Source: a virus | Reading direction: 5' to 3' (one strand) | IMG/VR virus record: IMGVR_UViG_3300023178_000062 | Coordinates: 1 to 53,700 of that record | Length of the DNA stretch: 53,700 bases | Notes under the pieces: model-generated | The model's input: the letters and a program-made list of their open reading frames with translations, nothing else | Database searches by the model: none | Told to the model about the DNA's origin: nothing | In this document: in pieces, positions 1-53,700 of the stretch | How positions within the stretch are numbered: the stretch's first letter is position 1 | How the letters are laid out: each line of letters begins with the position of its first letter | Translations under genes and position numbers: made by a program

Positions 1-837
1 GACTTCAAACCAATTATTAGTAAAATTTATCCTAATGTATCTGATATCATTTCATATGGTGGGGAGGATGAAGTTCCCCCTGAATATGGAGTTGTTAAAC
101 TTGTTATCAAACCAAAAGTAGGTGCAATTATTGGAAATTCAGTTAAGCAAGAACTGGAGAGACAATTAAAGGAATATATGGTTGGATCTGTTAGACCTGT
201 AATATTAGACCCATCAATTTTATATGTTGAGTTAAAATCTAACATTTATTATTCTTCTGTGTTAACAACACTAGCATCTCAAGACATTGCAACTGCTGTT
301 ATTGAATCTATAGTTGAATATGTAAAACTATCAGACACAGAAAAGTTTGGTGGTAAGTTTAGATACAGCAAAATTAATGGTGTTATTGATGGAACTGATG
401 AAGCAATCCAATCTAATGAGACTGAGATTATCCTAAGAAAAGATTTTGTTCCATTGCTAAACACAACTTCATATTATGAAATTTGTTATCAAAATGAATT
501 TGATAAAAATTGTGATGGTGCCACAGTTCAATCTACTGGATTTGTGGTTTCTGAATATCCAAACTTTACAGTCTATGTCAAGGATATCGATGGAAGAATG
601 GTACTATATAGAATAGGCGTTGATGGTACTGAAATTATATTGGATAATAATGCAGGAGAGGTAAATTACCTTGAAGGCGAAATTAAATTATATAATTTGA
701 CAATCATTAAAGGTTCTTTTATTGATAACAAAATTGAAATTAGAACTGTACCATACAAAAAAGATATTTTTGCATTTCGTGAGCAATACCTAGAATTAGA
801 TATTGCAAAAAGTAATTTTGTTGCAATAGCAGAGTAA
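1..837 (+). CDS. gp6: Baseplate wedge subunit gp6, C-terminal part (5' end outside window)
   Basis: The frame is open from base 1, so this is the last 278 codons of a longer gene; an internal ATG at 178 is not the true start. Near the window start the translation carries a YGGEDEVPPEYGVV segment followed by KLVIKPK, which I recognise as the gp6 baseplate wedge family of T4-like phages. In T4, gp6 (660 aa) dimerises to join neighbouring wedges around the baseplate. The gene ends six bases before a giant gp7-like gene, which matches T4 order (6-7-8). The N-terminal half cannot be judged here. Confidence 0.88.
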   Translation, partial: DFKPIISKIYPNVSDIISYGGEDEVPPEYGVVKLVIKPKVGAIIGNSVKQELERQLKEYMVGSVRPVILDPSILYVELKSNIYYSSVLTTLASQDIATAVIESIVEYVKLSDTEKFGGKFRYSKINGVIDGTDEAIQSNETEIILRKDFVPLLNTTSYYEICYQNEFDKNCDGATVQSTGFVVSEYPNFTVYVKDIDGRMVLYRIGVDGTEIILDNNAGEVNYLEGEIKLYNLTIIKGSFIDNKIEIRTVPYKKDIFAFREQYLELDIAKSNFVAIAE

Positions 838-843
838 GAATAA

Positions 844-3800
844 ATGGCGATAAGGTTATCCAATCTAGTAAAAAGACAGTTACCAGAGTTCATTTCTACT
901 CAGTATAGTACTTTTGCGTCTTTTTTAGAAAAGTACTACGAGGGACTTGAGGTACATGGACAACCGTTAGATATATTATCAAACATAACTTCTTATTATG
1001 ATATTAACTACTATCAGAAAAATTTACTTGAGCGTGGGTCAAAATTAACCCAATCAGTAAATTTAACAGATACGGAATTTGAATTAGAAGATGCGACGGG
1101 ATTTCCTGATGAATATGGATATTTTAAAGTTGGATCCGAAATTTGTTTTTATACTAAGAAAGAAGGAAACACACTAACCGGAGTTTATAGAGGAGTTAGT
1201 GGCACCACAAAACTTGGTGACTTATATAAAAAGTCAAAATACGAAGCATCAAATCCAGAAAATCATTCTGCTGGTGATACTGTACAAAACATCAGTAATC
1301 TTTTTCTATTTGCTATTGTAAAAAGTTTTGAATCTCAGTATCTAGGAAGCATCCCCAAAAATTTACTTTCTGACGATGTTGATAAGAGAACTTTAATTAA
1401 AAACATAACAAGTTTTTACAAAGCAAAAGGTTCTGAAAAATCTATTAAGTTTATCTTCAATTCTCTTGTAGACTCTAATCCAGCAAACACTGCTGAGATT
1501 AAGAAACCATCAGAACAGACAATGAAGTTGTCTACGTCTGATTGGACAAATAACTATGAAATTTATGTAAAAATTATTTCAGGAAATCCAGATAATTTAA
1601 TTTCACAGCAGTTAGTTCAAACAGAACCATCTTATGCATCAGCATTTATTGATGTTGTTGAAATTGTAGATTCTTCTAAGTCTCTCTACAAATTAACTGT
1701 AGACAAACAATTATTAAATTCAGAGTTTGATATATTTTCTTATACAGAATTAGTAAATCCTATTACTACAAATGATACTACTAATTTTGTGGTAGAAGTT
1801 GTTAGTACTAAAGGATGGAAAACTACTGATAAGTATTTTTATATTAACAATGAAGAATTTTTAATTATTAACAGAAATATTAATCAGTTTACTGTTGCCA
1901 GAAGAAGTGGTACTGGTTCATATCCTGCAGGAACAAAATTATACATTTCTAAACCATTAGAGATTAATGGTGTTAAGTTACAAGTAACTGGTTCAGTATA
2001 TAACATTTCACCAAAATCAAAAGTTCCATATTCTTCTGTTGGCGATCCTATTTTAGAATTTAACTCTTCAATTTCTAGTAGAGAAACTACAGTATTTGAT
2101 GTATCGAATGGTGAATACAGATGGATACCGAATGTTAATAGACAGAAACCTTCAGCCGTAACAGCATCTGCAGCTGTGCAGGCAAATTTAGCAAACATTA
2201 ATACTAATGTTTCTGCAATATTTGAAGATGAAACATACTTCTATGTTTGCTCTTCTGGATATCCATCTTTTGATATTCTTGGTCCTACAGATCCTTCTGG
2301 ATTAGAAGACAACAAATATTTAAAATTAATTAGAAAAAATCCAGTTTCAAATACAGATGTATATGAAATTGGAAGAAATGATATTGCCATATTCTTAGAT
2401 GGTACAATTGCATACAGCAAGATAAGTGAGAATTTTGTAAATTATGGACAAGTTGAAAAAGTAAATATTTTATCAAAAGGTAGTGGATATAAAGTACCGC
2501 CAGTTGTACTAGTAAATAATTCTCCAACTAAAGCAAAAGCTATTTTATCGGGAGATGTAGTTTCTGATGTTGAAGTAATTACTGAGCAAATTTATAGAAA
2601 AACACCACATGTTGAGATTATCTCAGGTAGAAAGGGTGAGTTGCAAGCACTAGTTACAGCAGGAAGAATTACAGATATTATTGTTACCAATCCTGGTGAA
2701 TATTACACATCACCACCAAGAATTTTAATTACGGATAAAGAAGGAAGGGGCAGATTTGCTGAGTATAGAGCAAGAATATCTTCTACTGGAAAAATTATTG
2801 GTGTTGATAAAATAAATGAAGGTAGAAATTATACTGCAGCAAATGTAGTTGTTGATGTTATTCCTGCCGGTGCTGGAGCTTCAGTAACTTTTGAAATAAA
2901 AAAATGGTACAAAAATAGATATACTGAGTCAACAAACCTCGATGATAATCATGGAACTGTAATAAACAAAAAATTCTTTGTTGATAAGACTCTAGGAAAG
3001 ACTTATGCAATTTTAGCAAATCCTAAAAAGTTACGTTTTGCATTAGGCGATAACATCAATTCTTTATACCAAGAAACTGTTACAGGTCACTCAAAAATTA
3101 TTGGATATGCATATGATGGCAATCCAATTTACGGTCCATATGGATATACCGACCCACTAGATGCAACTTCTGCAATTACTAGACTTAGAAGTGGATATAC
3201 AGAAAATACTTCTAGACCAGATGGTCCACCAGTATCAGTTTACCCATTGGGTACATTTGATGAAGATTTTACATGGTCTCCAAATATTAACACAGGAAAA
3301 ACATATTTGGATATCAATAATGGTAGATATTGCGTAACTCCTGAATATCCTCAAGGTGTGTATGCATATTTCTTGAGCATCGATGCTTCAGGTAATCCAG
3401 TTTATCCTTACATTCTTGGTAAGAATTATTATTCTATCCCTGTAGATTCAAACTATAATAGTCCTATTACACAAGATCAAGTTCCTAGAACAGCAAAGAT
3501 ACTAGATTTTACGGACGTAATTAAAAACGGTCAAAATTTCTCCGCTGTAGTTTCTTCTGTAAATTCAGGTTTTGTTAATGGATTCTTTGTAGATTCTACT
3601 GTAAGGGAACACAATCCAGGAAATAAAGTATTCATAGAAAATCCCAAGTCTGGTGGTTCTGGATTGCTTGCTTCAGTTGGTACTGTGTCCAACTCTAATG
3701 TAGATTACCTTAGAGCAAAAGAAAGTGTATGTAAATTACGTTCATTAACTGAATGTTACCTTTTTAAAGATTATATTTTTAGACAGCAAAATACCGGATT

Positions 3801-6800
3801 TGAAGGTAATATTGTAGGGGATGTATTATTTGACTCTACAATTATTTTAGAGGATATTACTGGAAACTTTACTAATGATAAATTTGACCTTATAGATCCA
3901 AATACCAATACCCCAGTAAAAATTATATCTTTATTACTTAATGATTCTGCTACATTTACCGCCAATTCAACTATAGAATTAACTGATGGTGAGTTGAATC
4001 CGGATTCAGTTAAAGCATCCGGTGTAATTTTAGAAAGCACATCTCGTCAAAATACATTAAGAGTATTAGTACAGTTTGGAGATTTTGATTTAGGTATTGA
4101 CAATAACGATTTATCTTTACAAAGTAGTACTCTTGCTGATGATGTTGGTGTTGGTATATTTTCAACACGTTCATTGAGTGAAAATATTACTATTAGTATT
4201 TTTGATTACAATTTTGCTATTCTAAAAACATCTGAAAATCACAATCTGTCTATTGGAGATATTATTGACGTTAGTATCAATCCAGAAGATTCTGTTACCG
4301 AAAAAACATATTATGTACGCAAAAAATTATTTCAAGAGGTACAACTTAGAGATAGAAGATTAGTAGCAAGTCTTGAAGATACTGGTATTGGTAGACTATC
4401 AATTCTAGCTGGAGGACTTTATAGTGCCCCAGGAACATATTCAGCAAATTTAGGAAATGCATCCGTAAACGTTGTAATTACAAATTATGGTACATATAAT
4501 TCAGTTTCGGAAATAATTGTTACAGATAAAGGTTCCAATTTTAAAGAAGACGAAGTTTTAACTCTAGACAATTTAGTTGGTGTTACACAAAACAGACCTG
4601 CAATCTTTAGAGTTGATCACGCTGGATTGGGACCAGATGAAGATATTTTTAAATTGACATCAGTAGAATATCTTTCTGTAGATGATTTTCTAACGATTGA
4701 TGATGAAATTGTCAAAGTTGTTTCTATAGATAGCGCAGAACGTCTTGTTGGTATAGAAAGAGGACAACAGGGAACTGTAGCGGCAAAACATTTTAACACT
4801 GCTATTGTTAACTTTTCTAATCCAATTTACAGATTTACTCCTGGACAATACCTAGACCAAATTGGAACTAGTTCTACAGACCCCACAGTTTATAGTTATA
4901 ATCCAGAAACAAATTTATTAATTTTACAATATGAATATGGTGTTGATATTACACAAACACCAAATATATCAATATCATCTTTCTTCTCAGATTCTAGTAA
5001 TCCAGAAAAAAATGTTTCTATCCAATCTGTTGGTGAAAAGACATTTAAATTAGAATTTTCTGAAGATGACGAGAACAATTTTGTAATCAATCCAAATATT
5101 AATATTCAGTTATATTACAAGTATATTTTTGATACTTCTCATCCTAGTATGGTGGATACATACTTAGATTTTTCGCCAAGTTTAAATTACAATTTAATTA
5201 CTTTAGAAAAACTTGTTGGTGATGATGAGCCTGGTTCTGAGTTGCCAAATTCTTTCGTATCTTTAAAATTTGGATTTGGATTAAATACGCCAGACAATAC
5301 ATTTACTGATACACAAGCACTAAGATTTACAAATTACTACTATTTTATTGTGGCAAGTGGTGTAGATACAGATAACTCTAGAGTTTCTGTAGAATTAGAT
5401 CCTCTTGTTGGAACAAAGGTAATTGATTTTACTACAGATGATAAATTTACATATTCTATTGCTAATCAACCACAAGAGAATGGTAGTGGAGACATTTCTT
5501 ACATAACAAGTTCTGAAACTTCTATTGGTGAAATTAAATCTATTAAAGTAGAAAATTCTGGTTCTGAATATACAGAAATTCCAACTATCTTAGGTATTCG
5601 TGTTCCTGAATTTCAAGAAGCAAAATTTAATGTGACTTTAGATAAATTTGGTAATGTTACATCTGTGTCTATAACAGATGCGGGGACAAATTACACCAAT
5701 CCTGCCATTATAACTGAGAGTGACGAGGGAACACCAGGCATTTATAGACCTTCCGTGGTAGATGGAAAAATTATATCTTTAAATATATTGGAACCCGGCA
5801 CTGGATATTCAAAAGTCCCAACTCTAAGAGCGATTGAAACTGCACACAAAATTTATGCAACTTCAGAAAATATTGGATTACCAAAATCAGTTATAATTAA
5901 TAATCCTGGATCAAATTATAGTAAAGATACAACAACATTACCAAAATTTACTTCAACTTTGGTAGTCTTGTTATCCAATGTCTCTGAAGGTAGATTCCCC
6001 GCAGGGAAGAAAGTGAGGCAGTTTGGTCCTGGAGGAATTCCATTCTTTGAGGGCACTGTTGTAACTACGGTGAAGAAAAATTCAAATATTGTCAAATTCA
6101 AAAATATTGTTGGGGAATTAGACAAAACTATTGAATTAGAAGGTGCTTCTATTATAGCAATTTTATCAACAGACTATGAAACTGAATTTAAGTCTTTCTT
6201 TGACAAGAAAGGATTCTTTAATTCAGAAAAAGGTATTATTAGTGCTACTGATAGTAAAATTACTGATTCGTATTATTATCAAGATTATTCTTATGTAATC
6301 AGATCATATACTCCTATTGATATTTGGAGAGACCTAATTAAAGATGTTGTACACCCAGCAGGTTTTCAACTCTTTGGTGAAGTTGTAGTTGAAAATGAAG
6401 TTAAGGCAGTTGCTCCACCAGCAGAGCAACCTATTATCCCATTCTTAGCACAAATTAACGTTACTGTAGAAGATGGATTTAGTGAATCTAGAGTAATTCA
6501 ACTTACTGAAGTTGTATCTAGTTTTGGTGACATTAATATTACTAAAGGTGTAGGTAGATTAGCTTTAGATGAGGAAAATTTATCTTCTACCAATATTTAC
6601 GATATTTCACTGTCACCAGAGTTTGATGGATATATTGACGGTGATACCGGACTAACTTTCGGTACTAGAACATTTACTATGCGTGATGCAGAAACCAATG
6701 CACTAATTGAACCGTATAATGAAAATGCATTAATTATTTCTATTAATGGTATAGTACAAGAACCAAAAGTTGCATTTACTGTTGATGGAAGTGAAATTAC

Positions 6801-9800
6801 ATTTGCAACTGCTCCATTAGGTCCTAGAGTATCAGAAGGTCAATCTTTAGAACCAGCAAACTTTATTGGTAGATTGTTTGAATTTGTCGATACTGATATC
6901 TCAGAATCTTCATTTAAGAAGGCAAAAAATATTTTCCAAAGAAGTGGAATATGGTTAGATTCAGCAAATCAAATTAGATTCAATAGAAACTTTATTGTTG
7001 AGGAAACTTTTGGTTATATTACGGCAAAGTATCCAGCAACTGAGTTTGATACTGGTAAATGCAAGAGAGATATAGGTCTTATTATTGATGCATTTGAGCA
7101 TGACTTAAGATTTGGTGGTAACCTCAGTACAGTAACTGCAGGAAACTCTTATTATAATGCAGCTCAAGAATTAGACTTTATTAATAATGAATTAGAAGAA
7201 ACTAGAGATGCATACCTTTATGCTGCAAAATTATGTGCTGCGGCAATTAGAAATTGGGATGTAGTATTCATTGATGACCCAGCAACTGCAGATCCAATTT
7301 TTGAAGTTATTGTAACTGCAAATAGTGACCTCATCACAGTTCCTTCGACATTTGGTATTGTTGAGGGTATGTACCTAAGTTCTGGTAGTCAGTTCCCACT
7401 GGACACTAGAGTTATCGAAATTATTGATGAAACTAATATTAGAGTGAGTAATAACGCATTTGCTGACATTAGTGATACATCATCATTTATCTTTGAGATT
7501 CCTTCAAGTACAATAGAAGAATTACCAGGAACTAGTGGGGAAATTGAATTTGAATACAATGGAATACAAATTAATACTGATGCTGAATTAATTATTGATG
7601 ATGGAACTACTGTTTCTATTACCGCTGCTATTGCTAGATTACGTCAAGTAAGATTCTCATTAAGTAAAATCAACACAGGAACTTTTGTTGATGCTGCTAA
7701 TCTTATCAAGGTCAATAGAAGTTATATTATTGATGAAACTATTTCGTATGTAAATTCAACATTCCCTGGATTTGTAAATCCAAGTGAAATTAAGTGCCGG
7801 AGAGATACTGGATATTTAATTGATGCTGTTGTTTATCATCTACAGTATGGCGGAAATAACAGAATTATTGATTATGCTGAGAAGTATTATCTAGCAAATA
7901 AATTAAATTATATAAATGACGAATTAACAGAGACGGTTGCTGCATTTACATATGCTGTAGATTTAATGCAGCAGGCTATTTTAGACCCTGGAGCACCTTT
8001 TGAAACAACACCATATGCTGTAGCACCAGATGAATCATTTGGTGTTCAGTGTGCAGAAGTTCAGTCAGCAATAGAATCTTATAAAGATTCTTATATCTTT
8101 ATCTTAGAAAATGGTCCAAATCTTATTCAACGAGATTTTGGTAATCAACAGAGAAGTGGGGAATATACAACATTAAAAACATATTCGAATTATGATTTAA
8201 TCGATGATGTAGAACTACAACTTTCTACAGAAATTGACGGAGTTGTTTTTGGAGCAGAATGTGCAGAGGTCATTTCTGCTGTTTATACATTACATCAATC
8301 ATTGGATACTATATTGACTACTGGCGCAGGAACAGTGGAATCAAGTCGTCCAGATTACATTGACGGCGAGAATACTTTATTTGAACTTTATAAAGATAAT
8401 GGAGATATCTTCAAAACCACCGTAGGTGAAGATTTATTAGTTTTTATTAATGGTATTTTACAAAAACCACCTGCATACAAAATTATAAGATCAGAAAATC
8501 CAAACCTAACTGATTTAATTGAATTTTCAGTCGCGCCAAAATGGGACCAGTCAGATGCACAACTAAGATTGGGTGAAGGACTATCTATAGAAACTTTCCA
8601 CGCCTATTCTATTGGTTCTTATGAGAGAAGAAGAGTAGATTCTAATAAGATACCCATTCGCAAAGATCTAACAATTTTTAATGACTTTGGAGCTGTCACT
8701 GCAGTGACAGACCCAAGATACTATACAGTCTTTGTGGACGGAGTACAGCAAAGACCTAGTGTTGATTATACTATTTCCGGAAATAGATTAGTATTTAAAA
8801 AACGTTTAAACAGTTACACATCACCCGATGGTATTACTACAATACCTAATGTAGACATACTTTCATATCAAGGTGGTTCTGATAATAACACCTTTACTGC
8901 TTTCTATTTTGAGCGTAATGGTGCATATTCTGCTCTTGCTATCTTGGATTTATATTATAGCGCAGATGGAGAAAATTTCTATGAAACTGTAAAAAATTGG
9001 GATGCTCCATCTCGTACACATCCAATTCAAATTTATAATGACGACAATTCAATTGGTTCCGTATATGACTACGAAGAAATTCAAGATCCATATCCAGGAA
9101 TTAGATTAAAACTTGCAATTAACAACAATCCTGAAATTAACTCTGAACAACCAATTATTTTCAGAAAGCGTTTAGAAAACGTACCCGATTTAGATTTTAC
9201 TGTAGCTATTACATTTGATGAAGATATTACTTTCCTAGGACCAGATTTTTATGTCTTTGGAAATATTACAGTTGCTGAAGGAACTGAAATTGTTGTAGAT
9301 GATACCGCTACTGTAGTTTCAGCAGAAATTGTATTTAATTTTGAAGAAGAAGATGGGCAGAGATTACTAAGAAGAACTGTTTCTCCATGGTTATTTGCAA
9401 AAGAATCGGGAAATAAAGCATGGAGAGGAACACATACTTCTACAGCGAAGATACTAGAAGGAGATAAGATTAGAGTAAATGGGGAAAATAATTTCAGAAC
9501 TATAACATCAGTTCCTGATATTGTAAAAACTAATAATTATAATACCTTTACACCAAATACTTTTTATGGTTCTATTATAACATCACCTTCTTTAGAAAGA
9601 CCTAGTGGAAGTGGTCTTTCAATTACAACAGTAATTGATCCAGTGACAGGTTCTATTACAGGTTTGGATTATGGTGAACCCGATTTAATTAGACTACGCC
9701 TTCTTGGTGAATCGATACCTCAAATTGGAACTGGATATCAAGAAGGAGTTTACATAGACTTTATTCCTGTCGATGGAAATGGTGGCGGTGGATTTGCTCG

Positions 9801-11808
9801 CGTTTTGACATGGGATGGTGTAGTAGTAGGATTACAAATTGAAAATCCTGGTTATGGGTATACTTCACCTCCAACTGCGATTGTAACTAGAGGTTATGAT
9901 ATTATCAAAACTCAAAGAAATATTCAAACATCTCTTTCTAGAAATGTCAATATTTCACTGTTCCCATCACCTCTAATTATTGGAACTCAAGCACAAATTG
10001 TTGTACCTAATCTTACTGAAACTGGTGCATTTATTCCTGTTGGATTTGCAGACCCAATTGATGAATTTATCATTAATAAGTTCCTTGAAGCGGAGGTTGT
10101 ATCGGCACAGATTCCTACAGGATTAACACAGGAAATACTAAGAACTTCTGGTGCAAACTTTAATTCTACAATTTCCTTGGTTCCTTCAGTGGAAGTTGGT
10201 GAAAGATTGTTTATCAAACCACAGGAATCTTCCGCTCCTGTTGGTGCATCAACTGCTACATCCGGTACTGTATTAATTCTAAGCGAATCTAGAGTTGGTG
10301 CTGGAGATACATTAATTACTCCAGAAAGTCTCAATCAACTTGCTGCTCTTGTCAATATTCAATTCAACCTTGGAGATACAACTTTATTTGTTACATCCAC
10401 AGATGGATTCCCTGATAGTGGACTTCTCATTGTTGGAACTGAAGTTTTAACATATTCAAGCAAGTTACCAGATAGATTCTTTATTGATCTAAGAGGTGCT
10501 GAAGGAACCATAGAAGCAGTACACCCTATTGGTGAAGTTGTTAGGGTATACCTGAACTTCATTAATGGTAATGGTCCACCGGAACAAGAAATTGAGGCGT
10601 TTAATGAAGATGATAATGCTGGACCAATTAGCGGTACAACAGACATCATCCTCAGATTTGATACAGATTTAGATGTCACTTCTATTGATGGATTTGTTGA
10701 CACAGTTTCACCTCTAGAAAGAGCAGGTAGAACTGTTGAGTCACTAACCACAGATACGCTTGAACCAATTGCCTCAACTGATGTTACCAAGCGTCTAAGA
10801 TCTACTACTGTAGAATTTATTGATGTACCCGAAATTACCAGTGATGTAACATTAATTAATGAGTATGATGCACAAATTTACGACTTAGTAACCGCATCAC
10901 AAATTGATAGTATCGTTGAACCAGATAGTAATTTGGTATCACTTTCTGATGTAAATTATGATATCAGTATTAATCTAAACACAATCTCAGTTTCTCCTGT
11001 ACCATCCGGATTTACGGACAATACAATTATTGCTGAAATTCCACCAACTCCTGAAGATGTGACAATTCTTGATGTCACTCTACTAGAAACTACCGTTGAT
11101 GAATTAATAATTGGATTCGAATTCGACTCAGTTGCTACTGAACTGTCACCAACAGAAGGCGAATTAATTATTCTAGGCGAATCTTCAGCTAGCGTACCTC
11201 TGCTAACCTCGACATCTACAAGTGAGTTTATATCAATAATTGAAGAAGTACCAATTCCTGAGGATGTATCATATATCTTTATTGGTGAAAATGTAACTGT
11301 ATCCGAACAGATTACATTACAACCTAGAGATGTAGCGGCAACTTATCCAACAATAAGTTCCGTTGAAGAGATTGAATCTGATGTACAAACTCTAACAACT
11401 GCACCCGGCATTAACTATGTATCTATAAGTAAGGTTGAGGAAAATGATACTGAAGAATCTGAAATTATTATTCCTGTTGAGACTATTGATACCGGAGACA
11501 CATTAGTTTCTGTTTCTGTATCTAACTTCGTATCTGAAGCAATAGTTATTGTTTCCCCACAACTTGAATTTGCTGGTTCTCAATTAGGACGTACCCAAGA
11601 ATTACGCAAGCAACCTGAAGACATTATTGCTGTTTATCCTGCAATAATTACTGAAGAAGAGATTATCTCAGAATACGATGCTGCGGAGCATAAGGTTATC
11701 ACACCATCTGGACCTCAGACGGTTGATATAGATAGTGTTGTTGATACTGGTGCCATTGACGTGTTTAATGAAACTATTAATCCATCTAATATTGGTATAA
11801 ATCCATGA
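844..11808 (+). CDS. gp7: Giant gp7-like baseplate wedge protein (3654 aa)
   Basis: The gene sits in the gene 7 position between gp6 and gp8. Residues about 14-58 (LPEF...FLEKYYE pattern) and 184-208 (FYKAKGSEKSIKFIF) resemble the C-terminal third of T4 gp7 (FEAF.EAYI.YLS and DFYSTKGIEASYKFLF). Residues about 1825-1847 (WRDLIKDVVHPAGFQLFGE) resemble the later T4 gp7 stretch WKSDVIRFVHPVGFGF. T4 gp7 is 1032 aa, so this protein is about 3.5 times larger. The extra mass includes GxGY repeats (near 541, 613, 657, 1226, 1570, 1610, 1649, 1686, 2999), a YHYH-like domain (about 750-850), two CxRDxG/GGN helical modules (about 2041-2140 and 2283-2380), INGxxQxP modules, RGxxGT modules and a very acidic tail from about 3230. 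No enzyme active site was identified. The gp7 assignment rests on recalled family sequences and synteny; the role of the added regions is unknown. Confidence 0.78.
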   Translation: MAIRLSNLVKRQLPEFISTQYSTFASFLEKYYEGLEVHGQPLDILSNITSYYDINYYQKNLLERGSKLTQSVNLTDTEFELEDATGFPDEYGYFKVGSEICFYTKKEGNTLTGVYRGVSGTTKLGDLYKKSKYEASNPENHSAGDTVQNISNLFLFAIVKSFESQYLGSIPKNLLSDDVDKRTLIKNITSFYKAKGSEKSIKFIFNSLVDSNPANTAEIKKPSEQTMKLSTSDWTNNYEIYVKIISGNPDNLISQQLVQTEPSYASAFIDVVEIVDSSKSLYKLTVDKQLLNSEFDIFSYTELVNPITTNDTTNFVVEVVSTKGWKTTDKYFYINNEEFLIINRNINQFTVARRSGTGSYPAGTKLYISKPLEINGVKLQVTGSVYNISPKSKVPYSSVGDPILEFNSSISSRETTVFDVSNGEYRWIPNVNRQKPSAVTASAAVQANLANINTNVSAIFEDETYFYVCSSGYPSFDILGPTDPSGLEDNKYLKLIRKNPVSNTDVYEIGRNDIAIFLDGTIAYSKISENFVNYGQVEKVNILSKGSGYKVPPVVLVNNSPTKAKAILSGDVVSDVEVITEQIYRKTPHVEIISGRKGELQALVTAGRITDIIVTNPGEYYTSPPRILITDKEGRGRFAEYRARISSTGKIIGVDKINEGRNYTAANVVVDVIPAGAGASVTFEIKKWYKNRYTESTNLDDNHGTVINKKFFVDKTLGKTYAILANPKKLRFALGDNINSLYQETVTGHSKIIGYAYDGNPIYGPYGYTDPLDATSAITRLRSGYTENTSRPDGPPVSVYPLGTFDEDFTWSPNINTGKTYLDINNGRYCVTPEYPQGVYAYFLSIDASGNPVYPYILGKNYYSIPVDSNYNSPITQDQVPRTAKILDFTDVIKNGQNFSAVVSSVNSGFVNGFFVDSTVREHNPGNKVFIENPKSGGSGLLASVGTVSNSNVDYLRAKESVCKLRSLTECYLFKDYIFRQQNTGFEGNIVGDVLFDSTIILEDITGNFTNDKFDLIDPNTNTPVKIISLLLNDSATFTANSTIELTDGELNPDSVKASGVILESTSRQNTLRVLVQFGDFDLGIDNNDLSLQSSTLADDVGVGIFSTRSLSENITISIFDYNFAILKTSENHNLSIGDIIDVSINPEDSVTEKTYYVRKKLFQEVQLRDRRLVASLEDTGIGRLSILAGGLYSAPGTYSANLGNASVNVVITNYGTYNSVSEIIVTDKGSNFKEDEVLTLDNLVGVTQNRPAIFRVDHAGLGPDEDIFKLTSVEYLSVDDFLTIDDEIVKVVSIDSAERLVGIERGQQGTVAAKHFNTAIVNFSNPIYRFTPGQYLDQIGTSSTDPTVYSYNPETNLLILQYEYGVDITQTPNISISSFFSDSSNPEKNVSIQSVGEKTFKLEFSEDDENNFVINPNINIQLYYKYIFDTSHPSMVDTYLDFSPSLNYNLITLEKLVGDDEPGSELPNSFVSLKFGFGLNTPDNTFTDTQALRFTNYYYFIVASGVDTDNSRVSVELDPLVGTKVIDFTTDDKFTYSIANQPQENGSGDISYITSSETSIGEIKSIKVENSGSEYTEIPTILGIRVPEFQEAKFNVTLDKFGNVTSVSITDAGTNYTNPAIITESDEGTPGIYRPSVVDGKIISLNILEPGTGYSKVPTLRAIETAHKIYATSENIGLPKSVIINNPGSNYSKDTTTLPKFTSTLVVLLSNVSEGRFPAGKKVRQFGPGGIPFFEGTVVTTVKKNSNIVKFKNIVGELDKTIELEGASIIAILSTDYETEFKSFFDKKGFFNSEKGIISATDSKITDSYYYQDYSYVIRSYTPIDIWRDLIKDVVHPAGFQLFGEVVVENEVKAVAPPAEQPIIPFLAQINVTVEDGFSESRVIQLTEVVSSFGDINITKGVGRLALDEENLSSTNIYDISLSPEFDGYIDGDTGLTFGTRTFTMRDAETNALIEPYNENALIISINGIVQEPKVAFTVDGSEITFATAPLGPRVSEGQSLEPANFIGRLFEFVDTDISESSFKKAKNIFQRSGIWLDSANQIRFNRNFIVEETFGYITAKYPATEFDTGKCKRDIGLIIDAFEHDLRFGGNLSTVTAGNSYYNAAQELDFINNELEETRDAYLYAAKLCAAAIRNWDVVFIDDPATADPIFEVIVTANSDLITVPSTFGIVEGMYLSSGSQFPLDTRVIEIIDETNIRVSNNAFADISDTSSFIFEIPSSTIEELPGTSGEIEFEYNGIQINTDAELIIDDGTTVSITAAIARLRQVRFSLSKINTGTFVDAANLIKVNRSYIIDETISYVNSTFPGFVNPSEIKCRRDTGYLIDAVVYHLQYGGNNRIIDYAEKYYLANKLNYINDELTETVAAFTYAVDLMQQAILDPGAPFETTPYAVAPDESFGVQCAEVQSAIESYKDSYIFILENGPNLIQRDFGNQQRSGEYTTLKTYSNYDLIDDVELQLSTEIDGVVFGAECAEVISAVYTLHQSLDTILTTGAGTVESSRPDYIDGENTLFELYKDNGDIFKTTVGEDLLVFINGILQKPPAYKIIRSENPNLTDLIEFSVAPKWDQSDAQLRLGEGLSIETFHAYSIGSYERRRVDSNKIPIRKDLTIFNDFGAVTAVTDPRYYTVFVDGVQQRPSVDYTISGNRLVFKKRLNSYTSPDGITTIPNVDILSYQGGSDNNTFTAFYFERNGAYSALAILDLYYSADGENFYETVKNWDAPSRTHPIQIYNDDNSIGSVYDYEEIQDPYPGIRLKLAINNNPEINSEQPIIFRKRLENVPDLDFTVAITFDEDITFLGPDFYVFGNITVAEGTEIVVDDTATVVSAEIVFNFEEEDGQRLLRRTVSPWLFAKESGNKAWRGTHTSTAKILEGDKIRVNGENNFRTITSVPDIVKTNNYNTFTPNTFYGSIITSPSLERPSGSGLSITTVIDPVTGSITGLDYGEPDLIRLRLLGESIPQIGTGYQEGVYIDFIPVDGNGGGGFARVLTWDGVVVGLQIENPGYGYTSPPTAIVTRGYDIIKTQRNIQTSLSRNVNISLFPSPLIIGTQAQIVVPNLTETGAFIPVGFADPIDEFIINKFLEAEVVSAQIPTGLTQEILRTSGANFNSTISLVPSVEVGERLFIKPQESSAPVGASTATSGTVLILSESRVGAGDTLITPESLNQLAALVNIQFNLGDTTLFVTSTDGFPDSGLLIVGTEVLTYSSKLPDRFFIDLRGAEGTIEAVHPIGEVVRVYLNFINGNGPPEQEIEAFNEDDNAGPISGTTDIILRFDTDLDVTSIDGFVDTVSPLERAGRTVESLTTDTLEPIASTDVTKRLRSTTVEFIDVPEITSDVTLINEYDAQIYDLVTASQIDSIVEPDSNLVSLSDVNYDISINLNTISVSPVPSGFTDNTIIAEIPPTPEDVTILDVTLLETTVDELIIGFEFDSVATELSPTEGELIILGESSASVPLLTSTSTSEFISIIEEVPIPEDVSYIFIGENVTVSEQITLQPRDVAATYPTISSVEEIESDVQTLTTAPGINYVSISKVEENDTEESEIIIPVETIDTGDTLVSVSVSNFVSEAIVIVSPQLEFAGSQLGRTQELRKQPEDIIAVYPAIITEEEIISEYDAAEHKVITPSGPQTVDIDSVVDTGAIDVFNETINPSNIGINP

Positions 11809-12416
11809 CATCTATAAATTTTTCTGCTCCTATAGAAGTTGAATTGAATTCTGGGTTAACGACCACAGTTAATAACTTGTTATATCAAACAAGAACACTT
11901 AATAAATTTTTTAACAATTATATTACTAGTGTTAGTGTTGGTTATTTTGAAACTTATGATAGAAATGCTTTATGCGAGGCAGGAACTATAAATTATCAAA
12001 TGGTGTCTGATGTGAATGGAGATGCTAATCCTCCTTTGGTTGGCATCTCATCCACATCTATTTTTGACCAAGACCCGTTAATTACACTTGAAACATATTT
12101 TGATAGGCCATATTCCACATATACCACACAAAACAAAAGAACTGGAGGTCCTGGCATTCCATCTATAAATTTATCGGGAGCACAATTTGATAGATTTCAG
12201 AATGCAAATACAGAATTAGTGGTTTTATCTACAGCAACAGCACCAAATCCACTAGGAAATTTTCCACCTGCAGGAAGATTACAACTAAATAAAGAAGTAT
12301 TATCTTATACTGGAATAACTGCGGGCGACACATTTACTGGTGTTACCAGAGATATCGATGGTACTGGTCCCTATACCCATACATCCGGAGATTATCTTCG
12401 TAGTATAACCATCTAA
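11805..12416 (+). CDS. Virion structural protein between gp7 and gp8 (203 aa)
   Basis: The ATG overlaps the stop of the giant upstream gene (ATGA at 11805-11808), suggesting translational coupling and a shared role. No named family was recognised. The N-terminal half is Asn/Thr-rich with no signal peptide or membrane segment. The last 50 residues (about 155-203) carry a LQLNKEVLSYTG ... FTGVTRD ... GT ... HTSGDYL pattern, the same module that occurs three times in the upstream giant protein. It probably sits on the baseplate or tail with gp7 and gp8; that is inferred from position and the shared module. A late promoter lies just downstream, so it is likely the last gene of its transcription block. 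Confidence 0.8.
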   Translation: MTSINFSAPIEVELNSGLTTTVNNLLYQTRTLNKFFNNYITSVSVGYFETYDRNALCEAGTINYQMVSDVNGDANPPLVGISSTSIFDQDPLITLETYFDRPYSTYTTQNKRTGGPGIPSINLSGAQFDRFQNANTELVVLSTATAPNPLGNFPPAGRLQLNKEVLSYTGITAGDTFTGVTRDIDGTGPYTHTSGDYLRSITI

Positions 12417-12427
12417 TCCAAAAGTAT

Positions 12428-12435
12428 TATAAATA
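12428..12435 (+). promoter_or_regulatory. T4-type late promoter TATAAATA upstream of gp8
   Basis: A perfect TATAAATA octamer lies in the 56-bp gap before gp8. T4-like phages read such motifs with the gp55 late sigma factor, and marine cyanomyoviruses use the relaxed form NATAAATA. Transcription would begin a few bases downstream, giving a leader of about 30 nt that contains the strong ribosome site GAGAGGA at 12464-12470. Confidence 0.8.
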
Positions 12436-12472
12436 AAACAAGAAAACAGACCTGTTATTTTAAGAGAGGATC

Positions 12473-14512
12473 ATGAGCGCACTTATCACAGACAAGTTTA
12501 GAGTATATAATGCCAAGCAATTCTTGGAATCGTTTGATGAAGCGGTTGGAACTGAGCACTTCTTCTTCGTCGGTCGCTCAAAGGACTGGGCTTCGGTCGT
12601 AGAATTTTACGGACTCAGTGGTACGGGACCAAATTTGGACGGAACCACACAAATCACTATCGACCAAGGCGGGACGCCGGTAACAGCGACCATCGTTGGT
12701 GGTTTGGAGGGAGCATGGATTGTTACAGGTCTGGATCCAGCTCTCCTCACAACTCTAGCATTCGGTCAAACTATTGACTGGACCGTTCCTGGAGTAGGGT
12801 CTGCACAAGTATTAAAAGTAAGACCAGCAACTGAGGACACTCCTCTCCGTCCCCTAGACAACCTAATCGAAAAATACGATTACTACAGAGAAATTATTGC
12901 TGCCAAGAGAATTTTCAACCAAACAATTGGTGATGGTTCAGCAACTCTTGCTCCAGACGGTAGCTATGTTTCTGCTGTTATCAATCGTCTAGACTACGGT
13001 ATCAATTCTGACTTTACTGACAGAACGGACCCATATGATATGTGGCGTCCTAACTATGCTGCTGACCCAACATTTACCAGACTTTCACAAGGTGCAACCG
13101 GAGAAGCAGGTGTTGCAAACCTTGAGATGATTACTAGAAATAGTCAGTATGAAGTATTCATGTGCATCGATAACAAACCTGATGCAACTGGTCTTGGTAC
13201 TGTTCCTGACCTTCCTGTAACTAACGGACCTCGCTTTGCAGGCGTAGCACCAGTAGCAAATCCTGATACAGCAGGATATCATGCAGCATCTGGTATTTTC
13301 AGAACAAATAGTGGTCAGAGATGGAAGTATCTATATACACTATCCACAACTGATGTTCTAAGATTCCAGTCACAAAGATTTATCCCACTTCGTCCTTTTG
13401 CTGGTGTATCTATTGTTGGACCAGAAGTTGTAACCATTCTTGATGGTGGTTCCGGTTGGGCAGATGGAGTTTACTATACTCCTATTAATGGTGATGGACA
13501 AGTAGATAACTCCAACTTTAAGATTTGTAGATTTGAAGTTACCGGTGGTACTGGTGTAATTTCCGATGCTAGAGTTCTTCTAGGTACTGATACAACACAA
13601 GATGAAACCAATGGTGTAGCAGCATCAACAGCGTATACCTATGCGACAGTTAATCTTGCAGATCAAGGAGTTACTGGTACTGAAAACAGATTCAAAACTG
13701 GTGTATTCACCAGTGCTGATCTGACTGCAGCTGCAACAGTTCCTCCAGCAACACCAGGTGCTCTAGAAGTTGTCATTCCTCCTCAGGGTGGTTATGGTAG
13801 CACTGATGGTCCTACATTCCAAGAGCAACTAAATGCTAAGCGTGTAATGTGTAACATTCGCCTAACATTTGGTGAGGGTGGAGGAGACTTCCCTGTAACT
13901 AACGACTTCAGAAGAATTGGTCTCCTAAGAGATCCTAAAGAGTACAATGGTTCTGGTGGTACAGAAATCACAGGTGCAACTCCAGAAACAGTTAGAAACA
14001 CTTTTGCAGTCAGTTTTGGTGCAGGCACTAGCTATATTGCTAACTTTGTTCCTGATGAAGAGATTGAACAAACTCAAGGAACTGCTGGTGGAGCAGCTCC
14101 AGTCGCTAAAGGAACCGTAGTTGAGTGGTTACCAAATGACCCCAACAACGTATCTCTTGGTGGAAAACTAAGATATTACCAAGATCCTATTCTGCACAGA
14201 GATGAAAATGGTACTGTTAATCCCTTTGTTCCATCAGGCGGAGACGGCGGTGATGTAACTACAGGTGGAGATATTATTGGATCAGTTTCAGGTTCACACC
14301 CCACCACAGATGTTCTAACAACTGCAACCAATGCTTATGGTAGTGGAAACCTACCCGCTGCTCATGACGTTGATGGTGCTACAGTTACTGCTGATATTTT
14401 ATATCCAGAACTAGAACCATATACAGGTGAAATCATCTATGTAGAAAACAGAAGACTAATCACCCGTGCAGAAGACCAAATTGAAGATATTAAACTAGTT
14501 ATTGAGTTCTGA
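12473..14512 (+). CDS. gp8: Baseplate wedge subunit gp8 (679 aa, enlarged)
   Basis: Both ends match T4 gp8. The N-terminus has TDKFRVYNAKQFLESF and FVGRSKDW, like TSKFRTEKMLNFYNSI and TFGRSEPW in T4. The C-terminus has TGEIIYVENRRLITRAEDQ followed by IEDIKLVIEF, like SGEMIYMENRPPIIMAMDQ in T4. In between, DMW, FMCIDNKPD and WKYLYTLS parallel T4 DMW, YRCLDVPD and WEYLFEIP. T4 gp8 is 334 aa, so this copy is about twice as long; the extra sequence includes a GGSGWADG repeat near residue 325 of the kind found in the neighbouring giant proteins. gp8 dimers brace the baseplate wedge onto gp7 and gp10 in T4. The start is supported by the GAGAGGA ribosome site 3 bases upstream and by its own late promoter. 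Confidence 0.93.
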   Translation: MSALITDKFRVYNAKQFLESFDEAVGTEHFFFVGRSKDWASVVEFYGLSGTGPNLDGTTQITIDQGGTPVTATIVGGLEGAWIVTGLDPALLTTLAFGQTIDWTVPGVGSAQVLKVRPATEDTPLRPLDNLIEKYDYYREIIAAKRIFNQTIGDGSATLAPDGSYVSAVINRLDYGINSDFTDRTDPYDMWRPNYAADPTFTRLSQGATGEAGVANLEMITRNSQYEVFMCIDNKPDATGLGTVPDLPVTNGPRFAGVAPVANPDTAGYHAASGIFRTNSGQRWKYLYTLSTTDVLRFQSQRFIPLRPFAGVSIVGPEVVTILDGGSGWADGVYYTPINGDGQVDNSNFKICRFEVTGGTGVISDARVLLGTDTTQDETNGVAASTAYTYATVNLADQGVTGTENRFKTGVFTSADLTAAATVPPATPGALEVVIPPQGGYGSTDGPTFQEQLNAKRVMCNIRLTFGEGGGDFPVTNDFRRIGLLRDPKEYNGSGGTEITGATPETVRNTFAVSFGAGTSYIANFVPDEEIEQTQGTAGGAAPVAKGTVVEWLPNDPNNVSLGGKLRYYQDPILHRDENGTVNPFVPSGGDGGDVTTGGDIIGSVSGSHPTTDVLTTATNAYGSGNLPAAHDVDGATVTADILYPELEPYTGEIIYVENRRLITRAEDQIEDIKLVIEF

Positions 14513-14530
14513 TTAACTCAATATCTTGAC

Positions 14531-14538
14531 TATAAATA
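14531..14538 (+). promoter_or_regulatory. T4-type late promoter CTATAAATA upstream of the DUF4815-type gene
   Basis: A perfect TATAAATA preceded by C sits in the short gap after gp8 and about 33 bases before the next ATG. It matches the cyanophage late consensus. It probably drives the block beginning with the 2534-aa structural gene. Confidence 0.8.
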
Positions 14539-14571
14539 AGGTTAGGAAACTTAGGTGCATAAAAATTTAAT

Positions 14572-17500
14572 ATGGCACAGAATACTAACCTTAATGTATC
14601 CCCATATTATGACGACTTTAATAGGGATAAAGACTTCTACCGTGTTCTGTTCAGGCCGGGATACTCTGTTCAAAGTAGAGAATTAACTACTTTACAGAGT
14701 ATCCTACAAGAGCAGATAGAGAGGTATGGTAATTATCAATTTAAGCAGGGGGAACTAGTAACTCCTGGAGAGGTTGGTTTAAATACTAAATTAAATTACG
14801 TTAAGTTATCTTCAGTTTCTGAAGTTGCTATTAACGAAGGTGGAGAAATTGTATATAGAAAATATGATATCTCCGGTTTGGTTGGTGGCACTTTAGTAGG
14901 TGTCACGTCTGGAGTCCAAGCAACAGTATTGGCAGTAAAGACAGAGACCACAAGTAATTCAGATACACTTTTTGTTTCCTATATTTCAAGCGGAGATTCT
15001 ACTACAGAACCAACCTTTAGACAAGGTGAGTTGCTAGAAGTTGTAGATGGCGTAAATACTCCAGTTTTAACTGTTGGCACTGATGGTGCAGTGCTACCTA
15101 ATTTTATTTCAATTACTGATGTAGAAACTGAGATTACAGAAACTGTATTCAGTCCTGCCCTTGGATTAGCAGCTGCAGTTGATATTCAAGAAGGAATCTA
15201 TTTTGTAAATGGATTTTTTGTAAGAAATTCTTCTCAACTTTTAATTGTTGATCCGTATAATAATAAACCATCAGCAAAAGTTGCATTTAACATTACTGAA
15301 AATATTATTACCCCAGAATTTGATGAGTCATTATATGATAATTCTAGAGGTTCTTCTAATTTTTCTGCTCCTGGTTCACACAGACTACAGATTGAATTAG
15401 TTGCTCAGTCATATGGATATAATGAGATACTAGACAAAAATAGTATCGAACTTATTACAATTAAGAATGGTTCTGTTCTTAAAAAAATTAAACAGAAAGA
15501 ATATAATGTTTTAGAAGAAACTCTAGCAAGAAGAACATTTGATGAATCTGGTGATTATGTTGTAGATAATTTTACATTTGATGTAAGAGAATATGTACAG
15601 ACATCCGACAATACTGGATTATTTTCTGTAAATTCATCTACAGGTTTAGTTAATGGACTTCCACAATCTGAAGCAAAGCAAAAATTAATTGGTACTGTTG
15701 GTCCTGGTAAGGCATATGTAAAGGGTTATGAGATTATTAACAAAGAAACTAAGTATCTAACTCTAGACAAGGCAACAGATACAATTCAAAGAAATAACGT
15801 ACTATTAAAATATAATGGTGCGAGTTCATTTTATGTAACTAATGTATATGGAAGTGTTCCAGTAAACGCAGAAGGTGTAGAATTAGAATCATATCCATCA
15901 ATCTATTTGATGAATACATTTAATGATGGTGGAGTTGGTTTAAATGGATTAACTAATACTTTTAGAAATACAGATAATCATCGTGGAGAGTTGATGTCTG
16001 ATGGTCCACCAGACTCTGTAGGATTTGACTTAGATTTGGAACCAAGTGACATTGCGGTCAAGACTATATGGGTAGAACGTAGTACTCAGATACTACCATC
16101 TTATGTCGAGACTTTCTTACCAGCGCCAGGAGACCTCCTGTGGGTCATTAGAAACTATGATGTACAAGAAGGGTCAGGAACTACAAGAACTGCCACTACA
16201 GAGCGTGTGAGAGTTGTCTCAACCGCATTGGTTAAGAATGAAAAAGTTGCTCCTGGTTCTGCTGTACGTTATGCTGAGATAACTATTGCTGGAAAGAGAG
16301 ATGTTGTTGATGCATTATTTAAAGATTTTGATTTGGGCGATCAACAATCGAGAAGAAGAGTTTTCTTATCATATGAGAATGCTTTTACAGTAAATGCTTT
16401 ACCAACAGAAGATGAGCAGGGAAATCCAATTGTTCCACCATTAACAAGAGAAAACTACTATTGGGGAACTATTGTAGATTATACTGATGCAGTTTCTCCT
16501 GTAATTGGTTTATGTAAACCATCCAATTTTATCTTAGAAAAATATGGAGATGGTTTTAATCCTATTAAAGATAAGATAGCATCCAAAGGAATTAGGGATG
16601 AGCAGGAAGAGTATAACAGTATCTTCAAATTTGGTTATTTTGCACCTCAATTTTTTACAAGACTCAAGTTAACTGAATTTATCACTGATGGATTTAGACC
16701 AGGAAAATATGTTAATGGTATTACAAGTGGTGCATATGGAGTTGTTGAAGGAACCACTGGCGGTGTATATTCTTCCACAGATGTTTTACATTTAAAAGTA
16801 CAATCAGGAAAATTTGTTGAGGGAGAAACTCTGGTTGATGAAGATGGAAATTTATTGAAAGTTGCTACTAGTAATACAATTTCTCACTTTGTAATTCATA
16901 ATCAAGGAACATCATATAACAGTTCATCCGTTGCTATTATAGATGGACAGGTTTATGATAGATCTAAAATTGCAATTAATAGAGTTGACGATGGTGTTCA
17001 ACTTGCAACAATTTCTATTGAAGATGATGTTGTAAGAGATATTAAATATGTTAATCCTCCAACGATAAGAATTACTGAAGGAACCGGAGCTATTGTTACA
17101 GCTGTTTTATTCCAAGAAACTGTAAAAACTTATACTCCACAAGATGTAAAATCTTTCTATGGTTCTTACGGTTCCGGTTCACAGGGACAAAATATTTTTA
17201 CCGCTGATGTTGTTTCTGATAATGCAAATTATGCCACATTTACAAAAATTTCAGATTCAACATTTAGTGGTGAGAAAGGATTAAATTACCTTTCAGTAAA
17301 TTCTTTATCAACAAATTTATCGCAAATTTTAAAGCAAACTGATATTGTTCAGTATGTTGATGACTTAGGTAACGTTACGAGAGCTATTGTTTTATACTCC
17401 ACTGCTTCTACAGGAACTCAGAAAGCAAGAGTGTACTTAGACTCCGTTCTTAGAGAAAATGTTTCTAGTAGTATATTAAACAAAATTTCTACCAAAGTTG

Positions 17501-20500
17501 ATAATCCAACATCTTCATTAATTTTCCAAACTGGCAGTAAATCTGTTGCTTCTCTTGTTAGAGATATTACCGATTCCAAAATTAGTTATTTCTTTAGAAG
17601 AGATTTTGTTGCTACAGGTTCATCTTCGGGTGGTTCCCTAACTTTTGCTGCTCAACTTCCATACGGAACTCAGAGATTTGTCTCCTTTACAAAGAACAAT
17701 TATGTAATGACTGTTTTGGATCCTGGCGTGGGTGATGTAGTTAATTTCCAAAAAGGTGATATAGTATACATTAGAGATGAGTACATTGATATAGAAAATT
17801 CTACAGATGAGTCTAGTGGATTAGTTGCTGGTACTGCAACAATTACTTTCCCAACTGATTATTTTGGGGAAAATATGTCTACTTACCCTAAGGTAAAATT
17901 AACTGCATCTCTTGAAGTAAGTAAAGCAAAACCAAAATTAAAAACATCCGTAAAAAATAAAAGAATTATTGTTACTTCATCAAACGATAATGTTATTCCA
18001 TTAAGAGGTAATGATTATGATTCTGGAGACATTGGAATTTTCTCATATTCCGATGTATATAAATTAGCATATGTTTATGAAGGTTCATTAACTGAACCAC
18101 CAAAAGTTGATTCTAGTGGACAATTAATTTCAGGAAAAGATGTTACCGACAGATTTATTTTTGATGATGGGCAACGTCCTTCTTACTATGATGTCTCTAG
18201 ACTCATTTTAAAACCAGGGGAGCAGGCACCAACTGGTAGGTTGGTTGTTGGTTTTGATTATTTTGAGCATTCCCAAGGAGAATTTTGCACTGTTGATTCT
18301 TATGTACATGAGTCTGGTGTTGACATTAATGACATTCCTTACTACAATTTACCTTCCGGAAGGGTTTCTCTTTCCGACGTAATTGATTTTAGACCTAAAG
18401 TAGATACAACTGTAGTAACTAGTGGTTTCCAAGATGGATCTATTTTGGCAAATCTAGATTATATTTCTTTTGATAAATCTGGCGGTGTCCCATCAGTTTC
18501 TCCTGCTCCAGATAGTAATCTAGAGTACACTGTAAAATTTGATGAGGTAAGTTATCTTAATAGAATTGATGCTTTGTTTATTGATAAAACTGGCGAATTT
18601 ATTATCAAAAAAGGAAATTCATCTAAGAATCCATCTAAACCTGATAGTGTAGAAGATTCAATTCCTTTATATTACATCTATCTTCCAGCATTATCACAAA
18701 ATTCAGAAGACATTAAAATTGTGCCTGTCGATAATCGCAGATACACAATGCGTGATATCGGCAAGTTAGAAAAGAGAATTGAAAGACTAGAATATTACAC
18801 TGCGTTGAGTATTCTTGAACAACAGGCATTGAACATGCAGATTAAGGATTCTCTAGGATTTGATAGATTTAAGGGTGGATTCTTAGTAGATAATTTTGAA
18901 AGTCATGGAGTTGGTGACGTAGAATCTTCCGAGTATGTTTGTGCTATTGATCCACAACAGTCAGTTTTAAGAGCACAAGTTTATGAAGATAATATCAAAC
19001 TTGTGGAAGCAAATACCAGAGAAGATGAAAGATTCTTTGCTGGATATCAAAAAACTGGTAACGTTATTTCGCTTCCATATACATCAACATCATTAGTTGG
19101 AAACAATTCTGCTACAAAGACTATTAATCCAAACCCATTTGTTGTTTTACAATACGTTGGAGAAATTCACATTACTCCAAACGTAGACCAGTGGTTTGAC
19201 AGCACTATTGTTCCATTGGTTACAAATAACAATACCAATTTGTTTAATGTATATATTGCGAAGAAAAATGACCCGCAGAATGCAATTGCTTCTATTTACA
19301 ATTCATTTATAATCTCCTGGAGTGGTGTTGATACTGCGTTTAATTCTATAAATTCAGTATCTACTAACAATACAAATTTTGCTGAATCTAGCACAACTAA
19401 CTCTTTAGTAGCAAGTTCTTCTAATGTAAGTCCAAACAATAATAATCTTGGAAAAGGATTATCTTCTGAGGTTAAAAATGGTGTTGCAATTTCTACTGAC
19501 ATTCAATTCTTTGCTCGTAGCATTCCAGTTAAATTTGTTGTTACGAGAATGAAACCAAGAACTACTATCTATCCATTTATTGATGGTAGAGACGTAAGTA
19601 GATGGACTATTCCTGATTCTGATTTTACCGGTATTCCAAGTTCTTCACTATCAACATTTGGTTCCACAATAACCACAGATGATGCTGGTAACGCTAGTGG
19701 TATAATTTTACTACCAGCTGGATTTGCACCAGTTCAAGGAACCTCTTGGACAGGAAATATTCTTGACGTTGTTTACGATGAGGGTTCAGAAAAACTCAAT
19801 TTGGTATCTGGTAAAAAAACTATTAGATTTACTTCAAGTCAAACAAATGAGCAAAAAGATGTAGTTGATTCTTATGCTGAGGTTGTATTCTATTCACAAG
19901 GAACTAAACCACAGAATCCACCATCTATAATTTCCACACAACCTTCTCTATTCAAATCAAATGAAGGAATTCAATTTGTGGAAAGCAATACAGATAATCC
20001 AATAAAACCAAATCCTTTAGCACAGACTTTTAGAATAGAAAATTTTGATGGTGGTGTATTTGCGACAGGTATAGATCTATTCTTCAGTAAGAAAAGTTCT
20101 AGTATACCAGTAAAAGTATATTTAACTGATGTTAATATTGGAAAACCCGGAAAAAATATTATTCCAGGAACACAAAAAATATTATTACCCAAAACCTATT
20201 TGAAAGTTACTTCAACTGGTTCTATAACAATTAGAAATGATGATTTAATTTCTGGTGTAACTTCAGGTTCAATTGGACCTCTTGAAAAAATCTTGGATAG
20301 AAATGGAAATGAAGTTACTCTAATTGGCGGAGTAAATTATAACCTAACTAACGAACAAGTATACACTTTTGTTCTATCAAATCATAATGGTAAGTCATTT
20401 ATTCAAGACGAAGCATTATCTTCAGCATCAATTACTTCCTATAATAATACAAACAATACAAATATTCAACTAAAAATTACTAAAGATTATGGTAAAATTT

Positions 20501-22176
20501 CAAAATTTGTTGTTGAAAACGTTGGTTCAAATTATGATGGAGCAATTTTAACTGTTGAAAGTCCACAACTACCAGGCGAAAGTCAAGCAGCTGTTGCTCC
20601 TTATGTTTCTAATGGTATTGTATATGATGCAGAATTATCCTTACCTGGTTCCGGATATACATCTGCACCATCAGTTATTGTAAAAGGAATTGGTAGTGGT
20701 GCAAATGGTGCTATAGTTAGAGCAATCCTTGATATTGATACTCCTGCAGTGAGAATGGGAGTTGCTGTTGATGATGGATCTAATCCAAATTCAGCAACAC
20801 CAACCAAATTTGTGTTTGAAAATCCTGTTTATTTACAAAATGATTCTGATTATGCTATACAAATTGAAACTGACTCCACAGATTATCTATTGTGGACATC
20901 AAAACTTGGAGATGTTGAGGAATTAACAGGCGTTAAGGTAAGTTCTCAACCTTTACTTGGTTCTTTATACAGGTCACAAAATACTGACACTTGGGTTGAA
21001 GATTTATTTGAAGATCTTAAATTTACATTAAATCGAGCAAAATTTGATATTTCTAAACCGTCTAGTTTAACACTAGTAAATGACGATTTAGAATATCAAA
21101 AATTATCTCTAAACCCAATAGAGACTAATTCTGGTTCTAATACTAATGCCACATCAGATTTATTTAAATCTAATAATTCTGTGTTTAAAGTTTATCAGAG
21201 AAATCATGGTTTTGAAGGTAAAGGGAACTCAAAAGTTTTCTTTAGATCTGTAGATAATTTTGCAGGATTATCAGGAACTTCATTCATTCAGAATTATTAT
21301 ACTGCAAATTCTGTTGGTATTGATACATATACAATCAAATCTATTTCTCAGGCGGGAGATAGTGTAAGAGGTGGGGGTTCTAATGTTTACGCAACACAGA
21401 ACATTAAATTTGAAAAAATTTATGCTGACATTGCAAATTTACAGGCACCCAATACAAAAATTACATCTTCAATTAAAACTACCAATGTAGTCCCAATTGA
21501 CAACCCAACAAATAACTATGTGTCATATAGCACATCAGATTTCGAAACAACTTTCTTAAATCAAGAACAATATTTTGAGAATCAAAAATTTGTTTGTTCA
21601 AAAATTAATGAGGTATTAAATGATACTGGTAAATCTTTAGCATACAAATTTGATTTGTCTTCTGAGGTAGATTACCTATCACCAATCATTGATCTTAGAA
21701 ATGTAAGTGTAAAGACTTCATCTTCTAGAGTAGAAAATGCAACTGGTTATGAAGATAGATATGGCAAGAGGTATCAACTACTAGAATTCTGGCCAGTGTA
21801 TCAATTTGTTATTCAAGGTGTAAATACAGCGGAAACTCCAATTGCGGAACTACAAGTAATTAGGGGAAGATTGTCTGGAGCACAAGGTATTGTAGTTTCA
21901 GCAGATGGTTCTAATCTTGTAGTGAGAATGAACAACAATGGTATTTTTGAAACAAACGAGGGTATTATCTTTAGTGACCCAACCAATTTAACATTAAATG
22001 ATAATTTAAATATAAAAATTGCTAGTGAAAGTATTATTAATAAGATTAATCCCCAATTTAATATTAACGATGGAGTAGTTGCGTATAACCCAACTGCTGA
22101 TGTAGATTATAATAATATTATTGACGGTAAGGTAATTCTATGGGATGGTAAGACTGGAATTCTTACAATTTCATGA
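14572..22176 (+). CDS. DUF4815-type baseplate/tail structural protein (2534 aa), probably missing its C-terminal domain
   Basis: The N-terminus (YYDDFNRDKDFYRVLFRPGY, then SVQSRELTTLQSILQEQ) is the hallmark of the DUF4815 family of phage virion proteins. Further family blocks follow in order: residues about 1200-1280 (RPSYYDVSRL ... GFDYFEH ... VIDFRPK), 1390-1480 (DIGKLEKRIERLEYYTALS), 1640-1690 (RMKPRTTIYPFIDG), 1810-1880 (NPLAQTFRIENFDGGVFATG) and 2076-2165 (PVYLQNDSDYAIQI ... GSLYRSQNTDTW). Three SGAxGxV modules and several GxGY repeats are interspersed. Family members usually continue from an SPxIDxR block into a C-terminal RYITK-type domain. Here the frame stops after residue 2534, and that domain is found in the next reading frame. 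It is likely a baseplate or tail component; no enzymatic motif was identified. Confidence 0.85.
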   Translation: MAQNTNLNVSPYYDDFNRDKDFYRVLFRPGYSVQSRELTTLQSILQEQIERYGNYQFKQGELVTPGEVGLNTKLNYVKLSSVSEVAINEGGEIVYRKYDISGLVGGTLVGVTSGVQATVLAVKTETTSNSDTLFVSYISSGDSTTEPTFRQGELLEVVDGVNTPVLTVGTDGAVLPNFISITDVETEITETVFSPALGLAAAVDIQEGIYFVNGFFVRNSSQLLIVDPYNNKPSAKVAFNITENIITPEFDESLYDNSRGSSNFSAPGSHRLQIELVAQSYGYNEILDKNSIELITIKNGSVLKKIKQKEYNVLEETLARRTFDESGDYVVDNFTFDVREYVQTSDNTGLFSVNSSTGLVNGLPQSEAKQKLIGTVGPGKAYVKGYEIINKETKYLTLDKATDTIQRNNVLLKYNGASSFYVTNVYGSVPVNAEGVELESYPSIYLMNTFNDGGVGLNGLTNTFRNTDNHRGELMSDGPPDSVGFDLDLEPSDIAVKTIWVERSTQILPSYVETFLPAPGDLLWVIRNYDVQEGSGTTRTATTERVRVVSTALVKNEKVAPGSAVRYAEITIAGKRDVVDALFKDFDLGDQQSRRRVFLSYENAFTVNALPTEDEQGNPIVPPLTRENYYWGTIVDYTDAVSPVIGLCKPSNFILEKYGDGFNPIKDKIASKGIRDEQEEYNSIFKFGYFAPQFFTRLKLTEFITDGFRPGKYVNGITSGAYGVVEGTTGGVYSSTDVLHLKVQSGKFVEGETLVDEDGNLLKVATSNTISHFVIHNQGTSYNSSSVAIIDGQVYDRSKIAINRVDDGVQLATISIEDDVVRDIKYVNPPTIRITEGTGAIVTAVLFQETVKTYTPQDVKSFYGSYGSGSQGQNIFTADVVSDNANYATFTKISDSTFSGEKGLNYLSVNSLSTNLSQILKQTDIVQYVDDLGNVTRAIVLYSTASTGTQKARVYLDSVLRENVSSSILNKISTKVDNPTSSLIFQTGSKSVASLVRDITDSKISYFFRRDFVATGSSSGGSLTFAAQLPYGTQRFVSFTKNNYVMTVLDPGVGDVVNFQKGDIVYIRDEYIDIENSTDESSGLVAGTATITFPTDYFGENMSTYPKVKLTASLEVSKAKPKLKTSVKNKRIIVTSSNDNVIPLRGNDYDSGDIGIFSYSDVYKLAYVYEGSLTEPPKVDSSGQLISGKDVTDRFIFDDGQRPSYYDVSRLILKPGEQAPTGRLVVGFDYFEHSQGEFCTVDSYVHESGVDINDIPYYNLPSGRVSLSDVIDFRPKVDTTVVTSGFQDGSILANLDYISFDKSGGVPSVSPAPDSNLEYTVKFDEVSYLNRIDALFIDKTGEFIIKKGNSSKNPSKPDSVEDSIPLYYIYLPALSQNSEDIKIVPVDNRRYTMRDIGKLEKRIERLEYYTALSILEQQALNMQIKDSLGFDRFKGGFLVDNFESHGVGDVESSEYVCAIDPQQSVLRAQVYEDNIKLVEANTREDERFFAGYQKTGNVISLPYTSTSLVGNNSATKTINPNPFVVLQYVGEIHITPNVDQWFDSTIVPLVTNNNTNLFNVYIAKKNDPQNAIASIYNSFIISWSGVDTAFNSINSVSTNNTNFAESSTTNSLVASSSNVSPNNNNLGKGLSSEVKNGVAISTDIQFFARSIPVKFVVTRMKPRTTIYPFIDGRDVSRWTIPDSDFTGIPSSSLSTFGSTITTDDAGNASGIILLPAGFAPVQGTSWTGNILDVVYDEGSEKLNLVSGKKTIRFTSSQTNEQKDVVDSYAEVVFYSQGTKPQNPPSIISTQPSLFKSNEGIQFVESNTDNPIKPNPLAQTFRIENFDGGVFATGIDLFFSKKSSSIPVKVYLTDVNIGKPGKNIIPGTQKILLPKTYLKVTSTGSITIRNDDLISGVTSGSIGPLEKILDRNGNEVTLIGGVNYNLTNEQVYTFVLSNHNGKSFIQDEALSSASITSYNNTNNTNIQLKITKDYGKISKFVVENVGSNYDGAILTVESPQLPGESQAAVAPYVSNGIVYDAELSLPGSGYTSAPSVIVKGIGSGANGAIVRAILDIDTPAVRMGVAVDDGSNPNSATPTKFVFENPVYLQNDSDYAIQIETDSTDYLLWTSKLGDVEELTGVKVSSQPLLGSLYRSQNTDTWVEDLFEDLKFTLNRAKFDISKPSSLTLVNDDLEYQKLSLNPIETNSGSNTNATSDLFKSNNSVFKVYQRNHGFEGKGNSKVFFRSVDNFAGLSGTSFIQNYYTANSVGIDTYTIKSISQAGDSVRGGGSNVYATQNIKFEKIYADIANLQAPNTKITSSIKTTNVVPIDNPTNNYVSYSTSDFETTFLNQEQYFENQKFVCSKINEVLNDTGKSLAYKFDLSSEVDYLSPIIDLRNVSVKTSSSRVENATGYEDRYGKRYQLLEFWPVYQFVIQGVNTAETPIAELQVIRGRLSGAQGIVVSADGSNLVVRMNNNGIFETNEGIIFSDPTNLTLNDNLNIKIASESIINKINPQFNINDGVVAYNPTADVDYNNIIDGKVILWDGKTGILTIS
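22136..22176 (+). other. Possible +1 frame junction between the two DUF4815-type reading frames
   Basis: The upstream frame ends at TGA 22174-22176. The downstream frame is open from 22136, just after an in-frame TAA at 22133-22135, so the frames overlap by about 40 bases. Moving from the first to the second requires a +1 (or -2) shift. No classic slippery heptamer is visible. It could be a natural gene split, a recent frameshift, a recoding site or a sequencing error. Confidence 0.5.
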
Positions 22177-22771
22177 GAAGAAACCAATTAATGATGATTA
22201 CACTTCTGCAACAATTCCCAATAGTGACTATTCCAGAAATTCTACTCTCGCAAGCCAGGTTCCTGATGTGTTCAGAGTAAATGATTATATTAAATTTGAT
22301 GGAACATTAGAGGGTTCAGAAAGATATCTACAAATTAAATCAATTAACTATTCAACCGGAATAGATTACAGAGATGACGTAGAAATTACAAATACATCAT
22401 CTATTTGTAAATATCTTACAAAAGAAGCAAATCTTTCAGTTCCTAGTACAAGTCTTGATGTGAGAATTACATCTAACAGTAAAGATGTTGGCGATATTAA
22501 AATTTTCTATAGAATCTTGGAAAGTTCTTCTCAAGAAGTGCTATCCAATTTTAGATGGACTGAAATGCCTGTAGATTTACTTGGCACTGAATTTAAAAAG
22601 AAAGATTCTATTGCTGGTGCTTTCGAGAGAAGAGAAGATTATCAGGAAATTAAATACTACATCAATGATTTGCCTGAATTTACTAAGTATCAAATAAAAA
22701 TTATTCTTAGAAGTGATGACCCAGTATATACACCAAAGGTACAAGATATTAGAATTGTAGCGTCAGTATGA
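22145..22771 (+). CDS. C-terminal domain of the DUF4815-type protein in a separate frame (208 aa)
   Basis: The first ATG in this frame is at 22145, inside the end of the preceding gene, with only a weak AAGG 12 bases upstream. Residues about 90-140 (CKYLTKEANLSVPSTSLDVR, then IKIFYRILE) resemble the SRYISK ... VYYK domain that normally forms the C-terminus of DUF4815-type proteins. The end (DLPEFTKYQIKIILRSDD ... RIVAS) is also typical of such C-termini. It is either a separate subunit translated by coupling or the 3' portion of a frameshifted gene. The next gene overlaps it by four bases (ATGA at 22768). If it is a separate gene, the start codon is uncertain. Confidence 0.7.
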   Translation: MVRLEFLQFHEKKPINDDYTSATIPNSDYSRNSTLASQVPDVFRVNDYIKFDGTLEGSERYLQIKSINYSTGIDYRDDVEITNTSSICKYLTKEANLSVPSTSLDVRITSNSKDVGDIKIFYRILESSSQEVLSNFRWTEMPVDLLGTEFKKKDSIAGAFERREDYQEIKYYINDLPEFTKYQIKIILRSDDPVYTPKVQDIRIVASV

Positions 22772-22971
22772 TGAAAAATTATTATAAAGTGGAAGGTCAC
22801 GAAAATTTGTATCGTGACCCAAATACTCATGCAATTATTAACACTGAAAAACCCAATAAAAACCAGTTGAGACAGCATCTTGACACAACTGCGGACGACA
22901 TAAATAGTTTGAAGGAAGATATACGGGAACTTAAACTTCTGTTACTGGAGCATATAAAGAAACATGGCTAA
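22768..22971 (+). CDS. Small coiled-coil protein (67 aa)
   Basis: It overlaps the upstream gene by ATGA and the downstream giant gene by eight bases, so it is embedded in a coupled chain. Two ATGs in tandem (22768 and 22771) could both serve as start. Residues about 35-64 (DTTADDINSLKEDIRELKLL) have heptad spacing typical of a short coiled coil, and the protein is highly charged. No named family was recognised; similar small helical ORFs occur next to giant structural genes in cyanomyoviruses. A chaperone or oligomerisation role for its neighbours is conjecture. Confidence 0.75.
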   Translation: MMKNYYKVEGHENLYRDPNTHAIINTEKPNKNQLRQHLDTTADDINSLKEDIRELKLLLLEHIKKHG

Positions 22972-25900
22972 AAGAGAAGTAAAAAGATCATTTACCTTTG
23001 AGCAACAACGCCAGGAAATCAACCTGCTTGCTGATGATACAGGTGATAAAGATCTACTGACTACCACAGATAAAAATTCTCTAGTTGATTCTATCAACGA
23101 AGTAGTCACTGTTCCAGAGGACGAAATTTTCGTTGACCAAATTGCAACAAGTTCATCTGAGCAAAGGATGGTCTTTGTTGATGAGGCGACCCGTATTGCT
23201 GCAGCAGACTATGAAACTATTGGCAGTAAGCCATCTGGTACTCTTCCCGGTTATAATCCAGATTTTGGTCGTTTAGCATATGATGCGGTAAGTGATACTG
23301 ATGCCACTAGATTTACATATAATTCTTCGACTGATCTCCTCCGTGTTCCCAATGTAAAGGCGGATATCAGAAATAGAAACAACGAAGGTATTTCCGATTC
23401 TCCAGGTCAGGAAATACTTGATATTAATGTAAATGTTGATGGTCATTCTCCTTCAGAAACAGCAAGATTAACTGGTAGACTGAGAACTCAGGCTACTAAT
23501 TCCCCTATTGAAATTCAGAAGAGTTTACTTAAACTAGAGCAGAGAGCAAGAGCAGAAATTTCTAATGGTTCTGCAATTGATTTATTTACGGGGCAAGATG
23601 TTGGTGCATATATTAATGTAACTAACAACAAGAAAATTTTATATGTTAGTGCTGATGATGAGAACGCTACAGATATTCCATCTAATGATGGTAGCAATAT
23701 CAACAGACCATTCAAATCTATTGAAAGAGCACTGATTGAAGCAGCAAAGAGAAGTTATGTTGCCCCTGGTGTTGGTTCAGAAGAAGGTGAAACTGGTGCT
23801 GACCTGTTTGAAAATTTTACAATTCTACTCTTTCCAGGTGAATATATCATTGACAACTCTCCTGGCGTTGATGCAAATGGAGATGCTTTTACTGCAGCAG
23901 ATATTGAAGAAGAAATTAAGTCAAGACAAGGTGAGGTATATAACAGCACCACAAGTTTTGCAAACGAACTAAAGAAATTTAATCCTGTTGAAGGTGGACT
24001 TATTGTACCTAGAGGTACATCTATCGTAGGTTTAGACCTGCGTAAAACTTTAATTAGACCTAAGTATGTTCCCGATCCTGCAGATGATGCGGTATCTAGT
24101 TCTGCTATGTTCAGGCTGACAGGTGCTTGCTACATCTGGCAGTTTACTATTAAGGATACTCCTAACGCATTTGGAAGTCATCATAAACTAACTGCTTTTG
24201 AATATGCCAACTATCATCAGTTAGAGAACTACTACAAAAAAATTGACAAATATAGTAGAAATGATGAGACAACTAATCCTCCTGCTGGAAGATTTAAAGA
24301 TGCTGAAAATATTCTACTAGATAACAAGCGTTTTATTGCTCAACTTGCTGTTGCTTATGTTGAAAGAAATAACGCTACTTTATCAGCAAATATTGACATT
24401 TTAACTGATGGTTTAGATCCAAATTTCCCAGGAGGAGTAGTAAACTTAGATGGCAGTGTAGCAGACCCAACACAAACAGTTGGTGAGTCTTGTGTAGATG
24501 ATACTGTTCTACTTATTGAGAGAATTGCTTACAACCTAGCGCATGGCGGAAACAATCGTGTTGTAGAAGCAGCACAATTCTATCGTGACAATAATGTACT
24601 ACTTGGAGAAGAAGCAGAAGCAGTAGAAGTATTCCAAGCAGCAAATGAGATTTGTCAATATATTGTAAATAACTATGATGTCCTAGAAGATAAAAATAAC
24701 GTAATTACAAGAGACTTTGCTCCCGGTGGAGTAAGTGTTCTTGATACCACACTACTGAATGTTGATACTACATTTAGCTCACAGATATTTGATTTCAATC
24801 TTTTACCAGACCTTAGTGCTCAAACTGCTGGATATGAGATTGACGACCCAACAGACCCAGCAGGATGTGCTAATGTAAGAAGTGCTATCAACACATTCTG
24901 GGATATAATTATTCAAGCTGTTGATGTCGATGCCGATCCCGGTTCACCCATTGGTCCAACAGGTGAAGAGGATTACAACCAGAGAATTGAAGAAAACAGA
25001 ATTGTTGGTTTCGTCCAGAACAAGTATCTGTCTGACACTGTTGCTTCAGCATCTCCATATGTATTCAACATCTCACTACGCTCTGTATGGGGTCTGTGTG
25101 GTCTCTTGAGCGACGGTGCTCAGTCCACAGGTCTTCGCTCTATGGTGCTGGCGCAATACACTGGCATCTCCCTACAGAGAGATGATAGGGCATTCATTTT
25201 GAATGGAACTACCACAAGTCAGGTAGAAGACCCTGACGAGAGACATTCTAACTCTATTGCTGAGTATAGAAAAGATTGGAGACACTTCCACATTAAGTCC
25301 AGAAACAATTCATTCCTACAGATTGTGTCTGTGTTCGCTGTGGGACAGGCAGACCACTTCACAGTAGAGACAGGTGGAGACCATTCAATTACAAACTCCA
25401 ACTCAAACTTTGGTAATCAATCTCTGATTGCTGTATCTCACAGAACAGAAATCTTCAAGCAGGACAATGGTGCTTTCATTGTTGGACTAGTTCCACCTAG
25501 AGGATTGGATCCCACTAGAGAAAGTAGAGTTAACATCTACAATATTGATTTTGGTTCAACTTTAGCAAGATGGAATGCTGGAGATATTAATTCAAATACC
25601 GAAGGATTTAGAAAAATTTATGTTAAAGTAGACGGAGAATCACTAATCAAAGAAGGTGATATTCCAGAATACTACTCCATACGTCCAGGAACAACACAAG
25701 AACAAGCAGAACTATTAGTTGATGATGTAAATTACCTTTTAGGTAAGAGACAGTATTCTGATGGAGATCCAGAAGCAATTTATGCAAGACTACCAAAGAA
25801 TTTTGACGAATCTCAACTAGAGACTTTTGCTGCAAGATTAAGAGACAACACTACATTTGCTGGTACTCCAGACCAGTATGACCCAGCAGATGTATATTCC

Positions 25901-28900
25901 GAAGGAAAAATTTCTACCGAGGCAACACTTTTAACTGGTGGTTCTATTGCAGCGGCATCTCTTGAAACTTCAGTTAAAAGTTTCTATGCCATCCAAAGCA
26001 CTTCCACATTAAACTTTGGTGATGTTGGATTCGGAACTAATGAAATTATCACTGGAACTGATATTAGTAATGCTTTCCCAACTTCCCCAACAAATGCTGT
26101 TCATTTTGGATTTCCCTCTGGTGGTGGAGTTGCTGCAGCAACGACTAGATATAAATTAATGGTCGGAACCAATACCGGCGATTTTAGATTTGAAATTGCA
26201 GAAGCATCTATTAAAACAGTTGCATGTGAAGGAACCTCTGTTCCTGTAGCAGATACAGATTCAGATTTAGAAAATATTTTATATCAAGCAGTATCAGGTG
26301 TTCCTCAAGCAGGTCAAGTTCAATACACATATAATCAAGTAGTGTATGGGGGAAGCGCCGCAATTGATGCATTGAGAGCAACAGGGCAAGGTGCTAGATT
26401 TGATGTTTATAGAACAAAAAATGAAAATAGATATGTAGTCAAACTCGATGCTAGAGGTATTTCATATAATATTGGAGATACTTTTACAATTGATGGCGCA
26501 GATTTAGGTGGTATCTCTTCTACAGATCCAGCGGGACACGTTCTTACTTTAGACAATGCTACTCTATCTGGAGGAACCGGATATACTGTAGGGACTAATA
26601 TTGCAACCACTGGCGGCACAGGAACTAATTTAACAGTTGATATTATTTCCGTTGACTCAAATGGTGCTATTACAGAACTCAGAGTTAATAATGGTGGTTC
26701 TGGTTACAATGCTGCTGGAGGAGAATCAGTAAGTATTTCTGGAGGAACAATTGCAGCAACCATAGAAACTGAAATTGTTGAGCTAGATCCAACATTAAAT
26801 AACAACGATTTAATTATCCACGTTGTTGCAAATGACAATAGTGGTAATGGTATTGGTAGAAATAATGACTACCCTGTACTTTTCTCCAACTCATCTGCAT
26901 CCGCAGAAACATTAAGCGTAAGGATGTTCATCCGAGACGTAACTCTACCAGCAAATATATCTTACGAAACAAACGATTTATATACTTTTAATTCAATTAA
27001 TGACATTGATTATACTATCCCCAGTGGTGGATTTGATTCCGAATATATTTTCTCCTTAGTCCAAACAACAGGACCAAATCCATGGCAAAATTTTGGTGTA
27101 GTAGCACCAACGGATCCAACTGTTGGTTCCACAACTATTGTTAAAAATAGATTACTTGGTGGTTCCGGATTTAGTGCCACATCAGGATTTAATACAATAA
27201 AATTCCCAGGTTCTTTATTGGGTGGAGTTGATGGAACAAATGATTTCACAGTAACTATCAATACAATTGGTGGTGCCACAATTCCAACTTTGAACTTTAA
27301 CGCTGATAATAGTATTAAGAGAAAATATTATGGTTGGGAGTTTGCAAGAACTATTAATGGAGAATACTATGGTCGCCTAGCAATTCTTGTTGATGACGAG
27401 AGGAGAGGTGGAACCGTAACTATTGAAGGTATTCCCGGAGAATTTGATTATACAAATACTGGAACTAAATTTAACGGATATACCTCTTCCACTAATGTAA
27501 ATGCAACTGCAACTACACAAGCTGGATTGCAATTATCTAGAACCATTACTGGCATTGTTAATAACACTCCTGGCGCTAGCACATTTACTATTACAGTTTC
27601 AAATCCCGTTGATAAACCAGCTCACCCATTCTTTGTTGGTGATGAAGTTTATTTTGACGAAACAAATAATTCTGATGGTTCTTCCCTATCTGGTCCATAT
27701 GTGGTAAGAGAAAGAACTAATGATACAGAATTTGTAATTGGTGTCTCTAATGCAGCAAATCTACCTACCGCTAATTGGATTACTGGTGGAGATGTTTATA
27801 AATTCTCTGAATCTAAGACTATCCCTGTTCAAGCAACAGTCGGAAACATTGTAATTAACCAGGGTGAAATTACAGCAATCTATCCTAATGATTGGGTAAT
27901 TGGAGCACCAGGTCCACAGGATTACACTAGTGGTTGGACATCATCTGGTTCTAAATTAAGTTATGATGATGTTTTTATTCTAGATACAGGTTCAGATACA
28001 CCTTTCTTACCAGAAACAACAATCACATTTACTATTACAACAGGAGTATTGATTACCAGAGCTGGTCTTACATATAGTAGTGCTGGTATTAAAGAAGAAG
28101 GTTATCTAACTGGTAGTGCATTGGGTGTTGACTACAAACCATTTGATGAAACTAGAACATTAGAGCAAAACCAAGTTACTTATGATCCTGAGTTCTCAAC
28201 TACTAACGAAAACTTATCTCTATTAAGAAGAATAACACAAAGAGTTGATACAAATCCTGTTTCTGGAGCACTTGAGCAAAGCGATAATTTTGAATTCAAT
28301 GATAACGTTATTAGTTCTCTTTATGTTAATAGAATTCAAGATTCTAGAGCAGCAAATGGTAATAATGAATTGCTATGGAGATTGATTTGTAAAGTTCCTA
28401 AGGATGGATATAATAATATTAAGTTAAGAGCACCGGAAGGTAAGTTTATTATTCACCTTAAGGATCCTGGTATTGGATTTGGTGATGAAACACTAGACTA
28501 TCCTTTTGTCTATGATTCTGCCCAAACAGGTATCATTAGAAAGTTCTCTGTAGAGACAGTAGGTACAGATGAGGTGGCAGCGTCACCATCTACTCAAGAA
28601 TTCAAAAAGAGTTTGAAGAGAGGTGGAAACGGAACCTATACAGATTATGCAGAACTTGACATCGGTTCTGGTGTTGGTGGAGAAACTTTAGTACCATCCG
28701 ATGCTACATTTACTGTTGCTAGTGGAGAAGTATCTCTTGTCAATCCAGGAACAAATTATAATAAGGGTGATAAATTAACTTTACCTGGCGGCACAGTAAT
28801 TATTGTTACTGAAGCTGTCACAACATATCCTAAATCATTCTTCGTTAGACAGGTAGAACCAATTGTTGAATATGAGTACAACGTGAGAGATGGATACTAT

Positions 28901-31720
28901 CTACTCACTATGTTAGATGGTAATATCTATGAGGAGTATGACCCAGAAACTGACACAGTATCCAACAATGATAAAACCATTATCTATGGTAAGCAGCGTC
29001 TAATTGGTCTTGAAGATATTGACCCTGTTGATGGTATTGCTAATGAAGTTAATCACCTCAAGCAAGATGGTTCTGACCTTATCGAGAAGAACAGACTATT
29101 CATCCAAAGAGAATGTGCTGGATTTATTCTAGCAGAATCTCAAACTGGTGAGCAGTTTGCTGGATTCAATAATCCAGATGCCGATAGATGTTCAAGAGAC
29201 GTTGGACACTTAGTAAATGCTATTGTAAAAGATTTGAGATTGAGTGGAAATAGCACTGTCATTAACAACGGACAGTATTATTTCTCTGCTGGTACTCAAC
29301 AGTTCATTGAAACTGAACTAGCACAAACCAGAGCAACATTTGAATATGCTAAGAATCTTGCAGTTGCTTCGATAAGAAACTGGTCATTCTACGAATTAGC
29401 AACAGCGGTAACACCTAGCACTGGTGCTGGTGGAGACGTATTAACTCTAGAATCTGTAGATGGTATCGTTGAGGGTATGGAAGTATATGAAGCAACTGGT
29501 ATTGCTGCTCTTCCATCTAATGAAACTGAATATAACACTGCCCAAGCGGCAACTACATTTATTGGATATACAGGACGTGTTGATAGGTCAGCAAATACCG
29601 TTCAGGTATTTGATATTAAAAATAGATCCGGTAGATTTGGTACAGGTTCCCCATCCATTGCAAATCCAGTCTTTAGATTTGATATGGCACAAGGTATGGG
29701 TGATGGAGATTGGAGAACAGAATCTGATACTCCACCAGCAGAGCATCTTATTCAACCAGTAATTGACAACACTGTTATTGTAGATTATGACCACGCTACT
29801 GGAGAATGTCAGGATGTTGTTTCTGCTGTAAATGTACTTTACACCATTCATGATGAAATTCTACAAGCAACACCCGCTGATGTCTCAGCTGTTGCTGCAA
29901 CAGCAACATTTACATCAACTTCATTGTCTGATGGAGAAACAATTAGAATCTTTGGCGCTCAAAATCCAGCGTTTAATGGAGAAGATATTGTAGTTACCGA
30001 TGAGGGTGCAAACGTATTCAGTTATGATCTTGCGGTAACTTTCTCAGGAACAGTAAACGATAAAATTCTTTACTATCCTTCCTCCGTCAACTTTACTGAA
30101 CCTACCAAAGCATCTTATGATACTGAAGAAGTAACCCTAGAGGGTCTTGGATATAATCAAAATATTAACTACCTATATCCAGAGGCAGACTTAGATAATC
30201 CCAAGTGGAATCCAAAAGCATCTGTTTCTCAATATAGAAAAGATGTTGGTAACACCATCATTAGAGATAATACATTACAAGCGGACGAGTATCAAAGAGT
30301 CAGTCAATATTCTATTACTTCAGAGTCAACTAAAAAAATTCTGAATAGTATTTTGACTGGTGGAGCAAATCCAACAACAGGATATAATATAAGATCTTAT
30401 TCAGAGATTGACTTAGATACCGAATTTGAACTATCTTCCTTTGGAGAGACAGAGGTTACGGATACTATTATGGAAAATCCATATGGATTTGAAGATAGTA
30501 GAAATGAGTACGGTGTTCCTAAGTCCGCAGTCCTAGAGTTTACAGCACAAAATGTTCCTATCTTTACTGACAGATGTATCATTTTTAATAAGGCAGTTCC
30601 TGTCTCGTTCTACAGACCATCTATTATCCGTGCTTCATCTCATACTTGGGAATATGTGGGATTTGGTCCAGGTAACTACTCAACTGGTTTACCACAGTTC
30701 CAAGACATTACACTAACTCAGCAAGAAATTGTTAACTCTCAAACTATTGAGCGTGGTGGTGGATTTGTTGCATCTTCTGGTACTAACTCCACAGGTGATT
30801 TCTATATTGGCAACCAAGTTATTGATGCTAAAGGAAACCAAAGCAACACACTTAATTTCCCAAGACTCAAGACATCTGCTGAAAATAGACTAATTGATTA
30901 TACTAATCTTGATTCTCTTGCCGCCAATAGTTCTACTGCTTCATTCAACCCATCAACATTCTCTGCAGTTCTAACAAATGATCTGCAAGCGATTCAGGAA
31001 GCACAGAGAAACTCTTTCAAGGCATCCAACATTGAGTCTTCAATTCTTACTGCTGGCACAATTAAGATTAATAACAAGATTAGCATTTCAAATAATGTAT
31101 TTGAAAATGAAGAGAACTTCCCAGTTGCAAGGCAAGACACTTATGGTTTCTCCAAACGTGCTCCAATCAACTGGTTCAATAATGATCCAGCAAGTGAAGC
31201 ATATCAAGCACTAGATGATTCATTTATATCCCCAACAGACTTGTCTGATTGGGCGAATGTCAACTCCTTAATTCCATCTATTCCTGTTGCATGGAACACA
31301 GTTTATAAGACAGTAACTTTTAATGAAGTTTCTAATGTTGGTGATGTCGATATTAATGATACTTTAACAAAATCTGTTAACTTCAATGTATCTGGTATTG
31401 ACCCTATTGATGAGAGATGGTATGACGCCGTTACTGATACTATTTCCATTCCTCTTGGTACACCAGTTGACACAGTTAACAACACTACCTTAGCTACATA
31501 TGATGGTAGGGCGGGACAAATTTATATTAGTTTCTCCTCCACAGTTAAAGCAGCATCTATCATTCCAACAAACATTTGGAAACCTCTAGAAAATACATGG
31601 ACTGGCGTTAGCCCCGTTGATGGTTCACCAACCACATTTATTCAAGGAGATAGATTTGTAATTAGTTATTACATAGCAGCGGGTCAGATTATTTACTCAG
31701 TCAGTACACTAGACGCATAA
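22964..31720 (+). CDS. Giant beta-helix-type virion structural protein (2918 aa)
   Basis: The N-terminus has EINLLADDTGDKDLLTTTDK followed by SLVDSINEV, a phrase common at the start of cyanophage fibre and structural proteins. Residues about 223-302 (ILYVSADDEN ... NRPFKSIERALIEAA ... ILLFPGEY) and 346-400 (VPRGTSIVGLD ... FRLTGACYIWQFTI) look like a pectate-lyase-type right-handed beta-helix entry. CxRDxG/GGN helical modules lie at about 455-570 and 2038-2145. Residues about 709-840 (DGAQSTGLRSMVLAQYTGIS ... FHIKSRNNSFLQI) form a block I associate with cyanophage virion proteins. GxGY repeats follow. No catalytic residues were identified, so a binding or scaffold role on the baseplate or fibres is more likely than enzymatic cleavage. 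T4 has gp9-gp10 in this position, but no convincing T4 match was seen. Confidence 0.83.
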   Translation: MAKREVKRSFTFEQQRQEINLLADDTGDKDLLTTTDKNSLVDSINEVVTVPEDEIFVDQIATSSSEQRMVFVDEATRIAAADYETIGSKPSGTLPGYNPDFGRLAYDAVSDTDATRFTYNSSTDLLRVPNVKADIRNRNNEGISDSPGQEILDINVNVDGHSPSETARLTGRLRTQATNSPIEIQKSLLKLEQRARAEISNGSAIDLFTGQDVGAYINVTNNKKILYVSADDENATDIPSNDGSNINRPFKSIERALIEAAKRSYVAPGVGSEEGETGADLFENFTILLFPGEYIIDNSPGVDANGDAFTAADIEEEIKSRQGEVYNSTTSFANELKKFNPVEGGLIVPRGTSIVGLDLRKTLIRPKYVPDPADDAVSSSAMFRLTGACYIWQFTIKDTPNAFGSHHKLTAFEYANYHQLENYYKKIDKYSRNDETTNPPAGRFKDAENILLDNKRFIAQLAVAYVERNNATLSANIDILTDGLDPNFPGGVVNLDGSVADPTQTVGESCVDDTVLLIERIAYNLAHGGNNRVVEAAQFYRDNNVLLGEEAEAVEVFQAANEICQYIVNNYDVLEDKNNVITRDFAPGGVSVLDTTLLNVDTTFSSQIFDFNLLPDLSAQTAGYEIDDPTDPAGCANVRSAINTFWDIIIQAVDVDADPGSPIGPTGEEDYNQRIEENRIVGFVQNKYLSDTVASASPYVFNISLRSVWGLCGLLSDGAQSTGLRSMVLAQYTGISLQRDDRAFILNGTTTSQVEDPDERHSNSIAEYRKDWRHFHIKSRNNSFLQIVSVFAVGQADHFTVETGGDHSITNSNSNFGNQSLIAVSHRTEIFKQDNGAFIVGLVPPRGLDPTRESRVNIYNIDFGSTLARWNAGDINSNTEGFRKIYVKVDGESLIKEGDIPEYYSIRPGTTQEQAELLVDDVNYLLGKRQYSDGDPEAIYARLPKNFDESQLETFAARLRDNTTFAGTPDQYDPADVYSEGKISTEATLLTGGSIAAASLETSVKSFYAIQSTSTLNFGDVGFGTNEIITGTDISNAFPTSPTNAVHFGFPSGGGVAAATTRYKLMVGTNTGDFRFEIAEASIKTVACEGTSVPVADTDSDLENILYQAVSGVPQAGQVQYTYNQVVYGGSAAIDALRATGQGARFDVYRTKNENRYVVKLDARGISYNIGDTFTIDGADLGGISSTDPAGHVLTLDNATLSGGTGYTVGTNIATTGGTGTNLTVDIISVDSNGAITELRVNNGGSGYNAAGGESVSISGGTIAATIETEIVELDPTLNNNDLIIHVVANDNSGNGIGRNNDYPVLFSNSSASAETLSVRMFIRDVTLPANISYETNDLYTFNSINDIDYTIPSGGFDSEYIFSLVQTTGPNPWQNFGVVAPTDPTVGSTTIVKNRLLGGSGFSATSGFNTIKFPGSLLGGVDGTNDFTVTINTIGGATIPTLNFNADNSIKRKYYGWEFARTINGEYYGRLAILVDDERRGGTVTIEGIPGEFDYTNTGTKFNGYTSSTNVNATATTQAGLQLSRTITGIVNNTPGASTFTITVSNPVDKPAHPFFVGDEVYFDETNNSDGSSLSGPYVVRERTNDTEFVIGVSNAANLPTANWITGGDVYKFSESKTIPVQATVGNIVINQGEITAIYPNDWVIGAPGPQDYTSGWTSSGSKLSYDDVFILDTGSDTPFLPETTITFTITTGVLITRAGLTYSSAGIKEEGYLTGSALGVDYKPFDETRTLEQNQVTYDPEFSTTNENLSLLRRITQRVDTNPVSGALEQSDNFEFNDNVISSLYVNRIQDSRAANGNNELLWRLICKVPKDGYNNIKLRAPEGKFIIHLKDPGIGFGDETLDYPFVYDSAQTGIIRKFSVETVGTDEVAASPSTQEFKKSLKRGGNGTYTDYAELDIGSGVGGETLVPSDATFTVASGEVSLVNPGTNYNKGDKLTLPGGTVIIVTEAVTTYPKSFFVRQVEPIVEYEYNVRDGYYLLTMLDGNIYEEYDPETDTVSNNDKTIIYGKQRLIGLEDIDPVDGIANEVNHLKQDGSDLIEKNRLFIQRECAGFILAESQTGEQFAGFNNPDADRCSRDVGHLVNAIVKDLRLSGNSTVINNGQYYFSAGTQQFIETELAQTRATFEYAKNLAVASIRNWSFYELATAVTPSTGAGGDVLTLESVDGIVEGMEVYEATGIAALPSNETEYNTAQAATTFIGYTGRVDRSANTVQVFDIKNRSGRFGTGSPSIANPVFRFDMAQGMGDGDWRTESDTPPAEHLIQPVIDNTVIVDYDHATGECQDVVSAVNVLYTIHDEILQATPADVSAVAATATFTSTSLSDGETIRIFGAQNPAFNGEDIVVTDEGANVFSYDLAVTFSGTVNDKILYYPSSVNFTEPTKASYDTEEVTLEGLGYNQNINYLYPEADLDNPKWNPKASVSQYRKDVGNTIIRDNTLQADEYQRVSQYSITSESTKKILNSILTGGANPTTGYNIRSYSEIDLDTEFELSSFGETEVTDTIMENPYGFEDSRNEYGVPKSAVLEFTAQNVPIFTDRCIIFNKAVPVSFYRPSIIRASSHTWEYVGFGPGNYSTGLPQFQDITLTQQEIVNSQTIERGGGFVASSGTNSTGDFYIGNQVIDAKGNQSNTLNFPRLKTSAENRLIDYTNLDSLAANSSTASFNPSTFSAVLTNDLQAIQEAQRNSFKASNIESSILTAGTIKINNKISISNNVFENEENFPVARQDTYGFSKRAPINWFNNDPASEAYQALDDSFISPTDLSDWANVNSLIPSIPVAWNTVYKTVTFNEVSNVGDVDINDTLTKSVNFNVSGIDPIDERWYDAVTDTISIPLGTPVDTVNNTTLATYDGRAGQIYISFSSTVKAASIIPTNIWKPLENTWTGVSPVDGSPTTFIQGDRFVISYYIAAGQIIYSVSTLDA

Positions 31721-31726
31721 TATACA

Positions 31727-34700
31727 ATGGCAGTACCAGTTAATTTTTTACGCAATAAGAACCCCAATTTTAATCTTAGGGGTGCTTTAAAAGTTAATGC
31801 AATTTTTGCTACAGATGATGCTGTCGGAACTGAACCGTTTCAAGGATACTTAGCGGATAATACAGTTGTTACTAGTTTTAATGATGCTCTAATTGAAAAC
31901 AATATTGGCGTAGTAGACACTGATGGTTTCAATATTGTCCAATCAAATAGGTTTGCTTTCACTACTATGAGTGAGGGTCAACGTATTGTTAGGCAAAATT
32001 TTGTTAGGGTCACATTTTCATCTCCTATTGATCCCACCAACGGCACTTTTAATAGTGGAGATTTGATTGAATTCGAATCTAACTTAGAACCATTTGGTTC
32101 TTTGCAACCACCATCAAGCGGAAAACAATATAGAATATACAGTGTTGTAAGAGAAAAAGATATCCAAATTGATGCTGTTAACAGTATTACAGATAATTTG
32201 AATGGTACATGGACTGTTGTATTAGATACTGACTTTAGAGAAGACCTCCAAGAATATTCACCACAGACCAGTACAGGTAATAATTTTAACGAAGGTGATA
32301 AAGTTGTAATTTTTGGTAATGCCCTTAATTCAGGCGGTGCAACATCTTTAAACGGAACATATAGTTTAGATGCGGTAACATCAACTTCAATTACATATAC
32401 AACAACTTCAGATCCACTAAACGGTAGTAGTGTTTCTTATACAGGAAAATTATATAAAATTACTAACGAATTAATTTTAATTGAAACACTTCGTGGTGTT
32501 GCTTCTCCAGTTTCATACAATTCCGGAACATCTGTTGTTAATGTTACTGGAGTTTTATCCGGATCTATTCGTTCTGGGCAAGAAGTTACTGGAACTGGAG
32601 TCCCTGCAGGAACTATTGTCATATCATACAATAGCGTCACAGGTGATGTAAATGTTTCTAATAATTTTACAACTACTGTTGGTGGGGGAACACTGACATT
32701 TGAATTACTAGATTCACAAACAGATGTTGTTGTTCCAGTTGGTGCAGTTGCTGCTCCAAGTTCTGCTCAGATGTTTATTGATGCTGGAGTGGTAACAGAA
32801 TCAATTACAGTTAAGACTCCAATTAATTATTATGTGTATGGTGATACCAGATTAAAATATTTTTGGTCTTCATATACACAAGATGGAACATTTAACGGTT
32901 GGACACAGAATGTAAATCCCGATGGATTCCAAACATTATACGAAGGTGGTACAGTAGGATCAGGAACTACCTTACAATTAATTGGTTCGGACCCAGCATT
33001 TGCTACTGAAGATACTTTCAATAACTTAATTAAAACTCTTGGATTTAATAGATCAACCGGACTTGCTGGAGACTATAGTCCTGTTGGTAGGTCAGCACTC
33101 CTTTATATTTCAGCAACTGATTCTCAAGGGGACACTGGTGGCGGTGGTGGACCAAAGAGGGGAACATCTACACCAGCATATACGGTTAGTGAAACCATAG
33201 ATTATTTAAATCAAGCTGGTGGATATTGGATTGGTGTTATTGGTGGTTCATTATCAAACGGTTGTCAGAATGAAATTCAAACATTTAGACAAGATACTAC
33301 TGATGGAATTTCAGGAGATCCTAGAGGATTTATTCCCATCAAAGGTGAAGTTACCAGTGTAAGAGTTGGAGTTCCAGTAGAAAATATTTTTTATGAAACT
33401 GTTGGTCAGACAATTAATACGGTTGTAGTTCCATCGGGTAGTGTTGTTGTACAAACATACTACGACCATGCTCTCGGTTCTCCAAATGATGCGTTAAGAA
33501 TTAGATTTAAAAATAATACAAATGCTCCATTTGATGTTAATGGTCTTAGAGATGTTGTAGTAATTAGTGATAATCAATTTTATTTTCCATTCCCTGATGA
33601 TGTTGGAACTTTATCTAACGTTACTGATTATGACGAATGTGGTTATATTTTAAACATTACTACTTTACTCACAGTACCTGTAGGATTTTATAGAAAATCA
33701 ACATTTGAATACGTTGATTCAACAACATTAAATGATAGTAGAAGTGTTGTCGCTACTGGAGATGGATTTACTTTATCCCAACCACCCGGTCTTGGATTTG
33801 ATAGGAAAGAAATATTAGTTACTATTGGAGTTACTGAGAGCACAGGAACTTTACAATTTTTCTCGATGTATCCTGTTGGCGATTTCTTCTCTCTATTGCC
33901 AGAAGGATCCAACATTCCATATTTTGCTTATCCTTTAGTTGGATTAGATGATATTAAATTTAGAATAAAAACTACTAACGTTGGTAGTAATGAATTTATT
34001 ACTGTTAGAGATGCAGAGACTACTCCCAATGATTTACTAGATCCTGGGACAACAGAAGTAACTCCAAGAACAGAATTTCCAATTGTTTTATATCCAATTG
34101 AATATACTGCAAATGTTATTGCAACAAATAGTTCAACTGAAATTGTTGTTGATACTTTAGAAATTTTTGAAGGGAATGGTGCTGATGGTAGAGATTTTAC
34201 TCTATTAACAAATGGTGGTTCTACTTATGATGATGGTACTGGCGAAGACACTTTCTCTGCCAGTAATGTTACAACCACAAACACCAGTGGAACTGGAACT
34301 GGTTTGAAATTTAGTATTCAAGTTGTAGCGGGAGTCATTACCAATGCAACAATCGTTGATAGAGGAAGTGGATATCAACCAGGAGATACTGGAACCATTG
34401 ACGCTGCTCCAGGTGGTACTGTGGGTGTAGGGAATGAGGCGACGTTCTTAATAAAATCAATTGACGATTCAACTTACGCAGGTTTGAATTGGACTCTTGA
34501 AATTATAACCACACCATCTTCAGATAACTTCTTCACACTTGGAGACAACTGGACAAATCCATCTATTTTGTCATCTAAGACTCAGGTAGAAGTAAATACT
34601 ATCACTGAGACTGGAGGACAATATACACTTACTTTATCTAAACCTTTAGTTGGTGCCATAACCGGTTCTGAAGTTGCATTCTGTTTCCCCAATGACTTCA

Positions 34701-37700
34701 GAAGATTAAATGTTTTCGTAAAACCTTCCAATAATTTTAAAGACATCAATGCTGAAGCTGCTATTGGTGCTGGATTAGTTCCAGCAACTTCTGATGCTTC
34801 AATTACATTTTCTGGTTATGGATATGGTAAAGGTGATATTTTAACTCCAGTAGAAGTTTTCAACTTACCGGCAAGTATCAGCACTGCTGTTTGGACTAGA
34901 GATACAGAAATTTCCCAGGAAGGGTTTTTAGTTACTGGTCAGTCAGTTGGTACGGGAGGACCATTTAATATTATTAATGTAGATGGAAATTTTGAGGGAG
35001 AGGATGCGTCATTTGAAATTACACCAACTCCAATCGGTTTGTATAATGTTGTACTTACAGATCCCGGTTCAAATTTCCAAGTAACTGAATCCATAGTAAT
35101 TGGAGGATACTTGTTAGGAGGTTCCAGGATTCCTACGTTTGCTTTGACATCAGACAGAGTTATATCAGCAACCTTGACTGACCCAGGAACAGGATATACT
35201 CCATCATCATCTTTGACTGACGTAGCGACTACTCCAGATTTATTTAACAATAACGGAGATGGTACATTATCTTTTAATTTTACTACAGATGCAAGTGGAA
35301 TTATTAATAGTGGCCTTACAGTTAATAACGGTGGTAGTTCATATGAAGTTGGCGACACCGGAACAATTGATGGTGGAACTGCTACATATGAAATTACTGC
35401 TATTGACCCAGTTGCTAATACCGGTGCTGGATATACTCCAGATTCAGTATTTACAAATCAATCCACAACAGTTCTTACCGGAAGTGGAGATGGTACACTA
35501 ACGTTTGACTTCGAAACTACTCCTGGTGGTTCTATTGATATCAATACTTTATCAATCAACACTCCCGGAGATGGTTATGAAATTGGAGACCTTGGGGAAA
35601 TTACCGGGGGAACTACAAATGCTATTTACGAAATTCAAAGAACAGAAAACGATTGTGTTATCAAGATAACTGAAATTATTGACAACTCTAATGTATTGGT
35701 AGAAACTGTAGATCCACATGGATTTGTACCAGCGTTAGGTAGAACTACAGTTGATATTTTGGTAGAAGGTGTAGTGGCAACTACATCTGCAGGTAGTTTT
35801 AATGGGAGAAAAGTTGCTGAAATTATAGATGGCAGTACATTAAAATTTGATCAAGCAGTTGATCCAGGAACATATATTAGTGGTGGTACAATCTTCAATG
35901 TATCACCAGATGTTGTTAACGATACTTTTGCTTCATTTAAAAATGAACTATTTTTAAATATTAATGTAACTCCAAATAATCCATCTTATCCAAAAATTGT
36001 TTTTATTGATTCAGTTTCATATGCATCACCAACTGTTACTGTAACTACCTCAACAGATCACAAATTTACTAGTGGCGAGAACGTACAAATTTCAGGAATG
36101 AATTTTACAAGAGTTGGTGGCGAAGAATTAAATGTGGGTAATGTTGAAATTACTGTTACTGCGTCAAATCAATTCACTTATGACCTAAGTCCATTCCCAT
36201 CAGGAAACTTAGGTAATCACATTCCCGGAACTGGACAAGCTACAAATCCATTTGCTAAAGTTCTTGGTGGAGTATACACAAAAGATTTCTTTAGAATTGT
36301 ATTTGTTAATACATCAAATGTTAATGTTCCTTTAGTTGATGATAATTTAGATCCAGTTCCAGGTGAATTTATTGAACCAGATAAAACTAGAGATTTTTTA
36401 GTTAGAGATATTAACTTTAAACAAATTTCTAATGACGGTAATGAAGTTACTGATGGACCTAAGCATGATTTTTATATCACCAACTCAAACCAATTAGCGA
36501 TTATTGCTAGGGGCAAAAATAATATAAATCCGGTTGTGTTTACAAATATAGATTATCTTCCAGAAACTTTAGAATTTGAAGTTACCACTAATGTAGATCA
36601 CGGACTGTGGCCAGGAAATTATTTTGATATGATATTTGATGGAAACAATCAAGTTGGTGGGGTTGGTTTAACCGCGACAAGAGAGCAAGAGTACATACCA
36701 GGAACTAATGAGTATAACGAAGTCAGTCTCAGATTAAGTAGCACAGTATTCAGATATAAAGTATATTCTGCTGGAAGAGATGAGACTAATTATAGTACCG
36801 CTCCAGGTGGAGATCCAAGAGATACCAGCGACATTACTGATGGTGGTGATGGACTAGGAAGACTAGAAAAATTTGTTGATGTTGGAACCGGTGATTTTGA
36901 CACATTTACAGATCTTGATGGAACTGTTGCTACTAATTTAATTAAATTTAGTGGTCTTAAGGGATTTCCTGGGGTTCAACCGGATGAAGCATATTATTTG
37001 GTAACAACTGATGATGAAAGAACTGGTGGGGAAGCTACTCAAATAAGATTACAAATTTCCAATCAACGCTCTGGTAGTCCAATCTCATTTACACTAAGCA
37101 TTGTTGGTGCTACTTATAATAGATCCACAGAAGAGGCAAGAATTGATGTGAGTGGTTTAACTCCACATGGACTTGTTGCTGGAGACACAATAAGAATTAA
37201 TGGCGTATCTTCTAATGACTATAATGGTATCCAAACTTTAGCATTCGTTGTTTCACCAACTAGTTTTACATATTCATTGCCTGCTATTTCTGGTATTGCT
37301 GATACAACAAATGATACTTTTACAAAAGATATTATTAGTGGTACTACAGATCACAACCAAGTATCCAAAGCAATTAATGGAAATAGCGGTACTAATATTA
37401 TAGAAATAAGAAATAGAAATAATCGCACAGGATTTGATGGGGACCTCATCGAAGGTATGTTAGTTGATCCCAGCAATAACCTTTCCGCAATACCAGTAGG
37501 AAGTTATATAACAGATACTACACTTTTAGCTAGTCAGGGACTTATAGAAATTAGTCAAAATCTTACTGGTAATATTGGTGGAGGAAACACTCAATGTTTA
37601 TTCCAAGCTGGTGTACCTATTACAGTTCCTGGTGGGCAACAAGAATATGGTGCTATTGCTTTAGCAAACACAGGAACTTTCCCAGGGGCAGATAATGTGG

Positions 37701-38635
37701 TTGCTGGACAAACTGTTAGTGGAACCGGAATAGGAACAAATGCTAAAGTTTTGAAAGTTGTCTCTTGGGATGATCCAAATAATCCAGGAATTAAAGCTTT
37801 TGCTGTGGTTGATAAAGTACATACACAAGCATTGAACTCAGCAAACACTTTTACATTTGAAGATAACCAAGCTGGAGGTAGAAGTGTTAGGGTAAGAGAT
37901 GTAACAGGAGGCATCCCTCAAGTAGGTGCTGAAATTGAAACTGATGGTGGTTCAGGAAATGTATTCTCTGCTGGAACACTGATTATCGATGTAACTCCAT
38001 ACAATATAGGAGGAGTAGATGGTTATGTGATTGGTGTAGATAGTGATTTACTTGTTCCATTTACGAATCAAACACTTAAAATATATCCAGATGAAAATCC
38101 TACTGTTAGTAGCGCAACAGTTAGTCCACTCACAACAGAATTTACTCCTGATGGTGTTAATCCGGCAACTCAACCAAGTGCAGAAGATTATATTTTAGAC
38201 CCAACTGCTATATCAGGTCAGTTGCAACTTACTGCTGATGTTGTTGGTTGGGACCATGTAAGTCTTGCTAGAGAAACTGGTGGTGCTATATTCTTCCAGT
38301 TAGGATTCCCATTACTTTGTAGTGGAACGGTAAATCAAAACACAATTACTATCGCTGGTGGGCAAGACTTTAGTGATTTAACTGCTCTAGTTGGTAGTTT
38401 AGGTGCTGATACAGTTGGTGTTTATGGTGAGGGTATTGCTCCTGGTGCTACCATTAACAATATAGCAGGAAGTGTAATTACTTTATCTACCGGATTTAAT
38501 AATGTCACCACTTTCACTAATGAGTATGTAGGGTTTGCTCGACCAAATAGTGTTTCTGTCTTCCCTAAATATACCAGTGAGTTCGGTAGAATTCTAGGCA
38601 AAACATTTGCTGAATGGTTATTTAAAATTGCTTGA
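31727..38635 (+). CDS. Giant repeat-rich virion structural protein (2302 aa)
   Basis: It begins six bases after the preceding stop. The first residues (MAVPVNFLRNKNPNFNL) match no family I can name. The body is beta-rich and built from modules. GxGY repeats lie near residues 875, 1108, 1149, 1199, 1229 and 1277 (for example DRGSGYQPGDTGTID and NGGSSYEVGDTGTIDGG). HGLxxGD modules lie near 1435-1490 and 1805-1850. Several GTGVPAGT-type segments are present (near 285 and 1990). No enzyme motif, signal peptide or membrane segment was seen. Position and composition suggest a fibre or baseplate appendage. The stop is followed seven bases later by a small coiled-coil gene. Confidence 0.8.
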   Translation: MAVPVNFLRNKNPNFNLRGALKVNAIFATDDAVGTEPFQGYLADNTVVTSFNDALIENNIGVVDTDGFNIVQSNRFAFTTMSEGQRIVRQNFVRVTFSSPIDPTNGTFNSGDLIEFESNLEPFGSLQPPSSGKQYRIYSVVREKDIQIDAVNSITDNLNGTWTVVLDTDFREDLQEYSPQTSTGNNFNEGDKVVIFGNALNSGGATSLNGTYSLDAVTSTSITYTTTSDPLNGSSVSYTGKLYKITNELILIETLRGVASPVSYNSGTSVVNVTGVLSGSIRSGQEVTGTGVPAGTIVISYNSVTGDVNVSNNFTTTVGGGTLTFELLDSQTDVVVPVGAVAAPSSAQMFIDAGVVTESITVKTPINYYVYGDTRLKYFWSSYTQDGTFNGWTQNVNPDGFQTLYEGGTVGSGTTLQLIGSDPAFATEDTFNNLIKTLGFNRSTGLAGDYSPVGRSALLYISATDSQGDTGGGGGPKRGTSTPAYTVSETIDYLNQAGGYWIGVIGGSLSNGCQNEIQTFRQDTTDGISGDPRGFIPIKGEVTSVRVGVPVENIFYETVGQTINTVVVPSGSVVVQTYYDHALGSPNDALRIRFKNNTNAPFDVNGLRDVVVISDNQFYFPFPDDVGTLSNVTDYDECGYILNITTLLTVPVGFYRKSTFEYVDSTTLNDSRSVVATGDGFTLSQPPGLGFDRKEILVTIGVTESTGTLQFFSMYPVGDFFSLLPEGSNIPYFAYPLVGLDDIKFRIKTTNVGSNEFITVRDAETTPNDLLDPGTTEVTPRTEFPIVLYPIEYTANVIATNSSTEIVVDTLEIFEGNGADGRDFTLLTNGGSTYDDGTGEDTFSASNVTTTNTSGTGTGLKFSIQVVAGVITNATIVDRGSGYQPGDTGTIDAAPGGTVGVGNEATFLIKSIDDSTYAGLNWTLEIITTPSSDNFFTLGDNWTNPSILSSKTQVEVNTITETGGQYTLTLSKPLVGAITGSEVAFCFPNDFRRLNVFVKPSNNFKDINAEAAIGAGLVPATSDASITFSGYGYGKGDILTPVEVFNLPASISTAVWTRDTEISQEGFLVTGQSVGTGGPFNIINVDGNFEGEDASFEITPTPIGLYNVVLTDPGSNFQVTESIVIGGYLLGGSRIPTFALTSDRVISATLTDPGTGYTPSSSLTDVATTPDLFNNNGDGTLSFNFTTDASGIINSGLTVNNGGSSYEVGDTGTIDGGTATYEITAIDPVANTGAGYTPDSVFTNQSTTVLTGSGDGTLTFDFETTPGGSIDINTLSINTPGDGYEIGDLGEITGGTTNAIYEIQRTENDCVIKITEIIDNSNVLVETVDPHGFVPALGRTTVDILVEGVVATTSAGSFNGRKVAEIIDGSTLKFDQAVDPGTYISGGTIFNVSPDVVNDTFASFKNELFLNINVTPNNPSYPKIVFIDSVSYASPTVTVTTSTDHKFTSGENVQISGMNFTRVGGEELNVGNVEITVTASNQFTYDLSPFPSGNLGNHIPGTGQATNPFAKVLGGVYTKDFFRIVFVNTSNVNVPLVDDNLDPVPGEFIEPDKTRDFLVRDINFKQISNDGNEVTDGPKHDFYITNSNQLAIIARGKNNINPVVFTNIDYLPETLEFEVTTNVDHGLWPGNYFDMIFDGNNQVGGVGLTATREQEYIPGTNEYNEVSLRLSSTVFRYKVYSAGRDETNYSTAPGGDPRDTSDITDGGDGLGRLEKFVDVGTGDFDTFTDLDGTVATNLIKFSGLKGFPGVQPDEAYYLVTTDDERTGGEATQIRLQISNQRSGSPISFTLSIVGATYNRSTEEARIDVSGLTPHGLVAGDTIRINGVSSNDYNGIQTLAFVVSPTSFTYSLPAISGIADTTNDTFTKDIISGTTDHNQVSKAINGNSGTNIIEIRNRNNRTGFDGDLIEGMLVDPSNNLSAIPVGSYITDTTLLASQGLIEISQNLTGNIGGGNTQCLFQAGVPITVPGGQQEYGAIALANTGTFPGADNVVAGQTVSGTGIGTNAKVLKVVSWDDPNNPGIKAFAVVDKVHTQALNSANTFTFEDNQAGGRSVRVRDVTGGIPQVGAEIETDGGSGNVFSAGTLIIDVTPYNIGGVDGYVIGVDSDLLVPFTNQTLKIYPDENPTVSSATVSPLTTEFTPDGVNPATQPSAEDYILDPTAISGQLQLTADVVGWDHVSLARETGGAIFFQLGFPLLCSGTVNQNTITIAGGQDFSDLTALVGSLGADTVGVYGEGIAPGATINNIAGSVITLSTGFNNVTTFTNEYVGFARPNSVSVFPKYTSEFGRILGKTFAEWLFKIA

Positions 38636-38642
38636 TAAAACT

Positions 38643-38843
38643 ATGGAAACATCTAAATTGCGTGAAAATTTTGAGGCGCAACTAAAAAAAATTAATGATA
38701 CAATTCTAGGTATCGAAAGTGATCTAGAACGCGCCAAAGAGTACAAGGCGAAACTTGTAGGTGGCATGGAAACTCTAGATTTGTTGGAAGGTAAGGTTCC
38801 AGAACCTGAAGCTTCAGTGCCAGCGGCAGAAGCAGCAGAGTAA
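38643..38843 (+). CDS. Small coiled-coil protein (66 aa)
   Basis: I chose the ATG at 38643 (METSKLRENFEAQLKKIND), which begins after the upstream stop, over the upstream ATG at 38607 that lies inside the previous gene. The sequence LRENFEAQLKKINDTILGIE continues into a heptad-like helix to about residue 45, followed by LVGGMETLDLLEG and an acidic Pro/Ala/Glu tail. Small proteins of this type sit beside tail genes in cyanomyoviruses. The role is unknown; an oligomerisation or chaperone function is inference from the predicted coiled coil. A hairpin lies immediately downstream. Confidence 0.8.
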   Translation: METSKLRENFEAQLKKINDTILGIESDLERAKEYKAKLVGGMETLDLLEGKVPEPEASVPAAEAAE

Positions 38844-38848
38844 TATCC

Positions 38849-38875
38849 ACCCTTCCTAAATAGTTTGGGAAGGGT
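38849..38875 (+). terminator. Hairpin (possible terminator) overlapping a late-promoter-like motif
   Basis: ACCCTTCC (38849-38856) pairs perfectly with GGAAGGGT (38868-38875). The stem can extend inward through a T-G wobble and three A-T pairs to a TAG triloop. The following bases (ATATTTTC) give only a weak U tract. The loop side carries CTAAATA (38856-38862), one base from the late consensus. It could end transcription from upstream, protect the 3' end, or act together with the promoter-like element. Confidence 0.55.
38855..38862 (+). promoter_or_regulatory. Late-promoter-like motif CCTAAATA within the hairpin
   Basis: It differs from NATAAATA at one position and lies 23 bases before the ATG of the 123-aa gene. 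The leader would be about 17 nt. Strength is uncertain because of the mismatch and the overlapping inverted repeat. Confidence 0.45.
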
Positions 38876-38884
38876 ATATTTTCT

Positions 38885-39256
38885 ATGGCAACTGCAGTAC
38901 CAATTAATCTGACCGTAGAACAGGGAACAGATTTTAGTGTAGAGTTTAATCTCCGTGATGAGAACGGGGATTACATTGATTTGTCTTCCTATACCATTGA
39001 GGCATACTTCGCTAGAAGTTTTACCTCAAGCAAACCAAAGTATAGTTTTGATGTCTCTGGGTCTGGTGCAAATCCAACTCAGGGACTGATTGCTTTGTCT
39101 TTATCTAGAAACATCACAGTTGTAGGAACAAACCAACCATCAACAGCAAGTTTGAAGGCTGGTCGTTATGTCTACAATGTGTTCATCACATCAGGTGGGG
39201 GTTCAAAAGATAAAGTATTTGAAGGAGTTCTAACTGTTAATCCAGGAGTTCTATGA
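38885..39256 (+). CDS. Tail/fibre-associated beta-sandwich-type protein (123 aa)
   Basis: The sequence follows a pattern I recognise from short cyanophage and other phage structural proteins: MATAVPINLTVEQGTDFSVE, then DENGDYIDLSSYTIEAYFAR, then LKAGRYVYNVFIT and FEGVLTVNPGV. This alternation of short beta strands suggests an immunoglobulin-like or baseplate-upper-protein-like fold. There is no signal peptide. Its last four bases overlap the next ATG (ATGA at 39253), so the two are probably co-translated. A tail-fibre attachment role is inferred from the neighbourhood. Confidence 0.78.
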   Translation: MATAVPINLTVEQGTDFSVEFNLRDENGDYIDLSSYTIEAYFARSFTSSKPKYSFDVSGSGANPTQGLIALSLSRNITVVGTNQPSTASLKAGRYVYNVFITSGGGSKDKVFEGVLTVNPGVL

Positions 39257-39528
39257 GTAAGTATCAAGTCACACTCAGTAGTACTAGCAAGTATAATGTA
39301 ACATTCCCTAGAACAGAAAGGAAAAAAATTGTTGAAGTTGATGATGCCCCTAGCATACTAGAAGCAAATCTAGCAAATCTAGATGATGTGGATGCAACAA
39401 ATAGAGCAGATAATTATGTTCTAATTTGGAATGCTACTACACAAAAGCACGAATATGTACCAACATTTGAAGTGGTAGATCGTGCTGATGGGGTAGATGA
39501 TGATGCTATAGACTACGGAACTTACTAA
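39253..39528 (+). CDS. Small fibre-region protein ending in -GTY (91 aa)
   Basis: It starts by ATGA overlap with the 123-aa gene. The middle (LANLDDVDATNRADNYVLIW, then NATTQKHEYVP) resembles the NLxDV ... VLxWN ... W/YVP motif widespread in phage tail fibres, where it precedes shaft repeats. The C-terminus is acidic (DGVDDDAIDYGTY). Two following genes end in the same -GTY tripeptide. It is probably a short fibre adaptor; no T4 counterpart was recognised. The stop codon lies inside a late-promoter-like sequence. Confidence 0.75.
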   Translation: MSKYQVTLSSTSKYNVTFPRTERKKIVEVDDAPSILEANLANLDDVDATNRADNYVLIWNATTQKHEYVPTFEVVDRADGVDDDAIDYGTY

Positions 39529-39531
39529 ATA
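39524..39531 (+). promoter_or_regulatory. Late-promoter-like motif ACTAAATA overlapping a stop codon
   Basis: One mismatch to NATAAATA. It overlaps the TAA stop of the 91-aa gene and lies 33 bases before the next ATG, a spacing similar to the perfect late promoters upstream of gp8 and the DUF4815-type gene. Confidence 0.5.
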
Positions 39532-39563
39532 GTACTAGAAGTATTGTCTATAGGGTCAAGTAG

Positions 39564-41195
39564 ATGGCAGCACCACGTTTACAAATTCGTAGGGGTACAG
39601 CAGCCCCATCTGGAGCAATTGGTTTGGCTGGAGAACCATTTGTAGATACAACTAATTCCAATATGTATTTCTCCACCTCCGGTACGGTGGGTTCTCAAGG
39701 AAGTGCCTTCGTTCATGTTGGCGGTGCTACTTATACTGCAAGAACGGATGAATTTTTAACTGCTTCAGTAGCATCCACTTCTGTTGGTAGTGTTACAATC
39801 AAAGACGCTCAGGCGAGCCAAAATTCAGTTACTATTGATGTTCCAGCAACAGTAACTACATCATATAACTTTACTTTACCAGCTGATGATGGAACAAGTG
39901 GATTTGTTCTACAGACAGATGGTTCTGGAAATACTTCTTGGGTATCACAGACTGCTGGATATACTGGTTGGAATATTAGTGATGGATCAACAACTGAAGC
40001 AATTACATCTGGAAATACCCTAACAGTAACAGGAAGCACTGGTATTGATGCAACTGTAACTGCTACTGATACTCTTACAATTGCTATCGATTCCTCAGTA
40101 GCAACATCTTCTTCAAACTTAAGTTTCTTTGCTGCCACAACATCGGCACAACTTGCTGGCGTAATTAGTGATGAAACTGGTAGCGGTGCTCTCGTATTTG
40201 CAACAACACCAACATTAGATTCACCTTCTGTTGATGATGTTATCTTTAATGGTTCCACATCTGGTACTACTACTGTATTAGCAACAGCAGTTGCAGGTAC
40301 AACAACACTAACTCTACCAGCAGCAACTGATACTCTGGTTGGTAAAGCAACCACAGATACCTTCACTAACAAGACATTTGATGCGAACGCAACTGGCAAC
40401 AACCTCTCTAATGTAGAGGTTGATAACTTTGCTGCAGGTGCAATTACTGACTCCACTGATACTATTGCATCAAATGATAGTGATACTCAACTTCCAACAT
40501 CTGCTGCTGTTATTGATTATGTTGGATCACAAATTGGTGCAATTGACTTAACTATCACCACAGCAGAAGGTACAAATGGTACTGGTGGTGGAGGAGGTTC
40601 CGTATCAACGTCACAAACAATGACGTTTGCTGGAACTACAAATGAGATTGATGTAACAGTTGCCGGTCAAAGCATTACTTATGGTCTTCCCGATAACGTA
40701 ACTGTTACTGGTGATCTTGCCGTTAATGGCGCTGATATAACAACTACCGCTACGGGAACTGCCACTGTATTCAACACAAATGCTACAACTCTAAACATTG
40801 GTGGTGCAGCTACTGCAGTAAGTATTGGTAACTCTGCCGGTACAGTAACAATTCCAGGTAACCTGACAGTTTCTGGTACTACAACAACAGTAAATTCAAC
40901 TACCGTTACAATTGCGGATCTCAACATCACTCTTGCTAGTGGTGCTGCTGATGCTGCTGAGGCAGATGGTGCAGGTCTAACAATCGATGGTGCTAATGCC
41001 ACTTGGACATTTGAAGACAACTTTGTTGAAGGTGGCACTGAAGATGCCTGGGTAACTTCTGAGCACTTAGCAATTGCTGCTGATAAGAACTTCTATATGG
41101 ATGGTGGTGCAATTATTGTTCTTGATGATACAACAGCAACAACTACTGGTTACGTTTCAATGCTCAACACAATTATTGACGCTGGAACATATTGA
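39564..41195 (+). CDS. Tail-fibre-like protein with Mtd-type N-terminus (543 aa)
   Basis: The N-terminus (LQIRRGTAAPSGAIGLAGEP, then FVDT) matches the short attachment domain found at the start of many phage fibres and first defined in the Bordetella phage tropism determinant (Mtd_N-like). It is followed by Thr/Ser/Gly-rich shaft-like sequence. Recognisable fibre phrases include FVLQTDGSGNTSW (about 114-126), LPTSAAVIDYVGSQIG (about 311-326) and NLTVSGTTTTVNSTTVTIAD (about 434-453). No S74 peptidase chaperone domain or C-type lectin domain was seen at the C-terminus, which ends DAGTY. Likely function: adsorption fibre or its shaft. It shares a segment with the fibre-like gene at 45220. Confidence 0.85.
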   Translation: MAAPRLQIRRGTAAPSGAIGLAGEPFVDTTNSNMYFSTSGTVGSQGSAFVHVGGATYTARTDEFLTASVASTSVGSVTIKDAQASQNSVTIDVPATVTTSYNFTLPADDGTSGFVLQTDGSGNTSWVSQTAGYTGWNISDGSTTEAITSGNTLTVTGSTGIDATVTATDTLTIAIDSSVATSSSNLSFFAATTSAQLAGVISDETGSGALVFATTPTLDSPSVDDVIFNGSTSGTTTVLATAVAGTTTLTLPAATDTLVGKATTDTFTNKTFDANATGNNLSNVEVDNFAAGAITDSTDTIASNDSDTQLPTSAAVIDYVGSQIGAIDLTITTAEGTNGTGGGGGSVSTSQTMTFAGTTNEIDVTVAGQSITYGLPDNVTVTGDLAVNGADITTTATGTATVFNTNATTLNIGGAATAVSIGNSAGTVTIPGNLTVSGTTTTVNSTTVTIADLNITLASGAADAAEADGAGLTIDGANATWTFEDNFVEGGTEDAWVTSEHLAIAADKNFYMDGGAIIVLDDTTATTTGYVSMLNTIIDAGTY

Positions 41196-41201
41196 TAAAT
41201 A
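41194..41201 (+). promoter_or_regulatory. Late promoter GATAAATA overlapping the fibre gene stop
   Basis: A perfect NATAAATA that begins inside the TGA stop (41193-41195) and lies 22 bases before the next ATG, giving a leader of about 16 nt. Confidence 0.7.
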
Positions 41202-41222
41202 CATTTAGTTATGATTATGTGA

Positions 41223-41435
41223 ATGGAAATTCAACTTGACGCACAGACCTTGATCTCTGTTTATCAGAGCAAGGTCTCTTCTTTAACTAATGATAACATT
41301 ATGCTTGAAGCAAAAAATCTTATTTTGACTAAAAAATTAGACGAAGCTTTAAATAAAGTTTCTGAATTGGAGTCTACTAAAACAACATCCCGTAAAAAAG
41401 CAGTAGATACTGCCAAGGATGCTGGGACATACTAA
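41223..41435 (+). CDS. Small coiled-coil protein ending in DAGTY (70 aa)
   Basis: Residues about 5-52 (LDAQTLISVYQSKVSSLTND, then IMLEAKNLILTKKLDEALNK) show regular hydrophobic spacing and almost no Gly/Pro, indicating a coiled coil. A Lys/Thr-rich linker leads to the C-terminus KDAGTY, identical in its last five residues to the preceding 543-aa fibre protein. It could be a fibre-assembly chaperone or a short trimerising connector; both are inference. The late promoter directly upstream gives it its own expression signal. Confidence 0.8.
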   Translation: MEIQLDAQTLISVYQSKVSSLTNDNIMLEAKNLILTKKLDEALNKVSELESTKTTSRKKAVDTAKDAGTY

Positions 41436-41453
41436 CCTACATAGGACACACCA

Positions 41454-41966
41454 ATGGCAGCACCAGTAGTACGCTTAAGGCGTTCAGCTACAGAAGGGGC
41501 AGTACCTACAACTGCTCAACTCGATTTAGGCGAGGTAGCAATTAATACTTTCGATGGGAAGATTTTTCTCAAGAAAGACCAGAGTGGAACAGAAAGTATT
41601 GTAGAAGTATTAAGTGATAGCATTACAGAGTTTAGAATTCTGGATGATATCTCTAGTGGATTCAATGGAACCACAACTAACTTCACTCTGTCTTACAATT
41701 CAGGAACCAACTTTGTTAATACAGAGATTACGACAGCAGCAAGATTGCTAATCTCTGTGGGTGGCACGATTCAGGAACCATCAGCAACTAGAGGTTTCCA
41801 ACTTTCAGGTGGTACAGATGCCACCACAGACCCCATCGTAATTTCATTTGTCACTGCTCCACAAGCAGGACAAACATTCTGGGGAATTGCTTTTGGTGCT
41901 TCTTCTGCTCCTACAACAGGTGGTATCAGTGAAGAACTAGCAATCGCTTACGCAATCGCACTTTGA
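41454..41966 (+). CDS. Fibre-region protein with Mtd-like N-terminus (170 aa)
   Basis: The N-terminus (VRLRRSATEGAVPTTAQLDL, then GEVAINTFDGKIFLKKD) is a second Mtd_N-like attachment domain. It is followed by FNGTTTNFTLSY and a LLISVGGTIQEPS ... FVTAPQAG segment (about residues 98-140), the INGxxQxP module also found in the gp7-like giant protein. The gene is too short to hold a receptor-binding head, so it is better read as an adaptor or collar-like piece. An AGGA ribosome site lies upstream. It is followed 11 bases later by the 1081-aa gene. Confidence 0.8.
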   Translation: MAAPVVRLRRSATEGAVPTTAQLDLGEVAINTFDGKIFLKKDQSGTESIVEVLSDSITEFRILDDISSGFNGTTTNFTLSYNSGTNFVNTEITTAARLLISVGGTIQEPSATRGFQLSGGTDATTDPIVISFVTAPQAGQTFWGIAFGASSAPTTGGISEELAIAYAIAL

Positions 41967-41977
41967 GGTATTAGATA

Positions 41978-44900
41978 ATGGCACAGGTAAAAGAAGAACT
42001 ATACAGATTTGTTCCAGTAGATAACTCACTGGCAGCACCCAACACGGGTAAAGGTAGTATTACAATTCCAGGTCACAGAGAGACTAGGAATGTAGTAATG
42101 ATTGTAAATGCCAGTCGTGGCGTTATTATTGCTAGTCAATTTGATCCAGCAAAAGGATGGACTAGGGAACACGGGCACGTCTATCCAGGAGACCCGGATT
42201 ATCCAGATCCTTTCTTCCCCAATGCTCTAGATGGTACTTGTAAGTATATTCTAGACTACGATACATCTGGTATGTCAAGAGACGACCAGTTATCTATTTT
42301 AATTGATGACTACACTCAAGGTGAGAAGTTCCGTCCTTGGGATTTTGGTACTGACGCAATTGAGCGTATGCGTGTATCAAACCCAGTGTCATTGATTGAT
42401 GCTGACTTTGAGTATGGTATTCAAAATACAAAATGGCAGAATCATGGATCTAATCGTAGATATCCTTCATACTATGAAGTTGCTGGACCTCCAATTACAG
42501 CATCCGCTATCACTTCTGGAGGACAAACACCATATTCAACAATCACAGTAACAGCAGCAAATAATTTTAGTGCTGGTGATGTAGTTTCAGTTACGGGAAC
42601 TACAGATACTAATGCTGATGGTTTGTTTCTAATTGAAACTGCTAGTGGTACAGCATTTACATACAAAGCAAAAGGTAGTATTACATCAGGAAGTATTTTT
42701 ACTTCTTATGCTGTGATTAAAAAGGGTGGAGTTTATACAGATTCTGCTCTTCCAGTATCAACTTTCGAATTGGGTGATGATACAGCTGGTGTCGATAGTC
42801 AGTATGTTAGGGTTACATTTTCAGAAGCACATGGATTAGTACCCGGTTCGCCAATTACTGTATTAGATTCGAATGGAACTACGGCTTGGACTGGTAACTT
42901 TTTTACCACTAGAATTAATTCACCAACACAAATTGAATATAATGCAAATGCTGCGGTAACTGGTACTCCAGGAACTATTACAATCTATGCTCGTAATGAT
43001 AGTTTCTTCATTCATAGACCTTTTGATGGTGGTGTGTTAATGGGTCCGTTGCTTCCCGTTCATGGACTAGAAGCAAAAAGGCAATCGAGACAATATTTTA
43101 GATACCAGTCTGGTAAGGGATTCTTATTTTCAACTGGTGCTTTAATGAATCCAAGTTTTGATGTAGAAAATGTAGAATACAATGAAACATATGCCAATGA
43201 AATTTTTATTGAAACTGAAGTAGATCATGCTTTACAGACGGGAGCAACAATCTTTTTAGAGGGAGTTTCTGATGATAACTACTATGGTTCTTATACAGTA
43301 AAATCAATTAAGAGTTCTAGGGGATTTACTGTAGATCCAAGTTCACCAGCACCGGCAACAACGTCTGGTGGTGCTACATTGAGTTCACAACCAAAAATTT
43401 CGGTTACTAATTGGACTGGTGCTGTTATTCGTACTGGTATGTTTGACGACCAAAATGGATTGTATTGGGAGTATGATGGACAACAACTTTATGCCGTGAA
43501 GCGTTCATCCACTTTCCAGACTGCTGGCACTGTATCTTTATCGGCTGGTTCTAAATCTGTAACAGGTAGTGGAACAAGATTTTTAGAACAATTCCAAGTA
43601 AATGATCTTGTGGTTATTCGTGGTATTTCTTATCGTGTTACTGGTATTACCTCCAACACTGCCTTAACAGTTAGTCCTGCTAATAGAGGAGCTGCTGTAA
43701 GTGGAGTAAAGATGATTAAAACTGTGGATGAAAGAGTTCCCCAAAAGAGCTTTAACTACGATACCATTAATGGTCATGGACCTTCTGGATATAACGTTCG
43801 TTTACAACGAATGCAGATGTGGGGCATTCAATTCTCCTGGTATGGTGCTGGATTTGCTGACTTTATGATTCGTGGTCCTTTAGGAAACTTTGTGAGAGCG
43901 CATAGATTTGCCAATCACAATGTTAACACAGAGGCATATTTAAGATCCGCTAACCTACCAGCTCGTTACGAAGTTGATAATTGTGCGGCATATGCTAAAG
44001 TTGTATCTGCTACTGGAACCGGAACTACAGACATCATTCTAAATAAGTACGGAAGATTTCCTGAACCTGTGCCGGGATTTCCAGCGTATGTATTATTACA
44101 GGGAGTTGAAGATGGAACTTCAACTATGAATATTGAGATTATTAGTTATACTGGAAAAAGTTCAACTAGTATTAGAGTACAGGGAACCGGATATGTAGTT
44201 GGTGAATTTGTGAATGCTGCTACTGTAAGTCAAACTGCTAGTGGAACTGGATTCCAGATTGAAGTTACTGCCGTAACTGATGTTGGTGGCATTGCTAGGT
44301 GGAGGCAAATAGTTGGTGGTACTGGATATACCGCTAATGATACTATTCTAATGGAAGCAGCAGCTGCTGGTGGAACTCAAGCACAGATTGGTGGTAATGT
44401 GACGGCATATTCACTTACCGTTGATGGTAGTGGAACCGTAACATCAGGACCTGGAAATCCATGCTTAACTGGTATAACAAGAGCACAAGATATTACTCAA
44501 TTCCTATCCGGTGCTTCACGAACATTTAGAGCACAAACTACAGCAGTTGATTTTGCTGCTGGTTCTACTGCTATGTTATTGAATACTACGTTCGCCCCAA
44601 CTATTTCACACTGGGGTTCTTCGGTAATTATGGATGGTGGATTTGAAAAAGATGATGGATTCTTGTTTAACTACGAAGCTACTTCCACATCGGTAGCTAT
44701 CAACTCTGGTGAAACTGTATTGGCATTCCGTGCTGCTCCATCAGTTTCTGATACATTAGTTGGTGATTATGGCGAAAGAGAAGTTATTAATAGAGAACAA
44801 ATTAGATTGAAAAAAATTAGTGTCACTAATATTGATGGTGTTGCTTATCAGTTCTTTGCTATTGCTAACCCATCAAACTTGGGTGCTGTTTCTTGGCAGG

Positions 44901-45223
44901 ATGCTAACGTTCAGAATATTGGTACAGTTAATCTATTCCAACCAACATTTGCTCAAGTGGCAAATAGTGGGGGATTGGTAGGAACTACAACAGACCCTGA
45001 AGATGGAGAAGTGTTGTTCCAGTTTATTGGGGCAGCAGATATTGGGTCAACAGAAGTTGAACTAGATAATTTAAAACCGATTCAAAACTCTATCATTAGT
45101 GGTCCAGCAAGTTATCCCGATGGTCCCGAAGCAATTGCTTTCTACATTAGAAACGGTGAAACTAGTGGTAACAATGCCGGTGCATTTAGAATTGTTCTAG
45201 AGTGGGAGGAGGCACAAGCATGA
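41978..45223 (+). CDS. Cyanophage virion structural protein (1081 aa)
   Basis: Residues about 90-155 (DYDTSGMSRDDQLSILIDDY ... RPWDFGTDAIERMRVSNP, then SLIDADFEYGIQNTKW) form a block I associate with large structural proteins of cyanomyoviruses and other T4-like phages. Three HGLxxGD-type modules follow (about 188-230, 277-325 and 409-455), then GTGY repeats (near 735-790) and a beta-rich C-terminus. There is no signal peptide or enzymatic motif. The start is preceded by GAGGT. The stop overlaps the next fibre gene by ATGA. Likely a baseplate or fibre component; the exact position in the virion is unknown. Confidence 0.83.
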   Translation: MAQVKEELYRFVPVDNSLAAPNTGKGSITIPGHRETRNVVMIVNASRGVIIASQFDPAKGWTREHGHVYPGDPDYPDPFFPNALDGTCKYILDYDTSGMSRDDQLSILIDDYTQGEKFRPWDFGTDAIERMRVSNPVSLIDADFEYGIQNTKWQNHGSNRRYPSYYEVAGPPITASAITSGGQTPYSTITVTAANNFSAGDVVSVTGTTDTNADGLFLIETASGTAFTYKAKGSITSGSIFTSYAVIKKGGVYTDSALPVSTFELGDDTAGVDSQYVRVTFSEAHGLVPGSPITVLDSNGTTAWTGNFFTTRINSPTQIEYNANAAVTGTPGTITIYARNDSFFIHRPFDGGVLMGPLLPVHGLEAKRQSRQYFRYQSGKGFLFSTGALMNPSFDVENVEYNETYANEIFIETEVDHALQTGATIFLEGVSDDNYYGSYTVKSIKSSRGFTVDPSSPAPATTSGGATLSSQPKISVTNWTGAVIRTGMFDDQNGLYWEYDGQQLYAVKRSSTFQTAGTVSLSAGSKSVTGSGTRFLEQFQVNDLVVIRGISYRVTGITSNTALTVSPANRGAAVSGVKMIKTVDERVPQKSFNYDTINGHGPSGYNVRLQRMQMWGIQFSWYGAGFADFMIRGPLGNFVRAHRFANHNVNTEAYLRSANLPARYEVDNCAAYAKVVSATGTGTTDIILNKYGRFPEPVPGFPAYVLLQGVEDGTSTMNIEIISYTGKSSTSIRVQGTGYVVGEFVNAATVSQTASGTGFQIEVTAVTDVGGIARWRQIVGGTGYTANDTILMEAAAAGGTQAQIGGNVTAYSLTVDGSGTVTSGPGNPCLTGITRAQDITQFLSGASRTFRAQTTAVDFAAGSTAMLLNTTFAPTISHWGSSVIMDGGFEKDDGFLFNYEATSTSVAINSGETVLAFRAAPSVSDTLVGDYGEREVINREQIRLKKISVTNIDGVAYQFFAIANPSNLGAVSWQDANVQNIGTVNLFQPTFAQVANSGGLVGTTTDPEDGEVLFQFIGAADIGSTEVELDNLKPIQNSIISGPASYPDGPEAIAFYIRNGETSGNNAGAFRIVLEWEEAQA

Positions 45224-46536
45224 CATTATCAAAAGGCGAAATCCTATCTAACCCAGTTGTCACTAGTGGGTCAGCAAATACTGGTGCTTCTGTATTCTTA
45301 TCAGAAGGTACAGCAACAGGAGTATCACCGGGAGATACAGTTAGTTTAAAAGCACCCAATACATTAACTGCCAGTTGGGTGATGACACTACCCACTTCAG
45401 GTGGTACATCTGGATATGTTTTACAGACAGATGGTTCTGGAGGAACATCATGGCAACCAGTTACAGCATCACCTGCTGGTAGCACAGGACAACTTCAGTA
45501 TAATAATGGAGGAGTTCTTACTGGTACATCTGGTATTACCACTGATGGTTCTAATCTACTGATTGATAGTCAGGGTGATTTAAGAATGGGAGATGGTACA
45601 AACTATCTTGCTTTCCAAGCACCCGCTTCAATTGGTGCTGATAGAACATATACCCTACCATCTACGATTGGTTCAGCAGGAGACCAATTACTGATTGCTA
45701 GTTCTCCCACACCAACAGCAACTGCTGCTACATTAGTTTGGGGTACGGCAACAGGAACTACACAATCTCCTGGTGGTGATACCGATGGATCAGTTCAATA
45801 CAATAGTGGCACTATATTTACTGGTGAGACAGCATTCAAATACAATGATAGCACCAATACATTAACTGTAGAGAATGTAACTGGAACTGGAACATTTACT
45901 GCTGGTGCTTTGGCTGTTGATAATGTTAGTATTGATGGCAATGGTATTACAGCAACAGATACTAATGGTAATTTAGATCTATCAGCAAATGGAACTGGTA
46001 AAGTACGAGTTTTGGCAGACAGAGGACTTCATTTAGCAGATGCCGACAATAGTGCTGGTGTTACATTAAAAGCAGGGGCAACAACTACAGTTTCATATGA
46101 CCTGACATTCCCTGATTCTGTTGGTTCTGCTAATGATGTAATGAAGATTGATGCTACAGGCAATCTTGATTTTGTATCTAATACCAAGACACTTAACTTT
46201 GTAATTGGTGATGGTAGTGGAACACTTACTACGGGCATTAAAGGACACGTTGTTCTTGATGCCGATTATACATTAACAGCTCATACATTAGTTGGTTCGC
46301 TATCTGGAGCATTAACTGTTACTGTTAGTAGGACATCAGCACCAACATATCCTTTATTATCAGCACCAACATATTCAAACATTATAACATCTACATTAGC
46401 AACAAATGAATACGCAGATAAAACTGGCAGTTTATCTATTTCAATTTCTGCTGGGGATGTGTTAGAATTTAACTTAACTGCTAACGGCGGTTCTCATACA
46501 TACGCAACTATAGCACTCACATTAGTACCCGCTTAA
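45220..46536 (+). CDS. Tail-fibre-like protein (438 aa)
   Basis: I chose the ATG at 45220 rather than the upstream in-frame GTG at 45202. The ATG overlaps the previous stop (ATGA), and a very strong GGGAGGAGG ribosome site (45204-45212) lies seven bases before it. The protein is Gly/Thr/Ser-rich with fibre-shaft phrases (YVLQTDGSGGTSWQP, STGQLQYNNGGVLTGTSGI, LDLSANGTGKVRVLADRGLH). Its N-terminal segment is closely similar to one in the 543-aa fibre gene, so the two are partial paralogues. The C-terminus (ISAGDVLEFNLTANGGSHTY) may form a beta-sandwich tip. Probably an adsorption fibre component. Confidence 0.82.
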   Translation: MTLSKGEILSNPVVTSGSANTGASVFLSEGTATGVSPGDTVSLKAPNTLTASWVMTLPTSGGTSGYVLQTDGSGGTSWQPVTASPAGSTGQLQYNNGGVLTGTSGITTDGSNLLIDSQGDLRMGDGTNYLAFQAPASIGADRTYTLPSTIGSAGDQLLIASSPTPTATAATLVWGTATGTTQSPGGDTDGSVQYNSGTIFTGETAFKYNDSTNTLTVENVTGTGTFTAGALAVDNVSIDGNGITATDTNGNLDLSANGTGKVRVLADRGLHLADADNSAGVTLKAGATTTVSYDLTFPDSVGSANDVMKIDATGNLDFVSNTKTLNFVIGDGSGTLTTGIKGHVVLDADYTLTAHTLVGSLSGALTVTVSRTSAPTYPLLSAPTYSNIITSTLATNEYADKTGSLSISISAGDVLEFNLTANGGSHTYATIALTLVPA

Positions 46537-46542
46537 TAAATT

Positions 46543-47067
46543 ATGGCAACTGAAACTTTAGTACCAGATGGTACAGTATTTACATTGACACAACTTTCTG
46601 GTAATGTTGGCGATGTAGATAACACTATTGCATCTGCTGATGGTGTATTTTTGACGAACCTAGAAACCAATGGTAATACACCAACTGTTCTGGCGTCATT
46701 TCCCACAGCATCTGGAGATTTAACGACAGGAGTTAATCAGGCATTTAGAGCACGGGTTGGAAAGGATTCTACTGGAGGTAATAATCCACAATTTACAATT
46801 GCTGTAATTGACAATGGAGGCACATTAACATCATCTACATTTACGGCAACTGATACTGTTAGTGATTTTTCTCTCACTTGGGATGCTGGCAATTTTACAT
46901 TATCAGATGGTGCTGGTGCTAATTTAGAGATTCAAGTTAGTCAATCTAGTGGAGGAACTGGTAGGGGTGCTAATCGAAGATGGATTGAAGTTGACGAACT
47001 TGAATGGAACGTTGAATATGACGTAGTTGTTGGTGGTGCTGCTGTTAGTCAAGCCATACTCATATGA
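46543..47067 (+). CDS. Structural protein, possible beta-sandwich (174 aa)
   Basis: It begins six bases after the fibre gene stop. The sequence is beta-rich (TPTVLASFPTASGDLTTGVN, FTLSDGAGANLEIQVSQSSG, then RRWIEVDELEWNVEYD), which resembles a jelly-roll or lectin-like surface domain. No signature catalytic or metal-binding residues are visible. It is the last gene before the gp13 late promoter, so it closes the fibre cassette. A decoration or glycan-binding role is inference only. Confidence 0.72.
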   Translation: MATETLVPDGTVFTLTQLSGNVGDVDNTIASADGVFLTNLETNGNTPTVLASFPTASGDLTTGVNQAFRARVGKDSTGGNNPQFTIAVIDNGGTLTSSTFTATDTVSDFSLTWDAGNFTLSDGAGANLEIQVSQSSGGTGRGANRRWIEVDELEWNVEYDVVVGGAAVSQAILI

Positions 47068-47073
47068 TAAATA
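47066..47073 (+). promoter_or_regulatory. Late promoter GATAAATA upstream of gp13
   Basis: A perfect NATAAATA that starts within the preceding TGA stop and lies 22 bases before the gp13 ATG. It likely starts the neck-terminase block. Confidence 0.75.
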
Positions 47074-47094
47074 CTTAAAAAGTAGGTTGTAAGA

Positions 47095-47922
47095 ATGGCT
47101 CAACCATCAACTCGGGCAGAGTTCACTGACTATTGCTTAAGGAAACTTGGTGCTCCTGTATTAGAAATTAACGTAGATGACGATCAAGTTGATGACTTGA
47201 TTGATGATGCTATCCAATTCTATCAGGAGTATCATTATGATGGTGTAGAAAAGATGTATCTCAAGCATCAACTTACAGCAGATGAACTAACTAGATTTAA
47301 AAGTTCAAATCAAAATACTATTGCTGGAGATGACAATCCAGCACCAGTGACAACGGACACTTGGATTGAAAGAGATAATTATCTACAAGTACCGGACCAT
47401 GTGATTGGTATTTCTAAAGTGTGGGGACTATCTAGCAGTACAATTAGAGGTAATTTATTTGGACTTACATATAGATTATTTTTAAATGATTTGTATTCTT
47501 TTGGTTCAGTTGATTTACTGAACTATTACATGGTAAAACAATATCTAGAAACTATTGATATGGTAATCAATAGTGGTTCTCTTGTTGGATTTAGATTTAA
47601 TAAGAGACAAGATAGATTATATGTTGATATCGACCCATCATTTCTTACAGCAGATGATTTTCTTATTATTGAATGCCATCGTGCATTAGACCCAGCATCT
47701 TGGACTCAAGTATGGAATGATAGTTTCCTCAAGAAGTATGCTACTGCTCTCATCAAGAGACAGTGGGGACAGAACATGATTAAGTTCAACAACGTTCAAC
47801 TCCCAGGCGGTATCACAATGAATGGACGCCAGTTATATGAGGATGGCAACATGGAAGTGTTGGCATTAGAAGAGAAGATGATGTCACATTATCAATTACC
47901 ACCCCTAGATATGATCGGATGA
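47095..47922 (+). CDS. gp13: Neck protein gp13 (275 aa)
   Basis: The N-terminus (MAQPSTRAEFTDYCLRKLGA, then PVLEINVDDDQVDDLIDDAI and QFYQEYHYDG) is the typical start of gp13 in T4-like cyanophages. T4 gp13 is 309 aa and, with gp14, forms the head-completion and neck complex that seals the filled head and accepts the tail. Order 13-14-15-16 is kept downstream with a one-base gap to gp14. The start is supported by a late promoter immediately upstream. Nothing in the sequence looks truncated. Confidence 0.95.
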   Translation: MAQPSTRAEFTDYCLRKLGAPVLEINVDDDQVDDLIDDAIQFYQEYHYDGVEKMYLKHQLTADELTRFKSSNQNTIAGDDNPAPVTTDTWIERDNYLQVPDHVIGISKVWGLSSSTIRGNLFGLTYRLFLNDLYSFGSVDLLNYYMVKQYLETIDMVINSGSLVGFRFNKRQDRLYVDIDPSFLTADDFLIIECHRALDPASWTQVWNDSFLKKYATALIKRQWGQNMIKFNNVQLPGGITMNGRQLYEDGNMEVLALEEKMMSHYQLPPLDMIG

Positions 47923-47923
47923 T

Positions 47924-48868
47924 ATGCCTACCAGTCACTACTTTCCGCTGTACTACAAAAATGATGGCAGCGAGCAAAATTTATATCAAGATTTAGTAGA
48001 CGAACAGATACGTCTGTTTGGTAGCGACATCTATTATATCACAAGAAAAACAATACGAGACCAGGCATTAAATCAGATTGTCTTCTCAGAGTTTAGTGAG
48101 AAGATTGTTATCGAAGCTATGCTACAGAACGTAGAAGGTTTTGGAAATCAATCTGAGTTCATCAGCAAGTTTGGTTTAAGAGTTACGGACGAGATTACAT
48201 TTACGATGTCAGTTCGTAGGTGGGAACAGGAATCCACACGCCTGAATAATCTAGAGGTGGAGTCTAGACCTAATGAAGGCGACTTAATCTTTTTCCCATT
48301 GACAGGTGATTTGTATGAGATTAAGTTTGTCGAAAGAGAAGCGCCATTCTATCAGTTAGGCAAACTATATTTCTTCACAATGACCTGTGAAATCTACGAG
48401 GTTGGTAGTGAAGACATTGATACTGGTATTCCTGAGATAGACGACATTGAAGCAGACAACGATTATGCCATTAGTTTTGTTCTTGCTGATGGAGGCACTG
48501 GTAATTATTATATTGGTGATAAAGTTGAATTCTATACTGACGTAGTTGTTGGTAATCTAGCAAATCCAACTGGTATCAAGGGTGAAGTATCTGACTGGGA
48601 TGCTCCATCCAGAAGACTTGAACTCATTAATGTTACTGGTGATTGGGATGAAACTTATTATGTTGGTAGAGAATCCGGTGCAGATACAAATGTAAATACA
48701 ACAGATGGTATATATCAGTTAGGAACTCAGGCAGAATTTACTGATATAGATGACGCCAATACTGACTTTGATGATAATAAATACATTGAAGAAGCTGCGG
48801 ATGATATTCTGTTATGGACGGAAGAAAATCCTTTTGGCGAAGTCGGTAATCTAAATGGTAACTTCTGA
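47924..48868 (+). CDS. gp14: Neck protein gp14 (314 aa)
   Basis: The gp14 family pattern is clear at the N-terminus (SHYFPLYYKNDGSEQNLYQD ... IRLFGSDIYYITRK) and in the middle (SEFISKFGLRVTDEITFTMS, VRRWEQE). gp14 partners gp13 at the head-tail joint. The C-terminal part (about residues 165-314) is acidic and Asp/Asn-rich, ending ENPFGEVGNLNGNF. T4 gp14 is 256 aa, so this copy carries additional C-terminal sequence. The stop TGA shares one base with the gp15 ATG (48868), indicating coupling. Confidence 0.95.
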   Translation: MPTSHYFPLYYKNDGSEQNLYQDLVDEQIRLFGSDIYYITRKTIRDQALNQIVFSEFSEKIVIEAMLQNVEGFGNQSEFISKFGLRVTDEITFTMSVRRWEQESTRLNNLEVESRPNEGDLIFFPLTGDLYEIKFVEREAPFYQLGKLYFFTMTCEIYEVGSEDIDTGIPEIDDIEADNDYAISFVLADGGTGNYYIGDKVEFYTDVVVGNLANPTGIKGEVSDWDAPSRRLELINVTGDWDETYYVGRESGADTNVNTTDGIYQLGTQAEFTDIDDANTDFDDNKYIEEAADDILLWTEENPFGEVGNLNGNF

Positions 48869-49704
48869 TGTTTGGAACTGAATACTATCATAGAGCTATA
48901 GACAATACCGTAAAAGGTTTTGGTACGCTCTTCAACAATATAAAAATTGTTAGGAAAGATCCCACTACAGGAGAAGTTCTACAGAAGCAGCGTGTGCCTT
49001 TGGCATATGGTCCTAGAGCAAAGTTTGAAACTAGATTAGAACAGAATCCAGAACTACAGAAGAAGGCAATTACTTTGCCATTCATGTATTTTGAGATGAC
49101 TGGTTTGAGTAGAGATTCATCTAAGCAACTACCACCTATCACAAAAATTTTAGCACCACAAACAGATGAGTCTGGAAACAACACTGGTATATCTGAGCAG
49201 TATGTTCCTGTAGCATATGACTTTGATTTTGAAGTAGGATTTATGGTGAAGGATACCTACGAAGGTAATCAAATACTAGAACAGATTCTACCATTCTTCC
49301 AACCATACTATAACATCACTATCAACTTCATTCCTGATATGAATGAATATAAGGATGTTAAAATTAATCTAAGTAGTGTTGATTATGAAGATGACTGGTT
49401 GGATGATTTTAGTGACAGAAGAAAGATTACATACACACTTAGATTTGTAGTCAAGTCATACATCTACGGACCTTACACCAAGGCAGATACAATCAAGAAA
49501 GCAACAATCTTCGAGACTGCTGGTGGTCTTGGCACTCCAAGAAGAGCAGTCAAGCGTGTCACTGAGGTTGAACCGCTCAAGGATTACGATGGTGATGGTG
49601 ATATCGATACCGCAGATAGAGACCTAGTATCTCCAGCAGATACTTTTGATGATGATTACGGATTTAGCTTTGATGTATTTGAAGGAGATGATGCACAGTC
49701 ATGA
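48868..49704 (+). CDS. gp15: Tail sheath stabilizer / tail terminator gp15 (278 aa)
   Basis: Length is close to T4 gp15 (272 aa). The start MFGTEYYHRAIDN ... GTLFNNIKIVRKD parallels T4 MFGYFYNSSFRRY ... GDLFSNIQIKRQ. The stretch ILEQILPFFQPYYNITINFI matches T4 IVEQILPYFQPHFNTT, and DFSDRRKITYTLRFVVKSYI matches T4 LSRRRIEWSLTFEVNGWM. gp15 forms the hexameric ring that terminates the tail tube and sheath and connects to the neck. The stop overlaps the gp16 ATG (ATGA at 49701). Confidence 0.95.
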   Translation: MFGTEYYHRAIDNTVKGFGTLFNNIKIVRKDPTTGEVLQKQRVPLAYGPRAKFETRLEQNPELQKKAITLPFMYFEMTGLSRDSSKQLPPITKILAPQTDESGNNTGISEQYVPVAYDFDFEVGFMVKDTYEGNQILEQILPFFQPYYNITINFIPDMNEYKDVKINLSSVDYEDDWLDDFSDRRKITYTLRFVVKSYIYGPYTKADTIKKATIFETAGGLGTPRRAVKRVTEVEPLKDYDGDGDIDTADRDLVSPADTFDDDYGFSFDVFEGDDAQS

Positions 49705-50117
49705 ACGAATTTGAAAAGAGTATGGAAGAGACCTTTGACATTGAAGTGGCAAAGGAAGAACCTATTGAAAAATTTAAGCAAGCAAAGAAACGAGCAGAGG
49801 ACAACCACCAGGACAAGGACTACGAATACGTTCGTGGTTCTCTCTATGACCTCATTGAGAAGGGTCAGGAAGCAGTCAATGGTGCTCTAGAGATCGCACA
49901 GGAGTCGGGTCATCCTAGAGCGTATGAGGTGGCGGGCAACCTCATCAAGCAGACCACAGAGATGGCAGAGAAACTGACTGACTTGCATAAGAAGATGAAG
50001 GATTTGGATGAAGATAAATCTGGTCCTAAGACAGTCACAAATAATAACTCGATGTTTATTGGCAGCACTTCTGATTTACAAAAAATGCTTAAGTCAATGG
50101 GCGTAAAGAATAAATAA
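49701..50117 (+). CDS. gp16: Terminase small subunit gp16 (138 aa)
   Basis: Residues about 65-138 contain SGHPRAYEVAGNLIKQTTEM, LTDLHKKMKDL and MFIGSTSDLQKML, which parallel T4 gp16 ADSPRHMEVFATLMGQMT, ILKLHKDMKDI and VFMGSPTELM. The protein is mostly helical and charged, as expected for the ring-forming DNA-recognition subunit that regulates the gp17 motor. It is 26 residues shorter than T4 gp16, mostly at the ends. In T4, genes 16 and 17 are adjacent; here six ORFs separate them. Confidence 0.93.
   Translation: MNEFEKSMEETFDIEVAKEEPIEKFKQAKKRAEDNHQDKDYEYVRGSLYDLIEKGQEAVNGALEIAQESGHPRAYEVAGNLIKQTTEMAEKLTDLHKKMKDLDEDKSGPKTVTNNNSMFIGSTSDLQKMLKSMGVKNK
50109..50116 (+). promoter_or_regulatory. 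Late-promoter-like AATAAATA at the gp16 stop
   Basis: A perfect NATAAATA match overlapping the gp16 stop codon, but only 10 bases before the next ATG in an A-rich run. The leader would be only a few bases long, so this may be chance composition. Confidence 0.35.
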
Positions 50118-50126
50118 AAATAAAAA

Positions 50127-50384
50127 ATGTCTTACATCAGACACGACGAAAATAATGATCCCGTTGTACCACAACCATCATCAACATCAGTAACCATTTA
50201 TAGTGGCACTGAGGGATGGACTGATATTACATATGAAGATTGGAATGCTGATTATATTGCCAGAAATGTTGACAATAGTGTGAGAACTCCTGGTGTGTAT
50301 CAGGCAAGAAATGCTGATAATACACCAAGAACTCCAGCAGCATATCAAAGACACGACAAAGATAACAATCCGGTATTAATCTAA
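50127..50384 (+). CDS. Small protein with 15-residue tandem repeats (85 aa)
   Basis: Residues 43-57, 58-72 and 73-85 form three units of a 15-residue repeat of type Y-[IQ]-A-R-N-x-D-N-x-x-R-T-P. A related unit occurs at residues 3-15 (YIRHDENNDPVVP). The protein is hydrophilic with no membrane segment or signal peptide. No named family was recognised. It is followed by a one-base overlap (TAATG) with the 265-aa structural gene, so co-expression is likely; a late virion or DNA-packaging-associated role is conjecture. Confidence 0.72.
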   Translation: MSYIRHDENNDPVVPQPSSTSVTIYSGTEGWTDITYEDWNADYIARNVDNSVRTPGVYQARNADNTPRTPAAYQRHDKDNNPVLI

Positions 50385-51181
50385 TGGCACAATGGAATAA
50401 AGATACGCAAGACTATAGGGCACAGGACACTACCAACTTTGAAGTAGTGATGCTGGCAGACCAGAATGGCAATCCATTGAATAGTTATGGTGCTGCTGCT
50501 AACATTCCTATTGCTGCTGGACTGTTAGAAGGATATTCACACATCAATAAGTTTGGATTTAGAGATACTATTGCTAATTCTTGGCAAACCATCTGGGATA
50601 AAGCAACAGATTATGCATACTATGCTGCCGCTACAGTAACTGCAGTTGCAGATAATGCTGGTCAGGGCACGACTGATGATGGCGGAACTGTAGAGGTTCA
50701 GGGTTTAGATGAAAACTATGCTCCAGTAACAGAAACGTTGACTATTGGTGGTGCTGCATCAGTAGCACAATTCTCCAGAGTGTTCCGTGCAAGAATGATT
50801 ACTCCAAATACTGGCACAACTAATGATGATGAAATTAGAATTAAAAATGGTGTCAATGATGTAGCAGTAATTATTGCTGGTGCTGGTCAAACTTTGATGT
50901 CCTTATATACGATCCCTGCTGGCAAGACAGGATATTTGATGAAACTTCAAGGTTCTATTGATGCTAACAATGATGCTCTGTTTAGATTGTATGCAAGACC
51001 TTTTGGTGGAGCATTTAATGTTAAAGGTCAGTTTGGAGTATTTGCTTCTGGGTTCAACTATGACTATCCAGTTCCTTTAAGATTTGAAGAGAAAACAGAT
51101 ATAGAAATAAAAGGTCTATCTCAAAATGGTGTAGGTGGTGGAGCAATCTTTGATATTATACTTGTAGATAACGAGGTATAA
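50384..51181 (+). CDS. Phage virion structural protein (265 aa)
   Basis: The pattern is familiar from uncharacterised phage structural proteins: INKFGFRDTIANSWQTIWDK, GTVEVQGLDENYAPVTETLT and an IPAGKTGYLMKLQGSIDANN segment. The C-terminal half (FNYDYPVPLRFEEKTDIEIK) completes a beta-rich fold. No T4 homologue was recognised. It has no signal peptide or catalytic motif. The ATG shares one base with the upstream stop. Its place inside the gp16-gp17 interval is unusual for a tail-type protein. Confidence 0.8.
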   Translation: MAQWNKDTQDYRAQDTTNFEVVMLADQNGNPLNSYGAAANIPIAAGLLEGYSHINKFGFRDTIANSWQTIWDKATDYAYYAAATVTAVADNAGQGTTDDGGTVEVQGLDENYAPVTETLTIGGAASVAQFSRVFRARMITPNTGTTNDDEIRIKNGVNDVAVIIAGAGQTLMSLYTIPAGKTGYLMKLQGSIDANNDALFRLYARPFGGAFNVKGQFGVFASGFNYDYPVPLRFEEKTDIEIKGLSQNGVGGGAIFDIILVDNEV

Positions 51182-51184
51182 ATA
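51177..51184 (+). promoter_or_regulatory. TATAAATA motif overlapping the DUF6321 gene start
   Basis: A perfect octamer, but it includes the stop codon of the upstream gene and the first base of the next ATG. A transcript from it would start inside the DUF6321 gene, so it cannot serve that gene's own full-length translation. It could serve downstream genes or be coincidental; GAGG at 51173-51176 is the likely ribosome site. Confidence 0.3.
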
Positions 51185-51465
51185 TGAAGTCGTTTAAGCA
51201 ATTCAGGAATGAGCTCAACGAATCAGCCTGGACCAGAAAAGAAGGACAAAATAAGTCCGGAGGACTTAACGAAAAAGGACGAAAGTCTTATGAAAAGGAG
51301 AATCCAGGATCAGACCTTAAAGCACCAAGCAAGAAGGTTGGAAATCCCAGGAGGGCATCCTTCTGCGCTAGAATGAAAGGAATGAAGAAGAAACTTACTA
51401 GCAAGAAGACTGCTAATGATAAGGATTCTAGAATTAATAAATCACTACGAGCCTGGAATTGCTAG
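51184..51465 (+). CDS. DUF6321 protein with capsid-targeting-like N-terminus (93 aa)
   Basis: Residues 15-93 (AWTRKEGQNKSGGLNEKGRK, ... ENPGSDLKAPSKK, ... FCARMKGMKKKLTSKKTAND, ... SRINKSLRAWNC) are characteristic of DUF6321, a small basic phage domain of unknown function. The first 13 residues, MKSFKQFRNELNE, resemble the T4 capsid-targeting peptide MKTYQEFIAE of internal head proteins, and LNE fits the gp21 prohead protease consensus (L/I-x-E). This suggests an internal head protein, cleaved after E13 and possibly ejected with DNA; that is inference. The protein is strongly Lys/Arg-rich. A GAGG ribosome site precedes the ATG. Confidence 0.85.
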   Translation: MKSFKQFRNELNESAWTRKEGQNKSGGLNEKGRKSYEKENPGSDLKAPSKKVGNPRRASFCARMKGMKKKLTSKKTANDKDSRINKSLRAWNC

Positions 51466-51535
51466 TGTATCTTGAACCGCATCTCAATAAAAAATCTGCG
51501 GAGTGTTCCCAACTTTGGTATGAGTGGGAGACTTT

Positions 51536-51667
51536 GTGGCGAAAAAAGCATTAGGAGCACCGGAAGCGAGAAGGCGATGGTGTAAATGTGCTGATGAATT
51601 AGGGGAAATGGTAAGTGAGGAAGTCAAAACAAATCCTCGTTACAATAATGTAAGAATGGAGTGGTAA
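51536..51667 (+). CDS. Small ORF with GTG start (43 aa)
   Basis: It encodes a compact charged peptide beginning AKKALGAPEARRRWCKCADE and ending in MEW. The start is GTG with a GGGAG ribosome site five bases upstream, and the frame fills most of the otherwise empty gap between the DUF6321 gene and petE. A WCKC pair is present but no complete metal site. No ATG start exists in this frame before the body of the protein. It is below usual length cut-offs and would be missed by many gene callers. The function is unknown. Confidence 0.6.
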   Translation: MAKKALGAPEARRRWCKCADELGEMVSEEVKTNPRYNNVRMEW

Positions 51668-51698
51668 CAACATACATAATGTAGATATATTAAGACAA

Positions 51699-52022
51699 AT
51701 GAAGTTTCTTTTAGGACTACTTGCTTCACTATTTTTTGCACTTCCTGCATGGGCTGTTGACGTTCAAATGGGTTACGATGGTAATCTTGTGTTTGAACCT
51801 GCTGAAGTTTCTATTGCTGCTGGGGAGTCAGTTCATTTTGTTAATAATATGCTTCCTCCTCATAACGTAGTTGTGGAGGACCATCCAGAGATTTCACACG
51901 AAGGTCTTGCTATGATGCCCGGCGAAGAATTTGATGTTACCTTTGCTGAAGCAGGGGATTACACATACTGGTGCGGACCACATAAAGGTGCCGGTATGAT
52001 TGGAACTGTTCACGTTTCTTGA
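51699..52022 (+). CDS. petE: Plastocyanin (cyanophage auxiliary metabolic gene)
   Basis: This encodes a 107-aa precursor with a signal peptide (residues 1-19, hydrophobic core then LPAWA) cut before VDVQ, leaving about 88 mature residues for the thylakoid lumen. The type 1 copper ligands are all present: H55 in PPHNV, C92, H95 and M100 in YWCGPHKGAGMIG, with the canonical C-H-M spacing. Plastocyanin carries electrons from cytochrome b6f to photosystem I. Phage copies are thought to sustain or redirect photosynthetic electron flow during infection. The mature protein is about ten residues shorter than cyanobacterial plastocyanins, the loss lying between H55 and C92. It is located between gp16 and gp17. 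No strong promoter of its own was identified. Confidence 0.97.
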   Translation: MKFLLGLLASLFFALPAWAVDVQMGYDGNLVFEPAEVSIAAGESVHFVNNMLPPHNVVVEDHPEISHEGLAMMPGEEFDVTFAEAGDYTYWCGPHKGAGMIGTVHVS

Positions 52023-52049
52023 CACAAACCTAAAAGTATAATTAAGTAC

Positions 52050-52073
52050 AGCACTATACAAAAATAATGTGCT
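52050..52073 (+). repeat. Short inverted repeat downstream of petE
   Basis: AGCAC (52050-52054) and GTGCT (52069-52073) can pair with a 14-base AT-rich loop. There is no U tract after it, so it is a weak candidate for a terminator or RNA-stability hairpin. It lies just before a late promoter. Confidence 0.35.
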
Positions 52074-52075
52074 AG

Positions 52076-52083
52076 GATAAATA
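52076..52083 (+). promoter_or_regulatory. Late promoter GATAAATA upstream of the zinc-ribbon gene and gp17
   Basis: A perfect NATAAATA in the 87-bp gap after petE, 26 bases before the next ATG (leader about 21 nt, with GGGA at 52098-52101). It would drive the zinc-ribbon gene and gp17, separating them transcriptionally from petE. Confidence 0.7.
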
Positions 52084-52109
52084 CAAATTATACAATTGGG
52101 AATAGTACC

Positions 52110-52376
52110 ATGCCAGATAAGGAAATGTCCGACCTGAAACTTGACAGGAAGGAATGTCCAAAGTGCGGTGCTGTTTGGATAAACGGACAACACTACTGGT
52201 CTGGTACTGGGAATAAAGGAAATGAGTTGGATCTTGCTGGCTTGGTGTGTAATAAGCTTGGTGATGACACTTGTATCAATCCTGTAAAGGGTAGTGATGG
52301 TGGAGACACCTGGGACGCACGTCTAAATATTCTTGACAGATATAATGAAGATCTAGATAGAGCGAATGAGTGGTAA
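52110..52376 (+). CDS. Zinc-ribbon-like protein upstream of gp17 (88 aa)
   Basis: A CPKC knuckle (residues 16-19) is followed by further cysteines in LVCNKLGDDTC (about 46-55), giving four cysteines suitable for one structural zinc. The motif GAVWINGQHYWSGTG and the acidic C-terminus NEDLDRANEW are typical of a small protein I associate with T4-like cyanophages. The gene overlaps the gp17 start by 11 bases, implying translational coupling to the packaging ATPase. Its role is not known; an accessory role in packaging or late regulation is inference. ATG 52110 is chosen over an internal ATG at 52125 because of the GGGA site. Confidence 0.82.
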   Translation: MPDKEMSDLKLDRKECPKCGAVWINGQHYWSGTGNKGNELDLAGLVCNKLGDDTCINPVKGSDGGDTWDARLNILDRYNEDLDRANEW

Positions 52377-53700
52377 AGATTTATACTTAGGCAACCCTAA
52401 CCTCAAAAAAGTTGGGGTTGATATTGAATTTACTAAAGAACAAGTAAGTGAATATTTAAAATGTAAAGCAGATCCAATCTACTTTACCAAAAATTATATG
52501 AAAATTATTTCTCTTGATGAGGGTATTATCCCATTCAAGATGTGGGACTTTCAAGAGAAATTAATTAAAGACTTCCACGAAAATAGATTTAACATTGCCA
52601 AGCTTCCTAGACAGACTGGTAAATCTACCACAGTGGTTTCTTATCTTTTATACTATGCTATTTTTAACGATAACGTTAATATTGGTATCCTAGCAAACAA
52701 GGCATCTACTGCGAGAGACCTATTGGGTCGCCTTCAGTTAGGATATGAAAACTTACCTAAGTGGATGCAGCAGGGTGTTGTTGCGTGGAACAAAGGTAGT
52801 ATGGAACTTGAGAATGGTTCCAAGATTCTTGCTGCTTCCACATCAGCATCTGCCGTCCGAGGGATGTCATTCAACATTCTATTCCTAGACGAATTTGCGT
52901 TCGTTCCAAATCATATTGCAGAAGAGTTCTTTTCTTCTGTGTATCCTACAATTACCTCAGGTAAATCAACGAAGGTTATCATTATTTCAACGCCTTATGG
53001 TATGAACCACTTCTATAAGATGTGGCAGAACTCCGTTCAAGGTAAGAGTGATTACGTTAATAATGAAGTGCATTGGTCTCAGGTTCCTGGTAGAGATGCT
53101 GATTGGAAAGCACAAACTATTGCGAACACATCCGAGCGTCAGTTCACACAAGAATTTGAATGTAACTTCTTGGGTTCAGTTGATACGCTAATCTCAGCGG
53201 CTAAACTTCAGGCACTTACATTTACAGAACCAATCAAAAGTAACGCAGGACTTGATGTATATGAAAAAGCACAGAAAGGTCACGAATACATTATCACAGT
53301 TGATGTCGCAAGAGGCATTGGTGGAGACTACTCCGCTTTTATTGTATATGATATCACTACGATGCCATATCGTATCGTAGCAAAATATAGAAACAACACA
53401 ATTAAACCTGTACTATTTCCTAGTGTTATATTCCAGGTTGCAAAAGAATATAACATGCCGTATATCCTGGTAGAGGTAAATGATATTGGTGATAGTATTG
53501 CTGCTACTCTCAACTACGATCTTGAATATCCTAATGTTCTTATGTGTGCTATGCGCGGTAGGGCAGGTCAAATAGTGGGACAAGGATTCTCAGGAAACAA
53601 AACACAACTAGGTGTCAAGATGAGTATCACTGTAAAGAAACAGGGATGCGCTAATCTTAAAGCAATTGTTGAAGAAGATAAATTACTCTTCGAAGATTAT
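52366..53700 (+). CDS. gp17: Terminase large subunit gp17, N-terminal 445 residues (3' end outside window)
   Basis: gp17 is the ATP-driven DNA-packaging motor and headful nuclease. Motifs seen: Walker A-like PRQTGKST (K86), Walker B ILFLDEF (D175, E176), the coupling motif STPYG with FYK, and the start of the RNase H-like nuclease domain with TVDVARG (D313 as first acidic residue). The N-terminal region before Walker A is about 80 residues shorter than in T4 (where the lysine is K166). The ATG at 52366 overlaps the zinc-ribbon gene by 11 bases. The frame is open to the window end; the remaining nuclease residues lie beyond it. Confidence 0.97.
   Translation, partial: MSGKDLYLGNPNLKKVGVDIEFTKEQVSEYLKCKADPIYFTKNYMKIISLDEGIIPFKMWDFQEKLIKDFHENRFNIAKLPRQTGKSTTVVSYLLYYAIFNDNVNIGILANKASTARDLLGRLQLGYENLPKWMQQGVVAWNKGSMELENGSKILAASTSASAVRGMSFNILFLDEFAFVPNHIAEEFFSSVYPTITSGKSTKVIIISTPYGMNHFYKMWQNSVQGKSDYVNNEVHWSQVPGRDADWKAQTIANTSERQFTQEFECNFLGSVDTLISAAKLQALTFTEPIKSNAGLDVYEKAQKGHEYIITVDVARGIGGDYSAFIVYDITTMPYRIVAKYRNNTIKPVLFPSVIFQVAKEYNMPYILVEVNDIGDSIAATLNYDLEYPNVLMCAMRGRAGQIVGQGFSGNKTQLGVKMSITVKKQGCANLKAIVEEDKLLFEDY

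What the first reader, a model, noticed from the sequence alone, without database searches (positions are those of the whole stretch)
51184..51465. DUF6321 protein may be an internal head protein delivered with the genome
Its first ten residues, MKSFKQFRNE, align with the T4 capsid-targeting peptide MKTYQEFIAE, and L11-N12-E13 fits the prohead protease rule L/I-x-E. Cleavage would leave a very basic 80-residue DUF6321 domain. That would give this unknown family a plausible role: packaged in the capsid and injected into the host early.
Basis: partly seen in the sequence, partly recalled or inferred. Interest (0 to 1): 0.68.

Follow-up and report, generated by a model that had tools for sequence, protein, structure and literature searches.

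The report
Capsid-targeted DUF6321 protein of a cyanophage
A small, very basic protein of a marine cyanobacterial virus starts with the same kind of address tag that phage T4 uses to load proteins into its head, and the tag is conserved only in relatives of T4, so it is probably packed with the viral DNA; the same tag sits on virus enzymes already found inside purified particles.

Summary
The ORF is real (51184-51465, +, 93 aa, DUF6321 at aa 22-91) in a T4-like cyanomyovirus fragment. MKSFKQF scores 25 against the T4 IP heptads; 0/5111 internal-Met heptads do, and in T4 only IPI, IPII, IPIII and gp61.1 do. Among stand-alone DUF6321 proteins the tag goes with T4-like genes (28/31 tagged loci carry them); none of 34 untagged loci, which start MAK(S/T)P directly on the domain, does. 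A Glu just before the domain is kept in 98/101 distinct T4-like contexts at variable spacing. DUF6321-containing proteins are on the virion lists of S-CREM2 and S-SCSM1. Independently, CTS-like N-termini mark virion-detected cyanophage enzymes (NMNAT/cytidylyltransferase, SAM lyase; 6/9 against 110/725, p=0.0008). Packaging is likely; cleavage at E13 is probable; injection and the domain's own activity are untested.

The parts
51184..51465 (+). DUF6321 protein, 93 aa, predicted CTS-bearing internal head protein
51173..51176 (+). Shine-Dalgarno-like GAGG before the ATG
51184..51204 (+). targeting heptad MKSFKQF (compare T4 IPI MKTFKEF, IPII/IPIII MKTYQEF)
51184..51222 (+). predicted 13-residue propeptide MKSFKQFRNELNE
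   Evidence: sequence; T4 IP propeptides are 10-19 aa (PMC9026906)
51214..51222 (+). predicted prohead-protease site L11-N12-E13
51223..51462 (+). predicted mature protein S14-C93, 80 aa, pI about 10.5
51247..51456 (+). DUF6321 domain (PF19846); Cys61 is inside it, the conserved Cys93 just after it
51265..51273 (+). second L-x-E (L28-N29-E30) inside the domain, a possible further or decoy site
50384..51181 (+). upstream gene, 265 aa (phrog_8198); homologues on virion lists (S-CREM2 ORF176, 52% identity; S-SCSM1_31, 35%)
50127..50384 (+). 85-aa protein of unknown function (phrog_17325)
49701..50117 (+). gp16, terminase small subunit
48868..49704 (+). gp15, tail sheath stabiliser
47924..48868 (+). 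gp14 neck protein
47095..47922 (+). gp13 neck protein (head-tail adaptor)

Best explanation
The protein is a T4-type internal head protein of a marine cyanomyovirus. Residues 1-7 (MKSFKQF) act as a capsid-targeting sequence that binds the prohead core; the phage's gp21-type prohead protease then cuts after L11-N12-E13, leaving the 80-residue basic DUF6321 domain in the mature head with the DNA. It belongs to a wider set of CTS-tagged cargo in these phages (DUF6321 and other basic modules, SAM lyase, NMNAT), which would enter the cell with the genome. Shown by sequence: the tag, its restriction to T4-like phages, the conserved Glu before the domain, and virion detection (literature) of DUF6321-bearing and CTS-bearing relatives. 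Inferred: targeting, cleavage at E13, DNA association and delivery (subjective estimates: packaged 0.75, cleaved at E13 0.65, injected 0.5, DNA-bound in the head 0.5).
For: T4 positive control and internal-Met null. Tag follows T4-like gene content: 28/31 tagged loci have T4 neck/terminase genes and none T7-like ones, 0/34 bare loci have T4 genes; the five records with a Peptidase_S77 (gp21) hit all carry the tagged form. Orthologue N-termini. Glu shortly before the domain in 98/101 distinct contexts, [LIMVF]xE in 72, spacing variable; bare and podoviral forms lack it. DUF6321-bearing S-CREM2 ORF137 (108049-109521, 44.7 bits; 4 unique peptides in PMC10665884) and S-SCSM1_29 (virion protein). 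CTS against virion detection: 6/9 against 110/725, p=0.0008. NMNAT, found in three virions, 52/52 distinct IMG/VR N-termini CTS-like. CTS + SAM lyase + DUF6321 in one protein (L202). Head-gene neighbourhood in unrelated phages.
Against: No virion proteomics of this phage, and no positive result for any stand-alone DUF6321 protein; S-SZBM1_192 (MKTFKQYITEA..., CTS plus DUF6321) was not detected, nor were the tagged S-SZBM1_191 and S-SCSM1_30. For this protein a negative would be weak: only three tryptic peptides of 7 aa or more, one across the predicted cut. Virion detection of ORF137 and S-SCSM1_29 concerns large forms without an N-terminal tag and does not separate head from neck or tail. The gp21 gene of this phage is not in the 53.7-kb fragment. 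The strict CTS pattern was sharpened after a first scan, although that first scan used the T4 sequence alone (4/5 against 43/253, p=0.004). Loci come from a similarity-ranked sample, and related sequences are not independent.
Confidence: 0.72

Rival explanations
1. It is a neck, collar or tail-associated structural protein, and the CTS resemblance is incidental: DUF6321 is the C-terminal part of proteins annotated as structural and sits between the neck/terminase genes.
For: Gene order gp13-gp14-gp15-gp16-X-X-DUF6321; S-P4 homologue annotated structural protein beside a YadA-domain structural protein; the upstream gene has homologues on virion lists.
Against: The N-terminal tag has the T4 IP heptad and a following Leu-x-Glu, is found only with T4-like genes, and is shared with enzymes that are unlikely neck parts (NMNAT, SAM lyase). 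In T7-like phages the domain gene sits near scaffold and major capsid genes.
Confidence: 0.15
2. It is a non-virion, intracellular DNA-binding or host-takeover protein expressed during infection; the basic domain is what matters and the N-terminal helix is a local fold element.
For: Very basic, conserved Cys pair, no known fold; one CTS-bearing DUF6321 form was not detected in a virion.
Against: Bare forms do without the N-terminal 13 residues, so these are not needed for the domain; the tag is conserved in its targeting positions; DUF6321-bearing proteins are on virion lists.
Confidence: 0.1
3. The N-terminal match is chance within a short basic leader.
For: Ten residues are few; 13.5% of ORFs have an L/I-x-E in the first 16 aa.
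Against: 0/5111 internal-Met heptads score as high; 25/27 distinct orthologue N-termini keep it, bare forms 0/21.
Confidence: 0.03

Closest known systems
T4 internal proteins IPI, IPII, IPIII (capsid-targeting sequence, CTS)
   Same: N-terminal M-K-S/T-F/Y-x-E/Q-F heptad, then L/I-x-E within 10-19 residues, small cargo; the IPI heptad MKTFKEF matches 5/7 with two conservative changes.
   Different: Cargo domain is DUF6321, with no match to any solved structure; in most relatives the cargo is a module of a mosaic protein; host is a cyanobacterium; targeting and cleavage not shown by experiment.
Pfam PF19846 (DUF6321)
   Same: Member above the curated cut-off (83.4 bits).
   Different: A domain of unknown function; no paper in the held library names it. 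The tag lies outside the domain.
phiKZ/SPN3US ejection proteins with prohead-protease propeptides
   Same: Head proteins cut after Glu by a gp21-type protease and ejected with the DNA (PMC9026906, PMC5694885).
   Different: [quoted passage not shown] here 13 residues, of T4 type.
CTS-like cyanophage enzymes found in virions (S-SCSM1 NMNAT, S-CREM2 cytidylyltransferase and SAM hydrolase, S-SZBM1 cytidylyltransferase)
   Same: Same N-terminal tag consensus M-K-S/T-F-x-x-F-L/I/M-x-E.
   Different: Enzymes, not DUF6321; the papers report them as non-structural virion proteins, and the passages I read do not mention a targeting sequence.

Membership tests
T4 CTS-type internal head proteins | N-terminal targeting heptad of IP type | tested here: met
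   Score 25; null 0/5111; T4 control finds IPI-III plus gp61.1
T4 CTS-type internal head proteins | L/I-x-E cleavage site ending a 10-19 residue propeptide | tested here: met
   L11-N12-E13; in orthologues LAE, LTE, ITE, IQE, LNE. A second L-x-E at 28-30 makes the rule ambiguous
T4 CTS-type internal head proteins | Phage encodes a gp21-type prohead protease | tested here: inconclusive
   Not seen in the window, which is a fragment; close relative Sf-FR1 has it (E=1.1e-36), and all five records with a hit carry the tagged DUF6321
T4 CTS-type internal head proteins | Present inside the mature head | tested here: inconclusive
   Large DUF6321 proteins on virion lists of S-CREM2 and S-SCSM1; tagged form of S-SZBM1 not detected
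T4 CTS-type internal head proteins | Propeptide removed by gp21 in vivo | not testable with these tools
   Needs N-terminomics or semi-tryptic peptides
T4 CTS-type internal head proteins | Ejected into the host with the DNA | not testable with these tools
   No infection data
DUF6321 (PF19846) | Profile match above gathering score | tested here: met
   83.4 bits against 28.5

The most novel reading that the evidence does not exclude
Marine cyanomyoviruses run a modular head-loading and delivery system: a T4-like CTS, at the N-terminus or as internal copies, brings mosaic polyproteins into the prohead, where the prohead protease cuts at the hydrophobic-x-Glu linkers before each module and releases many small basic Cys-containing peptides (DUF6321, WPSAY, CW-GY, NIHAKR modules) and enzymes (SAM lyase, NMNAT, a nuclease annotated Cas9) that are injected with the genome, partly as counter-defence.
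Probability: 0.4. Interest if true: 0.82.

Novelty: new member of a known kind. Interest (0 to 1): 0.6.

Why it matters
It would assign an unknown domain found in over 500 sequenced phage records to the head lumen, give the marine T4-like phages a readable capsid-targeting signal, and explain why enzymes such as NMNAT keep turning up in their purified virions. A readable tag would let one list candidate injected proteins of abundant marine myoviruses from sequence alone, and some of these carry SAM-lyase domains that could blunt host restriction at once on entry.

Tried and rejected
Structure: AlphaFold model of 93 aa with 33 sequences, pLDDT 81, pTM 0.50; no PDB match by sequence or fold; BFVD returned essentially DUF6321 proteins only, so no function from fold. 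Plasmids: no match. Genome contigs gave 12 loci, most in MAGs and likely phage contigs; one (L166, titled Nonlabens) has a tagged DUF6321 with T4-like gp17. L/I-x-E alone rejected as evidence (13.5% background). TATAAATA at 51177-51184 considered as a T4-type late promoter: it overlaps the start codon, so it is unlikely to serve this ORF, and the octamer is not enriched in the window (3 found, 6.65 expected). An internal SWREEL-x-E motif was seen in mosaic proteins but not tested statistically. The S-SM1 proteome table could not be read (supplement of PMC3037559). First genome-fetch requests failed on region length and were repeated; one script failed on a missing file name and one stopped at the last set (earlier sets valid).

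Full report
Observation. The ORF 51184-51465 (+) encodes 93 aa, MKSFKQFRNELNESAWTRKEGQ...RAWNC, after a GAGG site. Pfam DUF6321 covers aa 22-91. The window is the whole 53.7-kb record of a viral fragment with gp13, gp14, gp15 and gp16 homologues just upstream and plastocyanin downstream: a T4-like cyanomyovirus. The gene directly upstream (50384-51181) has homologues on the virion lists of S-CREM2 (ORF176, 52% identity, 20 peptides) and S-SCSM1.

Is the N-terminal match real? T4 sequences were read from NC_000866: IPII and IPIII start MKTYQEFIAEA, IPI starts MKTFKEFTSTTTPVSTITEA. Scoring the first seven residues of predicted ORFs of six cyanophages, T4 and the window against these heptads, the window protein scores 25. 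In T4 only IPI, IPII, IPIII and gp61.1 reach that; 0 of 5111 internal-Met heptads do. The L/I-x-E rule by itself is weak: 13.5% of ORFs have one in the first 16 residues, and this protein has a second at 28-30 inside the domain.

Orthologues. 516 phage records match at E<=0.01, mostly cyanophages. IMG/VR and GTDB loci give two kinds of stand-alone protein. One has a short extension such as MKNYKEFKELAE-A, MKSYSELKNLTE-A, MKSFKQLRSDITE-A. The other starts MAK(S/T)P directly on AWTRKEG. With gene neighbours typed by tblastn, 28 of 31 loci of the first kind carry T4-like neck or terminase genes and none T7-like genes; of 34 loci of the second kind none carries T4-like genes. Peptidase_S77 (gp21) was found in five of 52 records, all of the first kind; absence in fragments proves nothing. 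25 of 27 distinct N-termini of the first group score 15 or more, none of 21 bare ones. T7-like phages have basic leaders instead (MAQKKNVRLKMGKHKSR), with the gene near scaffold, major capsid or tail-tube genes; in freshwater phages of another type it also lies near the major head gene.

The boundary. In 101 distinct contexts, leaving out the bare forms, the domain is preceded by Glu within five residues in 98, and by [LIMVF]-x-E in 72. The Glu stays while its distance to the domain varies (LNE-S-AW, LDE-GA-AW, VTE-ASA-AW, MSE-AKSA-AW, LNE-DW). In mosaic proteins other modules behave the same way: [LIMVF]-x-E lies within 10 residues upstream of CW-GY (95%), NIHAKR (100%), HDWF (88%), DUF6321 (63%) and WPSAY (58%) modules against about 20% for random positions in the same proteins. 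That is what a prohead-protease polyprotein would look like, though shared descent of linkers inflates the numbers.

Virion evidence. S-CREM2 ORF137 (108049-109521) carries DUF6321 over the Pfam cut-off (44.7 bits) and was detected with 4 unique peptides (PMC10665884). S-SCSM1_29 (517 aa, DUF6321 at 445-515) is labelled virion protein in its record, whose paper reports 45 virion proteins by MS (PMC9602691). S-SZBM1_192, a tagged DUF6321 protein (MKTFKQYITEA...), is not among the 30 detected proteins (PMC9146016). The window protein has only three tryptic peptides of seven or more residues, one across the predicted cut, so negatives are weak.

An independent test of the tag. Scanning S-CREM2 with the T4 sequence alone, 4 of the 5 N-termini scoring 16 or more belong to virion-detected proteins: cytidylyltransferase MKNFSSFLTEA, SAM hydrolase MKDFDSFLEEF, ORF136 MQTFSMFFSED, ORF13 MKDLHSFLTEQ (p=0.004). 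Pooled with S-SCSM1 (record labels, 48 in my list against 45 in the paper) and S-SZBM1, a stricter pattern gives 6/9 detected against 110/725 (p=0.0008); that pattern was fixed after the first scan, ORF calling missed 5 of 52 detected S-CREM2 genes, and one S-SZBM1 gene (192) was added by hand, which counts against. The cytidylyltransferase/NMNAT, detected in three virions, has the tag in 52 of 52 distinct IMG/VR N-termini, with [LIMVF]-x-E in 50. SAM-lyase proteins have it in 12 of 22 distinct N-termini, those of the stand-alone type, and one IMG/VR protein joins tag, SAM lyase and DUF6321 (L202). Reviews describe T-even internal proteins as diverse defence proteins sharing only the CTS (PMC3012670); the cyanophage set fits that. 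The only paper in the held library with both the phrase capsid targeting sequence and cyanophage is a T4 review.

Mechanism. Likely steps: the heptad binds the prohead core (inferred from T4); gp21 cuts after E13 (inferred from motif and conservation); the basic domain stays with the DNA (inferred from charge and head-gene context); it leaves with the DNA on infection (inferred). The domain's own activity is unknown; the AlphaFold model (pLDDT 81, pTM 0.50) has no PDB match.

Verdict. By sequence a new member of the T4 CTS-type internal protein kind, with cleavage, head location and injection not tested for this protein. The wider point, a CTS-tagged cargo set and Glu-linked mosaic proteins in marine cyanomyoviruses, is the part worth following.

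Noticed in passing
S-CREM2 ORF154 (L113), S-SCSM1 ORF91 (L128), S-SZBM1_140 (L102); IMG/VR L295-L374: The virion-detected cytidylyltransferase/NMNAT of three cyanophages carries an N-terminal CTS-like sequence (MKNFSSFLTE, MKSFLQFLKE, MRFRQFIIE), conserved in 52/52 distinct N-termini; this would explain its presence in virions.
   Followed up: yes
S-CREM2 ORF6 (L107:3837-5081), P-SSM2 99763-100272 (L141), S-SZBM1_194 (L087), L202: SAM-lyase domains (PF23780) follow a CTS-like sequence at the N-terminus or inside a mosaic protein (FITYREFIAE-G in S-SZBM1_194): possible injected anti-restriction.
   Followed up: partly
S-CREM2 ORF12 and ORF14 (L107), NMNATs of P-SSM2 and S-SCSM1: A short module LGLxSDGHGxWxDxxGxxVAxTxxGxLxFY follows the CTS in NMNAT and recurs in two other virion-detected proteins, the one annotated Cas9 nuclease and the APH/ChoK-like kinase.
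   Followed up: partly
L001:4663-6252, L002:4729-6282, L021, L058 and other mosaic proteins: Mosaic proteins built of short basic, Cys-containing modules in variable order and ending in DUF6321, many modules preceded by a hydrophobic-x-Glu linker.
   Followed up: partly
T4 18966-19130 (gp61.1, NC_000866): T4 gp61.1 (hypothetical, 54 aa) begins MKTFKEFIKED, a CTS-type N-terminus as strong as those of IPI-III; possibly a further T4 internal protein.
   Followed up: no
window 12428-12435, 14531-14538, 51177-51184: Three TATAAATA octamers (T4 late promoter type); two lie about 40 bases before the genes at 12473 and 14572, the third overlaps the start codon of the DUF6321 gene.
   Followed up: partly
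S-SZBM1_191 (L087:7312-7629), S-SCSM1_30 (L002:6282-6602): A second small protein (S-SZBM1_191 is phrog_1742) beside DUF6321 genes with a strong CTS (MKSFKSFLSES, MKTFKQFMSES), not detected in either virion proteome.
   Followed up: no
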